From Candidatus Fermentithermobacillaceae bacterium (GTDB lineage: Bacteria > Bacillota > Sulfobacillia > Fermentithermobacillales > Fermentithermobacillaceae), in NCBI GenBank assembly GCA_012840345.1, contig DULO01000130.1, forward strand, positions 19,383-83,382: DNA of 64,000 bases, given 5' to 3'. The notes beneath the pieces were generated by a model. That model was given only the letters and a program-made list of their open reading frames with translations, had not been told where the DNA came from and did no database searches. Below, one piece after another: positions 1-64,000 of this stretch. Position numbers and translations under genes: made by a program. Numbering within the stretch: the first letter of the stretch is position 1; the number at the start of each line of letters is the position of its first letter.

Positions 1-2
1 AG

Positions 3-65
3 CTCAAGAAGACTCAAGATAGGAGGGAGGCTCCGCTTGTAAAAGCAACGGAGCGGCGAGTATGA
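3..65 (+). CDS. possible C-terminal tail of SpoIIIAF (partial)
   Basis: The window opens upstream of spoIIIAG, where spoIIIAF is expected in the spoIIIA operon. One open frame runs from the window edge and ends in a TGA that overlaps the spoIIIAG ATG as ATGA. That overlap is typical of coupled sporulation genes and would explain why spoIIIAG has no good SD of its own. Two other frames also stay open for 20 to 40 nt, so the frame choice is a guess and the gene identity rests on position only. Confidence 0.3.
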   Translation, partial: LKKTQDRREAPLVKATERRV

Positions 66-637
66 GAGAACCGGAGGCAAAGTACAAGAAAACGGGCTTA
101 TCCCAGCTTCTCCGTCCCCAGAACCTAAAGCTCTTCTTAATCGGGGCCTTGGGAGTATGCCTGCTTATCCTTGGGAGCATATTGGGCAGACCCGCGGGAG
201 AAAAGCCGGTCCTCCCCGAGACCGACTCTCTGGCAAATCTCGAAGCCGCCATGGCGGCAAATATCGAGAGAGCCGTCAGCGCCATCAAAGGAGTAGGCAA
301 AGTGCAGGCTTCGGTGGTGCTGGCCGCCGGACCCGAGAGCCTGTATGCCAAGAACGTTCAGCGGTCAAGGACAACCCAGTCTGAAGTGTCCGGGTCCGGA
401 GAGATAAGGGAAAACGCCACGGAGAACGAAACGTCCCAGCCGGTCACGGGACGTTTTGGGACGTCGGAGTCGCCCCTGGTCGAGCGCGTTCAGGGAGCCG
501 AGGTGGCGGGATGCCTCATCGTGGCCGAGGGCGCCTCGTCGTCCGCTATCAAGGCCGAGATCTACCGGGCGGTCCAGACCCTCTTGGATATACCCCTGTA
601 CCGGATTCAGGTGGTTCCTATGAAAGGAGGCGGCTAA
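62..637 (+). CDS. spoIIIAG: stage III sporulation protein AG
   Basis: SpoIIIAG is a ring-forming component of the SpoIIIA-SpoIIQ channel that joins mother cell and forespore during engulfment. The 191-residue protein has a short basic N-terminus, one membrane segment at about residues 24-43 (LFLIGALGVCLLILG), a low-complexity linker, and a C-terminal ring-building region with the pattern VAGCLIVAEGA...IYRAVQTLLDIP that is typical of the family. The ATG overlaps a possible upstream TGA, and spoIIIAH follows one base after the stop, which fits an operon. Length and order match the family. Mother-cell sigma-E control is expected from known biology but its promoter lies outside the window. Confidence 0.93.
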   Translation: MREPEAKYKKTGLSQLLRPQNLKLFLIGALGVCLLILGSILGRPAGEKPVLPETDSLANLEAAMAANIERAVSAIKGVGKVQASVVLAAGPESLYAKNVQRSRTTQSEVSGSGEIRENATENETSQPVTGRFGTSESPLVERVQGAEVAGCLIVAEGASSSAIKAEIYRAVQTLLDIPLYRIQVVPMKGGG

Positions 638-638
638 G

Positions 639-1199
639 GTGAAAGCCACGAGTTTATCCTTTAGGAAAGACGGTACGAAACAAGGCGAAAGGACCCAAAG
701 GAGGTTCCCCCTTCGGCGGCTATGGAAGCTGGCGGTGTTCCTAATCGTCGTCGGAATGCTGGCGTACTACGCCACCGTCCACTGGCCCGAGATATCAGCA
801 GTGTTCTCGCTGGATGAAGGTGTTCCCACCACCGCTGCCCCTCCGGCCGGCGAGGACTTCTTCATAGAGTTCAGGCTCGACCGGGAGAAAATGGAGAAAG
901 AGCAACTGGACCTCGTGAAGCAAGTAATGGACGATAAGACCGCTTCGAAAGAAGCCCGGGACGCCGCCCATGCCCAGTACCTGCAGATAGTGGACACGAT
1001 GGGCAAGGAACTCAAGATAGAAGGGATCCTTAAAGCCAAGAACATGGAGAGTCTCGTTTTCCTGTCGGGGGACTCTTGCACCGTCGTAGTGCGGAAGGCC
1101 TCCTTGGACGCCAAGGACGTGGCGGCCATCGCGGATACCGTGAGGAGGATCGCCAAGGTCAAGCCTGAAAACGTCACGGTCATACCCACCGACCGGTGA
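639..1199 (+). CDS. spoIIIAH: stage III sporulation protein AH
   Basis: SpoIIIAH is the mother-cell membrane protein whose extracellular domain binds forespore SpoIIQ to make the intercellular channel. The GTG start follows a strong SD (AAAGGAGG) that lies inside the end of spoIIIAG. The 186-residue product has a basic cytoplasmic N-terminus, one membrane segment at about residues 30-47, and a C-terminal domain rich in charged helices followed by the YscJ/FliF-like ring fold (VVVRKASLDAKDVAAIADTV). It is the last gene of the spoIIIA operon. Family assignment is secure. Confidence 0.93.
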   Translation: MKATSLSFRKDGTKQGERTQRRFPLRRLWKLAVFLIVVGMLAYYATVHWPEISAVFSLDEGVPTTAAPPAGEDFFIEFRLDREKMEKEQLDLVKQVMDDKTASKEARDAAHAQYLQIVDTMGKELKIEGILKAKNMESLVFLSGDSCTVVVRKASLDAKDVAAIADTVRRIAKVKPENVTVIPTDR

Positions 1200-1248
1200 C
1201 GGTGGCCAAGAATCTTGGTTCCGCCAAGATCCCGCCCGGCTCCTCGCT

Positions 1249-1278
1249 TTGCAGGTGAGTAGGGAAACCTTGTATAAT
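1249..1278 (+). promoter_or_regulatory. sigma-A-type promoter of the asp23 operon
   Basis: A perfect -10 (TATAAT, 1273-1278) lies 18 nt after TTGCAG (1249-1254), a good -35. It sits in the spoIIIAH-asp23 gap about 35 nt before the asp23 start. The TTG that the ORF track uses as a start codon is part of this -35. Confidence 0.6.
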
Positions 1279-1311
1279 GAGAGCAGACAAGTTCCACCGG
1301 GAGGCCACAAC

Positions 1312-1719
1312 GTGTCCGACGACACACTCTTTGGGAGCGGACAACAGAACAGCGAAAACCAGAGTTCCCAGGTTAACATCTCAGACGAGGTGATCGCGGC
1401 GATAGCCAGCACCGCCGCCACGAGCGTGCAAGGGGTCGCCGCCATGACCGGGAGCATAGTTGGCAGCATCGGCGGGGCGATCCTGGGAAGAAGGAACCTC
1501 ACCAAAGGGGTTCGCGTCTCCTCAGGAGAGAACGACGTGGTGCTCGACCTGTATTTGTCCGTTAAGTACGGCGCCAGGATTCCCGAAGTAGCGTATAAAG
1601 TGCAAGAAAGCGTGAAGAGGTCTGTGGAGGGCATGACCGAGCTCAAGGTGGCGCAAGTCAATATTCACGTCCAGGGCGTATCCTTTTCTGAACCCGGCAA
1701 ACCCGAGAGCGACGAATAA
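1312..1719 (+). CDS. Asp23/Gls24 family envelope stress protein
   Basis: Asp23/Gls24 proteins are abundant small cytoplasmic proteins that gather at the membrane through AmaP and are linked to alkaline and envelope stress. The product is 135 residues if started at GTG 1312, which is preceded by GGGAGG at 7-8 nt. The ORF-track TTG at 1249 is rejected because it falls in the promoter. After a Ser/Gln-rich N-terminus the domain begins (ISDEVIAAIASTAATSVQGV) and continues through a Gly-rich turn to the DLYLSVKYGARIPEVAYKVQ core. AmaP and a DUF2273 protein follow, the usual trio. Confidence 0.9.
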   Translation: MSDDTLFGSGQQNSENQSSQVNISDEVIAAIASTAATSVQGVAAMTGSIVGSIGGAILGRRNLTKGVRVSSGENDVVLDLYLSVKYGARIPEVAYKVQESVKRSVEGMTELKVAQVNIHVQGVSFSEPGKPESDE

Positions 1720-1737
1720 TCTGTGCGGGGTGGTCAA

Positions 1738-2268
1738 GTGGGTATAGTAGACCGAATTGTGTTGAGCCTCTACGCGTTTGCTCTGACAGTGGTATCCTTC
1801 TTTTTCCTCTTGGCCTCGTTCGGGTGGAACGCTCCAATGGACCTGATCTCGGAGACCCTGAGCACCTCGTCAGGCAGGTCTACGGTGGGGATCATCTCCG
1901 GTTTTCTGTTCCTGGCGGGGATTCGGTTCATATACTACGGATTCAAGAGAAGCCCGGTACAAGCGGTCATACACGATACCGGCATGGGTGAGGTCCAGAT
2001 CTCACTTATGGCCATAAAGAGCCTCGTCACGCGCGTGGCCGCCCGCATTCCCGGGGTAAGGGAAGTAAGGGCGAGGGTGCGCCTCAACAAGCTGGCTACG
2101 GGCATCTTGGTCTTTCTTGAGCTTAAGGTGGCCGTTGACGCCAACCTTCCCGATCTGGCCGACAAAGTGCAAAAGGCCATATCTTCCTATGTCAAGGACA
2201 TAGTTGGCGTCAACGTGGAATCGGTCAAGGTATCTGTCTCCGACATCGGGCTGGAAGGACGCCGATAG
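1738..2268 (+). CDS. amaP: alkaline shock response membrane anchor protein AmaP
   Basis: AmaP anchors Asp23 to the membrane. I prefer the GTG at 1738, which follows GGGGTGG by a few bases, over the track's GTG at 1723. The result is about 176 residues. There are two N-terminal membrane segments (about residues 7-27 and 45-62) and a C-terminal cytoplasmic Asp23-like domain (VRLNKLATGILVFLELKVAVD). It follows asp23 by under 20 nt and precedes a DUF2273 gene, so it sits in the same operon. The exact start is uncertain by five codons. Confidence 0.88.
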   Translation: MGIVDRIVLSLYAFALTVVSFFFLLASFGWNAPMDLISETLSTSSGRSTVGIISGFLFLAGIRFIYYGFKRSPVQAVIHDTGMGEVQISLMAIKSLVTRVAARIPGVREVRARVRLNKLATGILVFLELKVAVDANLPDLADKVQKAISSYVKDIVGVNVESVKVSVSDIGLEGRR

Positions 2269-2279
2269 GGGGTAAGGGC

Positions 2280-2525
2280 ATGGAAGCCGACGGGGTCTGG
2301 TCTGTGGTGGTGAGGTACCTAAGGGAGCATCCCGGGAGGATTCTCGGAACGCTGGCCGGATTTCTCGTGGGCCTTTCATTCATCTGGCTCGGCTTCTGGA
2401 GAACGCTGGTGCTGGGCTTGGTGACTACCCTCGGGTATGCTATAGGTAAGTGGACCGATGACGAAGGCAAGGGGCTCAAGGAGTTCCTAGAGGAAAAGCT
2501 CCCGGGGAGACCTGATTTCCATTGA
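2280..2525 (+). CDS. DUF2273 small membrane protein
   Basis: This 81-residue protein belongs to the DUF2273 group that accompanies Asp23 and AmaP. It has a short amphipathic N-terminus with the family's REHPGRILGTLAGFLVG pattern, two close hydrophobic segments (about residues 20-38 and 42-56), and a charged tail. The ATG follows a purine-rich AGGGGGTAAGGG. Its biochemical role is unknown; the operon suggests it helps organise the Asp23 complex at the membrane. Its stop overlaps the next start as TTGA. Confidence 0.85.
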   Translation: MEADGVWSVVVRYLREHPGRILGTLAGFLVGLSFIWLGFWRTLVLGLVTTLGYAIGKWTDDEGKGLKEFLEEKLPGRPDFH

Positions 2526-2977
2526 CGACAAAGACCATGAGAAGGCACGACGCACGCATTATGGCGCTGTCGGCGCTTTTTTGTTGGGAAGTAGGAAAGT
2601 TTTCTCCTGAAGAAGCTTTCTCGGGGGTCGCCAGAGACTTTTTCGACGCCCCCGGAGCGGCCGACAAAGTGACACACTACAACTACGCGGGCAAGTTGTT
2701 TCTTGCCGCCGTCAATAACGTTTCTGAGATCGATAACGCCATTTCCCGCGCTTCCCAAGGCTGGCCGATTTCAAGGATGCCCAGGATCGACCTCTCAATC
2801 CTGCGGCTCGCTTTGGCTGAAGCCAACTACCTCAAAGAGGTTCCCCTTGAGGTTGTAATTGACGAAGCTCTGGAACTATCCAAAGAATTCTCCACCCACG
2901 CTTCTCCAAGGTTCGTCAACGGGGTCCTAATGGGGATCTTTCGGGAGATGGGGTATGTGCCAAAAAGCACAAAGTAG
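2522..2977 (+). CDS. nusB: transcription antitermination factor NusB
   Basis: NusB binds boxA RNA with NusE/S10 and supports antitermination of rRNA transcription. The product is 151 residues from TTG 2522, which overlaps the previous stop, or 146 residues from ATG 2537. The second start gives the usual family N-terminus (MRRHDARIMALSALFCWE) but has no SD, while GGGGAG precedes the TTG at a long spacing. The all-helical core and the C-terminal motifs PRIDLSILRLALAEA and SPRFVNGVLMGI are clear. NusB next to Asp23 genes is common in Bacillota. Confidence 0.93.
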   Translation: MTTKTMRRHDARIMALSALFCWEVGKFSPEEAFSGVARDFFDAPGAADKVTHYNYAGKLFLAAVNNVSEIDNAISRASQGWPISRMPRIDLSILRLALAEANYLKEVPLEVVIDEALELSKEFSTHASPRFVNGVLMGIFREMGYVPKSTK

Positions 2978-3038
2978 TGTACACTGTTAAGTGGGACTAA
3001 ACGTCCGTAGCTATCGGAGAAACAGGAGGATAGGCCAG

Positions 3039-5272
<2,234 letters not shown>

Positions 5273-5295
5273 AAGAAAGGACAAGGTGGTCGCGG

Positions 5296-6531
5296 ATGCT
5301 TTTAGCTGAAAACGCGATTTCTGTCAGTCAGCTAAACGCGTATGTCCGCGAGACGCTCTGGAAAGACGAATTCCTGCGCCAGGTGTTGGTGCGCGGGGAA
5401 ATCGCCAACCTGAGAAACTACCAGGGACACCTGTACTTCACATTGAAGGACGAAAAGGCGAGCGTGCGGGCCGTAATGTGGCGGTCCGACACGTCTCGCC
5501 TTACTTTTGTGCCCAAGGACGGCGACCAAGTCCTGGTGGCGGGGTCTGTCTCAGTGTTCGAGCGGGACGGCATTTATCAGGTGTACGCCACTTACATGGA
5601 GCCCTCGGGCTTAGGCGCACTGTACGCGGCTTTGGAGAAACTGAAAGCCAAACTCGAGGCGGAGGGGCTTTTCGCGCCGGAACGAAAGCGTCCGCTACCC
5701 GCTTTTCCGAGGAAGATCGGACTTGTTACCTCCGTCCGGGGCGCGGCCATCAAAGACATTGTGACGTGCGGGAGAAGGCGGTACCCGGGCGTCTCCTTCG
5801 TCGTCGTGGATACCAAGGTGCAGGGAGAAGGCGCGCCGCAAGACATCGCCGCGGGACTACGGATACTGGACGCCATGCCGGACGTGGATGTTATCATCGT
5901 GGGGCGTGGCGGCGGCTCTCAAGAAGATTTGTTTGTGTTCAACGATGAAATCGTTGCCAGGGCGATATATGCCTGCAAGACCCCTGTTGTATCGGCCGTC
6001 GGACATGAGAGGGACATCACCATCGCCGACCTGGTGGCCGACGCGAGGGCAGCCACCCCAACTCAAGCGGCGGAACTGGTGGTTCCCGACGCGTACCAGT
6101 TGAAAGCCGGCATTCGAAAGCTCACCGAGTCTCTTAGGAACCAGATGCTCACCCTGATAGGAGGGAGCAGGCAGACTTTGAGTCTCTTGCGCTCGAGGCC
6201 CGCTTTGACCAGGCCGGACTGGTTCCTCGTCTCATCCAGGGAGACTCTTGTGAGGCTGCAAGATGATCTTCAGGATTCGGTTACGACGCTGCTGGAGAGG
6301 CACAGGCACCTCTTGTCCAACGCGGCTTCCAAACTGGACGCCCTCTCGCCCTTGCGGATACTGGGCAGGGGCTACAGCCTTGCCCGCTTGGAGCCCGGAA
6401 AAGAAGTAGTGACCGATTACCGTCAGGCGCCCAAAGGAGCCAGGATTACGGTTACCTTGAAGGAAGGCCAGCTCGCGTGCCTTGTGGAAGAATCGGGACC
6501 CAGAGAGGAGGATAGCGGCGATGAGCAGTGA
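5296..6531 (+). CDS. xseA: exodeoxyribonuclease VII large subunit
   Basis: XseA with XseB degrades single-stranded DNA to oligonucleotides. The 411-residue protein has the N-terminal OB-fold (ISVSQLNAYVRETL; VRGEIANLRNYQGHLYFTLKD) and the conserved catalytic block IVGRGGGSQEDLFVFND...AVGHERD, then a long helical region and a short C-terminal domain (LGRGYSLAR). The ATG at 5296 follows AAGGTGG. xseB overlaps its end by 11 nt. Length and order xseA-xseB-ispA are standard in Bacillota. Confidence 0.96.
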   Translation: MLLAENAISVSQLNAYVRETLWKDEFLRQVLVRGEIANLRNYQGHLYFTLKDEKASVRAVMWRSDTSRLTFVPKDGDQVLVAGSVSVFERDGIYQVYATYMEPSGLGALYAALEKLKAKLEAEGLFAPERKRPLPAFPRKIGLVTSVRGAAIKDIVTCGRRRYPGVSFVVVDTKVQGEGAPQDIAAGLRILDAMPDVDVIIVGRGGGSQEDLFVFNDEIVARAIYACKTPVVSAVGHERDITIADLVADARAATPTQAAELVVPDAYQLKAGIRKLTESLRNQMLTLIGGSRQTLSLLRSRPALTRPDWFLVSSRETLVRLQDDLQDSVTTLLERHRHLLSNAASKLDALSPLRILGRGYSLARLEPGKEVVTDYRQAPKGARITVTLKEGQLACLVEESGPREEDSGDEQ

Positions 6532-6805
6532 GGACATCCTGTCCAAACCGGAGGAGGTTTCTGAACCCGAGTCTTTGGGCGACGCCGGGTTCGCGGAGAA
6601 CTTAAAACGCTTGGAAGCCATCGTGAAGTCCCTGGAGAGCGGCGAGCTTTCTCTTGAGGATTCTCTCAAGAAGTTTGAAGAAGGTATAAAACTTGCCAGA
6701 TACTTGGAATCTATCCTTGACCGGGCAGAGCGGAAGGTCGAGCAGATTCTGAATCCGGAGAAGTCCCGAGACTCGAAAGGTGAGGAAAGCGGCGGTGGAA
6801 TTTGA
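6521..6805 (+). CDS. xseB: exodeoxyribonuclease VII small subunit
   Basis: XseB is the small helical-hairpin subunit that activates XseA. The track ORF begins at 6482, but ATG 6521 follows a strong GAGAGGAGG and gives 94 residues. The family core FAENLKRLEAIVKSLESGELSLEDSLKKFEEG is intact, preceded by a slightly long acidic N-terminus. It overlaps xseA by 11 nt and ispA by about 11-26 nt, indicating tight translational coupling. Confidence 0.93.
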   Translation: MSSEDILSKPEEVSEPESLGDAGFAENLKRLEAIVKSLESGELSLEDSLKKFEEGIKLARYLESILDRAERKVEQILNPEKSRDSKGEESGGGI

Positions 6806-7661
6806 GAAGCGCCTGGAGCGCTACAGGTTCCTTATCGATACGGCGATGCGGAAGTACTTTGAAAACATTGAGCCTTTCGCGCCCGCGCTTAAAGACGCCA
6901 TGGTCTACGCCGCCATTGGAGGCAAGAGGCTTAGGGGGGCCACTGTCCTGGCCGTCCACGAAGAACTCGGCGGGAACGTCGAAGACGCCATAGGCCTTAG
7001 CATCGCTATGGAAATGGTGCACGCGTATTCCCTCGTTCACGATGACCTTCCCTGCATGGACAACGACGACACCAGGAGAGGAAAACCCACTTGCCACCGG
7101 AAGTACGGCGAAGCCTTGGCGCTTTTGTGTGGGGACGCCTTGCTTACGGCCGCTTTTGAAGCCGCCGCCTCGTCGGGGAACCTCCCTGACTCAAGACGCC
7201 TTAGGGCGATACAGATCCTGGCCAACGCCGCGGGAGCAGCGGGCATGGTGGCGGGCCAAGTGCTAGACCTTGGACTGGACGGCGACCTGGCAGACGCCGG
7301 GAGCGTGGCCCGGATGTACAGGCTCAAGACCGGGAAGCTATTTGAGGCTTCGGCCCGGATGGGAGCCGTCGCGGCCGGCGCGCCCGACGACATCATTGAG
7401 GCTGCCGGTTCCTGGGGACTCTATTTCGGATACGCGTTTCAGATCGTAGACGATCTGGACGACATGGAAGCCGAAGAAGAGAAGACGACCCTGGCTCGGG
7501 TGACGTCGTGCAAAGAAGCCGGGGAAGAAGCGGAAAAGTCTCTTAGGGCAAGCCTTGAGGCCCTATCTCCATTCTCAGCGAAACCCAGTTTCCTGGAATC
7601 CCTATCCTCCCGTTACCTCGATTTGTTGTCCGGCCGAAACCTGCAAAAGTCTTCTGTGTAG
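6795..7661 (+). CDS. ispA: farnesyl (polyprenyl) diphosphate synthase
   Basis: This enzyme condenses isopentenyl diphosphate with allylic diphosphates to make farnesyl diphosphate. Both aspartate-rich motifs are present: HDDLPCMDNDD (first, with the short bacterial-type spacing) and FQIVDDLDD (second), plus GGKRLRG and the KTGKLFEAS helix. I favour GTG 6795, preceded by GAGG at 8 nt, over the track's GTG 6780, giving 288 residues. It lies in an isoprenoid cluster with dxs downstream, separated by the predicted OLE RNA and oapA. Confidence 0.93.
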   Translation: MEFEKRLERYRFLIDTAMRKYFENIEPFAPALKDAMVYAAIGGKRLRGATVLAVHEELGGNVEDAIGLSIAMEMVHAYSLVHDDLPCMDNDDTRRGKPTCHRKYGEALALLCGDALLTAAFEAAASSGNLPDSRRLRAIQILANAAGAAGMVAGQVLDLGLDGDLADAGSVARMYRLKTGKLFEASARMGAVAAGAPDDIIEAAGSWGLYFGYAFQIVDDLDDMEAEEEKTTLARVTSCKEAGEEAEKSLRASLEALSPFSAKPSFLESLSSRYLDLLSGRNLQKSSV

Positions 7662-7683
7662 TCCCCAAGCGATGGTCCTCGAC

Positions 7684-7713
7684 TTGCCACAACCCCTCGT
7701 GAGCAGGTATAAT
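7684..7713 (+). promoter_or_regulatory. sigma-A-type promoter of the predicted OLE RNA
   Basis: TTGCCA (7684-7689) and a perfect TATAAT (7708-7713) are 18 nt apart, just 23 nt after the ispA stop. The expected start site is near 7720. No coding sequence follows for over 500 nt, so this promoter mainly drives a non-coding RNA. Confidence 0.7.
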
Positions 7714-7719
7714 GATGCG

Positions 7720-8236
7720 TGGCTCTCCGGGAGGGCGCAGTATTCTAGTGGGCTCTCCCGCTCCAAAGGCGGGGCTAAAAATCCGTCACGGGCCGGGCCG
7801 ACGACGCCCTGGAGGGGCCGGTTGCGCCCAGCTTCCGGCTTCTTTAGGGAGAAGGAAAAAAGGGAAACCTACAATGGCATGTAGGTCAGAACATCAAAAG
7901 CCCTTTTTTCGCGGGATCCGGATGCGGGTCCCTACGGCAAGTTTCTTGTCTGGCCTGCCTTGAGTGGCCGCGCAGGAAGGTTCCTCCTGAAAGCGCGGTT
8001 GCAATAGAGGCTAGGAGCGGGTGCCCTTGAGGAAATCTCCTAGACTGTCCTAGCCGGGCGTCTCGCGGGGTTGCGGTGTGAACTAAGTGGTGATCCAGCT
8101 CTGCAAAGGGTGACCTTGCAGGGTGGCCTTAAAGGGGAACCGCCTTTCGCGCAAGCGGAGGTTGGCCATCGGGAAAACCTGCTGGACCTCAAGTCACAAG
8201 ATTTACCGCGGACGCCGCCCCTCGGAGGCGGATTTT
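7720..8236 (+). ncRNA. ole: predicted OLE (ornate, large, extremophilic) RNA
   Basis: About 520 nt between ispA and the oapA-like gene have no credible ORF but much pairing potential. GGGCGCA (7733-7739) pairs with TGCGCCC (7823-7829), flanked by CCGG/CCGG. CTGCAAAGG...CCTTGCAG (8101-8121) makes a hairpin capped by a GTGA GNRA-type loop. CCGCC...GGCGG (8215-8231) ends the region before TTTT. OLE RNA is known to lie in this isoprenoid/DNA-repair gene neighbourhood in anaerobic and extremophilic Bacillota, next to the gene for its membrane partner OapA. The promoter and the downstream protein both fit. The call is by synteny and structure, not an Rfam search; ends are approximate. Confidence 0.75.
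8215..8236 (+). terminator. hairpin with T run at the 3' end of the OLE region, overlapping a possible oapA SD
   Basis: CCGCC (8215-8219) pairs with GGCGG (8227-8231) around a 7-nt loop and is followed by ATTTT. It could define the RNA's 3' end. It also contains GGAGG (8224-8228), the only SD-like element before the oapA ATG, although the spacing of 18 nt is long. Confidence 0.45.
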
Positions 8237-8246
8237 CCATTTACCC

Positions 8247-8819
8247 ATGTCGCAAAGAAGAAAGCGCGGAAAGTCAGGTTTACTCCTGGAAGTCCTAGGG
8301 CTCGGCACAGGAGCCTTCCTCTTAAGTTTCGTCATGAACGCCTCTTTTGAAGGGGTATTCCGGGGCGTTTCCCCCAGAGTCGGTATACCTCTGGTATTAT
8401 CCGTGATCGGCTTAGGTATCTTAAGCGACGGATTGGGGCTTGCCAGCGCCCGGGCCAGCGAGAGCGCCCTTTTGTCTATGGCTTCCAAGAGAGTGCCCGG
8501 AGCCAAAGAGGCTGTCTGGTTCGTAAGGAACGCCGCGAGGGTTTCATCCGTCTTCAGTGATGTGTTGGGGGATGTCGCCGCGACGATATCCGGGGCCTTG
8601 GCCGCCGCTATTTCCCAAAACGTTCTGGGCCTATATCCCGGGGTAAGCGGTTTTCTACTGACGGGAGCCGCCGTCGGACTGGCCTCAGGCTTAAGCGTTG
8701 GCGGCAAAGCCCTGTTCAAACCGGTAGCTTTGAAGTACGCTGAGTCTATGATCCTGTTTCTCGGAAGAATCCGGTATTATGTGAACCGGGCTTTTGGGAG
8801 GACGAAGAGACAGAGATGA
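8247..8819 (+). CDS. oapA: OLE-associated membrane protein OapA-like
   Basis: The 190-residue product is basic at both ends and has about four membrane segments (roughly residues 13-31, 44-62, 108-127, 133-152). The central cytoplasmic-looking part carries conserved-looking patterns: SDGLGLASARASE, a KRVPGAKEAVWFVRNAARV stretch, and SDVLGDVAATISGA, where two aspartates form a DxxxD motif. OapA is the membrane protein that binds OLE RNA, and the gene lies directly after the predicted RNA and overlaps dxs as ATGA. The SD is poor (GGAGG 18 nt upstream, within a hairpin). The family call is from pattern and context. Confidence 0.75.
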   Translation: MSQRRKRGKSGLLLEVLGLGTGAFLLSFVMNASFEGVFRGVSPRVGIPLVLSVIGLGILSDGLGLASARASESALLSMASKRVPGAKEAVWFVRNAARVSSVFSDVLGDVAATISGALAAAISQNVLGLYPGVSGFLLTGAAVGLASGLSVGGKALFKPVALKYAESMILFLGRIRYYVNRAFGRTKRQR

Positions 8820-10708
8820 CCGTCAAACTGAGCGATGTAAAGTCTCCCGCGGATCTTCGCCGCATGTCTTTGGCGGAACTAAAAGCCTTGGCAAAGGAAA
8901 TACGCGAGAAGATAGTAGAGACCGTAGCGGCCAACGGCGGCCATTTGGCTTCGTCCCTAGGCGTAGTGGAGCTCACTTTGGCGCTCCATACAGTCTTCGA
9001 CACGCCGCAAGACAAGATAGTGTGGGACGTGGGGCATCAGAGTTACGCTCACAAGCTTGTCACGGGAAGGTACGACCGGTTCTCCACACTCAGGAAGTTT
9101 GGCGGCCTGTCCGGTTTTCCCAAGCGGCAGGAAAGCCCTTACGACGTCTACGACACCGGCCACGCCTCGGGTTCCATATCTTTTGCCCTTGGTCTCGCCA
9201 AGGCCAGAGATCTAAGAGGCGGAGACGAGAACATCGTTGTTGTGATCGGGGACGGCGCCCTTACGTCGGGTGTGGCGTTTGAGGGTCTAAACAACGCGGG
9301 CGAGCACCGCACAAGACTTATCGTCATCTTAAACGACAACTCCATGTCCATTTCAGAAAACGTGGGCGGCATTTCTTACTATCTCACCACGCTCAGGATG
9401 GCTCCACTCTATAGGTCCACCAAGGCCCGGTTTGAGAAGGTCCTTAGGACCATGCCCAACCTCGGGACGCGGGCTGTAAACCTGTTAAAGCGCCTTAAGG
9501 GAGGGCTTAAGCACTTCCTGTTCCCCGAAGCGTGGTTTGAGTCTTTTGGGTTTAGGTACTACGGTCCTATAGACGGCCACGATATCGAGGCGCTACAGAA
9601 GGTCCTTGGGGAAGCCAAGCACCTAAACGAGCCGGTCATAGTCCATGTGGTGACAAAGAAGGGCAAGGGCTATCCGCCCGCCGAGAACGAGCCCGAGAAG
9701 TACCACGGACCGGGTCCCTTTGACCCCGCCACAGGCACGATTCGCGTAAGTGAGGGGCCCCCGTATTGGAACAAGGTGTTCGGCGAGGCAGTGAAGCACT
9801 TCGCTTCGCAAGACAAGAGAGTGGTCGCCATAACAGCGGCCATGTCAGACGGGACGGGACTGGACGCGTTCAAGAAAGCTTTTCCCGACCGCTTCTTTGA
9901 CGTAGGGATAGCCGAAAGCCACGCGGTCACCTACGCGGCCGGATTAGCCCAGGGCGGGATGATTCCGGTCGTCGCCATATACTCCACTTTCCTCCAGAGG
10001 GCCTACGACCAAATCATTCAAGACGTCGCCCTGCAGAAGCTAAAGGTTGTGTTTGCCATTGACAGGGCAGGGATAGTCGGCGAGGACGGCGAAACCCATC
10101 ATGGTGAGTTCGACCTAAGCTATCTGCGCCCGGTACCGGGTATGACCGTGATGGCGCCCAAGGACGAGCGCGAGTTGGTGGACATGCTTTATACGGCGCT
10201 GAACCTTCCGGGACCCAGCGCCATAAGGTACCCGAGAGGACGAGCCACGGGCGTTCCCTACAAGGAGGCGTTGGAGGCACCGAGCCTCTTGGAAGTAGGG
10301 AAGGCCGAGGTGTTGGCGTTGGGCAGAGACGCCAACCTCGTCGCCATCGGAAGCATGGTGGTTCCGGCCTTAGAGTGCAGGGAACTCCTAAAACAAGAGG
10401 GCATTTCTTGCGGAGTTGTAAACGCCCGTTTCGTGAGTCCTTTGGACACCGAACTCATGGCGAGCCTTCTGCGTTCGGCTCCGCTTTTTGTGTTGGAGGA
10501 GAACGTTTCCACCGGGGGGCTCGGCGAGGCGGTTGAGGCAGTGGCCGCTTCCATGCCGTCGGCCTCACACGGTGTGTTCAAGATGGCCTTGCCGGTTGCC
10601 TTCCTGCCCCACGGCAGCCAGGAGGTCCTAAGGCAATCGGTCGGGTTGGACGCGAAGTCTATAGCAAAGAGGGTCATGGAGGCTATCGGGAGAAAAGATG
10701 ACCGTTGA
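8816..10708 (+). CDS. dxs: 1-deoxy-D-xylulose-5-phosphate synthase
   Basis: Dxs condenses pyruvate and glyceraldehyde 3-phosphate in the first step of the MEP isoprenoid pathway, using thiamine diphosphate. At 630 residues it has the expected length. The N-terminal domain has the His motif WDVGHQSYAHKLVTGR and the cofactor motif GDGALTSGVAFEGLNNAG. The pyrimidine-binding domain has DRAGIVGEDGETHHGEFDLSYL. The C-terminal transketolase domain is complete. It overlaps oapA by 4 nt and nadK by 11 nt. Confidence 0.97.
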   Translation: MTVKLSDVKSPADLRRMSLAELKALAKEIREKIVETVAANGGHLASSLGVVELTLALHTVFDTPQDKIVWDVGHQSYAHKLVTGRYDRFSTLRKFGGLSGFPKRQESPYDVYDTGHASGSISFALGLAKARDLRGGDENIVVVIGDGALTSGVAFEGLNNAGEHRTRLIVILNDNSMSISENVGGISYYLTTLRMAPLYRSTKARFEKVLRTMPNLGTRAVNLLKRLKGGLKHFLFPEAWFESFGFRYYGPIDGHDIEALQKVLGEAKHLNEPVIVHVVTKKGKGYPPAENEPEKYHGPGPFDPATGTIRVSEGPPYWNKVFGEAVKHFASQDKRVVAITAAMSDGTGLDAFKKAFPDRFFDVGIAESHAVTYAAGLAQGGMIPVVAIYSTFLQRAYDQIIQDVALQKLKVVFAIDRAGIVGEDGETHHGEFDLSYLRPVPGMTVMAPKDERELVDMLYTALNLPGPSAIRYPRGRATGVPYKEALEAPSLLEVGKAEVLALGRDANLVAIGSMVVPALECRELLKQEGISCGVVNARFVSPLDTELMASLLRSAPLFVLEENVSTGGLGEAVEAVAASMPSASHGVFKMALPVAFLPHGSQEVLRQSVGLDAKSIAKRVMEAIGRKDDR

Positions 10709-11585
10709 TACGGGGCCAGAGGCCATAGGAATCTATCCAAACATAACGAAAGAAGGAGCCCTTCAGGCGTCCATAGACTTATTGGACTGGCTACCGGGCC
10801 ATGGGTTCAAAGGCTATCTTCCGCCTTGTCTCGCGGCTATGGTAGGGCGGCCGCGAAACGGCTTGTCCCTTTCGGAATGGGCTCATACCGTGCGTTTCGG
10901 AGTGGTGCTGGGAGGAGACGGCACCTTGCTGGGGGCGGCCAGGGTCTTGGGGTCGACAGGCGTCCCGTTGTTGGGAGTAAACCTCGGTCACTTTGGTTTC
11001 TTGACGGAAGTTGAGGCGGACAAGCTTTTTGAGACCTTGCCCGGGTTCCTAAGCGGGCAATTTCAGAGAGAAGAACGGATCATGTTGTGGGCGGAGGTCG
11101 AACGTGAGGGACAAGTGGTCTTTTCCAGCCTCGCCGTGAACGAGGCCGCCGTCGTGAAGGGGCCTTTCGGGCGGATGACCGCGCTTACGCTCAGGGTGTC
11201 AGGACTTGAGGTAGACACCTATTTTGCCGACGGCATCATCATCTCCACCCCGACAGGTTCCACGGCGTACTCGCTCTCGGCCGGAGGACCCATAGTGTCT
11301 CCCCAAGTAAACGCGTTCATATTGACGCCGGTGTGCCCCCACACCTTATATTCCAGATCGATGGTGGTACCGTCCGGCGATACCTGTGAGATCCAGGTGG
11401 AGGAAACGAGCCAGTCCACTATGCTTTCCATTGACGGACAGGAATTCCTGTCGCTTCAAAGAGGCGACAAGGTCAGGGTTTCCACTTCGGGCAAAAAGGT
11501 GACTTTGTTGAGGAGTAAAGACTGGTCCTTTTACGAGGTCTTGCGAAGAAAGCTGAAGGAGGGGGCAGATAGGCTCCCGCGGTGA
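10698..11585 (+). CDS. nadK: NAD kinase
   Basis: NadK phosphorylates NAD+ to NADP+. The 295-residue protein shows the GGDGTLLGAAR motif near residue 75, the NEAAV segment, and the substrate loop STPTGSTAYSLSAGGPIV. A C-terminal beta-rich domain follows. It starts inside the end of dxs. In many Bacillota tlyA lies between dxs and nadK; here it is absent. Length and motifs are standard. Confidence 0.95.
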   Translation: MTVDTGPEAIGIYPNITKEGALQASIDLLDWLPGHGFKGYLPPCLAAMVGRPRNGLSLSEWAHTVRFGVVLGGDGTLLGAARVLGSTGVPLLGVNLGHFGFLTEVEADKLFETLPGFLSGQFQREERIMLWAEVEREGQVVFSSLAVNEAAVVKGPFGRMTALTLRVSGLEVDTYFADGIIISTPTGSTAYSLSAGGPIVSPQVNAFILTPVCPHTLYSRSMVVPSGDTCEIQVEETSQSTMLSIDGQEFLSLQRGDKVRVSTSGKKVTLLRSKDWSFYEVLRRKLKEGADRLPR

Positions 11586-11624
11586 TTTGGCGCCCTGAAC
11601 ACCTCTTTTCGGGGGGAGTTTGTT

Positions 11625-12080
11625 TTGAAATCCAAGAGGCAGATGAGGATCATAGAGCTCGTGTCCCAAAACGTGATCACGAGCCAGGAAGCGCTGTGCG
11701 AGGCCCTTGCCAAGGAAGGAATCAAAGTCACTCAAGCCACTGTGTCCCGGGATGTCAAAGAACTTAACTTGGTCAGAGTCCCCGCGGGAGACGGAAGGTA
11801 CAAGTACGCGCTTATGCCGGGCGACCCTTCCACGGTCTACAGGGACAGGTTCCGCCGCCTGTTTGCCGATTGCTGCATCAGCATCGGGAAATCAGGTAAC
11901 ATAATTCTGGTCAAGACCTTAAGCGGAGCCGCTTCGGCCGTGGGTGAAGCGGTGGACGGTTTGAACCTGGACGGGATCCTGGGGACTGTCGCCGGGGACG
12001 ACGCTCTCTTGGTGGTAGTCGCCGAAGAAGCGAATCCTGAGGACGTTCTTGTAACTTTGCGGAAGATAGCCGGGTTATGA
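11625..12080 (+). CDS. argR: arginine repressor ArgR/AhrC
   Basis: ArgR binds arginine and controls arginine biosynthesis and catabolism genes. The TTG start at 11625 follows GGGGGAG by 7-8 nt. The 151-residue protein has an N-terminal winged helix (VTQATVSRDVKELNLVRV) and the C-terminal hexamerisation and arginine-binding domain with GTVAGDDALLVV. It lies between nadK and recN as in most Bacillota. No arginine genes are in the window. Confidence 0.95.
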   Translation: MKSKRQMRIIELVSQNVITSQEALCEALAKEGIKVTQATVSRDVKELNLVRVPAGDGRYKYALMPGDPSTVYRDRFRRLFADCCISIGKSGNIILVKTLSGAASAVGEAVDGLNLDGILGTVAGDDALLVVVAEEANPEDVLVTLRKIAGL

Positions 12081-12084
12081 CGTT

Positions 12085-13818
12085 ATGCTGCAGTATCTAC
12101 GGATAAAGAATTTTGGGATATTCCAAGACGCCGAAGTTGAGCTTGGCCCCGGCTTGTCCACGTTCACCGGCGAGACAGGCGCCGGCAAGTCAATGATCGT
12201 GGACGCAGTGCTGTCTTGCCTTGGGCAGAGGACCTCCAAGGATTTCATCAGGGCGGGGGAAGAACGGGCCGTGGTTGAGCTGCTCGCGGGCCGTCCTCCG
12301 GCCGACGCCGGCACGGAAGAAGATGATATCCTGTCCTCGATCTTAGGGGACCAGGAAGACTTGGTGTTGCAGAGGGACATCCTCCTAGACCGTTCTTACA
12401 TGAGGGTGAACGGCAAGATCGTGTCCTCCGGGATGGCCCAGGAAATCGGTTCACGGTTGGTAGACGTCCACGGGCAACAGGAACACCATTCTCTCATGCG
12501 GCCCCAGAACTACCTGGCCATCCTCGATTCCATGGACCGCCCGCGCCTCGCTCCCCTTCGACGAAAGTTTCTCGAGCTGTACCGCCAGAGGCAGAGCATT
12601 TTGGCCGAGATTCAGGAGCTGGGAAGGGGAGGGCCCGAGAGGCAGCGGGAGATAGACCTTCTCACCTACCAGGTTGACGAGATAGCCTCCTCGAAGATCC
12701 GCGTGGGCGAAGAAGCGGAACTCCGCTCCGAGTATCAGGTGTTGTCATCTCAAAAACGTTTGATCGAGCTCGCGCAGACCGCCTACAGCTTGCTGTACGC
12801 GTCCCCGCGCGGGCAAGAGTCCGCCATTGACCAGGTAAGCCAAGGGTTGTCCGCGCTAAAGAAAGCTTCCGCCATCGATCCTGCCGCGTCTTGTGCCTAC
12901 GAATCGCTTGAAGAGGCCTATTATACATTGGAAGCGGCTTTGGATTCTTTGCGGGATTACCAAAAGAAGCTTTCTCTGCAGCCCGACCGGCTGAACCAGG
13001 TCAGCGAACGCCTAGACTTGCTCCAAAAACTAAAATCCAAGTACGGAGAGACCGAAGAGGCCATCCTCGCGTACGAAAAAACCGCTCGCCAAAACCTTCA
13101 CCGGCTCTTGCACGCCGAGGAGGCCCTGGGAAACCTCAGAGATGAACTGAGGCAGGTAGAGGAGCAAATGGCGAAGGCGGGTTCCGCCATAACCGCCATA
13201 CGGAAAGAACTGGCCCAAGATATGTCTCGTCACGTCACTGCCACAATAAAGGAACTGGGAATGCCGGGCGGCACGTTTATTGCCCGGGTGGACCACGAAG
13301 AGGACGCCCAAGGAGTCCTAGTGGAGGACAAGAGGCTCAGGGTTTTCCCCGAAGGCTTCGACAAAGTGAGTTTCCTCTTCTCGGCCAACTTGGGGGAAGC
13401 GCCCTTGCCCGTAAACAAGGTGGCGTCGGGCGGAGAGTTATCCCGGCTCATGCTGGCCATAAAGTCGCACCTGGAAGAAAACGACCCTGTGCCGACTCTC
13501 ATTTTTGACGAAATTGACGCCGGCATAGGCGGTGACGCTGGACAAGCCGTGGCTGAAAAATTATGGAAATTAGGAAGGCGCCACCAAGTCCTCTGCGTTA
13601 CCCATCTTGCTTCTATCGCCGCTTTCGCGGACCATCACTACGTCGTTGAAAAAAGCGAGATAGATGGTAGAACGGTCGCCAACGTCAGGCTCTTGTCTCA
13701 AGAAGGCAGAGTAGCCGAGATCGCCCGCATGCTTAGCGGCTCCAGTTTGTCAATTTCCTCGGATCATGCCAGGGAGCTTCTGAGATCAGCCCAGGAAAAG
13801 AAGGCTCTTTTGGACTGA
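12085..13818 (+). CDS. recN: DNA repair protein RecN
   Basis: RecN is an SMC-like ATPase that acts early in double-strand break repair. The 577-residue protein has the Walker A motif GETGAGKS near residue 30, two coiled-coil segments in the middle, the ABC signature SGGELSRLMLAIK near residue 450 and Walker B LIFDEIDAGIGGDAG. It starts 4 nt after argR. Length is typical. Confidence 0.96.
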   Translation: MLQYLRIKNFGIFQDAEVELGPGLSTFTGETGAGKSMIVDAVLSCLGQRTSKDFIRAGEERAVVELLAGRPPADAGTEEDDILSSILGDQEDLVLQRDILLDRSYMRVNGKIVSSGMAQEIGSRLVDVHGQQEHHSLMRPQNYLAILDSMDRPRLAPLRRKFLELYRQRQSILAEIQELGRGGPERQREIDLLTYQVDEIASSKIRVGEEAELRSEYQVLSSQKRLIELAQTAYSLLYASPRGQESAIDQVSQGLSALKKASAIDPAASCAYESLEEAYYTLEAALDSLRDYQKKLSLQPDRLNQVSERLDLLQKLKSKYGETEEAILAYEKTARQNLHRLLHAEEALGNLRDELRQVEEQMAKAGSAITAIRKELAQDMSRHVTATIKELGMPGGTFIARVDHEEDAQGVLVEDKRLRVFPEGFDKVSFLFSANLGEAPLPVNKVASGGELSRLMLAIKSHLEENDPVPTLIFDEIDAGIGGDAGQAVAEKLWKLGRRHQVLCVTHLASIAAFADHHYVVEKSEIDGRTVANVRLLSQEGRVAEIARMLSGSSLSISSDHARELLRSAQEKKALLD

Positions 13819-13926
13819 GCCCATCCTCCGCTTTCCATCGCTTACTCTCTCTGACGCAATAAATGACCTACTTACGGTAAACCTTATTACCTGTAGTCAT
13901 CGGCGGCGAGAGGAGAGTGGCTCAAA

Positions 13927-15258
13927 ATGCCAAAAGAACGCGCAAAAAGAATCGCCGGTATCATTATTTGCGTTTTCATAGCTCTAATTACCGCTTCTAA
14001 TCCGTTTCGATTAGCTTATTCTTTCCCGGAAGCCATCACTTTGCTCACGGGACAGGATTTTGTCGTTGACACGGGCTATCCGGTCGTGTCGGTATCGTCG
14101 GGCGAAAGCGGAAAAGGATCTTCATGGCCGTGGGGCGATCTCACAACCCGACTGACTATGGATACCGAGAAACCGGGCGAGTACTCCATCGTTTTTAAGC
14201 TTTTCGGCATCATACCTTTGAGAAGAGTCTCATTGACCGTGGCCGAACCCATAATGGTGGTTCCCGGAGGACATTCAATCGGTGTGGTTCTTCGCAGTTC
14301 GGGTTTGGTCATAACAGGACTGTGCCCTGTTCTCACCATCGACGGAAAAGAAGTATGGCCGGCCAAATCCGCCGGGCTGGAACCCGGCGACGTGATTCTG
14401 GCTGTCGGCGATAGGCGCGTCTCGACCAAAGAAGAGCTGGCTATCTTGGTGGACGAGGCCGGACGGGCCGGGGAATGGGTGGACCTCCTTGTGGAGAAAA
14501 CTGACGGCTCCGCCGTTCACCGCGCTCTCATGCCGGTGAGGAACAAGTACGGCGGTTTTAACATTGGCCTATATGTCAAAGACGCCCTGGCCGGCGTGGG
14601 CACACTTACTTTTTACGAGCCGGGGACAGGGCTCTACGCGGCTTTGGGCCACGTCATATCGGAAGGAGACTCCAGGCGTCCCGTTACCATGAAGCAAGGG
14701 CATATTGTGAGAGCCACAGTCACCGGAGTCCAGCCCAGCAAGAAGGGCCAGCCCGGCGAGGTGTTGGGCACTTTCGTCGAGGGTCAGGATGTTATCGGCA
14801 ACATATTGAAGAATGGTGATTGCGGGATTTCGGGCATCCTCAGCGCTTTGCCGGAAAACCCTTACTACCCTGAGCCCATTCCTTTGGGGTTGGAAAGCAA
14901 GCTCAAAACCGGGCCGGCCGAAGTGCTGACAACGGTGAACGGGACAACGATAGAGAGGTTTTCCATTGAGATCCAACAAGTATTTGGCAGCTCATCGCCT
15001 TCGTCAAAGGGTTTTTTAATCAAAATAACCGATCCCAGGCTCTTGTCGCTGACAGGAGGGATCGTCCAGGGTATGAGCGGGAGCCCCATAATTCAAGACG
15101 GCTACTTGGTGGGCGCCATAACCCACGTGCTCGTCAACGACCCGACCAGAGGATACGGGACTTTCGCCGAATGGATGGCCAGGGACTCTCACATGATGTC
15201 GTCTCCCGCCGCTAGAGCGGATTTTGAGGCCGCCGCGGCGACCGCGGCGAAAAGGTAA
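13927..15258 (+). CDS. spoIVB: SpoIVB peptidase (S55 family)
   Basis: SpoIVB is secreted by the forespore and triggers pro-sigma-K processing in the mother cell. The 443-residue protein has an N-terminal membrane/signal segment (residues 10-30), a PDZ domain (about 110-200: PAKSAGLEPGDVILAVGDRRV), and an S55 serine peptidase domain with the catalytic histidine in AALGHVI and serine in QGMSGSPIIQDG. The ATG follows GAGAGGAG. It directly precedes spo0A, as in nearly all endospore formers. Confidence 0.96.
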   Translation: MPKERAKRIAGIIICVFIALITASNPFRLAYSFPEAITLLTGQDFVVDTGYPVVSVSSGESGKGSSWPWGDLTTRLTMDTEKPGEYSIVFKLFGIIPLRRVSLTVAEPIMVVPGGHSIGVVLRSSGLVITGLCPVLTIDGKEVWPAKSAGLEPGDVILAVGDRRVSTKEELAILVDEAGRAGEWVDLLVEKTDGSAVHRALMPVRNKYGGFNIGLYVKDALAGVGTLTFYEPGTGLYAALGHVISEGDSRRPVTMKQGHIVRATVTGVQPSKKGQPGEVLGTFVEGQDVIGNILKNGDCGISGILSALPENPYYPEPIPLGLESKLKTGPAEVLTTVNGTTIERFSIEIQQVFGSSSPSSKGFLIKITDPRLLSLTGGIVQGMSGSPIIQDGYLVGAITHVLVNDPTRGYGTFAEWMARDSHMMSSPAARADFEAAAATAAKR

Positions 15259-15282
15259 GTGACAAAATACTCATATTTCATA

Positions 15283-15309
15283 TTGTGCTCCCCCCACAAT
15301 TGGTATAAT
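15283..15309 (+). promoter_or_regulatory. candidate promoter of spo0A
   Basis: A perfect TATAAT (15304-15309) lies in the spoIVB-spo0A gap about 67 nt before the spo0A start. The best -35 is TTGTGC (15283-15288) with a short 15-nt spacer, so the -35 is weak and activation may be needed. I could not recognise a clear sigma-H site or 0A box here. Confidence 0.45.
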
Positions 15310-15375
15310 ATGGGTGCTGGAGATAGGCCGGACCGCAATCGGCACGGTAACCACCAGGGCTTAGGGGGAGGAGAC

Positions 15376-16143
15376 TTGGAGTTGCATAAAATCAGGGTAC
15401 TGATCGCCGACGATAACAAGGAGTTTGCGGGCCTCTTGAAAGAGTATTTGGACAGGCAAGATGATGTAGAAGTGGTCGGAACGGCTCATAACGGTTTGGA
15501 AGCGCTTCAGGCAATCAAGGATACAGAGCCGGAAGTAGTGGTCCTCGACATCATCATGCCCTATCTGGACGGGATCGGGGTTCTGGAAAGGCTGGCCAGG
15601 ACCGAGGAAGGACCGCGTCCCAAGATCGTTATGCTTACCGCGTTTGGGCAGGAATCCATAACCCACCGGGTCCTTGAGCTGGGAGCCGATTACTACATAC
15701 TAAAGCCCTTTGACTTTGACATACTCGCCGAACGGCTGCGTCAGCTGTTCAACAAACAAGGGCAGGCGCCCCGAGCCTTGGCGGTAAAGGATAGAGACAG
15801 GAACCAAGATTCTAAAGTAACCGCAATCATGCATGAATTAGGGATACCGGCGCACATCAAGGGTTACTTGTACTTAAGAGACGCGATCGTGATGGTCGTC
15901 AACAGGGTCGACCTCTTGTCCAAGATCACGAAAGAGCTGTACCCGACCATCGCGGAGAAGTACCTCACCACGCCGAGCAGAGTGGAAAGGGCCATAAGGC
16001 ACGCTATCGAGGTGGCGTGGGACAGGGGCAATATGGACTTCATCCAGAGGGTATTTGGCCACACCATTAGCCAAGAGAAAGGCAAACCCACCAACTCCGA
16101 GTTCATAGCGATGGTGGCTGATAGGCTACGGTTAGGTGCCTGA
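15376..16143 (+). CDS. spo0A: sporulation master response regulator Spo0A
   Basis: Spo0A is the phosphorelay response regulator that starts sporulation. The track ORF starts at 15259, but TTG 15376 lies just after GGGGGAGGAG and gives [14 protein letters not shown], 255 residues, the usual size; TTG 15382 is also possible. The receiver domain shows the acidic pair ADDN, the phospho-acceptor in [12 protein letters not shown], and LKPFD. The C-terminal Spo0A-specific DNA-binding domain contains [20 protein letters not shown]. It follows spoIVB. Confidence 0.96.
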
Positions 16144-16182
16144 GCGGTTTGTACGTGAAAAAATGTGCAAGAAGGAACGCGT

Positions 16183-16214
16183 CTCCGCCCTGTAGAAAAC
16201 TCTATAGGGCGGAG
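16183..16214 (+). promoter_or_regulatory. hairpin that sequesters the SD of the sigma-54 activator gene
   Basis: CTCCGCCCTGTAG (16183-16195) pairs over 13 bp, with one G-T wobble, to CTATAGGGCGGAG (16202-16214) around a 6-nt loop. The right arm contains the first four bases of GGAGGTG, the SD of the gene starting at 16225. There is no T run, so it does not look like an ordinary spo0A terminator. Confidence 0.6.
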
Positions 16215-16224
16215 GTGTTCTAGT

Positions 16225-17952
16225 GTGCAGGATTCTGCAAGGACCCAGCTGCTCGACCTCATCCTGAATTCGACTCACGATGCCATCGTGGCGGTCGACA
16301 AGGATTTCCGCATTTTTGTTTTTAACCCAGCCGCGGAGAAGATATCGGGGATCCCTGCCTCACAGGCTTTGGGCAGGGACGTAAGGGACGTGATCGACAC
16401 CACGCGTCTCGACCTAGTTGTCCGCACAGGGAATCCCGAACTGAACCAGGTGCAGGTCATAGGAAACACTACCATCGTCACAAACCGTGTCCCCGTGCGC
16501 GGCCCGGACGGCGAAGTATTAGGCGCCGTGGCCGTGTTCCGTGATATCACCGATGTGAAGAACCTGGCCGAAGAGATAACCAACTTAAGGCAGGTCAAAA
16601 CCCTCCTGTCCGCCATAATCAACGCCACTCAAGACGCCATATCCGTAGTTGACGCTCAAGGGATAGGAATCCTCATCAATCCAGCCTATACGCGCATCAC
16701 GGGGCTCACCGAGAAAGACGTTATCGGAAAGCCCGCAACCGTGGACATCGCCGAAGGCCCGAGCATGCACATGCAAGTCCTGCGTACCCGGAAACCCGTG
16801 AAAAACGTTCCCATGAAAGTGGGACCCATGCGGAGGCCGGTGGTGGTGACTGTCGATCCTGTGATGGTCGGCGACGAGTTGGTGGGAAGCGTCGGCGTGA
16901 TTCGCGACGTTTCCGAGATCATGAGCCTCAATGAAGAACTGGAGCGGATGAAGAAAATCGTCAGGGAACTCGAGGCCAAGTACACCTTCGATGACATCGT
17001 CTCCAGGAGCCCTCTTATAATAGGGGCTATCGAGCAGGCGAAAAGAGTGGCGGGCACTTCGGTGACCGTGCTATTGAGGGGCGAAAGCGGCACCGGGAAA
17101 GAGTTGTTCGCCCATGCGTTGCACAGCGCTTCACCGAGAAGAAACAGGCCTTTTGTCCGGGTCAACTGCGCGGCGCTTACCGAAAGCCTCCTAGAATCCG
17201 AGCTGTTTGGATACGTGGACGGAGCTTTTACCGGTGCCAGGAGAGGCGGGCGGAGGGGCCTGTTTGAGGAGGCTGAAGGAGGCACCCTTTTCCTAGATGA
17301 GATAGGGGTCATGAACCTGGCTTCCCAAGCCAGTCTCCTTAGGGTGCTCCAGGAGAAGGAAATCGTAAAGGTGGGGGCGGCTAAACCCACCTCCGTGGAC
17401 GTCAGAGTGATAGCCGCCACCAACGTTTCTCTGGAGCAACTGGTCGCCGAGGGGAAGTTCAGGGAAGACCTCTACTACCGGCTGAACGTGATCCCCATTT
17501 TCATCCCGCCCCTTCGGCAGCGGGTGGAAGACATCCCGGATTTGTGCGAGCACCTTATTAGAAGGCTTAACCAAGAGTACGGTCGTAGGGTTACCGGCAT
17601 TGACCCCCGGGTGCTGGAGATGTTCAAGAGCTACAAGTGGCCGGGCAACGTGCGGGAACTGGAAAACGTCCTCGGGCGGGCCATGATAAACATGCGCTAC
17701 CAGGAAGAGATAATCGAGCCCCGCCACGTGCCTCCGATGGTGTCGCCCGCGGATGGACCCAGCGCCGTTGTTTCCGGGGACATCCCCGATCATCCCGTGG
17801 GAACTCTCGCCGAGACCATAAACGAGGCCGAGAAGAGGGTCATTCAGAACGCGCTCCAGAAAACCCAGGGCAATAAAACAAAGGCAGCCAGGCTTTTGGG
17901 CATAAGCATCAGGAGTCTCTACAACAAAATAGACAAGTACGAAATCGTTTAA
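16225..17952 (+). CDS. PAS-domain sigma-54-dependent activator (BkdR/RocR-like)
   Basis: This is a bacterial enhancer-binding protein that opens sigma-54 promoters by ATP hydrolysis. GTG 16225 follows GGAGGTG by 7 nt, giving 575 residues. Two PAS domains (about 8-115 and 125-235) precede a short coiled coil and an AAA+ domain with GESGTGKE, the sigma-54 contact loop GAFTGA, and [10 protein letters not shown]. The C-terminus is a Fis-type helix-turn-helix ([20 protein letters not shown]). The gene stands directly upstream of a perfect -24/-12 promoter for an amino-acid catabolic operon, so local control is very likely. The PAS signal is unknown. Confidence 0.92.
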
Positions 17953-17965
17953 GCATTGTACGATT

Positions 17966-17975
17966 CTGCATGCAG
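17966..17975. promoter_or_regulatory. palindrome, candidate activator binding site
   Basis: CTGCATGCAG is a perfect 10-bp palindrome about 155-165 nt upstream of the -24 element. That is a normal distance for an enhancer site of a sigma-54 activator. No second copy was found, so the assignment is speculative. Confidence 0.25.
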
Positions 17976-18130
17976 TATTGATGTACCGTGAAGGAATCTA
18001 CATAGTCCCTCCCTTTCGCGTTTTGGCGGAACGGGTCGCCGGTTTGAACACGACGCGGGCAAACGTAAGGGAACCAGGTTTTTGACTTGAGCGGCGAGTC
18101 CATAACCGGCGTTCCGACTCTTCGGTATCC

Positions 18131-18147
18131 TTGGCACGATTCTTGCA
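18131..18147 (+). promoter_or_regulatory. sigma-54 (-24/-12) promoter of the branched-chain catabolic operon
   Basis: TTGGCACGATTCTTGCA matches the RpoN consensus TGGCAC-N5-TTGC at every conserved base, with exactly 10 nt between GG and GC. It lies about 35 nt before the kinase gene and after the activator gene. Confidence 0.92.
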
Positions 18148-18182
18148 TTGGACGTACGTGGGCACCGATTGGAGGGATGACG

Positions 18183-19283
18183 TTGGCGCGCGCTGACGTA
18201 ATACTGACAGTAAACCCCGGGTCAGTATCAACCAAACTCGCGGTTTCCGTCGCGGGCGAACTGGTCGCCTTGGAGAACGTCAGCCACACGTCTCAAGAAT
18301 GGGCAGTGACCCACAAGACCGTGGCGCAATTGCCCTTTAGGACTCAGGTAGTCCGTGAATTCCTCTCGCGCCGGGGCTTTCAGATATCCTACTTGACCTG
18401 CGTGGTCGCGCGGGGAGGTTTGTTGAGGCCTGTTAGTTCGGGTACCTACCTGGTCAATGAGACCATGGTTGAGGATTCCCGGTCCGAAATAGGCGGAAGG
18501 CACGTCTCCAACCTCGGACCGCTCATCGCTTGGGAGCTTACGGGCCACGGCAGCATCCCCGCTTTCATTGTGAACCCGGTCTCAGTCGACGAGTTTTTTC
18601 CCGACGCGAGGATTTCCGGCCATCCCGAGATCCCGCGGAGGAGCCTCTTGCACGCCCTCAACATGAAATCCTCGGCCCTTATGGCATCCTCGGACCTCGG
18701 ACGCCCCCTGGAGGAACTGTTCCTCGTAATAGCCCACCTGGGCAGCGGGTTTTCGGTAAGCCCTTGCTATCAGGGCTATCTCAGAGATGTCAACAACTCA
18801 AACGAGGAAGGTCCTTTTACCGTAGAACGTACAGGCACTGTGCCTTCGGTCTTGCTGTGGGAACTCCATCGGGAGTCCCGTGACCCGGTTTCGGTAAAGA
18901 TGAGGTTCTCCACCGAATCAGGCATGTTTGGCCATCTGGGCACCAAGGACGCCAGGGAAGTGGAGAAGCGGATCGTTTGTGACGAACATGCCGCCCTAGT
19001 CTACAGGGCCATGGCGTACCAGGTAGCCAAGGAGATCGGGGCTATGGCCGGCGCCTTTCCGCAGAGACCCGACGCGGTAGTGATTACCGGGGGCTTGGCA
19101 AGGTCAGAGGTCATAACCGGACTGGTGCGAGAACGGACCTCATTCATCGCTCCCCACTTGATATACCCCGGGGAGGATGAGATGGCGGCGCTCATTGCCG
19201 GCGCGCGCAGAGTGCTTATGAACGAAGAGCCCATTCGAGTCTATCCGGAAGGAGAGGTGGCCGAGCTTGGTCGCCTTGTTTGA
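18183..19283 (+). CDS. buk: butyrate kinase-family (branched-chain fatty acid) kinase
   Basis: This enzyme converts acyl-phosphate and ADP to acid and ATP. The start is TTG 18183, 7 nt after GGAGGG; the in-frame ATG at 18177 touches the SD and is too close. The 366-residue protein has the acetokinase N-terminal phosphate loop VNPGSVSTKLAV and the second phosphate motif VIAHLGSGFSVS. The SDNSN-like region appears as RDVNNSNEEGPF. It is the first gene after the sigma-54 promoter and overlaps the phosphotransacylase gene by 17 nt. Context suggests branched-chain acids (isovalerate, isobutyrate) rather than only butyrate. Confidence 0.9.
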   Translation: MARADVILTVNPGSVSTKLAVSVAGELVALENVSHTSQEWAVTHKTVAQLPFRTQVVREFLSRRGFQISYLTCVVARGGLLRPVSSGTYLVNETMVEDSRSEIGGRHVSNLGPLIAWELTGHGSIPAFIVNPVSVDEFFPDARISGHPEIPRRSLLHALNMKSSALMASSDLGRPLEELFLVIAHLGSGFSVSPCYQGYLRDVNNSNEEGPFTVERTGTVPSVLLWELHRESRDPVSVKMRFSTESGMFGHLGTKDAREVEKRIVCDEHAALVYRAMAYQVAKEIGAMAGAFPQRPDAVVITGGLARSEVITGLVRERTSFIAPHLIYPGEDEMAALIAGARRVLMNEEPIRVYPEGEVAELGRLV

Positions 19284-20172
19284 ATCCCTGCTTTCAAAGG
19301 TCAAGTCAGAAGGCCCGGTAGGGGTCAGTTTGGTCCAAGCGCAAGACCCCGAGTCCCTTTCCGCCCTTGCCGCGGCGGAGGAAGAGGGTTTCGCGCGGCC
19401 GTTTCTGGTGGGAGACCGGGCGGATATCGAGAAGGTACTGGAAGAGAGCCGGATTTCTTTCCGGGACCCGGTCTTTGTCGATGCCTCTGACCAGGAGGAG
19501 TCTGTGAGGGCCGGGGTGTCTTTGGTGAGAGACGGGTCTTGCGGAATCCTCATGAAAGGAAAAGTCCCGACCCCCACCCTTCTTAGAGCGGTTCTCGACA
19601 AAGAAAAGGGTCTCCGCAAGGGAAGCCTCATGAGCCACGTGGCCTGCTTGGAGGTACCGGGTTACGACAGGTTCATCTTCGTGACCGACGGCGGCGTAAA
19701 CCTCATGCCCGACCTCGACAAGAAAGTGGAGATCGCCAAAAACGCCATAGCCGTAGCCAAGATGATGGGCGTGCGTACCCCGAGGCTCGCGTGCCTTGGT
19801 CCCACTGAAGTCCCTACCCTGGACTCTGATGCAAGCGTCCACGGGGCCATTCTGGCCAAGATGGCCGACCGCGGGGCTTTCCCGGGAGCGTACGTGGACG
19901 GGCCCATGGCGCTGGATGTGGCCGTTTCCGCCGAGTCGGCGTCAATCAAAGGCGTAGGGGGCGAAGTCGCCGGAAAGGCGGATATCCTCTTGGCCCCCGA
20001 CCTGGTCTCAGGAAACAGCGTGGCTAAGAGCATGCAGTATTTCGCGAAAGCGGTGTTGGCAGGGGTGATTGTGGGCGCCAGCGCGCCTTTGGTGGTCATC
20101 TCCCGCGCCGACACCAAGCCTTCCAAACTCTACTCCCTGGCGATGGCCAGGATCCTAATCACGCGAACCTAA
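19267..20172 (+). CDS. ptb: phosphate butyryltransferase-family phosphotransacylase
   Basis: Ptb swaps CoA for phosphate on an acyl-CoA, feeding the kinase. TTG 19267 follows AAGGAGAGG by 8 nt and lies inside the kinase gene. The 301-residue protein has the phosphate acetyl/butyryltransferase pattern: LMKGKVPTPTLLRAVL, VTDGGVNLMPDLDKKVEI, and the C-terminal ADILLAPDLVSGNSVAKSMQYF. Position in the operon points to branched-chain acyl-CoA substrates. Confidence 0.93.
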   Translation: MVALFESLLSKVKSEGPVGVSLVQAQDPESLSALAAAEEEGFARPFLVGDRADIEKVLEESRISFRDPVFVDASDQEESVRAGVSLVRDGSCGILMKGKVPTPTLLRAVLDKEKGLRKGSLMSHVACLEVPGYDRFIFVTDGGVNLMPDLDKKVEIAKNAIAVAKMMGVRTPRLACLGPTEVPTLDSDASVHGAILAKMADRGAFPGAYVDGPMALDVAVSAESASIKGVGGEVAGKADILLAPDLVSGNSVAKSMQYFAKAVLAGVIVGASAPLVVISRADTKPSKLYSLAMARILITRT

Positions 20173-20187
20173 AGGAGGATGGACCGT

Positions 20188-21258
20188 TTGAGGATGTTCG
20201 AACTCATGGCCGAGTACGACCACGAGCAGATTGTTTTCTGCTACGACAAAGCCTCCGGCCTTAAGGCCATCATCGGCATTCACGATACCACCTTGGGCCC
20301 GGCTCTGGGCGGAACGAGGATGTGGCCGTACAAGACTGAGGAAGAGGCACTCACCGATGTGCTGAGGCTGTCCCGCGGGATGACGTACAAGAACTCGTCC
20401 ATGGGATTGGCCCTGGGCGGAGGAAAGGCGGTCATCATAGGGGATCCCAGGACGGACAAAAGCGAGGAACTTTTTAGGGCTTTCGGCAAGTTCGTTGAGA
20501 CCCTGGGCGGAAGGTATATTACCGCGGAAGATGTCGGGACCACTACCGACGACATGAACATCATCAGGAACGAGACAACTCATGTCTGCGGGCTCGAAGG
20601 CTCAGGAAAGAGCGGAAACCCGTCGCCCGTCACGGCCTACGGCGTTTTTAGAGCGATGGCGGCATCTCTCAAGGAAGCCTTCGGCAGCGACAGTTACGCC
20701 GGGAGAAGAGTCGCGGTCCAAGGGGTCGGGTCGGTAGGATACAACCTGGTAAGCTGCCTCCTGGAGGCCGGCGCGAAAGTCACGGTGACCGATATCTTCT
20801 CGGAGAAAGTTCAAAGGGCGGTGGAACTGGGCGCCGAAGCGGTCCCGCCTGAGAGCATCTATGACGTGGAATGCGACATCTTTGCCCCGTGCGCCTTGGG
20901 AGGAGCCATAAACGACGACACCATCCCCCGGCTTAAGGCAAAGATAGTCTGCGGAGCGGCAAACAACCAGCTTCTGGAGAGCCGGCACGGGGACATGCTG
21001 GCGGAGAGGGGAATCCTGTACGCGCCCGACTTCATCGCCAACGGCGGCGGCGTCATCAACGTGGCGGAAGAGCTTTCTCCCTACGGCTACAACCGCGAAC
21101 GGGCGATGGCCAGGGTGTCGGGCATCTACCACATCCTCTTGAAGATCTTCGCCATCTCCAAAGAGATGAAAATCAGCACTCACCAGGCGGCGGAAGTATA
21201 CGCCGAGGCCAGGATAAAGAAGGCCCTGGAACAGAAGAGGATGTACCTTCCCAAGTGA
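20188..21258 (+). CDS. bcd: leucine (branched-chain amino acid) dehydrogenase
   Basis: This NAD-dependent enzyme oxidatively deaminates leucine, valine or isoleucine to the 2-oxo acid. The start is TTG 20188, 9 nt after AGGAGG; the ATG at 20179 directly abuts the SD, and ATG 20194 is also possible. The protein (356 residues) shows [12 protein letters not shown], the catalytic lysine region [12 protein letters not shown], and the Rossmann motif [11 protein letters not shown]. The C-terminal half ends in a helix-rich tail. Together with the oxidoreductase downstream it supplies 2-oxo acids for oxidation. Phenylalanine or valine preference cannot be read from sequence. Confidence 0.93.
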
Positions 21259-22253
21259 GGACTGTACTCGCGGTAAACCCGACTTACTTGGGAGTGGAGG
21301 CTATCCTTGTTGAGGAAGGAGCCTCTCTTCCCGATGCTTCGGGCAGGTGGGTATTCCCGCCCGGCACCTGCGATTTTGCCGCAATAGAGAGGGAGGCCGG
21401 AATCCCTCCCTCTTTGGTAGCCATACCCGGAGGGACGTACAAGCCGTCAGAGCCGGGAGTATACCTCATCAACGAGAAGATGGCCTCGGAAGCGTCAGAA
21501 ATAGACCCGTTTCACCCTAGAAACCGGCTTACTGTCCTGGCGTACCGGTACTGCTCCGAGCGTCGCGTGCCGGGCATAGTCGTAGAGCCCATGAACACGG
21601 GCAAGCTCTTGCTCGAAGCGGAGGTGTCGGGTTTGGCGGAGCACCGGAGAAGAGGCGTTTACTACGCGCTTCCCCAGCGCCATGCCTGGGAAGATTCCTG
21701 CCGCAAACTCGGGCTTCCTCTAACAGCCCGGGGCATTACGGCCTACTTGGGAGAAGAGTCGTGCGTATCGAGCCACATTGGAGATGAAGTAGTGGACACG
21801 TCAGACCCTGTCCTCGGAGAAGGGCCGTTTGGGCTTACGGCCGCGGGTACCTTGCCCGCGGGAGGCTTCCTCGCCTATCTGGCTGAGCGTCCAGGCTCCG
21901 AACTGGTCTCAACCCTGAAAACCTCAGCGGGAGCCTTCGGTTACGCCAAGACGCGTACCCTCCCCGAACTGGAGCTAGCTCTTTCCCGGGGAGATGAGAA
22001 GGCGGCGAGGGCCGTGTCCGCCATGGGGTATCAAGTGGCCAAAGAGATAGGCAGGCAGGCGGTGGCCTTGTCGGGCAAAGTGGACATCATCGTCCTTTGC
22101 GGGGCCGGAGTTAGACTCAGCGCTTTGAGGAACCGAATAGAAGAGCTTTCGCGAAAGTGGGCGGAGGTTACCGTCTATAAGGAGACGACGCCCGACTTGC
22201 TCATCGCGAAAGGAACGGCCGTTCTAAGGGGAGAAGCCCTCAAAGAATATTAG
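21255..22253 (+). CDS. degenerate butyrate kinase-like paralogue
   Basis: The 332-residue product resembles butyrate kinases over its whole length ([49 protein letters not shown]), but its catalytic motifs are altered. The N-terminal loop reads NPTYLGVEA instead of NPGS-STK, so the phosphate-binding serines and lysine are gone. The usual HLGGG-S motif is replaced by [13 protein letters not shown] 21255 overlaps the bcd stop as GTGA. It may be a regulatory partner of the true kinase, or act on another substrate. It is not obviously decaying, since the frame is intact and codon usage looks like its neighbours. Confidence 0.8.
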
Positions 22254-22273
22254 CGCAGATAGGAGTTTTCAGT

Positions 22274-22963
22274 TTGCCTGATGTCACAGTCTTTTACGGG
22301 CTGTACGGAAGCGGGAAAACGGAGATATCCCTGAACTATGCCGTAAGGCTAGCCGGATCCGGCCGTAGTGTCACGTTGGTCGATCTGGACGCGGTTACCC
22401 CGTATTTCAGGGCGAGAGACGTCCGGGAAGAGTTGGCTCTCCGGGGCGTCCGAGTCGTAGCGCCAAAGGAGTCATTGAGGAGCGCGGACCTGCCCGTCCT
22501 GCCGGAAGGTGTGAGAAGAGTGCTTCGGCAGGGCTCCGACCACGTAGTCGTAGACGTTGGAGGCGACCCCACAGGTTCAAGAGTGCTGGGAGGCCTCAAG
22601 GACGCGCTGCCCCCCGAAACCAGGGGCTTGTTCGTGGTCAACTCGCGAAGGCCCTTTACCAGGACCGTCAGGGAAGCCAAACAGGCATTGGAATCGGTCA
22701 CGAAAGCCGCGGGATTGGAAGCCTCGGGCCTAGTGGCCAATACCCACTTAGCCGAGTTGACAACTCTGGAGCACGTCCTGGAAGGTCTGGGCTTCGCCAG
22801 GGAGCTTTCGAAAGAGGTGGGTCTTCCCGTCCTCATGCTCTGCGCTCCGGCGGAACTCAAGGACAAAGAGAGCGAGATCCGTTCCAATTTGAGGAGCCTG
22901 GGGGAAACCGACTTGCTGTTCCTCACCAGGTTCCTTTTGAAACCATGGGAAGTCGAAGCCTAA
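22274..22963 (+). CDS. P-loop ATPase of the MinD/ParA/CobQ type in the oxidoreductase operon
   Basis: TTG 22274 follows AGGAG by 8 nt. The 229-residue protein starts almost at its Walker A motif (FYGLYGSGKTE), followed by VDLDAVTPYFRARD, which resembles switch I of MinD/ParA-like ATPases, and VVVDVGGDPTGSRVLGG as a Walker B-like segment. NTHLAELT lies at a position suited to base recognition. It has no membrane segment or iron-sulfur cysteines. The gene is embedded between the kinase paralogue and ferredoxin subunit, so a role in assembling or regulating the oxidoreductase is a reasonable inference, but the function is unknown. Confidence 0.8.
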   Translation: MPDVTVFYGLYGSGKTEISLNYAVRLAGSGRSVTLVDLDAVTPYFRARDVREELALRGVRVVAPKESLRSADLPVLPEGVRRVLRQGSDHVVVDVGGDPTGSRVLGGLKDALPPETRGLFVVNSRRPFTRTVREAKQALESVTKAAGLEASGLVANTHLAELTTLEHVLEGLGFARELSKEVGLPVLMLCAPAELKDKESEIRSNLRSLGETDLLFLTRFLLKPWEVEA

Positions 22964-22986
22964 ACCGTATGCGGGGAGGGAGAGGC

Positions 22987-23202
22987 GTGGATAAACGAGT
23001 CGTCTTCAGAGAAGAGCACTGCAAGAGTTGTGAGCTATGCGTTTCAGTATGTCCCAAGAACATTATCGGGTTTAGAGATAGCCTGAACCGGCAGGGATAC
23101 CGGCCCGCGTTCGTTAGAGACGAGGACCAGGAAAAATGCATTAGCTGCGCGTTGTGCGCGCGCATGTGTCCCGACGCGGTCATAGAGGTTTTCCGCCCAT
23201 AA
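22987..23202 (+). CDS. 2-oxoacid:ferredoxin oxidoreductase delta subunit (2[4Fe-4S] ferredoxin)
   Basis: GTG 22987 follows GGGGAGGG by 6-7 nt; the track's ATG at 22945 overlaps the upstream gene and has no SD. The 71-residue product has two complete four-cysteine motifs, CKSCELCVSVCP and CISCALCARMCP. It is the electron-transfer subunit of the enzyme encoded by the next three genes. Confidence 0.92.
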   Translation: MDKRVVFREEHCKSCELCVSVCPKNIIGFRDSLNRQGYRPAFVRDEDQEKCISCALCARMCPDAVIEVFRP

Positions 23203-23219
23203 CCAGGAGGTGAGATCCC

Positions 23220-24293
23220 ATGGCAGACTCAGTGCTAATGAAAGGAAACGAGGCGCTAGCCGAAGCCGCCATCCGCGCGGGCTGCCGCCACTATTTCGGT
23301 TACCCCATCACTCCGCAAAACGAGATATCTGAATACATGGCAAGAAGGCTTAGGGATGAAGGCGGCGTTTTCGTGCAGGCGGAAAGCGAAGTCGCCGCGA
23401 TCAATATGGTTTACGGGGCCGGCGGCGCCGGGACCAGGGTCATGACTTCATCCTCAAGCCCCGGGGTTAGCCTCATGCAGGAGGGACTCTCCTACATCGC
23501 GGGCGCCGAGGTACCGTGCGTCATAGTGAACATGTCCAGGGGAGGCCCGGGCCTGGGAGGCATTCAACCTTCCCAAGCCGACTACTTCCAGGCAACTAAG
23601 GGCGGCGGACACGGAGACTACCGGTTGGTGGTCTACGGCCCTTCCAGCATCCAGGAAGCCTGCGACCTCATGTTCAGGGCTTTCGACGTGGCAGACAAGT
23701 ACCGCACGCCGGTCATGATCTTAGGCGACGGCAACATAGGCCAGATGATGGAACCCGTTACATTCCCCGAACCCGTGGACGTTGGGTCCTTGCCTCCCAA
23801 GCCTTGGGCTACGACGGGACGCAAGGGCAGAGAGCGCAACAACCTGATAAACTCCATCGTCTTGGACCCGGAACAGTTGGACGCCCACAACTGGCGCCTG
23901 TACGAGAAGTACAGCAAGATCAAGGAAAACGAAGTGATGTACGAGATCCTTCACGCCGACGACTCAGAGTGGTTCTTGGTTGCGTACGGCACCGTCTCAA
24001 GGATCTGCCGCCTGGTTGTGGACAGGGCCAGGAAAAAAGGGATAAAGGCCGGGCTGATACGGCCGATAACGCTTTGGCCGTTTCCGGACGAGGCATTCCT
24101 GAAGGTCATCGAGCGCGCCAAAGGTTTTCTCTGCGTGGAGATGTCCACCGGGCAGATGGTGGAGGATGTTAGGCTGGCTGTCTCAGGGAGGGCGCCGGTG
24201 CGGTTCTACGGCAGGACCGGAGGGGCAATCCCCAACCCGCGGCAAATCGAACAGAAACTCACCGAGATGGTGACCGGAGGTGAGGCCCAATGA
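23220..24293 (+). CDS. 2-oxoacid:ferredoxin oxidoreductase alpha subunit (VorB/KorA type)
   Basis: This subunit holds the pyrimidine-binding domain of a thiamine-dependent enzyme that turns 2-oxo acids plus CoA into acyl-CoA, CO2 and reduced ferredoxin. The ATG follows AGGAGGTGA. The 357-residue protein shows the family N-terminus ([15 protein letters not shown]), [18 protein letters not shown], and a C-terminal transketolase-like domain. Its operon with leucine dehydrogenase suggests branched-chain 2-oxo acids (VOR) rather than 2-oxoglutarate (KOR), but the sequence alone does not separate them. It overlaps the beta gene by 4 nt. Confidence 0.9.
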
Positions 24294-25033
24294 AGGCTGT
24301 CTACCAGCGACCCAAGTCTCTTGCGGACGTTGTGACCCACTACTGTCCCGGCTGCACCCACGGCATAGCTCACAGGCTTGTGGCCGAAGTAATAGACGAG
24401 TTGGGGATTCAGGATAGGACCATCGGTGTTGCGTCGGTAGGCTGCTCGGTTTTTTCCTACAACTACTTCGAAGTTGACTTCCAGCAGGCCGCCCACGGGA
24501 GGGCGCCGGCTGTGGCTACCGGCATCAAGAGGGTTCACCCGGACGCCGTGGTCTTCACCTATCAGGGAGACGGCGACCTGGCTTCCATCGGGGCGGCTGA
24601 GATACTCCACGCCGCGGCGCGAGGCGAAAACATCACCGTGGTGTTCATCAACAACGCCATCTACGGGATGACGGGAGGACAAATGGCCCCGACCACGCTG
24701 GTCGGACAGAAGACCACGACTTCTCCTTTCGGACGGGACGCCAAGCTTCAGGGCTATCCGGTGAAGGTCAGCGAGCTGTTGGCCACGGTGGAAGGGGCCG
24801 CCTACGTAGCGCGGTTCTCACTCCACAATCCCGCCAACATCGCTAAGGCGAAGCAAGGAATCAAGAGAGCTTTTTCCACCCAGATGGAAGGTAAGGGATT
24901 CTCTCTAGTCGAACTTCTTTCGACATGCTCGACAAACTGGGGGATGACTCCGGCCCAAAGCCTTCTGTGGCTGGAACGGAACATGATCCCAGAGTATCCG
25001 TTAGGCGAGTTCAAGGTAAAGGAGGGGGAGTAG
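24290..25033 (+). CDS. 2-oxoacid:ferredoxin oxidoreductase beta subunit, thiamine-diphosphate binding
   Basis: The beta subunit binds thiamine diphosphate. In 247 residues it has [21 protein letters not shown] and the cofactor motif [17 protein letters not shown] with [16 protein letters not shown], typical of VOR/KOR enzymes. It starts in an ATGA overlap with the alpha gene and ends just before the gamma gene. Confidence 0.92.
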
Positions 25034-25035
25034 CG

Positions 25036-25581
25036 GTGCTGCATGAGGTGATTATGGCCGGATTCGGCGGCCAGGGCATCATGCTTATCGGGACTCTCCT
25101 GACCTATGCCGGCAAAGAGGAAGGCAAATCGGTTTCCTGGCTCCCGTCCTACGGCCCGGAGATGAGGGGCGGGACCGCGAACTGCGCTGTTTGCGTGTCT
25201 GATGAACCCATAGCCTCACCGGTCGTGGTTGAGCCGACGTCGGCCATCGTCATGAACGGTCCTTCGTTCCACAAGTTTCACAAGGCGATAGTCTCAGGCG
25301 GCGCTTTGATCGTAAATTCATCCCTGGTAAATGTCGAAAACACCAGGGAGGATGTCAGACTATACCGGATTGCCGCTAACGATGAGGCGAAAGCGTTGGG
25401 ATCGGACCGGGTTTCAAACATGGTGTGCCTGGGCGCGCTTGTGGGAGCCACCGGAGTAGTGGAACTGGATACCGTTCTCAAAGTCCTTCCCAAAGTCATA
25501 AGCGCCCGGCACCACAATCTGCTCCCTCTAAATGAAAAAGCCTTACGAAGAGGTTTCGAGCTCGTGGAGAGTCTCAAGTAA
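25036..25581 (+). CDS. 2-oxoacid:ferredoxin oxidoreductase gamma subunit
   Basis: GTG 25036 follows GGAGGGGGAG by 5 nt; the track ORF extends uselessly upstream to 24925 inside the beta gene. The 181-residue product has the canonical start (VIMAGFGGQGIMLIG) and the SWLPSYGPEMRGGTANC motif of gamma subunits. It completes a four-subunit delta-alpha-beta-gamma enzyme. Confidence 0.92.
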   Translation: MLHEVIMAGFGGQGIMLIGTLLTYAGKEEGKSVSWLPSYGPEMRGGTANCAVCVSDEPIASPVVVEPTSAIVMNGPSFHKFHKAIVSGGALIVNSSLVNVENTREDVRLYRIAANDEAKALGSDRVSNMVCLGALVGATGVVELDTVLKVLPKVISARHHNLLPLNEKALRRGFELVESLK

Positions 25582-25625
25582 CCGGGCGTTAGGGCTTGCC
25601 CCTTTCGCCCCAATGGGGTGGGAGT

Positions 25626-26438
25626 TTGAGTAACGAGAAGACGGTGAGCGTCAAAGACATCGAGGCTCTTTTGACCTGCCTTCCCGGGATTCAGAAAGCC
25701 CGGGTTGTGATAAGCGATTGGGGAGCTATCGAGGAAATACACATCCTCACCGGATTGGGCAGGAACCCAAAGCAAATCGTAAGGGATGTTCAGAGCGCTC
25801 TCAAAGCGCAGTGGGATATTACCGTTGACCGCAGGAAGGTTTCGGTCGCCCAGGTCCGCGTTGGGCTTCCTGAGCCTATGGGCAGGTTGCGCTACTCGGG
25901 ACTGGAGACAAAGACCGACGCCAAGACCGGAAAGACGGACTTAACCGTCACTTTGGAGCGCCCTTACGAGGGGCAAATGGCCGTGTACGTAGGCCGGGTT
26001 CAGTGCGAGTCCCACGAAGACTCAGCCCTTCTCGGCATAGCCAAGGCGACTTGTCTTGCGGTGAACTCTGTATTGGAGCCGCCTCACGCCTTTTTCGTCG
26101 ACGACGTGGGGGTCTTCGAAGTGGGCGGTCAAAAGGCGGTTGGAGTCTTGGTTAACCTCCTAACTCCAAGGCGCAATCAAGAGCAGATGATAGGCAGCGC
26201 TTTGGTCCGCCGCGACGTTAAGGAAGCCTGCGTAAGGGCGACTCTCGACGCCCTAAACCGGCGCCTCGAGGTCATTCCCCAGAAAGGTTCCGTCATAAGA
26301 GACGGGGAAACGGCCGAAGAAGCAGAAGAAGACCAGCCGGAAGAGGAACTGGAGCCTCTAGACGGACACCCGGGCCTGTTTGCGGAAAAGGAACCCGCGG
26401 CGGCCAAACCGAAAAGGGAATCCAAGGGCAAGTCATAA
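25626..26438 (+). CDS. protein of unknown function at the end of the oxidoreductase operon
   Basis: I read the start as TTG 25626 (MSNEKTVSVKDIEALL), just after GGGGTGGGAG, giving 270 residues. The N-terminal 75 residues contain a compact domain with EEIHILTGLGRNPKQIVRDVQSAL and DRRKVSVAQV. The middle part (about 90-215) has beta-rich repeats (RPYEGQMAVYVGRVQCES). The last 50 residues are acidic then Lys-rich and look disordered. I do not know the family well enough to name it. CCCC-AAT-GGGG before the start could hide the SD. Its link to the upstream operon is by proximity only (45-nt gap). Confidence 0.65.
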   Translation: MSNEKTVSVKDIEALLTCLPGIQKARVVISDWGAIEEIHILTGLGRNPKQIVRDVQSALKAQWDITVDRRKVSVAQVRVGLPEPMGRLRYSGLETKTDAKTGKTDLTVTLERPYEGQMAVYVGRVQCESHEDSALLGIAKATCLAVNSVLEPPHAFFVDDVGVFEVGGQKAVGVLVNLLTPRRNQEQMIGSALVRRDVKEACVRATLDALNRRLEVIPQKGSVIRDGETAEEAEEDQPEEELEPLDGHPGLFAEKEPAAAKPKRESKGKS

Positions 26439-26446
26439 CGGCACAC

Positions 26447-26500
26447 GGCCCCCTCATAGGTTTCTCTTGAAGTAGAGAAGAGACATGCCATGAGGGGGCC
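26447..26500 (+). promoter_or_regulatory. long stem overlapping the spoIIM SD; possible terminator or translational control element
   Basis: GGCCCCCTCAT (26447-26457) is perfectly complementary to ATGAGGGGGCC (26490-26500). The loop carries a second small stem (TTCTCT/AGAGAA). The right arm contains GAGGGGG, the SD 7 nt before the spoIIM GTG. Only TTTC follows the stem, so termination would be weak. Confidence 0.6.
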
Positions 26501-26505
26501 TTTCA

Positions 26506-27099
26506 GTGAAGAAAACCGCGGGATTTTCCCCTCTAATCCTCTGCGCGCTCCTGTTCCTGACGGGGATAGTCATGGGGGCCTTGAGCCTCAAGGTGCTTTC
26601 GGTCAACGAGAAAGCCGAATTGGTTTCGTATCTTGAGGTGTTCATGAGAGGGCTCCGAAGCCCGGGCATTGAACCGGGAATCGTCTTCAGGCTTTCTTTG
26701 GCGCAGAACCTGAAGGCGGCTGCCATGATCTGGGCATTCGGCCTTTCCATAATCGGCGCGCCCCTTTGCTGCGTAATGCTCATGATCAGAGGGTTTGTGC
26801 TCGGCTTCAGCGCCTCTTTCGTCATAAGGGAAGTCTCTCCGGGAGGAGCGCTCATGTTCATAGCGGGGATGCTGCCCCAAAACATCATCTCGGTACCGGT
26901 GATGGTACTGCTTGCCACCTTCTCCCTTACCTTCAGCCTGGTCCTGTTTCACGAACGTCCTTGGACCTACGGCGGCCTTTGGAAAAAGATCGCCTCGTAC
27001 ACTTGGAAATGCGCGGTCCTGACTCTCCTTTTTGTGCTGTCGTCGTTGATAGAGGCGTACGTCTCACCCCTCCTGCTCATCCGGGCTTCAGGAGTATAA
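26506..27099 (+). CDS. spoIIM: stage II sporulation protein M
   Basis: SpoIIM is a polytopic membrane protein that works with SpoIID and SpoIIP to thin septal peptidoglycan during engulfment. The GTG start follows GAGGGGG in a stem. The 197-residue protein has about five membrane segments and the family pattern MIRGFVLGFSASFVIREVSPGGALMFIAGMLPQNII. It lies upstream of ald, xerD and the spoIIA operon. Confidence 0.94.
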   Translation: MKKTAGFSPLILCALLFLTGIVMGALSLKVLSVNEKAELVSYLEVFMRGLRSPGIEPGIVFRLSLAQNLKAAAMIWAFGLSIIGAPLCCVMLMIRGFVLGFSASFVIREVSPGGALMFIAGMLPQNIISVPVMVLLATFSLTFSLVLFHERPWTYGGLWKKIASYTWKCAVLTLLFVLSSLIEAYVSPLLLIRASGV

Positions 27100-27114
27100 C
27101 CCCGCTTTGGACGG

Positions 27115-27189
27115 TTGACATGATACCAAATAGCCTGATAGATCCCATAAACCTGACTTATGGCAGGATAACGGACAAGCGTGTAGAAT
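27115..27189 (+). promoter_or_regulatory. candidate control region of ald
   Basis: A consensus TTGACA (27115-27120) and, further on, TAGAAT (27184-27189) lie in the 140-nt gap before ald, but they are too far apart to form one promoter. An inverted repeat CCATAA-N7-TTATGG lies between them and could be an operator. The pairing of elements is uncertain. Confidence 0.25.
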
Positions 27190-27242
27190 CAATTTGGTTG
27201 AGTATGTTCGGTGTCGGAGTTTGAGAGAAAGGGATGAGCCTT

Positions 27243-28361
27243 GTGAAAGTCGGAGTTCCGAAAGAAATTAAGCCGGACGAAAACCGAGTGTCGCTTACGC
27301 CCGCGGGCGCGCAAGCCTTTACCGAGGCGGGGCACCAGGTGCTCTTGGAGAAGGGAGCAGGATTAGGAAGCGGGTTTGACGACAAGTCCTATGAGGCCGC
27401 CGGAGCCAAGATCCTCCCGGACGCCGAGTCCGTATGGACCGAAGCAGACATGATCATAAAGGTCAAAGAGCCTCTGCCGTCTGAGTACCCACTTATGCAG
27501 CGCGGTCAGCTCCTGTTTACATATCTCCACCTCGCTCCTGAACCCGAGTTGACCCACGCTCTCATGGAAAAAGAAGTGGACGCCGTAGCGTACGAGACGG
27601 TCGAGTTGCCCAACCGGACCCTGCCGTTGCTCACTCCTATGAGCGAGGTAGCCGGCCGCATGTCCATACAGATCGGCGCGCACTTCCTGGAGAAGCGGCA
27701 CGGCGGTTCGGGAGTCCTTCTCGGGGCTGTCCCGGGAGTGCTTCCCGGTCACGTCGTGATCATTGGAGGCGGAGTCGTCGGCACCAATGCCGCCAAGATG
27801 GCGGTCGGTCTGGGCGCGAAGGTAACCATCATTGATGTGAACTTGGACAGGCTTAGGTATCTCGACGATGTGTTCGGCACCAAGATTCAGACCCTGGCGT
27901 CAAACGCTTACAACATAAACGAGGCCGTGAGAAGCGCCGACTTGGTCGTGGGCGCCGTGCTGATCCACGGAGCCAAAGCGCCCAAGCTGGTTACCGAGTC
28001 CATGGTAGCCGGCATGAGGCCGGGTTCGGTTCTGGTTGACGTCGCGATAGACCAGGGTGGATGCATCGAGACCATGGACCATACCACGACCCACTCGAAC
28101 CCGACATTCATGAAGCACGGCGTAGTTCACTACTCGGTACCCAACATACCGGGAGCGGTTCCCAGGACCTCGACTCTGGCTCTGACAAACGCTACGCTGC
28201 CCTACGCGCTGCTCTTGGCCAACAAGGGTTTCAAGGACGCCGTAAGGTCCAATCCGGCGCTGGCGAAGGGCGTGAACGTGACCCAAGGGAAGATCACTTA
28301 CAGCGCTGTGGCCGCTGCCCACAACTTGCCCTACACTCCGTTGGAGGAAGTTTTGGCGTAA
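27243..28361 (+). CDS. ald: alanine dehydrogenase
   Basis: Ald interconverts alanine and pyruvate with NAD+. GTG 27243 gives the usual [11 protein letters not shown]-terminus and 372 residues; the track's ATG at 27234 abuts its SD. Substrate residues lie in [10 protein letters not shown] and [11 protein letters not shown]-like segments, the catalytic histidine in FTYLHLAPE, and the Rossmann motif in [20 protein letters not shown] terminator follows. In an amino-acid fermenter or sporulating cell it serves alanine catabolism. Confidence 0.94.
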
Positions 28362-28404
28362 AGCGCGGCGACGGTCCTTTGGGCGGCATCGAGACAGAAG
28401 AAAT

Positions 28405-28430
28405 GGGGGCTTCCTTGGAGGCCCCCTTTC
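28405..28430 (+). terminator. rho-independent terminator after ald
   Basis: GGGGGCTTC and GAGGCCCCC form a 9-bp stem with a CTTG loop, followed by TTTC. The short T run makes it moderate. Confidence 0.7.
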
Positions 28431-28596
28431 ATGTCTACGGAATAGAACGACTGTATCTGACATAAGACTTGTAGAGGAATGTTGTTCAACATGTAGGATA
28501 TTTCTCCGGCAAAAGGGGAATATAGGTAAGCGCGGAAGGGTTTGTCCTTTTCGGGTCGAAGAATAGACTTCTTGAGTGCGCCCTTGGGGGAGGATG

Positions 28597-29490
28597 GTGG
28601 AAGTGGAAAGCCTCATACAGGAGTTCATAGACTACCTGGGGCATGAGAAAGGGTTGGCCTCCAACACTCTCGAGTCTTACAGCCGGGACCTAAAGCAGTA
28701 TTATGGCTTTTTGTCAGGGGATTCCTCGCTGTCGTTGGAGAACGCTTCCCAGTCCACCATTGTGGCTTACTTAATGTATCTAAGGAAACAAGGAAAAGCC
28801 ACCGCTACCATCGCCCGCAGGTTGGCCGCGCTTAAAGCCTTCTACCAATTCTTAGTCAAGGAAAACTATGTAGAGAGCGATCCAACCGGAGAGCTGTCTT
28901 CGCCTAAGCTTGAGAGGAAACTTCCCAAGGTGCTCACCGTGGAAGAAGTGGAAAGGCTCTTGGCGCAGCCGGACTTCTCCACCCCGGCAGGGAAGCGGGA
29001 CAAGGCCATGCTTGAGCTCCTGTACGCGACGGGAATCCGCGTCTCCGAGCTTGTCAATCTCAACGTGCAAGATGTGGACCTCCAGGAAGGTTTCGTGCGG
29101 TGCTTGGGGAAGGGCTCAAAGGAACGGGTTGTTCCCATAGGAGAGATGGCCATAATAGCCCTTCGGAGTTACCTGGAAAACGCGAGGTCCAAACTCATCG
29201 CCGACCCCAAGGAAAAGGCGCTGTTCGTTAACCACCACGGGCGCAGGCTTACCAGGCAAGGGTTCTGGAAGATCGTGAAGAAGTACTCGCAGCAGGCGCT
29301 CATCAGAAAAGAGATTACTCCCCATACTCTGCGGCATTCTTTCGCGACCCACCTCTTGGAAAACGGCGCGGACATAAGGGCCGTCCAGGAGATGTTGGGC
29401 CATGCCGACATTTCCACTACCCAGATATACACTCACGTCACGAAAGACAGGCTAAAAGACGTCTACGCGAAGAGCCATCCCCGCGCGTAG
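28597..29490 (+). CDS. xerD: tyrosine recombinase XerD
   Basis: XerD resolves chromosome dimers at dif. The start is GTG 28597 (or 28603) after GGGGGAGG. The 297-residue protein has the N-terminal SAM-like domain and the catalytic set: Arg in ATGIRVSEL, Lys in GKGSKERVVPI, HTLRHSFATHLL, GHADISTTQIYTHV with the tyrosine. Its position just before dacF and spoIIA is normal for Bacillota, which argues for housekeeping XerD rather than a mobile-element integrase. Confidence 0.92.
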   Translation: MEVESLIQEFIDYLGHEKGLASNTLESYSRDLKQYYGFLSGDSSLSLENASQSTIVAYLMYLRKQGKATATIARRLAALKAFYQFLVKENYVESDPTGELSSPKLERKLPKVLTVEEVERLLAQPDFSTPAGKRDKAMLELLYATGIRVSELVNLNVQDVDLQEGFVRCLGKGSKERVVPIGEMAIIALRSYLENARSKLIADPKEKALFVNHHGRRLTRQGFWKIVKKYSQQALIRKEITPHTLRHSFATHLLENGADIRAVQEMLGHADISTTQIYTHVTKDRLKDVYAKSHPRA

Positions 29491-29537
29491 CCGGTTATCG
29501 CGGCCGGTCCGTTGCCCTCTAATAACACCGTGACCCT

Positions 29538-29574
29538 CTTGGAACTATAACTCCAAGGACTTAAACTTTGGAGG
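29538..29574 (+). promoter_or_regulatory. three-part complementary element around the dacF SD
   Basis: CTTGGA (29538-29543) and CTTTGGAG (29566-29573) are both complementary to the middle segment CTCCAAG (29551-29557). Pairing of parts 2 and 3 would hide the SD GGAGG (29570-29574); pairing of parts 1 and 2 would free it. Confidence 0.35.
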
Positions 29575-29582
29575 CGTTCGTC

Positions 29583-30788
29583 ATGGATTCCAAGAGCCAA
29601 ACGCGAAAGACACGCATCTCTGGGGCGCGGAGATGGATGGCCCTTGCGGTCGCGGTTCTAATGACCTTCGTTTCGATGCCTACGGCCCCGGCGGCGGCCG
29701 CTCCGCCCGGGATCGAGTCGGTTCCCCCGCCGAGGGTCGATTCCCCGTCGTGCGTCGTAATGGACGCGGTATCCGGAGAGGTCTTGTTTGAGAAGGACGC
29801 CCACGTAAAGAGAACCCCCGCCAGCGTGACAAAGATTATGACCCTGGTGTTGGCGTTTGAGGATGTGGCTTCCGGCAAGGTCAAACTCACCGATGAAGCC
29901 GTCGCGTCTGAAAACGCCTGGGAGATGGGGGGCACGGAAGTATGGGCCGAGCCTGGAGAGACCATGCCTTTGGACGAATGGCTGAAAGCGGTGGCGGTGG
30001 CGTCGGCCAACGACGCCGCTGTGATCGTGGCTGAGCATTTGGCGGGCACTGAGGAAGCCTTCGTCGCCAGGATGAACCAAAGGGCAAAGGAACTGGGAAT
30101 GGAGAACACCACCTTCAAGAACCCTCACGGGCTTGACGAAGAGGGACATGAGACCACGGCCATGGACTTGGCCATACTGTCCAGGCACGCCGTGACGGTT
30201 CCCCACCTCTTGGATTACACCAAGATATACATGCAGGAATTCCGCGGCGGCAAGAACATGCTTACCAACTTCAACAAGCTGGTCTACTTGTACCCGGGTT
30301 GCGACGGCCTTAAGACCGGCCACACCAGCAAATCGGGATACTGCATTTCGGCCACAGCGGAAAGGGACGGTTCAAGGTTCATCGTCGTCCTTATGGGAGC
30401 CGAGACGCCTGACCAGAGGCAAAATGACGCCTGGCGCCTTTTGGACTGGTGTTTTGCCAACTTCCGGTCTCTTAAGATCCTGGAGAAAGACGAGTGTGTC
30501 GGGCAGGCCAGGGTCTTAAAGGGCAGAACCGACACCGTGGGCTTTATGCCGGAGCGCCCCGTCGCCGTCACCCTTACCAAAGCTGACAAAGGAGAGGTCC
30601 GGAGGACGATAGTACTGGACCAAGTTGTCGCTCCCGTGAAAAAGGGAGACGTTATAGGGAGCGTCCAAGTGGAAGTGGACGGACGGGTGATGGCAACCGT
30701 GCCGCTTGTGGCGGCGGAAGACGTGGCCCGGGCCAGTTTCTTGGACTACGCGTTAAGGTATTTACGGGCTTTCACCATAGGCAGGTAG
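29583..30788 (+). CDS. dacF: D-alanyl-D-alanine carboxypeptidase DacF
   Basis: DacF is a low-molecular-weight penicillin-binding protein that trims peptide crosslinks, in spore formers often made in the forespore. ATG 29583 follows GGAGG by 8 nt. The 401-residue protein has a basic signal peptide ending near APAAA, the active serine in SVTK, the SAN motif, and KTGHTS. A C-terminal beta domain and a final amphipathic helix (LDYALRYLRAF) for membrane attachment follow. It precedes spoIIAA as in Bacillus. Confidence 0.93.
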   Translation: MDSKSQTRKTRISGARRWMALAVAVLMTFVSMPTAPAAAAPPGIESVPPPRVDSPSCVVMDAVSGEVLFEKDAHVKRTPASVTKIMTLVLAFEDVASGKVKLTDEAVASENAWEMGGTEVWAEPGETMPLDEWLKAVAVASANDAAVIVAEHLAGTEEAFVARMNQRAKELGMENTTFKNPHGLDEEGHETTAMDLAILSRHAVTVPHLLDYTKIYMQEFRGGKNMLTNFNKLVYLYPGCDGLKTGHTSKSGYCISATAERDGSRFIVVLMGAETPDQRQNDAWRLLDWCFANFRSLKILEKDECVGQARVLKGRTDTVGFMPERPVAVTLTKADKGEVRRTIVLDQVVAPVKKGDVIGSVQVEVDGRVMATVPLVAAEDVARASFLDYALRYLRAFTIGR

Positions 30789-30860
30789 CCTAGGCCCGTT
30801 GAGGCGGCCTGTGGTTCAGGCCGGTCGCGTAGAGGCCGGCAACATAGGCAAGTAACAAAG

Positions 30861-30887
30861 AGGAATCGCCTTCGCGCCGTCGAAATG
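30861..30887 (+). promoter_or_regulatory. candidate sigma-H promoter with 0A-box-like sequence before spoIIAA
   Basis: AGGAATC (30861) and GAAAT (30882-30886) are spaced 21 nt start to start, matching sigma-H promoters (AGGA-WWW, GAAT) with one mismatch. The -10 overlaps GTCGAAA, close to the 0A box TGTCGAA. The spoIIA operon is known to depend on sigma-H and Spo0A in Bacillus. The evidence is a motif match only. Confidence 0.4.
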
Positions 30888-30905
30888 TAAAAGGAAAATT
30901 TTAAC

Positions 30906-31274
30906 ATGGGCGGTGCGAGGGCGATGCATTTGTCGTTCAACAGAAACCCGGCTTGCGTTATCGCGGAAGTTTCAGGAGAACTGGACTTGTCCACCGCCGG
31001 GTCATTTAGGGACAGGGTAGACCAAGAACTCATGCGGACGGGTTCTCCCAACCTGGTCCTTAACCTGCAGAACCTGGAATTCATAGACTCCACCGGCTTG
31101 GGGGTGCTGCTTGGGCGCCACAGGCAGGTGACGGCGGCGGGAGGCAAGCTTATCCTCGCCGGTCCCCCTCCCAAGGTGCTGGCCATGATCGAAATGGCGG
31201 GCCTCTCATCGGTCCTTATAATCGCGCGAAGCCAGGAGGAGGCGCTTAGGCTTTTGGGAGGTGCCTTGTCGTGA
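30906..31274 (+). CDS. spoIIAA: anti-sigma F factor antagonist SpoIIAA
   Basis: Unphosphorylated SpoIIAA frees sigma-F by binding SpoIIAB. The 122-residue STAS-domain protein has the phosphorylation site in FIDSTGLGVLLG. ATG 30906 follows AAGGA by about 10 nt; ATG 30924 is possible and would give a more usual length of 116. It ends in a GTGA overlap with spoIIAB. Confidence 0.95.
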   Translation: MGGARAMHLSFNRNPACVIAEVSGELDLSTAGSFRDRVDQELMRTGSPNLVLNLQNLEFIDSTGLGVLLGRHRQVTAAGGKLILAGPPPKVLAMIEMAGLSSVLIIARSQEEALRLLGGALS

Positions 31275-31684
31275 AGAGAGAGATGTTCATGCGGTTCTCA
31301 GCCCATCCTTCCAACGTTTCCGTGGCGCGGATCGCCGTCGCCACCTTCGCCGCGGGCGCCGACTTTACCATCCCTGACATTGAGGAGATAAAGGTGGCGG
31401 TTTCCGAGGCCGTGTCCAACGCCGTGCTCCACGCGTATCCGGGAGGCGAGGGCGAGGTGACGGTCTCGGTTACAAGCCAAGGGGACGAACTGGTGATAGA
31501 AGTAAGAGACCAGGGATGCGGCATCCCGGATATCGAGAAGGCCAAAGAGCCCGGCTTCACCACGGTTCCCGAGCACATGGGCTTGGGGCTCTCGTTCATC
31601 GAGTCGTTCATGGACTCGGTGTCACTGGAGTCCGAAGTGGGTTCCGGCACTGCCGTCAGGATGGTTAAGAAGAGATGCCCTTAG
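31271..31684 (+). CDS. spoIIAB: anti-sigma F factor SpoIIAB
   Basis: SpoIIAB is a GHKL-fold serine kinase that holds sigma-F and phosphorylates SpoIIAA. In 137 residues it shows the N box SEAVSNAVLHAY, G1 box DQGCGIPD and G2 box HMGLGLSFIESF. GTG start overlaps spoIIAA; the end overlaps sigF by 10 nt. Confidence 0.96.
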   Translation: MKREMFMRFSAHPSNVSVARIAVATFAAGADFTIPDIEEIKVAVSEAVSNAVLHAYPGGEGEVTVSVTSQGDELVIEVRDQGCGIPDIEKAKEPGFTTVPEHMGLGLSFIESFMDSVSLESEVGSGTAVRMVKKRCP

Positions 31685-32445
31685 ATAGAGCAGTTTTTGA
31701 AAGAGCGAGGGGCGGCGACCAAAAGGCAAGGGAAGAGATCTTCAACGCCAATACCGGCCTCATTTGGGCCGCGGTCAACCGCTTCGCGGGGCTGCTTGAA
31801 AAGGAAGACCTTTACCAGCTGGGCGCCATAGGTCTCTTAAAGGCCATAGACAGGTTTGATCCCGATTACGGAGCTCAGTTTTCCACGTTCGCCGTTCCCC
31901 ACATAATGGGCGAAATGCGCCGTTTCCTGAGAGACAACACCCCGGTTAAGGTCGAGAGGCGCCTTAAGGAGATCGCTTCTATGGCCAAACGGTTCAGGAC
32001 GGCCTACCGGTCAAGGCGGGGTCTTGAGCCTTCGTTGGAAGAGATGGCGAAAGCTCTGGAAGTGGAAGTGGACACGCTGATATCCGCCTTGGACGCCACA
32101 CAAACTACGGTCTATCTTGAAGACCTGCCTGCCTACAGAGAAGAGGCCGCGGCATCCACAGAACACGCTCCCGAAGGAACCCTTGATTCCATGGACCTCC
32201 ACAGGGCTTTGGAACTCCTCGAACCCAAGGAACGGGCTATCATTGAGTCCAGGTTCTTCTACGACAAGACCCAAGCCGAAATATCGAAGGACATCGGCAT
32301 ATCCCAGGCTCACGTCTCCAGGCTTGAAAAAAAGGCCCTATCGGTGCTGAAGTCGTACCTCGAGGCCCGCGGCGACCGTTTTGACCGGGTGCCGGAAGGG
32401 GATACTACGGAACGTGAGAAAAATCGTGGGGCCGTAACCGCGTAG
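31675..32445 (+). CDS. sigF: sporulation sigma factor F
   Basis: Sigma-F directs the first forespore-specific transcription. The 256-residue sigma-70-family protein has region 2 (EDLYQLGAIGLLKAIDRFDP; QFSTFAVPHIMGEMRRFLRD) and region 4 with a helix-turn-helix (TQAEISKDIGISQAHVSRLEKKAL). An extra 25-residue charged tail is present. It overlaps spoIIAB and is 26 nt before spoVAC, so spoVA genes may be read from the same transcript. Confidence 0.96.
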   Translation: MPLDRAVFERARGGDQKAREEIFNANTGLIWAAVNRFAGLLEKEDLYQLGAIGLLKAIDRFDPDYGAQFSTFAVPHIMGEMRRFLRDNTPVKVERRLKEIASMAKRFRTAYRSRRGLEPSLEEMAKALEVEVDTLISALDATQTTVYLEDLPAYREEAAASTEHAPEGTLDSMDLHRALELLEPKERAIIESRFFYDKTQAEISKDIGISQAHVSRLEKKALSVLKSYLEARGDRFDRVPEGDTTEREKNRGAVTA

Positions 32446-32471
32446 ACAAGGCTCCTTGAGGGAGATGACCG

Positions 32472-32921
32472 ATGGCCAAAGCCACAGTCAGGGAAGCCGA
32501 AGCCTACAACATGCTGGTAAAAGGGTTTCACCCACCCCGTCAGGTCGCCAGGAACTTCATAAAAGCCTATATGGTCGGCGGAAGCATCTGCGTGGTGGGG
32601 CAAATAATCTTGGATTATCTGGTCGCCAAAGGCGTTCCTTTCGTCCAGGCCAGCAGTATGACCTCCTCAACCATGGTGTTTTTGGGCGCGCTCCTCACGG
32701 GGCTTGGAATTTACGATGAGATCGGCCGGTTTGCCGGCATGGGCAGCGCCCTGCCCATCACCGGGTTCGCCAATTCCATCGTTTCGCCCGCCATGGAGTT
32801 CAAACGTGAGGGCTTCGTTCTCGGAGTCTCGGCGAGGATGTTCCAAATAGCCGGGCCCGTTTTGGTCTACGGGGCTCTTAGCAGCATCATTGTCTCAATC
32901 CTGAAAGTATTCGTCTTCTAA
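32472..32921 (+). CDS. spoVAC: stage V sporulation protein AC
   Basis: SpoVAC is a membrane component of the channel that moves dipicolinic acid into and out of the spore. The 149-residue protein has about four membrane segments and the SpoVAC/AE signature region GIYDEIGRFAGMGSALPITGFANSIVSPAMEFKREGFVLG. ATG 32472 follows GAGGGAGATG. spoVAD and spoVAE follow. Confidence 0.95.
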   Translation: MAKATVREAEAYNMLVKGFHPPRQVARNFIKAYMVGGSICVVGQIILDYLVAKGVPFVQASSMTSSTMVFLGALLTGLGIYDEIGRFAGMGSALPITGFANSIVSPAMEFKREGFVLGVSARMFQIAGPVLVYGALSSIIVSILKVFVF

Positions 32922-32945
32922 AGAAAAGGGTTTTCGGGGGGCTTC

Positions 32946-33959
32946 ATGTTGGAATCAATGCGGCGTGGCTCGTCCACGTGCGTTTTTAGGGAGATGCCGG
33001 TGATCGTGTCGGCGGCCGCGGTGTGCGGCCCCAAAGAAGGCAAGGGACCGCTAGGACCCGGTTTTGACCTGATATACAAGGACACGCTTGCCGGCGAGAA
33101 CTCCTGGGAGAAGGCCGAGTCCAGGATGGCGCGGCAAGCCGTGGAAATCGCCCTGGCAAAAGCGTCCCTTAGCAACAACGATGTGGATTTTCTCTTCGCC
33201 GGAGACCTTCTTAACCAGATAACCGCCTCCGGGTTTATGGGCAGGGAGCTAAACATTCCGTTCCTGGGCATATACGGGGCATGTTCGACGATGATTGAAG
33301 GGATGGGGTTGGCCGCGGCTTTGGTGGCAGGCGGTTTTGCCCGGCGGGCGGTGGCGGCGGCGTCCAGCCACCACGATACCGCCGAGAGGCAATACAGGTA
33401 CCCTACCGAGTTTGGGTATCAGCGAGCGCCTACCAGCCAGTGGACCGTGACGGGGGCGGGAGCCGCGGTGCTTGCCAATGAGGGGTCCGGACCCAGGATC
33501 GAAAGCTTCACCGCGGGAAGGATCCAAGACTACGGCATCATAGACCCAAACGACATGGGCTCGGCCATGGCTCCGGCTTTTGTGGACACCCTTTGCCGCC
33601 ACTTGGAAGACATGTCTCGCGGTCCCCAGGATTACGACCTGGTCCTGTCGGGCGACTTGGGGAGAATCGGGTCTACCGTGGCGAGGCACTTGCTCAAAGA
33701 AAAGGGGATTGATCTCACCGGTGTCCATGAGGACTCGGGGCTTTTAGTCTACGAGATGACGCCGGAGATATGTTCCGGCGCGTCGGGCTGCGGGTGCATC
33801 GCGACGGTGTTCGCGGCCAAAGTATGGAAAGAGCTAAGTGCCGGGAAACTTAAGAGGGTGCTGTTGATCGCCACCGGCGCCCTTCACAGCCCGACAACAT
33901 GTCAGCAGAACGAATCCATCCCATCTGTGGCTCACGCCGTATCCGTGTTGGGGGTGTGA
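32946..33959 (+). CDS. spoVAD: stage V sporulation protein AD
   Basis: SpoVAD is the dipicolinic-acid-binding, thiolase-fold subunit of the SpoVA system. The 337-residue protein has the thiolase-like pattern with IYGACSTMIEGMGLAAALV and a C-terminal LIATGALHSPTTCQQNESIP that is characteristic of SpoVAD. It sits between the two small membrane subunits. Confidence 0.96.
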   Translation: MLESMRRGSSTCVFREMPVIVSAAAVCGPKEGKGPLGPGFDLIYKDTLAGENSWEKAESRMARQAVEIALAKASLSNNDVDFLFAGDLLNQITASGFMGRELNIPFLGIYGACSTMIEGMGLAAALVAGGFARRAVAAASSHHDTAERQYRYPTEFGYQRAPTSQWTVTGAGAAVLANEGSGPRIESFTAGRIQDYGIIDPNDMGSAMAPAFVDTLCRHLEDMSRGPQDYDLVLSGDLGRIGSTVARHLLKEKGIDLTGVHEDSGLLVYEMTPEICSGASGCGCIATVFAAKVWKELSAGKLKRVLLIATGALHSPTTCQQNESIPSVAHAVSVLGV

Positions 33960-33980
33960 ACCCAAGGAGATGAAGCGATT

Positions 33981-34331
33981 GTGACTTTGGTAAGGGCTTT
34001 TCTCGTGGGCGGGCTCTTGTGCGGCCTTGCCCAACTGATACTGGACACGACCAAAGCCAACCCGGCCATCATCATGGTTTCGGCGGTAAGCGTCGGAGCC
34101 GTCCTCTCCGGCCTGGGGCTGTACGGGCCCTTGGTCACACTGGGAGGCGCCGGAGCGACCATCCCGCTTACCGGGTTTGGGCACTTGCTTGTGACGGGGA
34201 TGGTGGAGGACGCTACTCGTTCAGGTCTTTTCGGGATCCTGACGGGGGGATTCCGCGCGGCGTCCGCCGCCCTTATGGCAGCCATCATTTTCGGTTACCT
34301 GATGTCGGTGCTGTTCAATCCCAAGGGCTAG
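33981..34331 (+). CDS. spoVAE: stage V sporulation protein AE (SpoVAEb)
   Basis: This 116-residue membrane protein resembles SpoVAC and completes the spoVACDE set needed for dipicolinic acid uptake and release. It has about four hydrophobic segments and the motif VTLGGAGATIPLTGFGHLLV. The GTG start follows AAGGAGATG. Confidence 0.94.
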   Translation: MTLVRAFLVGGLLCGLAQLILDTTKANPAIIMVSAVSVGAVLSGLGLYGPLVTLGGAGATIPLTGFGHLLVTGMVEDATRSGLFGILTGGFRAASAALMAAIIFGYLMSVLFNPKG

Positions 34332-34364
34332 CGGGGACAAGGTTGGCCGGGAAAGGTCAGCCCA

Positions 34365-34395
34365 GCTTCTTCAAACCGGCCGGGCTTCTTCAAAC
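34365..34395. repeat. 12-bp direct repeat upstream of the HtrA-like gene
   Basis: GCTTCTTCAAAC occurs at 34365-34376 and 34384-34395, period 19 (about two helical turns), just before GATAAT (34399-34404). It may be a tandem operator. Confidence 0.4.
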
Positions 34396-34460
34396 TGGGA
34401 TAATCGTGTAGACTAGACTCGATAGAGAAGATTTTGCGCGCGGAGACCGGAGTGAGCGAA

Positions 34461-35669
34461 ATGACCAAGACCCCTCTGTTCAGACGGGCTGAAGCTTGCT
34501 TACTGGCCCTGGCGGTTATCGGCACCGCCTTGGGAGCCGCCCTCACCTTTTGGGAGGGCAGGACCGAAGCGGCTATATGGGAACCGCCTGAACCCCGAAG
34601 AATAGACCATTCGACGCAGGGCGACCCGGAAGAACCCTGGCGCCTTGAGGACGAGGAAAACACAATCGCGGTCTTTGACTTCGCCAAACGGGGCGTCGTC
34701 ATGGTCTCAACGGAACAGCCCAGCGCTCTGGCAAATATGAGTTACAAAGGCAACGGGTCTGGTTTTTTCATCGATGAGGAAGGGCATATTCTCACCAACC
34801 ACCACGTGATCGCCGACTCCACTTCGATAGTTGTTCACACCTACTCCGGAAAGTCTTACCCGGCGGTGGTCGTCGGAAGCGATAGATTGACCGACCTCGC
34901 CGTATTGAAGATAGACGCGCCGGAAGATGAAATCTGGCCGCTTACCTTCGCGGACTACGACAAGGTCCGGGTGGGGCAAAAAGCCATAGTGCTGGGAAGC
35001 CCATACGCGACGGGCACCAGTCTCGGGCTGGACAGGTCTCCCACCACTACCACGGGCATAATCAGCGCCAAGGACCGGTCTTTGCCCATTCAGAGCGAGA
35101 CAAAACCCGGCGTCAACGAGTTCACCATCGAGAACCTCATACAGACGGACGCCGCGGTGAACCCGGGGAACAGCGGAGGGCCGCTCCTCAACTCGTCAGG
35201 AGAGGTTGTAGGAGTGGTTACCGCCATCATGGACTCCGCCATGGGAATAGGCTTCGCTGTCCCGTCAGAAGTCGTCCTGCAAGTGCTTCCGCAAATGATG
35301 AGAGAGGGCCAAGTACGAAGGGCTTTCATGGGCATTCAGTACCACGCTCTCGACGTTTGGGCCAAGAACCTGGGAGACAAGTACTCCCTTTTGGGGCTGC
35401 CGGTGACCGAAGGAGCCCTGCTGGTACAGGTTGAGCCGGGCGGTCCCGCCGACAAAGCCGGGCTTCGCGGAGGAAACAGGACCGTGACTGTGGACGGAGA
35501 ACAAGTCATGGTCGGAGGAGACATTATTGTCGGCCTTCAAGGAGTACCTATATACGGCTCGAACTTGCAGCGTGAGATCCTAAAGTACAAACCCGGCGAC
35601 AAACTCGAATTGGAAATCCTCCGGGACGGCAAGAGACTGTTCGTCGAGATTGTGCTAGGATCCAGGTAG
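34461..35669 (+). CDS. HtrA/DegP-family membrane-anchored serine protease with PDZ domain
   Basis: HtrA-like proteases degrade or refold damaged envelope proteins. ATG 34461 follows GGAGTGA by 5 nt, giving 402 residues. There is one N-terminal membrane anchor (about residues 10-30), an acidic linker, and a trypsin-like domain with the catalytic triad His in TNHHVIA, Asp in LTDLAVL and Ser in NPGNSGGPLL. A single C-terminal PDZ domain follows (GGPADKAGLRGG). In Bacillota several paralogues exist, so I give no gene symbol. A membrane metalloprotease gene follows by 22 nt. Confidence 0.92.
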   Translation: MTKTPLFRRAEACLLALAVIGTALGAALTFWEGRTEAAIWEPPEPRRIDHSTQGDPEEPWRLEDEENTIAVFDFAKRGVVMVSTEQPSALANMSYKGNGSGFFIDEEGHILTNHHVIADSTSIVVHTYSGKSYPAVVVGSDRLTDLAVLKIDAPEDEIWPLTFADYDKVRVGQKAIVLGSPYATGTSLGLDRSPTTTTGIISAKDRSLPIQSETKPGVNEFTIENLIQTDAAVNPGNSGGPLLNSSGEVVGVVTAIMDSAMGIGFAVPSEVVLQVLPQMMREGQVRRAFMGIQYHALDVWAKNLGDKYSLLGLPVTEGALLVQVEPGGPADKAGLRGGNRTVTVDGEQVMVGGDIIVGLQGVPIYGSNLQREILKYKPGDKLELEILRDGKRLFVEIVLGSR

Positions 35670-35691
35670 CAAAGACCTGGGAGGACTGCCC

Positions 35692-36336
35692 ATGCCGCAG
35701 CTGGAAGCCATCTTACTGAGGATACCGGGCTTTCTTTTGGCCATCAGCATCCACGAGTATGCCCACGCCAGAATAGCGTTCGAACTGGGTGACGATACGG
35801 CCGAAAGGGAAGGCCGCATGACTCTGGAGCCCTGGGCCCACTTTGACCTCGTGGGCGCAATTATGCTCCTGTTTTTCCGGTTCGGTTGGGCAAGGCCCGT
35901 CCCCGTTAACCCCTATAGGTTTAGAAACCCCAGAAAAGGCATGGCATTGGTGTCGCTCGCCGGTCCCGCCGCCAACATGATAGCGGCCTTTGTGCTGCAG
36001 GTGTTGACGATACTCTTGTTCACCCGCATCCGGTTTACGGGCAGCCCTTGGATCCACTTACCCAGGGTGTTGGAACAAGCGGCATGGATAAACGCCGGCC
36101 TGGGCTTTTTCAACTTGATTCCGATCCCGCCTCTGGATGGGTCCAAGATAGTGTCCGTGTTATTGCCTTATTCCCTGCAGGACCTCTGGGACCAGTTTGA
36201 GCAGTACGGCTTTCTAGTGCTTATCGTGCTCCTGTACAGCGGGCTGTCGTCCAAGGTTCTCTGGCCCTTGGTCACAGGGTTCATGCAGTGGGTCCAGAAC
36301 GTAGGCATCTATCTATCACTTCTGGTTTTCCGCTAA
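35692..36336 (+). CDS. site-2 protease family (M50) membrane metalloprotease
   Basis: M50 proteases cut within or near membranes. The 214-residue protein has the zinc motif HEYAH (ISIHEYAHARI) near residue 20 and the second metal motif NLIPIPPLDGSKI, with about five or six membrane segments. It lacks PDZ and CBS domains, so it is the short YwhC type found next to scpA-scpB, rather than RseP or SpoIVFB. Substrate unknown. Confidence 0.9.
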   Translation: MPQLEAILLRIPGFLLAISIHEYAHARIAFELGDDTAEREGRMTLEPWAHFDLVGAIMLLFFRFGWARPVPVNPYRFRNPRKGMALVSLAGPAANMIAAFVLQVLTILLFTRIRFTGSPWIHLPRVLEQAAWINAGLGFFNLIPIPPLDGSKIVSVLLPYSLQDLWDQFEQYGFLVLIVLLYSGLSSKVLWPLVTGFMQWVQNVGIYLSLLVFR

Positions 36337-36342
36337 GGCGCC

Positions 36343-37077
36343 ATGAAAGGAATCCTAAAACTCGCCCCGTTATTTCGCGTGTTTCGTGGACAAGTTGAGG
36401 CGTCCGAGATTCCCCTTGAGACGTCGGTGCGCACTTTGGCCAGGGCTTCCGACTTGGTGATCACGAAAATAAGGTGGTTGTTGCCGAGCCAAGCTCAAGA
36501 AGCCCCGGACGCGGAAGATGAAGAGATGGGCGACGTGGCGGCCGAAGTCGGAGCCACGTACCTGCCTGTAATGGAGCCGTGGGAGCTCAGCAAGGCCACC
36601 GATTACATGAAGATGCTGCTGGGGGATTCGGCGCGGAAATACCCGCGTGGAGCTACGTCTCTCATGAGCGCTCCGACCACGGTGATCACGTCTATAGACC
36701 CTCGTGAGCTTCGAGACGCCATGAGATTGGTAGTCGCCAAATCCGAACCGGTCAGGCGGACCTTGGTCATCCCCAAGTGGAACTTCGTCGCACACCTCCG
36801 GCGCTTCTGGAGCGAGGTCAAGCGTTTGGCAGGGAAGGGAGCGATTTTGAGGTTTTCCCGTTTCTTGGGGCGCGACAAGAAAGAGGCCATCCAGAACTTC
36901 CTGGCCTTTTTGGAGCTTATCAAGAGGCGGAGGTTGTTCGCCAGGCAGACCGGTCCTTTCGGGGAGATCGTCTTCGGCACGGACCGGGAGAGCGTTTTGT
37001 CCATAGACCACACGGACTACGCGGCGGACCCTCCGGACTCAACGGATTACTCAGAGGAAGAGGGGCGTGAAGAGTGA
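36343..37077 (+). CDS. scpA: segregation and condensation protein A, N-terminally shortened
   Basis: ScpA is the kleisin that bridges the SMC heads with ScpB in chromosome segregation. The C-terminal winged helix is clear (EAIQNFLAFLELIKRRRLFARQTGPFGEIVF). The N-terminal part is short: the usual F-GPLDLLLHLI segment is missing, and similarity begins near LARASDLVITKIRWLLPS. The same frame is closed by the M50 stop only 4 codons upstream, so no longer start exists. It is thus a 244-residue divergent form, or the gene is truncated. ScpB overlaps its end as GTGA. Confidence 0.75.
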   Translation: MKGILKLAPLFRVFRGQVEASEIPLETSVRTLARASDLVITKIRWLLPSQAQEAPDAEDEEMGDVAAEVGATYLPVMEPWELSKATDYMKMLLGDSARKYPRGATSLMSAPTTVITSIDPRELRDAMRLVVAKSEPVRRTLVIPKWNFVAHLRRFWSEVKRLAGKGAILRFSRFLGRDKKEAIQNFLAFLELIKRRRLFARQTGPFGEIVFGTDRESVLSIDHTDYAADPPDSTDYSEEEGREE

Positions 37078-37634
37078 ACCTTACGGCCCTGATTGAAGCC
37101 ATTTTGTTCGCCTCGGACGAGCCGGTGCCGGTAAAGAGGCTCGCGACCGGGCTCCGGGTAACTGAGCAGGACGTGGAAAGAGCCGCGTCCGAGCTTCAGG
37201 AGCTGTATAAGGACAGAGGCATCTTTTTGGAACGTGTGGCCGGCGGCTTGATGATTTCCACCCGTCCTGAGTGCGCCCACGTCATCGAGGAAGTGCTTTC
37301 TTGGAAGGTCCCGGTTTCCTTATCCAGGGGCGCCCTGGAAACTCTCGCCGTGGTGGCTTACCGCCAGCCCGTGACGCGCCAAGACATTGAGAGCGCCCGG
37401 GGAGTAAACCCGGAGGCCAGCATAGAAACGCTGTTGGAGAAAGGCCTCATTCGGGAGGCCGGAAGGAAGAAGAGTCTGGGCCGCCCGAAGCTTTACGTCA
37501 CTACCGACGAGTTTTTGAAGAAAGCCTCATTGAACTCCATAGAGGACTTGCCGCCATTGTCCGGTCCCCCCGATTCTGACGAAGATGAAAGGCCCAGGCA
37601 GTTGCCGCTCGGGACAGACGCCGGAGAGCGGTAG
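37074..37634 (+). CDS. scpB: segregation and condensation protein B
   Basis: ScpB dimers bind ScpA in the SMC complex. The 186-residue protein has two winged-helix domains; the signature LSRGALETLAVVAYRQPVTRQDIESARGVN is intact, with GRPKLYVTTDEFL near the end. GTG 37074 overlaps scpA. Confidence 0.95.
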   Translation: MNLTALIEAILFASDEPVPVKRLATGLRVTEQDVERAASELQELYKDRGIFLERVAGGLMISTRPECAHVIEEVLSWKVPVSLSRGALETLAVVAYRQPVTRQDIESARGVNPEASIETLLEKGLIREAGRKKSLGRPKLYVTTDEFLKKASLNSIEDLPPLSGPPDSDEDERPRQLPLGTDAGER

Positions 37635-37693
37635 GCGCCCTTTTGGCGGGGTTTTCCATTGTAGGATCTCACAAGGGTTTACCTTGGCCGATG

Positions 37694-37721
37694 AATGGAC
37701 ATGCTAAACCGGAAGTCCATT
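37694..37721. repeat. inverted repeat upstream of the DUF2953 gene
   Basis: AATGGAC (37694-37700) and GTCCATT (37715-37721) are perfectly complementary, separated by 14 nt, 20 nt before the gene start. This could be an operator or RNA stem. The rest of the 106-nt gap shows nothing recognisable. Confidence 0.4.
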
Positions 37722-37740
37722 GGGCTCAAGGTGTTAACCC

Positions 37741-38418
37741 ATGCGGTATCTGGTGGTCATTGCCGCTCTGGCTGCGGTATCTTTATTTGTCTTGGCCCTG
37801 TTTCTGCCTGTCTGGATCCGGCTCAGGGCCAGGGTAGGACCGGATCGTTTCGGGGTTCGAATATGGGTTCGCTTGCCTCTCATCCCATGGTATATTCCCT
37901 TGCCTGAACTGACCCCCGACAAGCTGCACAGATTGCGCCAGCCCAAGACGCGACGGGCTCCTAAGGATATGGAGCCGGACTTGAGCGCGGAGCCAACACC
38001 TGACCGCGAACGCGCGAGAACGCCCGACGCGGTGCCGCTGACGAAGAAGATTCGAAGAGGGATGGCGGCGTTTCGGAAAGCATTGCCTCTGGTCAGGGAA
38101 ATCCTTAGGGAAGTGGCCGGAATTGTTCGTGTGAGGAAACTTAGCGTTCGGGGACACCTTGGAGTGGGCGACGCATTCCAGACCGCTCTCCTCCTGGGCG
38201 GGTTGAACTCGGCGGCCTTTCTCCTCCTGAGGACCATGCGCCGGCAAGGGTTTCGCTTTGACAAAAAACCGGTAATTTGGTTTGCCCCCAGGTATGACAC
38301 TGTGACTTTTGACGCCAAGATTGACGTCGAAACGGGAGCAAGCGTCGTCGGTTTCCTAAAACTGGGATGGCATCTTAGGAAAGCGACCCAACCTTTGTTG
38401 ATGTCACGCACCGCGTGA
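37741..38418 (+). CDS. DUF2953 family protein (YtfI-like)
   Basis: The 225-residue protein has an N-terminal membrane segment (residues 4-22) and the DUF2953 region near the C-terminus (VRGHLGVGDAFQTALLLGGLNS; FDAKIDVETGASVVGFLKLGW). DUF2953 genes usually sit next to ytfJ, as here. The middle 60 residues are charged and probably disordered. ATG follows AAGGTG at 8 nt. A spore-related role is inferred from the neighbour; biochemical function is unknown. Confidence 0.82.
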   Translation: MRYLVVIAALAAVSLFVLALFLPVWIRLRARVGPDRFGVRIWVRLPLIPWYIPLPELTPDKLHRLRQPKTRRAPKDMEPDLSAEPTPDRERARTPDAVPLTKKIRRGMAAFRKALPLVREILREVAGIVRVRKLSVRGHLGVGDAFQTALLLGGLNSAAFLLLRTMRRQGFRFDKKPVIWFAPRYDTVTFDAKIDVETGASVVGFLKLGWHLRKATQPLLMSRTA

Positions 38419-38464
38419 CATCGCCTCAACACAGCGTGGCAATACTACCCCTAGGAAGTTTGCG

Positions 38465-38929
38465 ATGGGGGGTCAAGACATGGGTTGGCATCCGATTGAG
38501 ACTCTCATGAAGACTACCATGGAAAGCCTTAAAGCCATGGTCGATGTGAACACGGTTGTGGGAGAACCGGTTGAGACCAAAGAAGGGACTGTGATTATCC
38601 CTGTTTCCAAAGTGTCCTTCGGGTTTATCACGGGCGGCGGCGATGACAGCATGGGCGGAGAAACGTCCGCCGAAGAAGGCCAGCGTGAAAACGAGTACGA
38701 TGTACAAGGAGGAAGTGGCGGTCAACACCTGCCGTTCACAGGGGGGACAGGCGCGGGCGTGACGGTGCGGCCGGTTGGGTTCCTAGTGGTCGGCACCAAG
38801 AAGGTAAGGTTTCTGCCGGTAGATTCCCGTGCCATTTACGACCGTCTGCTTGATGAACTCCCCGACCTTCTGGAAAGAACGGCCGATGCTCTCCATACCA
38901 GAGGCCGCCCGCCAGAACCGGGCCTCTAG
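38465..38929 (+). CDS. ytfJ: spore germination/sporulation protein YtfJ (GerW family)
   Basis: YtfJ is a small protein of the spore inner membrane region, linked to germination in some species. The 154-residue product has the typical N-terminus (HPIETLMKTTMESLKAMVDVNTVVGEP) followed by GTVIIPVSKVSFGFITGGG, and VRPVGFLVV near the end. The C-terminal 20 residues are a charged extension. It pairs with the upstream DUF2953 gene. Confidence 0.92.
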   Translation: MGGQDMGWHPIETLMKTTMESLKAMVDVNTVVGEPVETKEGTVIIPVSKVSFGFITGGGDDSMGGETSAEEGQRENEYDVQGGSGGQHLPFTGGTGAGVTVRPVGFLVVGTKKVRFLPVDSRAIYDRLLDELPDLLERTADALHTRGRPPEPGL

Positions 38930-38946
38930 AACCGGGAGGTAGGGAC

Positions 38947-39819
38947 ATGCGGCCGCTGTGGAACGGTACCCTCGCCTTTGGGCTGGTGGTGATCCCGGTC
39001 AGGCTGTACGCCGCGACCGAAAGGAAGTCGCCCAGCTTCAACTTGCTTCACGCGAAATGCGGCACTCCGGTGAAGTACTTAAAGTGGTGTCCTACCTGCG
39101 ACAGGGAAATCGCTCAAGATGAGATAACCCGGGCGTTCGAGTACGCGAAGGGCGAGTACGTTACCATCAGCGACGAAGAAATGGAGGCCATCCCCGGCCC
39201 GGCGGCTCACGTCATAGAGATACTGGACTTCGTGGAATTGTCCCAGGTGGATCCCGTGTACTTCGAAAAGAGCTTCTTTCTGGAACCGAGGGAAGGCGCG
39301 GGTAAGGCTTACGCGCTCCTGCGGAAGGCCATGGAAGAACAGGGCAAAGTCGCCGTCGCCAGAGTAGCGATCCGCGCGAAAGAAACATTGGCGCTTATTC
39401 GCGTCTATAAGGGCCGTTTCATCATGATGGAGACCATGTACTGGGGCAACGAAGTCAGGCAAGGCGAGGAACTAAGCATTCCCGAAGACGTCCACCTGGA
39501 CGAACGCGAGATGTCCATGGCAAAGACGCTCATGGAAACCCTGACGTCTGACTTCGAGCCGGGCAAGTACGAGAACCGCCAGCGTCAGGCCCTTTCCGAT
39601 TTGATCGAGAAGAAAGTCCAGGGTAGGGAGATCGTGCGTGAACCGGAGCGGGCCGGCGCGCAAGTCATAGACCTGATGGAAGCGCTGCGCAGGAGCGTGG
39701 AGAAAGCCAAAGCCGACGAAGGACGGCAAAAAGGCCGGACCGCGGCTGACGGGAAACCCAGGGCCAGAAGAAGGAGAGCTTCAGGCGAGGGCGAGGCGGC
39801 TGCCCCGCCCCCGGCATGA
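38947..39819 (+). CDS. ku: non-homologous end joining protein Ku
   Basis: Ku binds DNA double-strand ends and recruits the ligase. The 290-residue protein begins with the canonical LWNGTLAFGLVVIPVRLYAAT and contains the ring-forming core (GKAYALLRKAMEEQGKVAVARV). Two CxxC-like cysteines (CGTPVKYLKWCPTC) lie near residues 39-55. The last 45 residues form a Lys/Arg-rich tail typical of bacterial Ku. It overlaps the ligase gene as ATGA, so the repair genes form one operon. Confidence 0.95.
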   Translation: MRPLWNGTLAFGLVVIPVRLYAATERKSPSFNLLHAKCGTPVKYLKWCPTCDREIAQDEITRAFEYAKGEYVTISDEEMEAIPGPAAHVIEILDFVELSQVDPVYFEKSFFLEPREGAGKAYALLRKAMEEQGKVAVARVAIRAKETLALIRVYKGRFIMMETMYWGNEVRQGEELSIPEDVHLDEREMSMAKTLMETLTSDFEPGKYENRQRQALSDLIEKKVQGREIVREPERAGAQVIDLMEALRRSVEKAKADEGRQKGRTAADGKPRARRRRASGEGEAAAPPPA

Positions 39820-40796
39820 GCCCGGATCCCGAGCGGGGTCTAGGACCCGACCGGGTTTTCGGAATCCCGCGGCTGTTTCCCATGTTGGCCACTCCGGGCG
39901 GCGAGCCTTTCTCGGACGAGGCTTGGTCGTTTGAGGTCAAGTGGGACGGCTACCGCTCGCTGGCCTATCTCACCCGCGGCCAGTGCTACCTGGATTCCCG
40001 GAACCAAAAGCCCCTGTTGCCCAGGTTCCCGGGGCTAAGCGGTATGTGGCGGGGTCTGAACGCCCAGAGCGCCCTCATCGACGGCGAAATCGTCGCGTTT
40101 CGGGACGGCAGGGTCGATTTCTCCCATCTTAGGACCGAACCCCAAGATGTTGTTTTTGTGGCTTTCGACCTCCTCTACGTAGACGGCAAGCTGCTCTTAG
40201 ACGAGCCCCTATCGGAGCGCCAAGCTCTCTTGGAGGGAGTCTATTCATGGGGCAAGGATGTTTTCAGGTCAGAGACCGTGTCTGGCCAGGGAGAAGCCTT
40301 GTTTGAGTGGGTGCGGGAGCGAGGCTTGGAGGGGATGATGGCCAAGCGGAAAGACAGCTTTTACACCCCGGGAAAGCGGTCAAAAGACTGGATCAAAGTG
40401 AAAAACGTCCAAGAGGGCCGTTTCTGGGTGGTAGGATACATGCCCGGCGCCGGAAGAACGGTCGGTTCTCTGGTCGTCGCCCGGGAAAAAGACGGCCGCT
40501 TAGACATTGTGGGACGAGTGTCGTCGGGACTCAACAGCCGGTATGAGAAGTTTTTTCTGGAGAACCTCACGCCCATCGACGCCGCCGCTGTGGATACCGG
40601 GCATGTGGATGCGGGCTCGGACCTGGTCGCTCCCCGCGTTGAGGCCGTCCGTAAGCCGGTGTTTGGAGACCTCACTAGAGCGGAAATAAAGACAATCCGG
40701 TGGGTGAGGCCCTTTTACGGCGTGGAAGTCCAGTACACGGAAATCACTCCCGACGGACGACTCCGGCATCCTGTGTTTCGGGAGGTGTGTGAATAG
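39816..40796 (+). CDS. ATP-dependent DNA ligase (LigD ligase module)
   Basis: This is the stand-alone ligase component of bacterial end joining. The 326-residue protein has the adenylation lysine in FEVKWDGYRSLAY (KxDG), the nucleotidyltransferase motifs (LIDGEIVAF; EGMMAKRKDSFY), and a C-terminal OB-fold. The polymerase module is encoded by the next gene rather than fused. Start overlaps ku; stop overlaps the next GTG by one base. Confidence 0.93.
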   Translation: MSPDPERGLGPDRVFGIPRLFPMLATPGGEPFSDEAWSFEVKWDGYRSLAYLTRGQCYLDSRNQKPLLPRFPGLSGMWRGLNAQSALIDGEIVAFRDGRVDFSHLRTEPQDVVFVAFDLLYVDGKLLLDEPLSERQALLEGVYSWGKDVFRSETVSGQGEALFEWVRERGLEGMMAKRKDSFYTPGKRSKDWIKVKNVQEGRFWVVGYMPGAGRTVGSLVVAREKDGRLDIVGRVSSGLNSRYEKFFLENLTPIDAAAVDTGHVDAGSDLVAPRVEAVRKPVFGDLTRAEIKTIRWVRPFYGVEVQYTEITPDGRLRHPVFREVCE

Positions 40797-41731
40797 TGCC
40801 GGTGAAGACTCCAACCATCGCGAGGGTGGGCTCCCAAGAGGTAGCCCTAACCAATCTAGACAAGGTCTACTGGCCCGAACAAGGCTACACCAAACGAGAC
40901 CTTGTGGACTATTACGCCAGCATAGCCCCGTACATCCTGCCTCACCTGAGGGACCGTCCGCTCTCCTTGGTAAGGTACCCGGAAGGCATCAAAGGAGAGG
41001 GGTTTTACCAGAAAGACGCGCCGCCCGGGATGCCGTCCTGGGTGAGCGTCGCTCCCATACGGTCCAAAGAAAGAGGTTCTTACATCAACTTCATCTTGTG
41101 CCAAAACGTTGAGACCCTGGTTTGGATGGCTAATTCGGGAGCTATCGAGATCAACCCGTGGCTATCCCGTTACTCGTCCCTGGATAACCCCGATTTTGCC
41201 GTCTTCGACATTGATCCGTCCGAAGGTACCGGATGGGATGACGTAAAGAAAGTGGCAATGATTGTGAAGTCTCTCCTGGATGAGTGGAAGCTCGTTGGGT
41301 TTCCCAAAGTCTCCGGAGCGACCGGCCTGCACATCTACGTCCCTCTGGAGCCTCGATACTCGTACAAGGACGTCGCCAGATTCGTCGGATTGGGCGCGTC
41401 CCTCATAAAAGGCGCGTTTCCCGACCTAGTCACCCTCGAAAGAAAGGTGAAGGACAGGACCGGTTACGTGTACATCGATTACCCGCAAAACGCCCGAGGA
41501 CAGACGATCTCGGTCGTCTACGGTGTCAGGGCGTCTCAGGGGGCGCCCGTTTCCATACCTGTGACCTGGGATGAACTGGCTGAAGGAAGCCGGATCCACA
41601 GCCAATCGTGGAACATAAAGACGGCGCTTGAAAGGGCTCAGGCTGTAGGCGACTTGTTTGCTCCTGTACTTTCCAGCCCACAGAACATCGATCCGTACCT
41701 ACGACTAGCCCCTCCAGGGAAACATAATTAG
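40796..41731 (+). CDS. LigD-type primase/polymerase module
   Basis: This archaeo-eukaryotic primase family enzyme fills ends during non-homologous end joining. GTG 40796 follows GGAGGTG by 8 nt. The 311-residue protein has the catalytic acidic pair in VFDIDPSEG, the SGATGLHIYVPL motif and the N-terminal VYWPEQGYTKRDLVDYY typical of LigD polymerase domains. The phosphoesterase module is absent from this operon. Confidence 0.94.
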   Translation: MPVKTPTIARVGSQEVALTNLDKVYWPEQGYTKRDLVDYYASIAPYILPHLRDRPLSLVRYPEGIKGEGFYQKDAPPGMPSWVSVAPIRSKERGSYINFILCQNVETLVWMANSGAIEINPWLSRYSSLDNPDFAVFDIDPSEGTGWDDVKKVAMIVKSLLDEWKLVGFPKVSGATGLHIYVPLEPRYSYKDVARFVGLGASLIKGAFPDLVTLERKVKDRTGYVYIDYPQNARGQTISVVYGVRASQGAPVSIPVTWDELAEGSRIHSQSWNIKTALERAQAVGDLFAPVLSSPQNIDPYLRLAPPGKHN

Positions 41732-41758
41732 GCTACCGCCCCTAAGGGGGGATCCTTC

Positions 41759-42082
41759 TTGGGAAGACGACGTAACCGTCCGGTAAATCCTGACGCGGTT
41801 CGCGCTCTGGATAACCTGAAGTACGAAGTCGCCCAGGAGTTAGGATATGTGAGGGGTGGAAGTGAAGACGAGCTCCGGGCCAATTTGGATCGCATGAAGT
41901 ACGAGATTGCCGATGAGCTCGGGCTTTCCGAGAAGATCCGCGCTGTCGGATGGCCGAACATGACCTCCCGGGAGTGCGGACGAATCGGAGGACAGCTTGG
42001 CGGACGCCTCGGCGGCCAAATGGTCAAACGGATGATCGAGTACGCTGAAGCCCGCATGGCTCAAGACCAACTAAGGCGGTAG
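41759..42082 (+). CDS. alpha/beta-type small acid-soluble spore protein with duplicated N-terminal motif
   Basis: These proteins coat spore DNA and are cut by GPR protease at germination. TTG 41759 follows AGGGGGGAT by 8 nt. In 107 residues, LDRMKYEIADELGL (with the GPR site) and ECGRIGGQLGGRLGGQMVKRMI match the family. An additional upstream copy, LDNLKYEVAQELGY, repeats the GPR-site helix, so the protein is longer than the usual 60-70 residues. It follows the end-joining genes by 27 nt, possibly in the same forespore-expressed unit. Confidence 0.85.
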   Translation: MGRRRNRPVNPDAVRALDNLKYEVAQELGYVRGGSEDELRANLDRMKYEIADELGLSEKIRAVGWPNMTSRECGRIGGQLGGRLGGQMVKRMIEYAEARMAQDQLRR

Positions 42083-42089
42083 CACACAC

Positions 42090-42113
42090 GGCTCCCTGGG
42101 GAACCAGGGAGCC
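42090..42113. terminator. perfect hairpin between convergent genes
   Basis: GGCTCCCTGG-GGAA-CCAGGGAGCC is a perfect 10-bp stem with a GNRA-like loop between the spore protein gene (+) and spmB (-). Neither side has a T run, so it may act as a bidirectional terminator or RNA-stabilising stem. Confidence 0.55.
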
Positions 42114-42116
42114 GGT

Positions 42117-42656
42117 CTAGCGAACCATGGCCCTCCAGATCAGGAAGGCGGTTATGAATCCGCATAAATCCCCGAACAAGCAAGCTCCCAAAGCATGGCG
42201 GGTCTTCTTGATGCCTGCCGCGCCGAAGTAAACCGTGACCACGAAAAACGATGTATCAGTCGCCCCTTGCAGGATGGAGGCGAGAAGGCCCATGGAGGAA
42301 TCCGGTCCGTAGGTGCGCAGAATGTCGCCGGTGAGGGCGAGGGCCCCGCTCCCACTGATGGGCCGGATGACCACAAGCGGGATCACGTCCACCGGCAGCC
42401 CCAGGGGCTTAAGCAAGAATCCAAATGCCTTGGAGACCAGTTCCAGGGCCCCGGAACCTCGGAAACATGAGATGCCTACAAAGATCGCCACGAGGTACGG
42501 TAGGGTATCGAGAGCGACTCTGAGGCCCTCCTCCGCGCCCTTGATGAACGTCTCGTACACCGGGACTCCCTTTAGGTGAGCGTAGAGAGGGACCCCGATT
42601 AGGATGATCGGGAATGAGTAGACTCCCATCTTGGCAAGGAACATCAGAAAGCTCAC
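42117..42656 (-). CDS. spmB: spore maturation protein B
   Basis: SpmB with SpmA is needed for full spore core dehydration. The track ORF extends to 42809, but GTG 42656 overlaps the spmA stop as GTGA and gives 179 residues, the family length. The protein has four or five membrane segments with PYLVAIFVGISCFRGSGALE and VVIRPISGSGALALTGDIL, typical of nucleoside-recognition (Gate) domain proteins. It ends close to a convergent hairpin. Confidence 0.93.
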   Translation of the reverse strand: MSFLMFLAKMGVYSFPIILIGVPLYAHLKGVPVYETFIKGAEEGLRVALDTLPYLVAIFVGISCFRGSGALELVSKAFGFLLKPLGLPVDVIPLVVIRPISGSGALALTGDILRTYGPDSSMGLLASILQGATDTSFFVVTVYFGAAGIKKTRHALGACLFGDLCGFITAFLIWRAMVR

Positions 42657-43231
42657 TTGGATCGCCGCCTTCGTGAGAAAAGCCAGTGGACGGATAGGCC
42701 TCCACATGTCGCGGCCAGCCCGGCGAGGACCGTTGGCCCCGCGACGATGGCCGGCGCGGCGGAACCCGTCGCGGCCCGGAGCGCTACCACCGATGAGGGA
42801 AAGAAGCATAGACCCGCGGCGCTCAGCACCACCAGACGGATCATGGCGTTCATCTGGTCGTCTTCGTCCTTCAAGGCATCCTTTATTTCCCTCATCGCTT
42901 TGGTTCCCAGAGGTGTGGCGGAACTAAGGCCCAAGAGGTTGGAGACGATAGTCGCCGATATGGTTCCAAGAGGTTTGGACTTGCCCCGAAGTTCCGGGAA
43001 TAGGACTCCCAACACGGGGCGGGTGGCTCTGGCCATGGCCTTTATTAAGCCCGATTCTTCAGCCAGCTTCTCTATACCGACCCAGAGACAAAAAAGCCCC
43101 GCAAGCCCGATGACAAGTTCGATAGCGCTGTCAGCGCCCTCAAGCACCGATGCCATCATTTCGTCAACGTTCCCGGTCAGGAGCGCCACAGCGCAACCCA
43201 AGCCCACAAGGACGAGCCACACAGCGTTCAT
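42653..43231 (-). CDS. spmA: spore maturation protein A
   Basis: SpmA is the partner of SpmB. The likely start is ATG 43231 (MNAVWLVLVGLGCAVALLTG), preceded on its strand by AGGTGGTGGG; the track start at 43285 is upstream of this. The 192-residue protein has four or five membrane segments and the Gate-domain motif SNLLGLSSATPLGTKAMREI. Possible sigma-E elements lie about 60-85 nt upstream. Confidence 0.93.
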   Translation of the reverse strand: MNAVWLVLVGLGCAVALLTGNVDEMMASVLEGADSAIELVIGLAGLFCLWVGIEKLAEESGLIKAMARATRPVLGVLFPELRGKSKPLGTISATIVSNLLGLSSATPLGTKAMREIKDALKDEDDQMNAMIRLVVLSAAGLCFFPSSVVALRAATGSAAPAIVAGPTVLAGLAATCGGLSVHWLFSRRRRSK

Positions 43232-43288
43232 TGAGCCCACCACCTGAGCTCGGCGGCCATGAGAGTGTGGGACCGCCGGTTCCACATA

Positions 43289-43318
43289 ACCTTATGTGCG
43301 TGCAAGACGGGAACATGC
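43289..43318 (-). promoter_or_regulatory. candidate sigma-E promoter of spmAB
   Basis: On the minus strand GCATGTT (43318-43312) and CATAAGGT (43296-43289) are separated by 15 nt, close to the sigma-E pattern KMATATT-N14/15-CATACAMT. Matches are 6/7 and 5/8. Placement about 60 nt before spmA is suitable. Confidence 0.35.
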
Positions 43319-43389
43319 AAAGCCTATTTGGCTGCTCTACCGCGGCCGTTCAGAGGAAATACTGTTCGTGACATGATAGCGTGGCACGG

Positions 43390-43418
43390 TAGACCGTGAT
43401 GGTGTCATGGGGTATGAT
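43390..43418 (+). promoter_or_regulatory. candidate sigma-A promoter of ridA
   Basis: TAGACC (43390-43395), a 17-nt spacer and TATGAT (43413-43418) lie about 100 nt before ridA in the divergent gap. The remainder of the gap shows nothing else that I can recognise. Confidence 0.45.
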
Positions 43419-43519
43419 TGAAATTGGCTCCACTAAGGAAGATTGCGCTTGCCATCGCGGCCTGGGCGCGGGGCGACCATTACCCCTGGTGGCCAAGGAC
43501 TTTCTAGGAGGAATGCGGA

Positions 43520-43978
43520 GTGCGCGTTGAGGAGAGGCTAAAGGAACTTGGGATCGAGCTGCCCCCCGTCGTGAAGCCTCTGGCAGCCTACGTTCCGGCG
43601 GTTAAGGCTGGGCAGTGGGTGTACATATCGGGACAAGTACCAATGAGACAGGGCAAACTGTCCGTGACAGGGAAAGTGGGTTCTGATGTAACCCTGGAAA
43701 CTGCCTACGAAGAAGCGAAGCAGTGCGCAATAAACTGCATCGCCGCTCTAAAGAGCGTGGTCGGAGATTTGGATGACGTGGCCCAGATCGTGAAAGTCAC
43801 GGGATTCGTAGCTTCTGCACCCGGATTTACCGACCAGCCCAAGGTCGTGAACGGAGCCTCCGAGCTCCTCGGTAAGGTCTTCGGTGAGCAGGGAGCCCAC
43901 GCCAGGGCCGCCGTGGGAGTCGCCGAGCTGCCCATGAACGCCTGCGTCGAAGTTGAGCTTGTTGCGCTCTTGAAGTAG
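43520..43978 (+). CDS. ridA: RidA family enamine/imine deaminase
   Basis: RidA proteins hydrolyse reactive enamine/imine intermediates from amino-acid metabolism. GTG 43520 follows AGGAGGAAT by about 8 nt. The 152-residue protein shows the substrate-binding arginine in HARAAVGVAELP and the trimer-interface pattern QWVYISGQVP. It is the longer subgroup with an N-terminal helix (EERLKELGIELP). A terminator follows, so it is monocistronic. Confidence 0.92.
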   Translation: MRVEERLKELGIELPPVVKPLAAYVPAVKAGQWVYISGQVPMRQGKLSVTGKVGSDVTLETAYEEAKQCAINCIAALKSVVGDLDDVAQIVKVTGFVASAPGFTDQPKVVNGASELLGKVFGEQGAHARAAVGVAELPMNACVEVELVALLK

Positions 43979-43980
43979 TT

Positions 43981-44033
43981 GAAGGCGGCATTTTGAGAGA
44001 TGGCGGACCGCGAGCGGCCCGCCTTCTCTTTAT
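43981..44033 (+). terminator. rho-independent terminator after ridA
   Basis: GAAGGCGG (43981-43988) pairs with CCGCCTTC (44019-44026), with GGCGG/CCGCC able to form an inner alternative. TCTTTAT follows. Confidence 0.7.
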
Positions 44034-44078
44034 ATGAGGCATGCTTGTTATGCGAGGTGCTTTGGCCTGGAAGAGAGA

Positions 44079-44912
44079 ATGGGAGCGGAAAATGAGGTCC
44101 GGATCTCGCGCTTCTTGGCGTCAGCCGGGGTAGCGTCGAGGCGCCACGCGGACCTCCTCATCGAACAGGGCAGAGTGCTGGTGAACGGCAGGAGAGCCCG
44201 GCTCGGGGAGAAAGTGCGTCCTTCGGCAGACAAAGTTACTGTGGACGGGCGAGAAGTGACAGCCGAGGAGCCCCGCGTCTACCTGGCCCTAAACAAGCCG
44301 CCGGGGTACTTGTCTACTTGTTCCGACCCGTTCTCCAGGCGGACGGTGCTGTCTTTAGTACGCGGTGTGAAGGAGCGGGTTTTCCCCGTCGGAAGGCTTG
44401 ACCAGGATGCCGACGGGCTCCTGCTGTTGACCAACGATGGCGAGCTTACCTATCTTCTGACCCACCCCAAGCACCATGTGATCAAAGAATACGTGGTTGA
44501 GGTCATCGGAGACCGAGACGAGCGCAAGGTCAAGGAGATGCTGTCCGGGATAATTATCGACGGACGCAAGGTTTCAGCCGATTACGCGGAGTTCTTGCCT
44601 CTTAAGGGTCCCCGGGAGCGGCTTAGGATAGGCGTCCATGAAGGCGAAAAACACCTCGTCAAAAAGATGTGCGCGTGGGCAGGTTACGGCGTGTACCGCC
44701 TTACCAGGACTAAGGTGGGGAGAGTATCCCTGGGCGATTTGCCTATGGGGAAGTGGAGGCACTTAACGCCGGCCGAGGTCAAAGCGCTATACGACGAAGC
44801 GATGGCCGGAAAGGACGGGACACGGGGCAAGGCTAGCCCCAACCACGATGCCAAGCGGCGTCCAGAAAACCCGGCACAGGGGGCTAACCCCGGCCGTGGG
44901 GCCAGAAGATGA
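44079..44912 (+). CDS. rluB: 23S rRNA pseudouridine synthase of the RluB/RsuA family
   Basis: These enzymes isomerise specific uridines in rRNA. ATG 44079 gives 277 residues and places the S4 RNA-binding domain at the N-terminus (RISRFLASAGVASRRHADLLI). The catalytic aspartate lies in GRLDQDADGLLLLTNDGEL. The C-terminal 35 residues are a basic tail. The track start at 44034 has no SD. Its end overlaps a minus-strand small gene by 29 nt. RluB is the usual assignment in Bacillota but RsuA/RluE cannot be excluded. Confidence 0.9.
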   Translation: MGAENEVRISRFLASAGVASRRHADLLIEQGRVLVNGRRARLGEKVRPSADKVTVDGREVTAEEPRVYLALNKPPGYLSTCSDPFSRRTVLSLVRGVKERVFPVGRLDQDADGLLLLTNDGELTYLLTHPKHHVIKEYVVEVIGDRDERKVKEMLSGIIIDGRKVSADYAEFLPLKGPRERLRIGVHEGEKHLVKKMCAWAGYGVYRLTRTKVGRVSLGDLPMGKWRHLTPAEVKALYDEAMAGKDGTRGKASPNHDAKRRPENPAQGANPGRGARR

Positions 44913-45138
44913 TGCCGTAGATGCCCAGCCCGACAGATCCCAGCGACAGATAGCGGATCAAGTCCGCGAGCACCCGCAGAAAGGCCCTGTTTAAGCTGGG
45001 GTTAGCCAGCACGATAGCCTGGGGAAGGGCTTGTGGCGCCGAGTCGAAAAATGAACATATTATGGCGGACAGCAGGAAAACCAGAAACGATGTGAAAGTA
45101 ATAACCCAGGCGAGGTCCTTATCCTTTTCCCAACGCAT
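44884..45138 (-). CDS. small two-helix membrane protein of unknown function
   Basis: An 84-residue ORF on the minus strand starts with ATG 45138 after an excellent SD (GGAGGCGAGG). It has two membrane segments (WVITFTSFLVFLLSAIICSFF, about 11-31, and YLSLGSVGLGIYGIIFW, about 63-79). It converges on rluB, overlapping its 3' end by 29 nt. I do not recognise the family. The strong SD and clean topology support a real gene. Confidence 0.65.
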   Translation of the reverse strand: MRWEKDKDLAWVITFTSFLVFLLSAIICSFFDSAPQALPQAIVLANPSLNRAFLRVLADLIRYLSLGSVGLGIYGIIFWPHGRG

Positions 45139-45230
45139 GCCCTCGCCTCCAGTTTCGGTGTACGTTTTGAGTATTCCAAAGGACGGCCCTTACTAAACTA
45201 GGGACGACAATTGAACAGAGCGCGGCGTTC

Positions 45231-45416
45231 AGGTGCCCTCTTAGGGAGAATAGGGAAGTCCGGTGAGCGAACTACGGTCCCAGCGAACCAAAGTCGCGAA
45301 TCCGGCGCGGTGCCGCCACTGTAACCGGGGAGCCCCCCACAGCGTCCACTGGGCGTGATGCTCGGGAAGGAGTGGGAGCCAGGATCCGGGAGCCAGGAGA
45401 CCTGCCTGAACGCGTT
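45231..45416 (+). promoter_or_regulatory. cobalamin riboswitch
   Basis: The 410-nt gap before btuF contains all conserved cobalamin-aptamer elements in order: AGGTGCC (45231), GGGAA...CCGGTGAG, the core GCCGCCACTGTAACCGGGGAGC (about 45313), and the B12 box AGCCAGGAGACCTGCC (45391-45406). A rho-independent terminator follows at 45470, so control is by transcription termination. A weak TTGAGT/TACTAA pair near 45167-45196 may be the promoter. Confidence 0.97.
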
Positions 45417-45469
45417 GGAACCTGACCTTCGAGCGAAAGGGGGGGACCTGGTGGTACGCTTGAGAGAAC

Positions 45470-45494
45470 CCCCGGCCAAGAGCCGGGGTTTTTT
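45470..45494 (+). terminator. riboswitch-controlled terminator before btuF
   Basis: CCCCGGC (45470-45476) and GCCGGGG (45482-45488) enclose CAAGA and are followed by six T residues. It is the expression platform of the cobalamin riboswitch. Confidence 0.92.
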
Positions 45495-45549
45495 GTGAGA
45501 TGACTTGGCATCGGACGACTCGGCGACAATTCTGGAGGTATCGGAGTAA

Positions 45550-46470
45550 ATGACTATAGCAAGTAAGGCGAATAAGCGCTGGACCAGGCCCGCTTTTCTA
45601 GCCTGGGCGGTCTTGTCCCTCGTCTTTCTCGTCGCGCTGGCGGGCTGCGGTCCGTCTGAGCGGACGTTCAAAGACGGCCTCGGAAACGAGTTTGCCTTGA
45701 AAGGTACTCCTAAGCGCATCGCGTCCCTATCCCCGGCCTTAACCGAGACCGTGTTCGCTCTGGGATTGGGCGACAGGATGGTGGGAGTCTCCACTTACTG
45801 TAACAGGCCCGCCGAGGCTTTGGAGGTAGAGAAGATCGGAGACGCTTACAACATCAACTTCGAGAAACTGGTGGCGCTCAAGCCGGACCTCGTCTTGGTA
45901 GCCGGAACCAAGGACTTTGAGTCCCAGGCCAAGAAGGACATGGACCGGCTCGGGCTGCCTGTCTACGTTTCCGGCCCATCCACCGTGGCCGAAGTCCTGG
46001 CGGACATTGAGAACCTCGCCAAGGTCTTGGGAGTCGAGAAGGCCGGAAAAGAACTGGTGGCCAAACTTCAAGACCAGATAGACGCCGCCACCGCTTCATC
46101 CTCGGGAGACGGAGCCAGACCCAAGGTGTTCGTCGCTATTGACCCCGAGTTGTGGACTGTCGGCCCGACGTCTTTCATAAGCGACGTGATCCGGGTGGCC
46201 GGCGGCGAAAACGTGGTGGGAGACGTACCCGACCAGTACCTCCAAATAAGCATGGAGGACCTTCTGACCAAAGACCCGGATGTTATCCTTATTGCCGTCC
46301 CTGAAGACCAGGCTCAGGCGTTGATGAACCGCCCCGGGTGGGAATCTCTGCGCGCTGTCAAAGAAGGGAAGGTAAGTTTCGTGAACCCGGACCTTATCTC
46401 AAGGCCCGGCCCGGGCGTGGCGGAAGGGATAGCTGAAGTGGCGGCGGCCCTGGCGCCGTCAGGGAAGTAA
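45550..46470 (+). CDS. btuF: cobalamin (corrinoid) ABC transporter substrate-binding lipoprotein
   Basis: This extracellular receptor delivers vitamin B12 to BtuCD. The 306-residue protein has a lipoprotein signal with the lipobox LAGC near residue 36, then the helical-backbone receptor fold (PKRIASLSPALTETVFALG; VGVSTYCNRP). The riboswitch and btuCD neighbours specify corrinoid rather than iron-siderophore transport. ATG 45550 follows GGAGGTATCGGAG. Confidence 0.93.
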   Translation: MTIASKANKRWTRPAFLAWAVLSLVFLVALAGCGPSERTFKDGLGNEFALKGTPKRIASLSPALTETVFALGLGDRMVGVSTYCNRPAEALEVEKIGDAYNINFEKLVALKPDLVLVAGTKDFESQAKKDMDRLGLPVYVSGPSTVAEVLADIENLAKVLGVEKAGKELVAKLQDQIDAATASSSGDGARPKVFVAIDPELWTVGPTSFISDVIRVAGGENVVGDVPDQYLQISMEDLLTKDPDVILIAVPEDQAQALMNRPGWESLRAVKEGKVSFVNPDLISRPGPGVAEGIAEVAAALAPSGK

Positions 46471-46471
46471 G

Positions 46472-47497
46472 ATGAAGTACCGGTCCCGCCAAGGGAAACT
46501 CCTAGCTATATTGCTGTTCCTTTCGGGAGTCGTCCTGCCCTTGGGCTTGTGCTTGGGATCTGTCCGTTTGCCGCTGGGGGGAGTCCTTAGGGCTCTCCTC
46601 AGTGGGCCAAGTGCGTTAATAGAGACCGAGCCCGAGAGCACTTGGTCGACCATCGTCTGGACGCTCCGTTTTCCTAGGGTCGTCCAGGCGTTTGTGGAAG
46701 GCGCGGCGCTGGGCATCGCCGGGGCGGTTATGCAGGGGTTGTTTCGGAACCCAATGGCGGACCCCTATGTGCTCGGTGTGTCCTCCGGCGCGTCCTTGGG
46801 AGCGGTTTTGGGCTTGGTGCTGGGCGTAGGCAGAGCCTTGGGCATATGGGGACTTCCGGCGATGGCCTTCTCTGGCGCCATCTTGTCCACCGCTTTCGTG
46901 TACGGGTTGGCAACCCACAGGGGAAGGACCGACACCTGGACCCTTCTTCTTTCGGGCATCGCCGTGTCCAGCCTCGTGTCCTCGGCCATCGCCCTGCTCA
47001 TGGTCCTGTTTAGAGAACGGGTGGACGAGATCGTCTTCTGGACGCTGGGCGGGCTTACTCGCGCGACATGGAAGTCAGTAGGCGCGTCTTTAGTCTACAC
47101 TGTCCCCGGCTTATTGGTCTTGTGGAAGTCGTCTCGAGCCCTCGACGCCATTTCTTTTGGGGAGGAGACCGCCTTCCATCTGGGAGTCCCGGTCCAAACC
47201 GTAAAAAGAAGGCTTCTCTGGGCGGGGTCTTTGGTGACCGCAGCAAGCGTGGCGTTTACCGGCCCTATCGGTTTTGTGGGACTCATCGTGCCCCACGCGG
47301 TCCGCTTAGCCGCGGGTCCCCGGCACGGTTGGCTCTTGCCCCTATCCGGCCTGGCGGGAGGAAACGTGTTGGTCTTGTCGGACCTATTGGCCAGGAGCGC
47401 TGTGCCGCCTAGGGAGATCCCGGTGGGAGTTGTCACGGCCCTCTTGGGCGCCCCATTTTTCCTCCGTCTTCTTTTCAGGGCAAGGAGGGACGCGTGA
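46472..47497 (+). CDS. btuC: cobalamin ABC transporter permease
   Basis: This FecCD-type permease has 341 residues, about nine to ten membrane segments, and the signatures FRNPMADPYVLGVSSGASLGA, ILSGIAVSSLVSS and GPIGFVGLIVPHAVRLAAGPRH. It begins one base after btuF and overlaps btuD. Confidence 0.94.
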   Translation: MKYRSRQGKLLAILLFLSGVVLPLGLCLGSVRLPLGGVLRALLSGPSALIETEPESTWSTIVWTLRFPRVVQAFVEGAALGIAGAVMQGLFRNPMADPYVLGVSSGASLGAVLGLVLGVGRALGIWGLPAMAFSGAILSTAFVYGLATHRGRTDTWTLLLSGIAVSSLVSSAIALLMVLFRERVDEIVFWTLGGLTRATWKSVGASLVYTVPGLLVLWKSSRALDAISFGEETAFHLGVPVQTVKRRLLWAGSLVTAASVAFTGPIGFVGLIVPHAVRLAAGPRHGWLLPLSGLAGGNVLVLSDLLARSAVPPREIPVGVVTALLGAPFFLRLLFRARRDA

Positions 47498-48282
47498 TGG
47501 ACAAGATGGTGCTTAAGGCGCAAGACCTCGAATTCGGGTTTGGGCCGGACCCGGTGCTCAAGGGCGTGTCTTTGGAGGTTCAGGAAGGCACCGTGTGCGC
47601 GGTCGTCGGTCCCAACGGGTCCGGGAAGAGCACGCTTCTTAGGACCATATCCGGTTACCTGACCCCTCGGAAAGGATACGTCGAGGTAGCCGGCGTAAAC
47701 GTCCACCAAGCTCCCTTTTCCTTGCGCAGCCGGTTAGTCACTTATTGCGGAGACGATGGCGCGCCGTCCTTCGCGTTCAGCGTCAAGGAGACGGTGCTGC
47801 TGGGAAGATACGCGGGAAGTCATGAGGACCCGTCAGTCGACTTGGCCGCCGCCGAACAGGCTATGCGAGCGGTGGACGTTTGGAAACTCAAGGACAGGGC
47901 CATTACCGAGCTTTCCTCAGGTGAAAGGCAGAGGGTCTACCTGGCCAGGGCCATATGTCAGGATCCGGAAGTGTTCTTGCTGGATGAACCTACCGCGCAT
48001 CTGGACATGTCTTACGAAATCATGGTCATGGAAACGGTGGGCAGGATGGCGTCCTCGGGAAAGACGTTCTTAATGGTGGTCCACGATCTCAATTTGGCTC
48101 TTAGGTACGCCTCCAAGGTCGTCTGCATGAAAAACGGGAAGATTGTGTGGACCGCCGCTCCAGACGAAGTAACCGCGGAAATGGTGCGCGCTGTCTATGG
48201 GGTGGAAGCCCTGGTCCTGAAACACGACACCTTGGGGACCCCCATGATAATCCCCGTATCGCGGTCGGATGACGGGCGCTAG
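47494..48282 (+). CDS. btuD: cobalamin ABC transporter ATP-binding protein
   Basis: The 262-residue ATPase has Walker A GPNGSGKST, signature LSSGERQRV, Walker B VFLLDEPTAHLD and H-loop VVHDLN. It starts at GTG 47494 (or ATG 47497) after AAGGAGGG, overlapping btuC. Its TAG stop lies in CTAG that also encodes the stop of the convergent gene. Confidence 0.94.
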   Translation: MMDKMVLKAQDLEFGFGPDPVLKGVSLEVQEGTVCAVVGPNGSGKSTLLRTISGYLTPRKGYVEVAGVNVHQAPFSLRSRLVTYCGDDGAPSFAFSVKETVLLGRYAGSHEDPSVDLAAAEQAMRAVDVWKLKDRAITELSSGERQRVYLARAICQDPEVFLLDEPTAHLDMSYEIMVMETVGRMASSGKTFLMVVHDLNLALRYASKVVCMKNGKIVWTAAPDEVTAEMVRAVYGVEALVLKHDTLGTPMIIPVSRSDDGR

Positions 48283-49934
48283 ACCGGGCGGCGGACCGCG
48301 AACCTCACTTTGGCGCCAGGGCGCAGCTGGCCCGCGACTCCAAGGTACTTGGACTCCAGCACAGCGATTCGCTTGTAGCCGCCGGTCGTCTGAGCGTCGG
48401 CGGTCAAAAGCAGGGGACTTCCGTCGGACGGCACTTGGATGGTGCCCGGTACAACGGGAGACGACAAAATGTCCCCGCCGAACCCGGCAAGAGTTGGCCC
48501 GTCGAAACGGAGCCCCATCCTGTCCGACTCCGGCCTTACCGAGTAGACTCCGCCGCACAGGGCGCGAAGCGCGTCAGGATGGCCTTCCGGACCCGGGATT
48601 ATGCCCAAGACTACCTCGCCTGTTCCAGAGAATACGCTTTGGTATTCTTCGGGCAAAGGCATGGAACCGGCGGGCACTCTGGGCAGTATCTCTTCGTGTT
48701 CCGCCGAGGGTCCTACGCGGACAACGTCTCCGGCTCGTAAGGGGCGCCCGGCAAAGCCTCCGAATCTCCCTCTCAAGTACGTCGACGCCGAACCCATCAC
48801 TTTCTCGACGCTGATCCCGCCCGCGACAGCAAGGTACGCGCGGCAGCCTGTGGGCATGGAGCCTATCTCCAGCACTGATCCTTTCGGCACCAGCAGGGGA
48901 CTGGTCGTGTCCACAGGGTCGCCGTTTAGAAACGCCGGCGCGGGAGCGCCCGCGATCGACACGGTCAAGGATGTCTCGGCACGGATTCTGGCGCCCAGCA
49001 AGGTCATCTCCAAGGCGGGCGAGTACGGCGGGTTGCCGCACATCATATTTGCCCTCTTGTAGGAGACGAGATCGGCCGCTCCCGAAACGGGGACTCCCAG
49101 TTTTCTGTACCCGTGGCGCCCTCCGTCGACTACCAACGTGAGAAAGCCCGGATTCTCGATGGTAAAGCCCGGGACCGAGTGAGGCGCCAGAGGCGCCGGG
49201 TTGGCATGTCCCGGCGTTTGACCGTGAGCGGTTTCCGGCGCGTTTGCGGGCGGGTTGAAACGCCGGTCATCTCTGTCCACAGGCACGAGCCGGATAGTAT
49301 CGCCGGGGTGTAGAAGCGAAGGATCGTCCCTTAATGGGGAGAACAGTTCCAACCGAGTGCGCCCGATGATCCGCCAGCCTCCGGGACTATCCCACGGGTA
49401 AATCCCCGTCTGGTTTCCGGCGATCCCGACAGAACCGGCTGGGACGCGTTTTCGGGGTTCGGGAAGCCTCTCTAGCGCGATCCTTTCGTCTATCCCGCCC
49501 AGATACGGAAAACCCGGCGTGAACCCCAGCATGTAGACGCGGTAGTCCCGGCCGGAGTGCAGCTTCACTATCGTTTCGGGGCTCATGCCAAGCCTTTCGG
49601 AGGCCCACTGGAGGTCAGGGCCTTCCTCGCCGCCGTAAAGTACCGGTACCTGGACCAAGCGGCCAGACCGCCGGGCCAATCCTGGCAGAGAGCCGGCGAG
49701 CCGGCGCAGGAGTTCCCTCGTGAATCCTTCTATGTATGACGCCCGCACCCGGGACCTATCGAAATGCACGCAGAAAGAAGAGTAGGCAGGCTGCGCCTCG
49801 ATGATCCCGGGCACCCGGCTCTCTTCCAGGGCGGAACAGGCCGCGAGCACCAGGTCATTTATCTCTTCGGATACTTCTTGACCCAGTGTGACCAGGAGGG
49901 CACCGTCGCCCAACGGACAGAACGCAGCTTCCAT
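48279..49934 (-). CDS. 5-oxoprolinase subunits B and C fused (PxpB-PxpC)
   Basis: PxpABC opens 5-oxoproline (pyroglutamate) to glutamate with ATP. The N-terminal 230 residues are the PxpB/KipI (AHS1) domain with MLGFTPGFPYLGGIDERIALERLPEPRKRVPAGSVGIAGNQTGIYPW-type family pattern. After a linker of about 35 Pro/Ala-rich residues, the PxpC/KipA (AHS2) domain starts (FLTLVVDGGRHGYRKLGVPVSGAAD). The fused 551-residue form is less common than two separate genes. PxpA follows upstream on the same strand 3 nt away. Confidence 0.93.
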   Translation of the reverse strand: MEAAFCPLGDGALLVTLGQEVSEEINDLVLAACSALEESRVPGIIEAQPAYSSFCVHFDRSRVRASYIEGFTRELLRRLAGSLPGLARRSGRLVQVPVLYGGEEGPDLQWASERLGMSPETIVKLHSGRDYRVYMLGFTPGFPYLGGIDERIALERLPEPRKRVPAGSVGIAGNQTGIYPWDSPGGWRIIGRTRLELFSPLRDDPSLLHPGDTIRLVPVDRDDRRFNPPANAPETAHGQTPGHANPAPLAPHSVPGFTIENPGFLTLVVDGGRHGYRKLGVPVSGAADLVSYKRANMMCGNPPYSPALEMTLLGARIRAETSLTVSIAGAPAPAFLNGDPVDTTSPLLVPKGSVLEIGSMPTGCRAYLAVAGGISVEKVMGSASTYLRGRFGGFAGRPLRAGDVVRVGPSAEHEEILPRVPAGSMPLPEEYQSVFSGTGEVVLGIIPGPEGHPDALRALCGGVYSVRPESDRMGLRFDGPTLAGFGGDILSSPVVPGTIQVPSDGSPLLLTADAQTTGGYKRIAVLESKYLGVAGQLRPGAKVRFAVRRPV

Positions 49935-49937
49935 GCG

Positions 49938-50720
49938 CTACCTCCCTGCGCTCCGTGACAAGGGAAGCACGTCCACGCCCGCGCGCTCCAGGGCTTCCCG
50001 CACCGCGCGGGCTATGTCTGGGGCTCCCGGCGTGTCGCTGTGGATGCAGAGAGTATCTACGTTTATGTTCACGGGCTTGCCGTCGTACGAGATAACCGAG
50101 CCTTGGTTCACCATGGCTACCGCTCTCTCCGCGATTTGGTCCGGATCGTGCAACACTGAGCCGGGCTTGAGCCTGCTCACAAGCGAGCCGTCGCTATTGT
50201 AGGCACGGTCGCAGAAACCCTCAGCCGCGTAGGGCAGTCCCACTTTCCGGGCCGCCTCGAGGGAAAGGGAACCCGCCAGTCCGACCAGGATGATGGTTTC
50301 CCCCGGTTCAACGCACCGGGCCACGCCCCTTGCCACCGCCGCCGCGATTTTCTCATCCGAAGCCGCCATGTTGTACAAAGAACCGTGAGGTTTGACGTGG
50401 GTCAAGGGCTTTCCCAAAGAACGGGCAAACGCTTTGACTGCGCCTACCTGGTACACAATGAAGGACTCGATTTCCGAAGGAGCCATCTTGATCTCCCGGC
50501 GGCCAAACCCTTGCAGGTCGGGGTAACCCGGGTGGGCGCCTATAGACACGCCTTTTTCCGCGCAGATTCCAGAGACGCGGTCCATCACCACCGGGTCGCC
50601 GGCGTGCAAACCACACGCGATGTTCGCGGATGTGACATATGACAGGAGACGTTCGTCATCGCCAAGAACCCACCGTCCGAAGCTTTCGCCGGTATCCGTA
50701 TTCAGGTCTATGTACGGCAT
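49938..50720 (-). CDS. pxpA: 5-oxoprolinase subunit PxpA (LamB/YcsF family)
   Basis: PxpA is the partner of the PxpBC fusion for 5-oxoproline cleavage. ATG 50720 follows GGGAGGGGAAAG; the track start at 50768 lies beyond. The 260-residue protein begins MPYIDLNTDTGESFG and has TSANIACGLHAGDP and SIGAHPGYPDLQGFGRR, diagnostic for the family. It is the first gene of the minus-strand pair. Confidence 0.95.
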   Translation of the reverse strand: MPYIDLNTDTGESFGRWVLGDDERLLSYVTSANIACGLHAGDPVVMDRVSGICAEKGVSIGAHPGYPDLQGFGRREIKMAPSEIESFIVYQVGAVKAFARSLGKPLTHVKPHGSLYNMAASDEKIAAAVARGVARCVEPGETIILVGLAGSLSLEAARKVGLPYAAEGFCDRAYNSDGSLVSRLKPGSVLHDPDQIAERAVAMVNQGSVISYDGKPVNINVDTLCIHSDTPGAPDIARAVREALERAGVDVLPLSRSAGR

Positions 50721-50753
50721 GTCTTTCCCCTCCCGCGTAACCCTTCCACCGTC

Positions 50754-50759
50754 ATTATA
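50754..50759 (-). promoter_or_regulatory. candidate -10 of the pxp operon
   Basis: On the minus strand a perfect TATAAT lies about 35 nt before the pxpA start. A matching -35 is not evident. The rest of the 240-nt gap toward the 50963 gene shows no recognisable element. Confidence 0.4.
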
Positions 50760-50962
50760 CATGGGCAATACATGGGACAGGGTCCTTGCCCGTAGAATGT
50801 GTGGAAAACCCGCAGGGCGGGAGATACTACCAGGTTAGAAGGAGAAAGGCGCGTAGGTTCAGGTAGGCAAACCGGTCGGTTCGGGAGGAACAGCCAAGCC
50901 CGCAAGTGTCGGCCGGCCGCAAGGGGCAGGAGAGGCGCGGCGAAGCACGGGGTGGTGAGGAG

Positions 50963-51550
50963 ATGGACGTTAGCCGAAGGGCGAGGGCAAAGGAGAGTTC
51001 CGATTCAGGTTTCTTGGACAAATGGCTTCCCAGGACAGCCGCGATCCTGTTGTGCGTCGTCGCCGTGGTACAGGGATTGTTGAGGTACGAAGACATGAGG
51101 ACCCTCTTGAACGAATCACTCAGGCTGGAGGGCGAGCCGCTTGCCCGCGCCATCGCGGGATTGGACCGTCCCGCGTACCCGTGGCTTGATTCTATGGTCG
51201 CGTCCTCAGATGCGAAAGCCGTGGAGACTGACGAGACCGGGGAAAGCGGCAAGCCCACCGGGAACGCCGGCAAGACCGGGGAGGCCGCCCGAGGCGTTAT
51301 CTACCTCCGCCTGTTGTCGAAACCCAAAGGGGAAGTATGGGCTTTGGTAAACGGGAGAGCCGTGAAGCTGATAACAGAAGACGACGGGGTCTTGGCGTGC
51401 AAAGACGGCGACCTCATAGAAATCTTGTGTGAAAAGGGAGAAGCCAACGTCCTCGTCACCTACGTAAGCGACAATCTGGCTCAGCCCGCCCAAGGAGTGT
51501 GGGTCAAAGGTTCCGGGATCCTCTTCTTATCCAGAGTGACCGCTAAGTGA
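50963..51550 (+). CDS. membrane-anchored protein of unknown function upstream of cmk
   Basis: ATG 50963 gives 195 residues; the track start at 50906 has no SD, whereas GGGGTGG/GAGGAG precede the ATG. It has one membrane segment (TAAILLCVVAVVQGLL, about residues 26-42), a helical region, a low-complexity Gly/Thr/Glu linker (ETGESGKPTGNAGKTGEA), and a C-terminal beta-rich domain of about 70 residues (LVNGRAVKLITEDDGVLACKDGD). That last part resembles small sandwich domains, but I cannot name the family. It overlaps cmk as GTGA, so it is co-translated. Confidence 0.7.
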   Translation: MDVSRRARAKESSDSGFLDKWLPRTAAILLCVVAVVQGLLRYEDMRTLLNESLRLEGEPLARAIAGLDRPAYPWLDSMVASSDAKAVETDETGESGKPTGNAGKTGEAARGVIYLRLLSKPKGEVWALVNGRAVKLITEDDGVLACKDGDLIEILCEKGEANVLVTYVSDNLAQPAQGVWVKGSGILFLSRVTAK

Positions 51551-52329
51551 TCTTTCGCCGGGGAAGGATTCCCGCCGGCGTTCCTCGAAAACTACTGCTC
51601 ATGAGCGACAAGTCAAAGGTTGGCAATCCTGATAAGCCGAAAATGCGTAAACTGCGCATCGCTATCGACGGGCCGGCAGGCGCGGGCAAGAGCACTGTGG
51701 CCCGGATGCTGGCTCAAAAACTAGGATACTTGTACCTGGACACCGGGGCCATGTATAGGGCTTTAGCCGTTACAGCCGTGGACAAGGGTATTGACCTTAA
51801 CGACCCTGTCAAGTTGGGCGAAATGGCCCGCCAGGTTGACATGCGGGTTAGAGAGGATAACGGCGTTTTTCGGGTATGGGTCGATGGCGTCGAACTTACG
51901 GACAGGCTCCGTGGGCCGGAGACGGACAGAGCGGTTAAGCTCTTGGCCATGGCCAGGCCCGTCCGCGAAGTCCTGGTAGCTATCCAGCGCAAGCTGGCGG
52001 AGGCCGGAGGCGTCGTGATGGAAGGCCGGGACATCACCAGCGTCGTCTTGCCCGATGCCGAGGTCAAAGTGTTTCTCACCGCGTCTTTGGAAGAGCGCGT
52101 CAGGCGCCGTTGGAAAGAGCTAAAAGACCGGGGCATCCAGGTCGAGTGGGATGAAGTCAAGGAAGAAATGGTGTCCAGAGACCAGAAGGACCAAGAGAGG
52201 ACCTGGGGACGTCTAGTTCAGACAGAGGACTCGGTCTTTATCGATTCTTCTAGGATGACGAAGGAAGAGGTGTGTTCCGCGATAGCGGAACTATGCGAGG
52301 CGAGGACGCGGTGCTGTACCGGTTCATAA
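51547..52329 (+). CDS. cmk: cytidylate kinase
   Basis: Cmk phosphorylates CMP and dCMP. The Walker A motif AIDGPAGAGKSTVARM and LYLDTGAMYRALA, with EGRDITSVVLPDAEVKVFL, are clear. The start is unresolved: GTG 51547 overlaps the previous stop (260 residues), while ATG 51601 or 51643 would give 242 or the usual 228 residues but without an SD. The order cmk-plsC-ispH-rpsA is common in Clostridia. Confidence 0.93.
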   Translation: MIFRRGRIPAGVPRKLLLMSDKSKVGNPDKPKMRKLRIAIDGPAGAGKSTVARMLAQKLGYLYLDTGAMYRALAVTAVDKGIDLNDPVKLGEMARQVDMRVREDNGVFRVWVDGVELTDRLRGPETDRAVKLLAMARPVREVLVAIQRKLAEAGGVVMEGRDITSVVLPDAEVKVFLTASLEERVRRRWKELKDRGIQVEWDEVKEEMVSRDQKDQERTWGRLVQTEDSVFIDSSRMTKEEVCSAIAELCEARTRCCTGS

Positions 52330-52907
52330 AAGGGCTCTTCTATCTGTGGATTCGGTTGTTTATGCGAGTTAAGGTTTACGGCAAAGAAAGAATGCCCAAA
52401 GAAGGCGCCTACATCGTTTGCGCCAACCACATGTCCTGGTGGGACCCTATCCTAGTAGCCCAGTTGACGCCTCGCGTAATACACTTCATGGCCAAAAAAG
52501 AGCTTTTTGAGATCCCCATAATCGGCCCCGCTTTCAGGTTGGTCAACGCCTTTCCCGTAGACAGGGGCAAGGCCGACATCAAGGCTATCAGGGATTCCCT
52601 GGATATCCTAAAGAAGGGCGAGGTACTCGGCATCTTTCCTGAAGGGACCCGAAAACACGATCCCGACAAGCTCGCCGAGGTCCATGGCGGAGCTGCCCTG
52701 GCCGCGCTCCGCGGGGGGGCGCCCATAGTTCCTATCGCCCTGAGAGGAAGGTACGGTATCGGTTCGACCATAAAAGTCGCCATCGGAGAGCCGTTTACCC
52801 TAAGGCCCAGCCACGAGAGGTTTTCTGTGGACGTCGCGGAAGGTTCCAAGAGAATAGCCCAGGAGATAACCGAGTTGTGGCGAGAGATAGACGGGGAGGG
52901 AGCCTAG
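52311..52907 (+). CDS. plsC: 1-acylglycerol-3-phosphate acyltransferase
   Basis: PlsC adds the second acyl chain to make phosphatidic acid. GTG 52311, just after GAGG in GCGAGGCGAGGACGCG, gives 198 residues and a normal N-terminus (MLYRFIKGLFYLWIRL). The HxxxxD motif is NHMSWWDP, and GIFPEGTR follows. It overlaps cmk by 19 nt and abuts ispH. Confidence 0.93.
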   Translation: MLYRFIKGLFYLWIRLFMRVKVYGKERMPKEGAYIVCANHMSWWDPILVAQLTPRVIHFMAKKELFEIPIIGPAFRLVNAFPVDRGKADIKAIRDSLDILKKGEVLGIFPEGTRKHDPDKLAEVHGGAALAALRGGAPIVPIALRGRYGIGSTIKVAIGEPFTLRPSHERFSVDVAEGSKRIAQEITELWREIDGEGA

Positions 52908-55067
52908 GTGGAGATAAAGCTCGCCCGGCATTACGGCTATTGCTTCGGCGTGCAAAGGGCTCTGAACATGGTGCATACCGCCTTGAAAGAAGGCCCCGGC
53001 CCCGTATGGACGCTAGGCCCCATCATCCATAACCCGACGGCGGTAGCGGAGCTTCAGGAGATGGGCGCCGTGCCCATATCTTCTCCCGGTGAGGCCACAT
53101 CCGGGACCCTGGTCATGCGAAGCCACGGGACCACAAAAGAAGAAGCGGCTCTCATACCCCCAACACTGCGAGTTTTGGACGCCACGTGCCCCTTCGTGCT
53201 GCGCGCCCAGAAGAAGGCCGAAGAGTACACGGAAAAGGGGATGTTTGTGCTCCTGGTCGGAGACAAGGACCACCCCGAGACGCGGGCCATCCTGTCCCAC
53301 GCGGGGAAAGACTCGGTTTGCGTAAAAGACGTAGACGAAGTTCAACCGATGCTTTCCCTTCTAAAAGGGCGAGAAGTGGCGTTATTGGCTCAGACTACGT
53401 CGAGACGGGACGAAGTGGAAAAAATAGTAGTCGAATTGAAAAAAGCAGGTATTTCTGTTCACTGCTCGAATACTATCTGCACTGCCACCCATGACCGACA
53501 GGAAGCTACTGTGGAACTGGCGAAAGAGTGCCAAGTGGTATTGGTGGTCGGAGGTAGGACAAGCGCCAATACCAGGCAGCTCTTGGAAATCGCGAGGCAG
53601 TGTGGGGCGGAAGCCCACCTGATTGAGTCGGCCCAGGAAATCCAAGCCGCGTGGTTTGTGGGTAAGGGCAAGGTCGGGATCGCGGCAGGCGCTTCTACGC
53701 CCGACCGGGTCATAAAGGAGGTTGTAGGCAAAGTGGAGGAACTAGAGAAGCCCAACTGCGAAATGGAGACGGAGAAGGGGAAAGGTTCAGAGGCACCGCC
53801 CGCGGGCGAAGAGCCTGAGACCAAAGCCCAAGAGGAAGTTGCCCCTGTGGACCAAAAACCGGAACCAGAAGCCCCAAAGGATCAGGCGGCCGGTCCCCAG
53901 GAAGAACCCCAGGAGTCGGAGGCACAGGACAAGAGTGCCGCAGACTTGTACGACGAGTCGTTCAAGTCCCTGGAGGAAGGGCAAATCGTAAAGGGTAGGG
54001 TAGTGTCTGTGGACGAAAACGGAGCTTTGGTCGATGTGGGTGCCAAGTCCGAGGGATTGATCCCGGCGTCCGAACTCCAGAGAAAAGGCGCGTTCGCCAC
54101 TCCACCTCTCTCCCCCGGGGACGAGATAATGGTGTACGTACAAAGCTCCGACCCCGGCGATGGGACCCTACGCCTCTCCAAACGACGCGCGGACGAGGAG
54201 ATGGCCTGGCAGCGACTTGACGAGGCTCACCGTGAGGGAACCATCATTGAGGCCCCTGTGGTTCAGGAAGTCAAGGGCGGGTTGGTAGTGGACGTCGGAC
54301 TTAGGGGATTTGTCCCCGCGTCTCAGGTGGAGCGCGGATACGTCAACGACCTGTCCAAGTACGTCGGGAAGACCCTGCGGATGAAGGTGCTCGAACTGGA
54401 CCGCTCAAAGAACAGGGTCGTCCTTTCCCAGAGGGTCGTGCTTGAGGAAGAGCACGAGAGGCTCTGCGCCGACACGTGGGCTACTATCGCCGAGGGGCAA
54501 GTGCGCCGCGGGGTAGTTAAAGGCATCACCGACTTCGGCGTCTTCGTGGACCTGGGCGGGGTTGACGGATTGCTCCACATCTCCGAGTTGTCTTGGGGTA
54601 GGGTGAAGCACCCGTCAGAGGTAGTCCAAGAGGGACAAGAGATTGACGTCAAGGTGCTCAGGGTCGACAAGGAGAAAGGCAAGATCTCTTTGGGAAGGAA
54701 ACAGGTCCTGCCGGATCCTTGGGAGACGGTGGAAGCCAAATATCCCGTGGGCGCCGTCATTGAAGGCGAAGTCACCCGCACCGCTCCCTTTGGCGCCTTT
54801 GTCCAGTTGGAGCCTGGGGTCGAGGGACTTGTGCATATATCGGAAGTCTCGGACCGCCACGTCATCAAGCCCGAGGAAGCCGTCAATTCAGGAGACAAGG
54901 TCCTGGTTAAGGTGCTCAGGGTGCGCCCGGACGAGAGGCGGATAAGCCTGTCGATTAGGCAGGCCGCGCCTCCGGTGGAAGAGGCCGCGGCTACGGCCGG
55001 GGAGGCTCAGGCCAAAGATTCTGAAGAAGCGCCGCAGGAAGAAGTGTCCGAGGAAAACCCGGAGTAG
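52908..55067 (+). CDS. ispH: IspH (HMB-PP reductase) fused to ribosomal protein S1-type domains
   Basis: Residues 1-285 are 4-hydroxy-3-methylbut-2-enyl diphosphate reductase, the last MEP-pathway step, with the three [4Fe-4S] cysteines in YGYCFGVQRA, LDATCPFV and NTICTATHDRQ. Residues 285-345 form an acidic Glu/Pro/Ala-rich linker. Four S1 repeats follow at about 345-415, 430-500, 515-585 and 600-672 (VKGITDFGVFVDLGGVDGLLHISEL), then an acidic tail. Such IspH-RpsA fusions are known in Clostridia. No separate rpsA is in the window. Starts at GTG directly after the plsC stop. Confidence 0.95.
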   Translation: MEIKLARHYGYCFGVQRALNMVHTALKEGPGPVWTLGPIIHNPTAVAELQEMGAVPISSPGEATSGTLVMRSHGTTKEEAALIPPTLRVLDATCPFVLRAQKKAEEYTEKGMFVLLVGDKDHPETRAILSHAGKDSVCVKDVDEVQPMLSLLKGREVALLAQTTSRRDEVEKIVVELKKAGISVHCSNTICTATHDRQEATVELAKECQVVLVVGGRTSANTRQLLEIARQCGAEAHLIESAQEIQAAWFVGKGKVGIAAGASTPDRVIKEVVGKVEELEKPNCEMETEKGKGSEAPPAGEEPETKAQEEVAPVDQKPEPEAPKDQAAGPQEEPQESEAQDKSAADLYDESFKSLEEGQIVKGRVVSVDENGALVDVGAKSEGLIPASELQRKGAFATPPLSPGDEIMVYVQSSDPGDGTLRLSKRRADEEMAWQRLDEAHREGTIIEAPVVQEVKGGLVVDVGLRGFVPASQVERGYVNDLSKYVGKTLRMKVLELDRSKNRVVLSQRVVLEEEHERLCADTWATIAEGQVRRGVVKGITDFGVFVDLGGVDGLLHISELSWGRVKHPSEVVQEGQEIDVKVLRVDKEKGKISLGRKQVLPDPWETVEAKYPVGAVIEGEVTRTAPFGAFVQLEPGVEGLVHISEVSDRHVIKPEEAVNSGDKVLVKVLRVRPDERRISLSIRQAAPPVEEAAATAGEAQAKDSEEAPQEEVSEENPE

Positions 55068-55138
55068 GACGAAGACGCGGCGAAGCGCGCCGCTTAGCAG
55101 GGGATTGTTCGCTTTCCCAACTGAAAGTAAATCGAAAG

Positions 55139-55170
55139 AGAGCCCGGTTTGGCGCCGGGCTCTTGGTTTT
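55139..55170 (+). terminator. rho-independent terminator after ispH-rpsA
   Basis: AGAGCCCGG and CCGGGCTCT form a perfect 9-bp stem with a 7-nt loop, followed by TGGTTTTT. Confidence 0.9.
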
Positions 55171-55235
55171 TGCCCGGAATAGACCCAAGACCTCCCTGGG
55201 GAACCTACTGATTGACACATGAGGGGGGATTTATC

Positions 55236-55880
55236 TTGGGTTTACCTGTAGGCACCATAGTCTTGATTCTCGTGGCAGTCCTGGTGTTCTTCGGGGTCCT
55301 GCACCGCGTCTTGGACAGGATGCGCCTTTCGGACCGCGCGGCTCTGGTGATAATCATAGCCATGGCCGCGGGAACCTTTCTTAACTTCGGCATATCGGGA
55401 TCTATCCCCATCCGGGTGAACGTGGGCGGCGCTCTAGTGCCCCTGGCCGTGATAATCTGGCTTGTCGCCACCGCCCATGAAGCCTCTGAGAAAACCCGGG
55501 CCATCCTTTCCGCCATCATCACAGGCGTGGTGGTTTGGGGACTCTCAAAGGTGATGAACCCGGAAGAGCAGTTCATGCGCGTAAGCCCCATGCTCCTGTT
55601 CGGCGTAGCCGCCGGCATTATTGCCGCTTTGTCGGGCCGTTCACGGCGCGCGGCTTTCGTCGGGGGCGTAGGCGGAATCCTGCTGTCCGATGTTTTCCAC
55701 TTAATTGAACTGACCGTCACCGGTACTCCCGGGTCCGTGTTTTTCGGCGGAGCGGGCGCGTTCGACGCCACGGTTATCGCCGGAGTCTTGGCCGTCGGAC
55801 TAATGGAATTTGTAGGCGAAGCACGGGAGCACATGGTCAAAACGCCGAAAGGGGAGAGGGAACAAGATGAACCGAGATAG
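55236..55880 (+). CDS. DUF1614-like integral membrane protein
   Basis: TTG 55236 follows GAGGGGGG by 8 nt; the track's TTG at 55212 lies upstream of that SD. The 214-residue protein has about six membrane segments. Conserved-looking polar positions include LNFGISGSIPI and ISLLSDVFHLIE-like GGILLSDVFHLIELT, which match my memory of the DUF1614 family, an uncharacterised group found in Clostridia. The overlapping neighbour is spoIIP, suggesting a sporulation link, but none is shown. Confidence 0.65.
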   Translation: MGLPVGTIVLILVAVLVFFGVLHRVLDRMRLSDRAALVIIIAMAAGTFLNFGISGSIPIRVNVGGALVPLAVIIWLVATAHEASEKTRAILSAIITGVVVWGLSKVMNPEEQFMRVSPMLLFGVAAGIIAALSGRSRRAAFVGGVGGILLSDVFHLIELTVTGTPGSVFFGGAGAFDATVIAGVLAVGLMEFVGEAREHMVKTPKGEREQDEPR

Positions 55881-56991
55881 GGATAGACGCCTGGCCGGCG
55901 TCGCGGTTATCTTGACCGTTGCCTTGCTGGCGTTTGCTTACTACAACTACGGTCCCGTCTGGAGGCGCGCTTCCGCGCCGGGTATGGAAGGGTCCCTGGA
56001 GAGATCCGATGGATACTTCACGGTCCAGGACGAGAACGCCAGGACTCTTTTCACCACAGGGCACATGGTTACTGTGGGCGACGAGTTTATAGACGAGAAC
56101 GACGTCAGGTACATCGTTGAACGTGTTTCGGGCGATGTCGCCACGGCTAGGGCTGTCGGAAAGATGGAGGCCCTGCCGCCCTTGCCTTTCGTATCGGCGC
56201 AGGCAGGGCAAGGGGAAAACACAGGGTCCGTAGGGATCTATCACACTCACTCGGATGAGTCTTACGAGCCTACAGAGGGGACTTCATCCGTAGAGGGCAG
56301 GGGCGGGGTGTTAAGCGTCGGAAAGGCCATGGCTCAGACGCTGGACGAAAAGGGGATTGAAGCCATCCACGACGATACGCTGCACGGCCCTCACGACGCG
56401 GGCGCCTACGACAGATCCCGCCGTACGGCGACTCAGTTGCTGAAACAGAAACCTTTGGCTCTATTTGACGTTCACCGGGACGCGGGTCCGGCAGAGCCGT
56501 ACCTAAAGGATGTTGACGGGAACGACGTCGCCCGGTGCATGATCGTGGTCGGCAGGACCAACCCGAAAATGAGCGCCAACCTTGATTTCGCGAGGCGCAT
56601 GAGGGACGCGGTGAACGCCCAAACCCCCGGACTGGTAAAGGGTATCTTCCTCGGAAACGCTGACTTTAACCAGGACTTATACGACAGGGCGCTCCTCCTT
56701 GAGGTAGGCACGGAGAAAGTCTCCAGGGAGGCCGCCGAGAGAGGGATCTCTCTGGTCGCCGCCGCCGTACCCAGGCTGCTGGGGACTACCACAGGACAGC
56801 CAGGCCTGGGAGGCGGCACCGGCAAGGCAATAGGTTGGCTTCTCGGACTCGCGGTGGCCGGAACCTTTGTCTACTTGTGGATAGCTACCGGCAGCTGGGA
56901 AGAAATGAAGGCCAAGATCCTCGGTTGGTTTGGGACCGGAGGGGTCAGGATAGGCGGCCGAAGGCGTAACGGCGGGTCCGGGGAGGCATAG
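55867..56991 (+). CDS. spoIIP: stage II sporulation protein P
   Basis: SpoIIP is the amidase/endopeptidase of the engulfment complex with SpoIID and SpoIIM. The 374-residue protein has an N-terminal membrane segment (about 9-25) and the catalytic domain (VGIYHTHSDESYEPTEG; LFDVHRDAGP; LLLEVGTEKVSREAAERG) carrying zinc-ligand histidines and a glutamate. A second hydrophobic segment near the C-terminus (WLLGLAVAGTFVYLWIA) precedes a basic tail. It overlaps the upstream membrane gene by 14 nt. Confidence 0.94.
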   Translation: MNRDRDRRLAGVAVILTVALLAFAYYNYGPVWRRASAPGMEGSLERSDGYFTVQDENARTLFTTGHMVTVGDEFIDENDVRYIVERVSGDVATARAVGKMEALPPLPFVSAQAGQGENTGSVGIYHTHSDESYEPTEGTSSVEGRGGVLSVGKAMAQTLDEKGIEAIHDDTLHGPHDAGAYDRSRRTATQLLKQKPLALFDVHRDAGPAEPYLKDVDGNDVARCMIVVGRTNPKMSANLDFARRMRDAVNAQTPGLVKGIFLGNADFNQDLYDRALLLEVGTEKVSREAAERGISLVAAAVPRLLGTTTGQPGLGGGTGKAIGWLLGLAVAGTFVYLWIATGSWEEMKAKILGWFGTGGVRIGGRRRNGGSGEA

Positions 56992-56995
56992 AGAC

Positions 56996-57889
56996 TTGCC
57001 TCACGGCAACTCAATAGGGCTGGGGCTCCTTCTGGGGGCCCTGGCCAGGATCGCTATGTTGCGCTCGGATTACCGCCATTACCCGACATACCCCCATTCC
57101 TACACCAGCCATTTGTTCTTGGGGTTTATAGCCGCCTTAGCGGGGTCGGTTACCGTGGCCGCCCTCTTGGAGCAAGAATGGACCGCCGTAACTTTCTTCC
57201 TCCTGGTATCCCAGCAGTTCCGCGAGATGCGGAGCATGGAGAGGGATGCCCTGAAAGCCATGGAGGACGACGAACTGGTGGCCCGGGGCTCGGATTACAT
57301 TGAGGACATCGCCAGGGTGTTTGAAGCCAGGTACTACATCGTGATCCTGGTTTCGGCGGCCTCGGCGTTTGGTTTTGAGATCGGCTCTATATGGCTGGGA
57401 CTCTTGTTTGGGCTCCTTTCCTTCGCGGTGGGGGCGTTCCTGATGGTACGCAGGAGGCTCGGAGACATAGTCACAGTTGAACCTGCTCCTGTCATCGTTC
57501 AAGAGCGGAACATCTATGTGGGAGACGTTTTCATCATGAACCTTGGATTGGTGGAATCCCGTGAGATCATCCAAGAGCACGCTTTGGGAGCGATACTGGT
57601 GCCCAAGGACGACAACGCCAGGGGCACCATCGCCAATCCGGGTCAGCGCCAAGCAATAGTACACGACTTAGCCGCGGTGCTGGGAGCGCGGAAGGACTTG
57701 GACACTCCCGAGTTCACACCCATGGCGAAGCGGGACCTTAAGACGGGGAGGGTCGGGGTGTACATAGTACCTATGGAGAAGGACCAGGGCGCGTTGCTGG
57801 AGGCCCTTAGGAGGGTGCCGATCTTGGAGTCCGCCAGGGGAGGAGCTCTCAATACCCGGGCCGGGAGAAAGGCCCGGAAGGGCCGCTAG
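56996..57889 (+). CDS. YIEGIA family membrane protein
   Basis: The family is named for a YIEGIA motif, here YIEDIA (SDYIEDIARVFEARYYIV). TTG 56996 follows GGGGAGG. The 297-residue protein has about four membrane segments in the first 160 residues (LFLGFIAALAGSV; FFLLVSQQFREMRSMERD), and a soluble C-terminal domain. It is conserved in spore formers and paired with the next small gene; function is unknown. Confidence 0.88.
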   Translation: MPHGNSIGLGLLLGALARIAMLRSDYRHYPTYPHSYTSHLFLGFIAALAGSVTVAALLEQEWTAVTFFLLVSQQFREMRSMERDALKAMEDDELVARGSDYIEDIARVFEARYYIVILVSAASAFGFEIGSIWLGLLFGLLSFAVGAFLMVRRRLGDIVTVEPAPVIVQERNIYVGDVFIMNLGLVESREIIQEHALGAILVPKDDNARGTIANPGQRQAIVHDLAAVLGARKDLDTPEFTPMAKRDLKTGRVGVYIVPMEKDQGALLEALRRVPILESARGGALNTRAGRKARKGR

Positions 57890-57907
57890 CCGCGGGGAGG
57901 GTGTTGG

Positions 57908-58096
57908 GTGGAAGTCACCATTCAAAAGGCTGTCTTGTGCGCCGTTTCAGATGACCTGGGGAAAGTCGCCGGCCTACCCGTGTTCTTGGCCGGAGATGAC
58001 GCGTCGAGGCAAGAGAAAGCCCGTTACCTTGCCCGCATTTTGCAGGCGACCGTACATGATTTGGGAGACGGCGTCTTGATAGTGGTGAAACATTGA
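57908..58096 (+). CDS. small partner protein of YIEGIA (capping complex subunit type)
   Basis: GTG 57908 follows GGGGAGGGTG by about 5-7 nt. The 62-residue soluble protein (IQKAVLCAVSDDLGKVAGLPVFLA; RILQATVHDLGDGVLIVVKH) matches the small gene that follows YIEGIA genes. Its role is unknown. The stop overlaps the next TTG start. Confidence 0.8.
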   Translation: MEVTIQKAVLCAVSDDLGKVAGLPVFLAGDDASRQEKARYLARILQATVHDLGDGVLIVVKH

Positions 58097-58980
58097 ACGG
58101 CTTGCCCAGGCTGATCCTAGCGCGAAATCGAGCGGTAGCCGTGGCCGAACTGCAAAGGCTTTGGAGCGGCACCTTCCGGTTGACGGAAGGGTCGAGAGGG
58201 GCCGCCGCGAAGGCTGTATGCGACCGGGGACACGAAGGGACGGGCGAAGCAGTGTACCTGGCTTGGGGCTTTTGTCCGTCACCTTTGGCTTTGAAGGTCT
58301 TGGAGAGCTTTCTCGACCTGTACGACGATCCCGCTACCGCCCAACAGGGGGCAAGCTATCCGGGTGAGACCCCGGCTCCTCCGCCAAGGGTCTTCTACGT
58401 GTGCTACGCGGGGACTCACAGCTCGATCTTGGCTTCGTGTTTGCACTTGGGAAAGGTAAGGAACGTAAACGCCGTTTGCGACCTGCCGTTCTTCGACCGC
58501 CGTACACACCGGGATATCGGCATACCGGTGAAGATGGGCTACGACCGCAACGGAGCGGAGGTATACGCTTTAGGGACGGGCTGGCTCTCCAGGGCAGTGG
58601 AGTTGGCGGCCTGCGACCTTATCGAACTCGCTTCGCCGGGCGCCAGAGCCTGCCTTTGCAGCGTCAGAGGATACCTGGACTTTTTCGCGCGGGTAGGGGG
58701 CTTCGCGTCGAGGCGTTTCGGAATTGTGCGGTTGGGTAGAGGCCTCATAAGCTCTTCTCTCGCGAGAAAACTTCCGGAGATGTCCAAGGCGACCCAATTC
58801 TGTCTTGACCTCACATCTAGGTGGAAGGATAATGTAGGGCAGCCAAAAGGGGAGGTCATCTGGGTAAATGGGCCGACGGCAGGGCGGAGTTATCGCGGAG
58901 GTGGAGCGCGGCGGGCTCGGGGAATACCTGGGGCTTCGGCCGGGAGACCGCGTACTCTCCGTAAACGGGAAAATCCTTAG
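58093..58980 (+). CDS. DUF3189 family protein, extended
   Basis: The DUF3189 core occupies residues 98-190 (RVFYVCYAGTHSSILASCLHLG; DLPFFDRRT; YDRNGAEVYALGTGW). The first 95 residues are an extra region with a partly similar end (GHEGTGEAVYLAWGFCPSPLAL), which may be a worn second copy of the domain. The last 40 residues are Gly/Arg-rich and translate DNA that also encodes the start of the next gene in another frame (113-nt overlap), so the real end may differ if a frameshift exists. TTG start overlaps the preceding stop. Function unknown. Confidence 0.7.
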   Translation: MNGLPRLILARNRAVAVAELQRLWSGTFRLTEGSRGAAAKAVCDRGHEGTGEAVYLAWGFCPSPLALKVLESFLDLYDDPATAQQGASYPGETPAPPPRVFYVCYAGTHSSILASCLHLGKVRNVNAVCDLPFFDRRTHRDIGIPVKMGYDRNGAEVYALGTGWLSRAVELAACDLIELASPGARACLCSVRGYLDFFARVGGFASRRFGIVRLGRGLISSSLARKLPEMSKATQFCLDLTSRWKDNVGQPKGEVIWVNGPTAGRSYRGGGARRARGIPGASAGRPRTLRKRENP

Positions 58981-60199
58981 GGACGAACTGGACTTCCGGT
59001 TTTACGCTTCCGAGAGGTACTTATCCTTACGGGTCAAGACCCGCGATGGGGAAGAAAAGGACTTCGAGATAGACAAGGACGAAGACGACTTGTTGGGCCT
59101 GACTTTCGAGGAGCCCATCTTCGACGATATGAAGACTTGCAGGAACAACTGCGTCTTCTGCTTCATCCGCCAGATCCCCAAAGATATGCGCCGGAGCCTT
59201 CACATAAGGGACGACGACTACCGGATGTCTTTCCTTTACGGCAACTTCATTAGCCTTACCAACCTGACCGAAGAAGACTGGGAACGGCTCGAAGAGCAAA
59301 GGCTTTCCCCCATAAGGGTTTCGGTGCATTCCACCGACGGCGCGCTCAGGCAAAGCCTCATGAGAAACCCGGAAGCGGGCAAGATCATGGAGCACTTGCG
59401 CCGCTTGGTTGACATCGGCATCTGGCTCCACGCCCAGATTGTTCTCCTGAGGGGAGTGAACGACGGCCATAACCTCCTTAAGACTCTGGAGGACCTGGAC
59501 TCTCTGGGACACCAGATGGTCTCAGTGGGCGTGGTGCCCGCGATATACACCAAGTACCGCCTGGAGCCCCCTTCGCCTGGTATCGACGCGGCTTGGGCAA
59601 AAGAGACCCTCGACCTCATCGAGGAGTACGCCGAAGAAGCTATGGGGCGGAGGGGCGACCACTGGGTGTACGGGGCTGATGAACTCTACTACTTGGCCGG
59701 AAAGGAGTTTCCGCCCTACGACTATTACGGCGAGTTTCATCAGTACGACAACGGGATCGGAATGGTGACCGATTTCAGGCACAGCCTTTCCGAGTTTAGG
59801 AACTCTCCTCGTCCCGTGGGCAAGAGGCGAAAGGGGAAGGTCATCGCCATAACGGGAGAAATGGCCCAAGGCGAGATCCGGACGGCTGTCTCGGAACTTC
59901 AACTGGATTCCGAGGTAACGGTCTGTCCCGTGAAAAACGTTTTCTTCGGGGATTCCGTGACCTGTTCCGGCCTGCTGACCGGTCAGGATATCATATCCTC
60001 TGTCCTGTCGGTGATGAGGAATGAAGGAGAGACGGGGAGGTTCGAGGAAGTCTTGGTGCCGTCCATCTCTCTTTTCCAGGGAGCGTTCCTGGACAACATG
60101 ACTCTTCATGACATTGAACGCGCTACAGGGTTAAGAACGACGGAGGTCGAGCCTTCGCCGCGAGGCCTCTATCAGGCTATAAGAGGCCGGAGGGAGTAG
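58868..60199 (+). CDS. DUF512 PDZ-radical SAM protein
   Basis: The protein (443 residues) begins with a PDZ domain (GGVIAEVERGGLGEYLGLRPGDRVLSVNG), then a radical SAM core with the cysteine motif TCRNNCVFCFIRQIPKD near residue 95, then the DUF512 region (DYYGEFHQYDNGIGMV; GEMAQGEIRTAVSELQLDSEV) and a C-terminal segment PSISLFQGAFLDNMTLHD. The gene stands directly before der in most Bacillota. The substrate is unknown. The start ATG 58868 has GGAGG 12 nt away. Confidence 0.9.
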   Translation: MGRRQGGVIAEVERGGLGEYLGLRPGDRVLSVNGKILRDELDFRFYASERYLSLRVKTRDGEEKDFEIDKDEDDLLGLTFEEPIFDDMKTCRNNCVFCFIRQIPKDMRRSLHIRDDDYRMSFLYGNFISLTNLTEEDWERLEEQRLSPIRVSVHSTDGALRQSLMRNPEAGKIMEHLRRLVDIGIWLHAQIVLLRGVNDGHNLLKTLEDLDSLGHQMVSVGVVPAIYTKYRLEPPSPGIDAAWAKETLDLIEEYAEEAMGRRGDHWVYGADELYYLAGKEFPPYDYYGEFHQYDNGIGMVTDFRHSLSEFRNSPRPVGKRRKGKVIAITGEMAQGEIRTAVSELQLDSEVTVCPVKNVFFGDSVTCSGLLTGQDIISSVLSVMRNEGETGRFEEVLVPSISLFQGAFLDNMTLHDIERATGLRTTEVEPSPRGLYQAIRGRRE

Positions 60200-60201
60200 C
60201 A

Positions 60202-61536
60202 ATGCCTGACAAGTTTACAGTAGCTATCGTTGGCCGCCCGAACGTAGGCAAGTCTTCCTTGTTCAACCGCATGGTGCAAGATGTGTCTTCCATTGTGCAC
60301 AAGGTGAGCGGCGTAACCAGGGACCGCTTGTACGGGACTTGCCGGTGGGGAGGACAAGAGTTTACGCTCCTCGATACGGGAGGTTTGGACCTAAGTTCAA
60401 CGGACGACATGGTCCAGGCCATTAGAGTCCAGGTGGAACGCGCCATAGAGGAGGCCGACCTTCTGCTCTTCGTCGTGGACGTGAGGGCCGGTCTTACGCC
60501 TGAGGACGTGGAAGTGGCGGAAATCTTGAGGCGCACAAAGAAACCGCTGCTGCTGGTCGCCAACAAGGCGGATTCGGCCGGAGCGGAATCAAAGGCCGTG
60601 GAGTTCTACGCCCTCGGTTTTGGCGAGGTCTACCCGGTCTCGGCTGCTCACGGGTTGGGCGTTGGCGACGTCTTAGACAGGATCCTCGAGCTCAGGGGCG
60701 AGCCTTCCGAGGTTGCCTCTACGCGAGAAGCTGAAGAAGGTGCGCCGATCCGCGTGGCCATAGTAGGAAAGCCTAACGTTGGGAAGTCGTCTCTGGTCAA
60801 CGCTCTACTGGGTGTGGAACGGATGACTGTGTCTTCCCGCGCCGGAACTACCGTGGACGCTGTCGATACTCCGCTTCGTTATGAAGATACGGACTATGTC
60901 TTGGTCGACACCGCGGGGCTCCGCCGCCCCAAGCTCATAGAGGAGAAGCTGGAGGGACTATCGGTTTCCCGGGCTCTTTCCGCCGTCAAGCGAGCCGACG
61001 TCGCCATACTGGTTGTGGACGGAACGGAGGCGCCTTCGTCACAGGAACGCAGGATCGCCGGGTACATACTAAGGAACGCGAAGGCGTCAGTGATCGTGGT
61101 CAACAAGACCGACCTTGGCTTTACCGACGGTGTCGCAGCCAACCAGTACAAAGCCGCGGTCCTGCAACAATGCCGCCCGATAGGCTACTCGCCGGTCATT
61201 TTCATCTCGTGCAAGACCGGCAAAGGGATCGATAAAGTCTTGCCTGAAGTCAAGAAGGTATACGAAGAGTACTCAAAGAGGATCCCGACCCCGGTGCTAA
61301 ACCAGTTCATCGCTGAGGTAACCGAGTTGAACCGCCCGCCTCAGGGTGGAAGGGTCTACTACGCTACCCAGGTAGGAGAAAGGCCGCCCCACATGGTATT
61401 CTTCGTAAAAGACCCGACCCAACTCACGGGAATGTACCAGCGGTACCTGGACAGCGAGTTTCGGAAGCGTTTCGGGTTCTCGGGGTCTCCCATCGTTATG
61501 GAGTTCAAGGAAAGGCAGAGACGGAAACTGAGATGA
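60202..61536 (+). CDS. der: ribosome biogenesis GTPase Der (EngA)
   Basis: Der has two GTPase domains and a KH-like domain and acts in 50S assembly. Both P-loops, GRPNVGKSSLFNR and GKPNVGKSSLVNALL, and both NKxD motifs (NKADS, NKTDL) are present in 444 residues. The C-terminal KH-like domain ends with MEFKERQRRK. It starts 2 nt after DUF512 and overlaps plsY. Confidence 0.97.
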   Translation: MPDKFTVAIVGRPNVGKSSLFNRMVQDVSSIVHKVSGVTRDRLYGTCRWGGQEFTLLDTGGLDLSSTDDMVQAIRVQVERAIEEADLLLFVVDVRAGLTPEDVEVAEILRRTKKPLLLVANKADSAGAESKAVEFYALGFGEVYPVSAAHGLGVGDVLDRILELRGEPSEVASTREAEEGAPIRVAIVGKPNVGKSSLVNALLGVERMTVSSRAGTTVDAVDTPLRYEDTDYVLVDTAGLRRPKLIEEKLEGLSVSRALSAVKRADVAILVVDGTEAPSSQERRIAGYILRNAKASVIVVNKTDLGFTDGVAANQYKAAVLQQCRPIGYSPVIFISCKTGKGIDKVLPEVKKVYEEYSKRIPTPVLNQFIAEVTELNRPPQGGRVYYATQVGERPPHMVFFVKDPTQLTGMYQRYLDSEFRKRFGFSGSPIVMEFKERQRRKLR

Positions 61537-62153
61537 ACCCTGGCTTCTCTCTGACTGTCCTTTTGTGCGCGCTGGCCTATCTTCTAGGTTCGGTGCCGTT
61601 CGGTTTCCTTGCGGCCAAGATGGCCGGTTTGGACATTACCAAGCAAGGAAGCGGCAACACCGGCGCGACCAACGTCCTACGGACTCTCGGCCCCAAGTAC
61701 GCGGTACCGGTGCTGGCCTTGGACCTCGCGAAAGGAGCAGTCAGCGCCTACGCCGGCCTCAGGCTTACCGGCATGGGTACTTTAGGCGCCCTATTGGTGG
61801 GAGCCGCGGCTGTAGCGGGCCACAACTGGTCCGTTTTCCTGCGGTTTCGTGGAGGCAAGGGAGTCGCTTCCTCGGCCGGAGTGATCCTTGTGGCGTTTCC
61901 GCTGCTGCTCTTGGCAGCGCTGGGTGTTTTCGTGCTTATCGTCGCGGTCACCCGCTACGTTTCCTTAGGGAGTCTTCTTGGCGCGTGGACCGCTGTCGCG
62001 CTGTCGTTTACGTCCGGCTATGACCTCACCGCGCAGATACCGGTCACACTGCTGGCGGCTGCCATTACCTATCAGCACCGAGCGAACATCAAGCGCCTCC
62101 TGACCGGCACTGAGCTCAAGATCACTTCAGGAAAGGGTGGGACTTCCAGGTGA
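61533..62153 (+). CDS. plsY: glycerol-3-phosphate acyltransferase PlsY
   Basis: PlsY transfers an acyl group from acyl-phosphate to glycerol 3-phosphate. In 206 residues it has the family loops SVPFGFLAAKMAG, GSGNTGATNVLRTLG and GGKGVASSAGV, with about six membrane segments. ATGA overlap with der; GTGA overlap with gpsA, which supplies its substrate. Confidence 0.96.
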   Translation: MNPGFSLTVLLCALAYLLGSVPFGFLAAKMAGLDITKQGSGNTGATNVLRTLGPKYAVPVLALDLAKGAVSAYAGLRLTGMGTLGALLVGAAAVAGHNWSVFLRFRGGKGVASSAGVILVAFPLLLLAALGVFVLIVAVTRYVSLGSLLGAWTAVALSFTSGYDLTAQIPVTLLAAAITYQHRANIKRLLTGTELKITSGKGGTSR

Positions 62154-63148
62154 AGAAAGCGTGCGTGTTGGGAGCGGGCGCCTGGGGATCGGCGATCGCC
62201 ATGGTCCTTAGCGATACGGGGCATCAAGTCGGGCTTTGGGACAGGGATGCCTCGATAGTCGACCAGATAAACAGCACACACGCCGCGCCGAAGCTGCAAG
62301 GCATAAACCTTCCGGAAACCATCGTCGCGACCACTGATTATGTACAAGCTCTTGAGGGAGCCCAAGTTGTGGTCTCCGCCATCGCTTCCACAGGGATCCG
62401 GGAAGTGTCCCGCGCTGTTGCCGCGATAGTGCCGGAAGACAGCATTTTGGTAAGCGCTACCAAAGGATTGGACCCCCAGACTCTCCAGCGCCCCCTTGAG
62501 GTGTGGGCGGAGGAATCGCCCGCCTTAACAGACCGGCTGGTAGCCATGTCCGGCCCCAATTTCGCCATCGAGATAGCCCATAAACTTCCCGCGGCCACTG
62601 TGGTGGCAGCCGTGACGCTGGACGCCAGGGACAAGGCGCAGTCGGCTTTCATGACCTCGTACTTGCGGGTCTACACCAATTGGGACGTCATCGGCGTTGA
62701 GTTGGGCGGATCCTTTAAGAACATAATTGCCATAGCTTGCGGGATCATCGAAGGCATGGGACTGGGGAACAACGCCCAAGCCGCCATCATCTCCCGGGGT
62801 ATCGCCGAGATAACCCGCCTCGGAGTGGCGCTCGGAGCCGAACCTCTGACCTTTGCCGGACTATCGGGTCTGGGCGACCTTGTGCTCACCGCGACCGGGC
62901 ACTTGTCCAGAAACCGCCAGGCAGGCATCGCCGTTGGCAAGGGAGAGTCCATCGACTCCTTCGTCTCAAGGACAGGCTATACGGTGGAGGGCTTTACCAC
63001 GGTAAAGAGCGCGGTCCGCCTGGCGGAGGCCAACGGTATCGAAATGCCCATCACAAACGTGGTGTACAAGATCCTCTATGAAGGTCTGCCGGTCCGTCAC
63101 GGTGTTTCTGAGATAATGCTCAGGGAGAAACGGGCAGAGTACCGGTAG
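62150..63148 (+). CDS. gpsA: glycerol-3-phosphate dehydrogenase [NAD(P)+]
   Basis: GpsA makes glycerol 3-phosphate for phospholipid synthesis. The Rossmann motif VLGAGAWGSAIAMVLSDTGH starts the 332-residue protein. SGPNFAIEIAH, the catalytic lysine region ELGGSFKNIIAIACGI and GLGDLVLTATG are present. GTG 62150 overlaps plsY. No terminator is evident after it. Confidence 0.97.
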   Translation: MKKACVLGAGAWGSAIAMVLSDTGHQVGLWDRDASIVDQINSTHAAPKLQGINLPETIVATTDYVQALEGAQVVVSAIASTGIREVSRAVAAIVPEDSILVSATKGLDPQTLQRPLEVWAEESPALTDRLVAMSGPNFAIEIAHKLPAATVVAAVTLDARDKAQSAFMTSYLRVYTNWDVIGVELGGSFKNIIAIACGIIEGMGLGNNAQAAIISRGIAEITRLGVALGAEPLTFAGLSGLGDLVLTATGHLSRNRQAGIAVGKGESIDSFVSRTGYTVEGFTTVKSAVRLAEANGIEMPITNVVYKILYEGLPVRHGVSEIMLREKRAEYR

Positions 63149-63188
63149 TAACCTTATCAGTCAGAGCCACCGGTCCTTCTTGCTCTCT

Positions 63189-63221
63189 CAGTTGTCTCCC
63201 TATCTTCCCCCAGTTGTCTCC
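63189..63221. repeat. direct repeat CAGTTGTCTCC in the gpsA-spoIVA gap
   Basis: CAGTTGTCTCC occurs at 63189-63199 and 63211-63221 (period 22) in a pyrimidine-rich stretch. Beyond this and the promoter below, the 232-nt gap shows nothing recognisable. Confidence 0.45.
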
Positions 63222-63321
63222 TTGCCGGGCTTGCTCCGTCATGCTTGTTCTAACCATGCCTCTAAGCCTCATAGTCTTCTGATGTGACAATGAAACTTGT
63301 TACTTCAACTTAGACATTGGG

Positions 63322-63351
63322 TCAAGTTGACGGATAGCTTGGCATATGAAT
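63322..63351 (+). promoter_or_regulatory. candidate sigma-E promoter of spoIVA
   Basis: TCAAGTT (63322-63328), 14 nt, and CATATGAAT (63343-63351) resemble the sigma-E elements KMATATT and CATACAMT. They lie 30-60 nt before spoIVA, a gene known to be transcribed by sigma-E in Bacillus. Confidence 0.45.
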
Positions 63352-63380
63352 TTACGAACCCGGTAAGGAGGGAGAGTCAG

Positions 63381-64000
63381 GTGGAGAAATTCGATATCTT
63401 CCTGGATATCGCCCAAAGAACGGGAGGCGATATCTACATCGGTGTAGTCGGGCCCATGCGAACAGGGAAATCCACCTTCATTCGTCAGTTCATGGAACTC
63501 TTTGTGCTCCCGAACATCGCGGATGAATACGACAAACAGAGAGCCATAGATGCCATGCCGCAGGCTGGAGGCGGCAAGACCATCATGACGGTCGAGCCCA
63601 AGTTCATCCCTGACGAATCCGTGCGCATTGACATCCGAGACAACCTGTCCCTCAACGTAAGGTTAGTTGATTGCACAGGCTACCCTGTCCCGGGAGCTCA
63701 GGGATACATGGACGGGGATGCTCCCAGGATGGTCCGCACCCTATGGTTTGACGAACCGGTACCGTTCGCGGAAGCCGCCGAGGTCGGGACCGAAAAGGTC
63801 ATCGTGGACCACGCCACCATCGGGATAGTGGTGACCACTGACGGGAGCATCGTGGATATCCCGAGGGAAGCCTACGTGGAGGCCGAGAGGCAAGTAGTCG
63901 CGAAAATGGCCGCCCTGGGCAAACCTTTTGTTATCGTACTGAACTCCAGAGATCCCTATTCCAAAGAGGCGTCGGACTTGGCAACCGACATGGAGGGCGA
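63381..64000 (+). CDS. spoIVA: stage IV sporulation protein A (partial, runs off the window)
   Basis: SpoIVA is the ATPase that forms the basement layer of the spore coat on the outer forespore membrane. GTG 63381 follows AAGGAGGGAG; the ORF is absent from the track because it has no stop in the window. The first 206 codons read MEKFDIFLDIAQRTGGDIYIG, then the Walker A motif GPMRTGKSTF, then AGGGKTIMTVEPKFIP and LVDCTGYPVPGAQGYMDGD, all diagnostic. The ATPase domain is intact as far as it can be read. Confidence 0.96.
   Translation, partial: MEKFDIFLDIAQRTGGDIYIGVVGPMRTGKSTFIRQFMELFVLPNIADEYDKQRAIDAMPQAGGGKTIMTVEPKFIPDESVRIDIRDNLSLNVRLVDCTGYPVPGAQGYMDGDAPRMVRTLWFDEPVPFAEAAEVGTEKVIVDHATIGIVVTTDGSIVDIPREAYVEAERQVVAKMAALGKPFVIVLNSRDPYSKEASDLATDMEG

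Follow-up and report, generated by a model that had tools for sequence, protein, structure and literature searches.

The scpA gene of this Candidatus Fermentithermobacillaceae genome encodes a kleisin that lacks the canonical first helix of its N-terminal domain. Very probably the gene codes for a real, working ScpA that was shortened when the ancestor of Candidatus Fermentithermobacillales lost helix α1; an α2-α3 hairpin would still sit on the SMC neck and the winged helix on the SMC cap, with the ring still forming. Helix α1 is absent from all 15 ScpA genes that were found in the order, which consists of uncultured, heat-loving Bacillota. Because the first helix is gone but α3 is kept, and this across the whole order, the protein appears to be a trimmed and probably working kleisin and not a broken or mis-assembled one. 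No description of an α1-less ScpA was found in the literature searched.

The scpA locus

The window is the whole stretch of 64,000 nucleotides that was analysed, and all coordinates refer to it. In the gene order M50 protease, scpA, scpB, the kleisin gene lies directly between the other two:

35692..36336, forward strand: M50 family protease, whose in-frame stop codon closes the scpA reading frame on its upstream side
36343..37077, forward strand: scpA, SMC-complex kleisin of 244 aa, without canonical helix α1
37074..37634, forward strand: scpB, complete (PF04079, E = 9.8e-51; TIGR00281 over its cut-off), its start overlapping the scpA stop

A sequence-only reading of this DNA had reported that the FxGPLDLLLHLI segment is missing and that the M50 stop closes the frame four codons before scpA. 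The segment is indeed missing, with no GPLDLLL-like sequence in the six frames of 36000-36400, and the M50 stop (TAA, 36334-36336) is indeed in the scpA frame, but only two codons separate it from the ATG. In the window protein, matches to the Pfam SMC_ScpA and NCBIfam ScpA models are confined to the C-terminal winged helix (residues ~159-214). The protein scores 19.5 bits against PF02616, under the curated cut-off of 24.6 bits, while L011, a sister ScpA of the same family, lies above that cut-off with 29.9 bits.

The N-terminal domain

The domains and helices of the window ScpA are as follows (AF2 stands for the AlphaFold2 structure model):

36361..36399, forward strand: product helix 1, residues 7-19, most likely canonical α2 (AF2 pLDDT ~87; profile register; ungapped Patescibacteria match)
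36415..36480, forward strand: product helix 2, residues 25-46, canonical α3, the SMC-neck-binding helix (profile score, hhalign, AF2)
36577..36741, forward strand: middle region, residues 79-133, with helices 79-99 and 120-133, the expected ScpB binder, poorly conserved (AF2, conservation)
36784..36978, forward strand: C-terminal winged helix, residues 148-212, the expected SMC-cap binder (AF2 pLDDT ~95; Foldseek; Pfam)

From FxGP to LLP the canonical N-domain measures 65-66 residues in 44 of 45 sequences; the window ScpA has 44 residues from L5 to P48. The neck-binding helix α3, ending in xLLP, is present. When aligned without gaps it has a BLOSUM profile score of 35.6, against -16.1 +/- 8.4 for column shuffles (0/5000 as high), and hhalign chooses the same register. 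In sister ScpAs the Pfam and NCBIfam alignments start at residue 23-24, corresponding to profile positions 33-34, and run through the winged helix; that of L011 with Pfam pairs residues 23-210 with profile positions 33-228, starting at α3. The earlier view that homology begins only at LARASD (residue 32) and that the SMC-binding segment is missing thus does not hold, as the Pfam and NCBIfam models align from residue 23-24 in relatives and tblastn from residue 5, and the neck-contacting helix is retained according to the profile, AF2 and the Pfam alignments of relatives.

For helix 1, the best of all registers is α2 (p = 0.013 with the register given a priori, 0.27 over all registers), and MAFFT likewise sets it on α2. 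A tblastn search matches residues 5-48 to the α2-α3 portion of an Uhrbacteria (Patescibacteria) ScpA (ISLASVADQF...LLLP), ungapped over 44 residues. AF2 gives two N-domain helices in the window ScpA (7-19 and 25-46, pLDDT ~87) and three in a canonical control modelled in the same manner (12-23, 32-45 and 50-71), where the N-domain pLDDT is only ~60. The last helix has 22 residues in both models. Helices 1 and 2 of the window model are 5 residues apart, compared with 4 between α2 and α3 and 8 between α1 and α2 of the control. Foldseek yielded a convincing match for the winged helix only and none for the N-domain; the top match of the winged helix is 4i99_C (SmcHead bound to ScpA C-WHD, TMt 0.84), and 5h66_C is also matched.

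Since α3 is kept, and registers, alignments and AF2 helix spacing fit an α2-α3 pair, the helix lost from the N-domain is most likely α1. Helix 1 of the product is accordingly the probable α2, an assignment that is weak by sequence alone. The converse, in which α2 was deleted and helix 1 is a degenerate α1 (LAPL.RRLREQVE for GPLDLLLHLI) joined closer to α3, seems rather improbable: it can draw on the APL/GPL likeness at the start of the helix and on some α1 registers that rank next best (offsets 17, 20; end 23 at -1.9 against 1.7 for the best), but the top register overall, tblastn and MAFFT all favour α2, and the AF2 spacing is that of α2-α3 in the control and not of α1-α2.

Distribution in Candidatus Fermentithermobacillales

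Seventeen genomes of the order were searched, covering six genera in two families, Candidatus Fermentithermobacillaceae and its sister family. ScpA was located in 15 of them, all of which also have ScpB; the two genomes without an ScpA match have no ScpB match either. Those relatives that carry a name in public data belong to Candidatus Fermentithermobacillaceae, which has been described from coal-fire vents and has relatives among bacteria of digesters (PMC10215811). N-terminal α1 with FxGPLDLLLxLI is absent from the window ScpA and from all its relatives in the order. Within the family the protein begins M-x-x-L-x-L-A-P-L-x-R-x-L-R-E-x-V-E-x-G-x-I-x-L-E-E-S-V-x-x-L-x-x-A-S-x-L-V-L-x-K-x-R-W-L-L-P, and ScpAs of the sister family carry an unrelated leader ahead of the shared short N-terminus. 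The same M50-scpA-scpB layout and an α1-less ScpA are found in G009, a genome assembled as a single 2.3 Mb contig.

An alternative upstream start was considered and ruled out, as most members of the order have an in-frame stop 1-8 codons upstream of the ScpA start; in L003 the frame is open for 26 codons upstream of scpA, yet no α1-like sequence occurs there. The suggestion that this lineage uses a reduced kleisin is supported, the short N-terminus being common to all 15 ScpAs found in the order and under strong purifying selection, and the winged helix and ScpB are intact as had been stated (AF2, Foldseek, PF04079, TIGR00281).

Other lineages of the class and phylum

Loss of α1 appears to be rare: in a Bacillota sample of 399 genomes, 368 of them over the ScpA cut-off, the ~150 best matches listed all start at profile position 1-2, within α1. 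Other families of the class have PF02616 matches that begin at profile position 28-34; on inspection by eye, most of them (f29-f32, f34 and f37) keep a degenerate three-helix N-domain, so the order does not belong to a single large α1-less group.

In f33 (L158, L159) the ScpA N-domain measures ~48 residues from the start to the end of the last helix. In a tree of ScpA built without the N-domain, the two families of the order group together (96/94); f33 falls elsewhere, grouped with f29-f32 (100/100). The shortening in f33 would thus be independent, and this family may have lost one N-domain helix on its own. ScpAs of f37 (L164-L176) have an N-domain that is full by length and has lost the GPLDLLL signature, PF02616 seeing mostly their C-terminus. 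The opposite pattern is seen in f21 and f22 (L144-L148), where GPL[DEH]LL is kept, the remainder has diverged and Pfam matches mainly the N-terminus.

Conservation and partner proteins

The two-helix domain and the winged helix are the most conserved portions of ScpA. Mean pairwise column identity within the family is 0.75 for helix 1, 0.62 for α3 and 0.61 for the winged helix, against 0.25 for the linker, and ω of the N-domain is 0.02-0.18 in 13 close pairs. The middle region (36490-36780) is without the canonical DPRxELxxxLxEYxxFK signature, though ScpB is intact; given the missing signature, the ScpA-ScpB interface may have changed.

Besides the scpB gene paired with scpA, the genome has a full-length SMC, a frame of 1187 aa with Walker A, signature and Walker B motifs that matches the SMC equivalog model with 863.9 bits (cut-off 567). 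The SMC neck columns (166-225 and 991-1035) have a within-family identity of 0.50-0.67, higher than that of most other coiled-coil columns, and a between-group identity with canonical relatives of ~0.2-0.38. With a neck sequence so unlike that of canonical relatives, the neck interface may be remodelled. Co-evolution specific to the neck was considered and dropped, and we make no such claim, since SMC head columns 121-150 and parts of the hinge differ between the groups as much as the neck does.

Proposed mechanism and alternative explanations

In Smc-ScpAB the N-domain of ScpA, a bundle of α1-α3, attaches to the neck of one SMC, and the second SMC is held at its cap by the winged helix (PMC7055376). 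The related kleisin Nse4 contacts the neck through helix 3 of its N-domain (PMC7297730), and crosslinks favour an arrangement in which kleisin and coiled coil together form a four-helix bundle (PMC13102395). We infer that the short N-domain likewise attaches to the neck and that the ring operates as it does in other bacteria. Following loss of α1 (the FxGPLDLLLHLIxKxEIDIxDI segment) from ScpA in the ancestor of Candidatus Fermentithermobacillales, the α2-α3 hairpin would use α3 to dock on one SMC subunit at its coiled-coil neck; the second subunit would have its head capped by the C-terminal winged helix, and ScpB would bind the ScpA middle region. With the hairpin on the neck, the winged helix on the cap and ScpB on the middle, the asymmetric ring should still form.

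An unlikely, though conceivable, extension is a remodelled neck gate, in which the SMC neck changed in parallel with α1 loss and opening of the kleisin-neck contact (DNA entry or exit, ScpB inhibition of neck binding) is regulated unlike that of other Smc-ScpAB complexes. The loss of one of three helices and the divergence of the SMC neck from the canonical sequence could also mean that the N-domain is off the neck altogether, the kleisin holding cap and ScpB only and its short hairpin having another partner; with the contact helix α3 kept and highly conserved, and the SMC neck columns still conserved within the family, this is distinctly improbable. That a separate small protein supplies α1 in trans is very improbable. 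Whole-genome searching with PF02616 matches one place, the scpA gene at 36343-37077, giving no second ScpA, and a canonical α1 query finds nothing credible in this genome (E = 0.28, against 1.7e-16 in a canonical control genome) and nothing in four further genomes of the order. The sensitivity of this query is limited, as it likewise missed the divergent α1 of an f37 genome, and a very divergent separate α1 could escape it; within that limit, the searches gave no backing to the earlier proposal of a missing part encoded at another place. Sequencing or assembly error, also raised earlier, or a pseudogene, might be suspected from the nearby upstream stop, but is ruled out: the same N-terminus occurs in 15 independent genomes of six genera, the single-contig genome among them, and ω is far under 1.

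Comparison with other kleisins

The preferred reading, a trimmed ScpA, leaves much in common with bacterial ScpA (PF02616; Bacillus subtilis, Patescibacteria): α3, probably α2, a disordered linker, middle helices, the winged helix, an operon shared with ScpB and a genome that also encodes full-length SMC. The differences are the absence of α1 with its FxGPLDLLLHLI and the replacement of the DPRxELxxxLxEYxxFK of the middle region by unrelated sequence. Archaeal ScpA (Thermococcus onnurineus, PMC7055376) is likewise a lineage-specific kleisin reduction that keeps neck and cap binding, as predicted for the window ScpA, but there α1-α3 are kept and the ScpB-binding middle is lost, whereas here α1 is lost and ScpB kept. 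The N-terminal HTH of the kleisins Nse4 and Scc1 contacts the neck by helix 3 (PMC7297730), as predicted for α3 of the window ScpA; it is a three-helix HTH, remote in sequence from the window protein.

The GPLDLLL helix is among the most conserved ScpA segments, its G and P being invariant in 27 diverse canonical sequences, yet it is absent from the whole order, which amounts to a natural deletion experiment. It shows that helix α1 is dispensable in some genetic context, and the role of α1 in N-domain folding or in ScpB control of the neck gate is directly testable. The case also illustrates that standard ScpA models can miss a real kleisin.

Genes downstream of scpAB

The DNA that follows scpAB (37741-40796, and likewise L178) carries in turn a DUF2953 gene and genes for a GerW/YtfJ-like protein, for Ku and for an ATP-dependent DNA ligase, the last two of which we take to be an NHEJ pair. 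G009 has the same downstream gene order.
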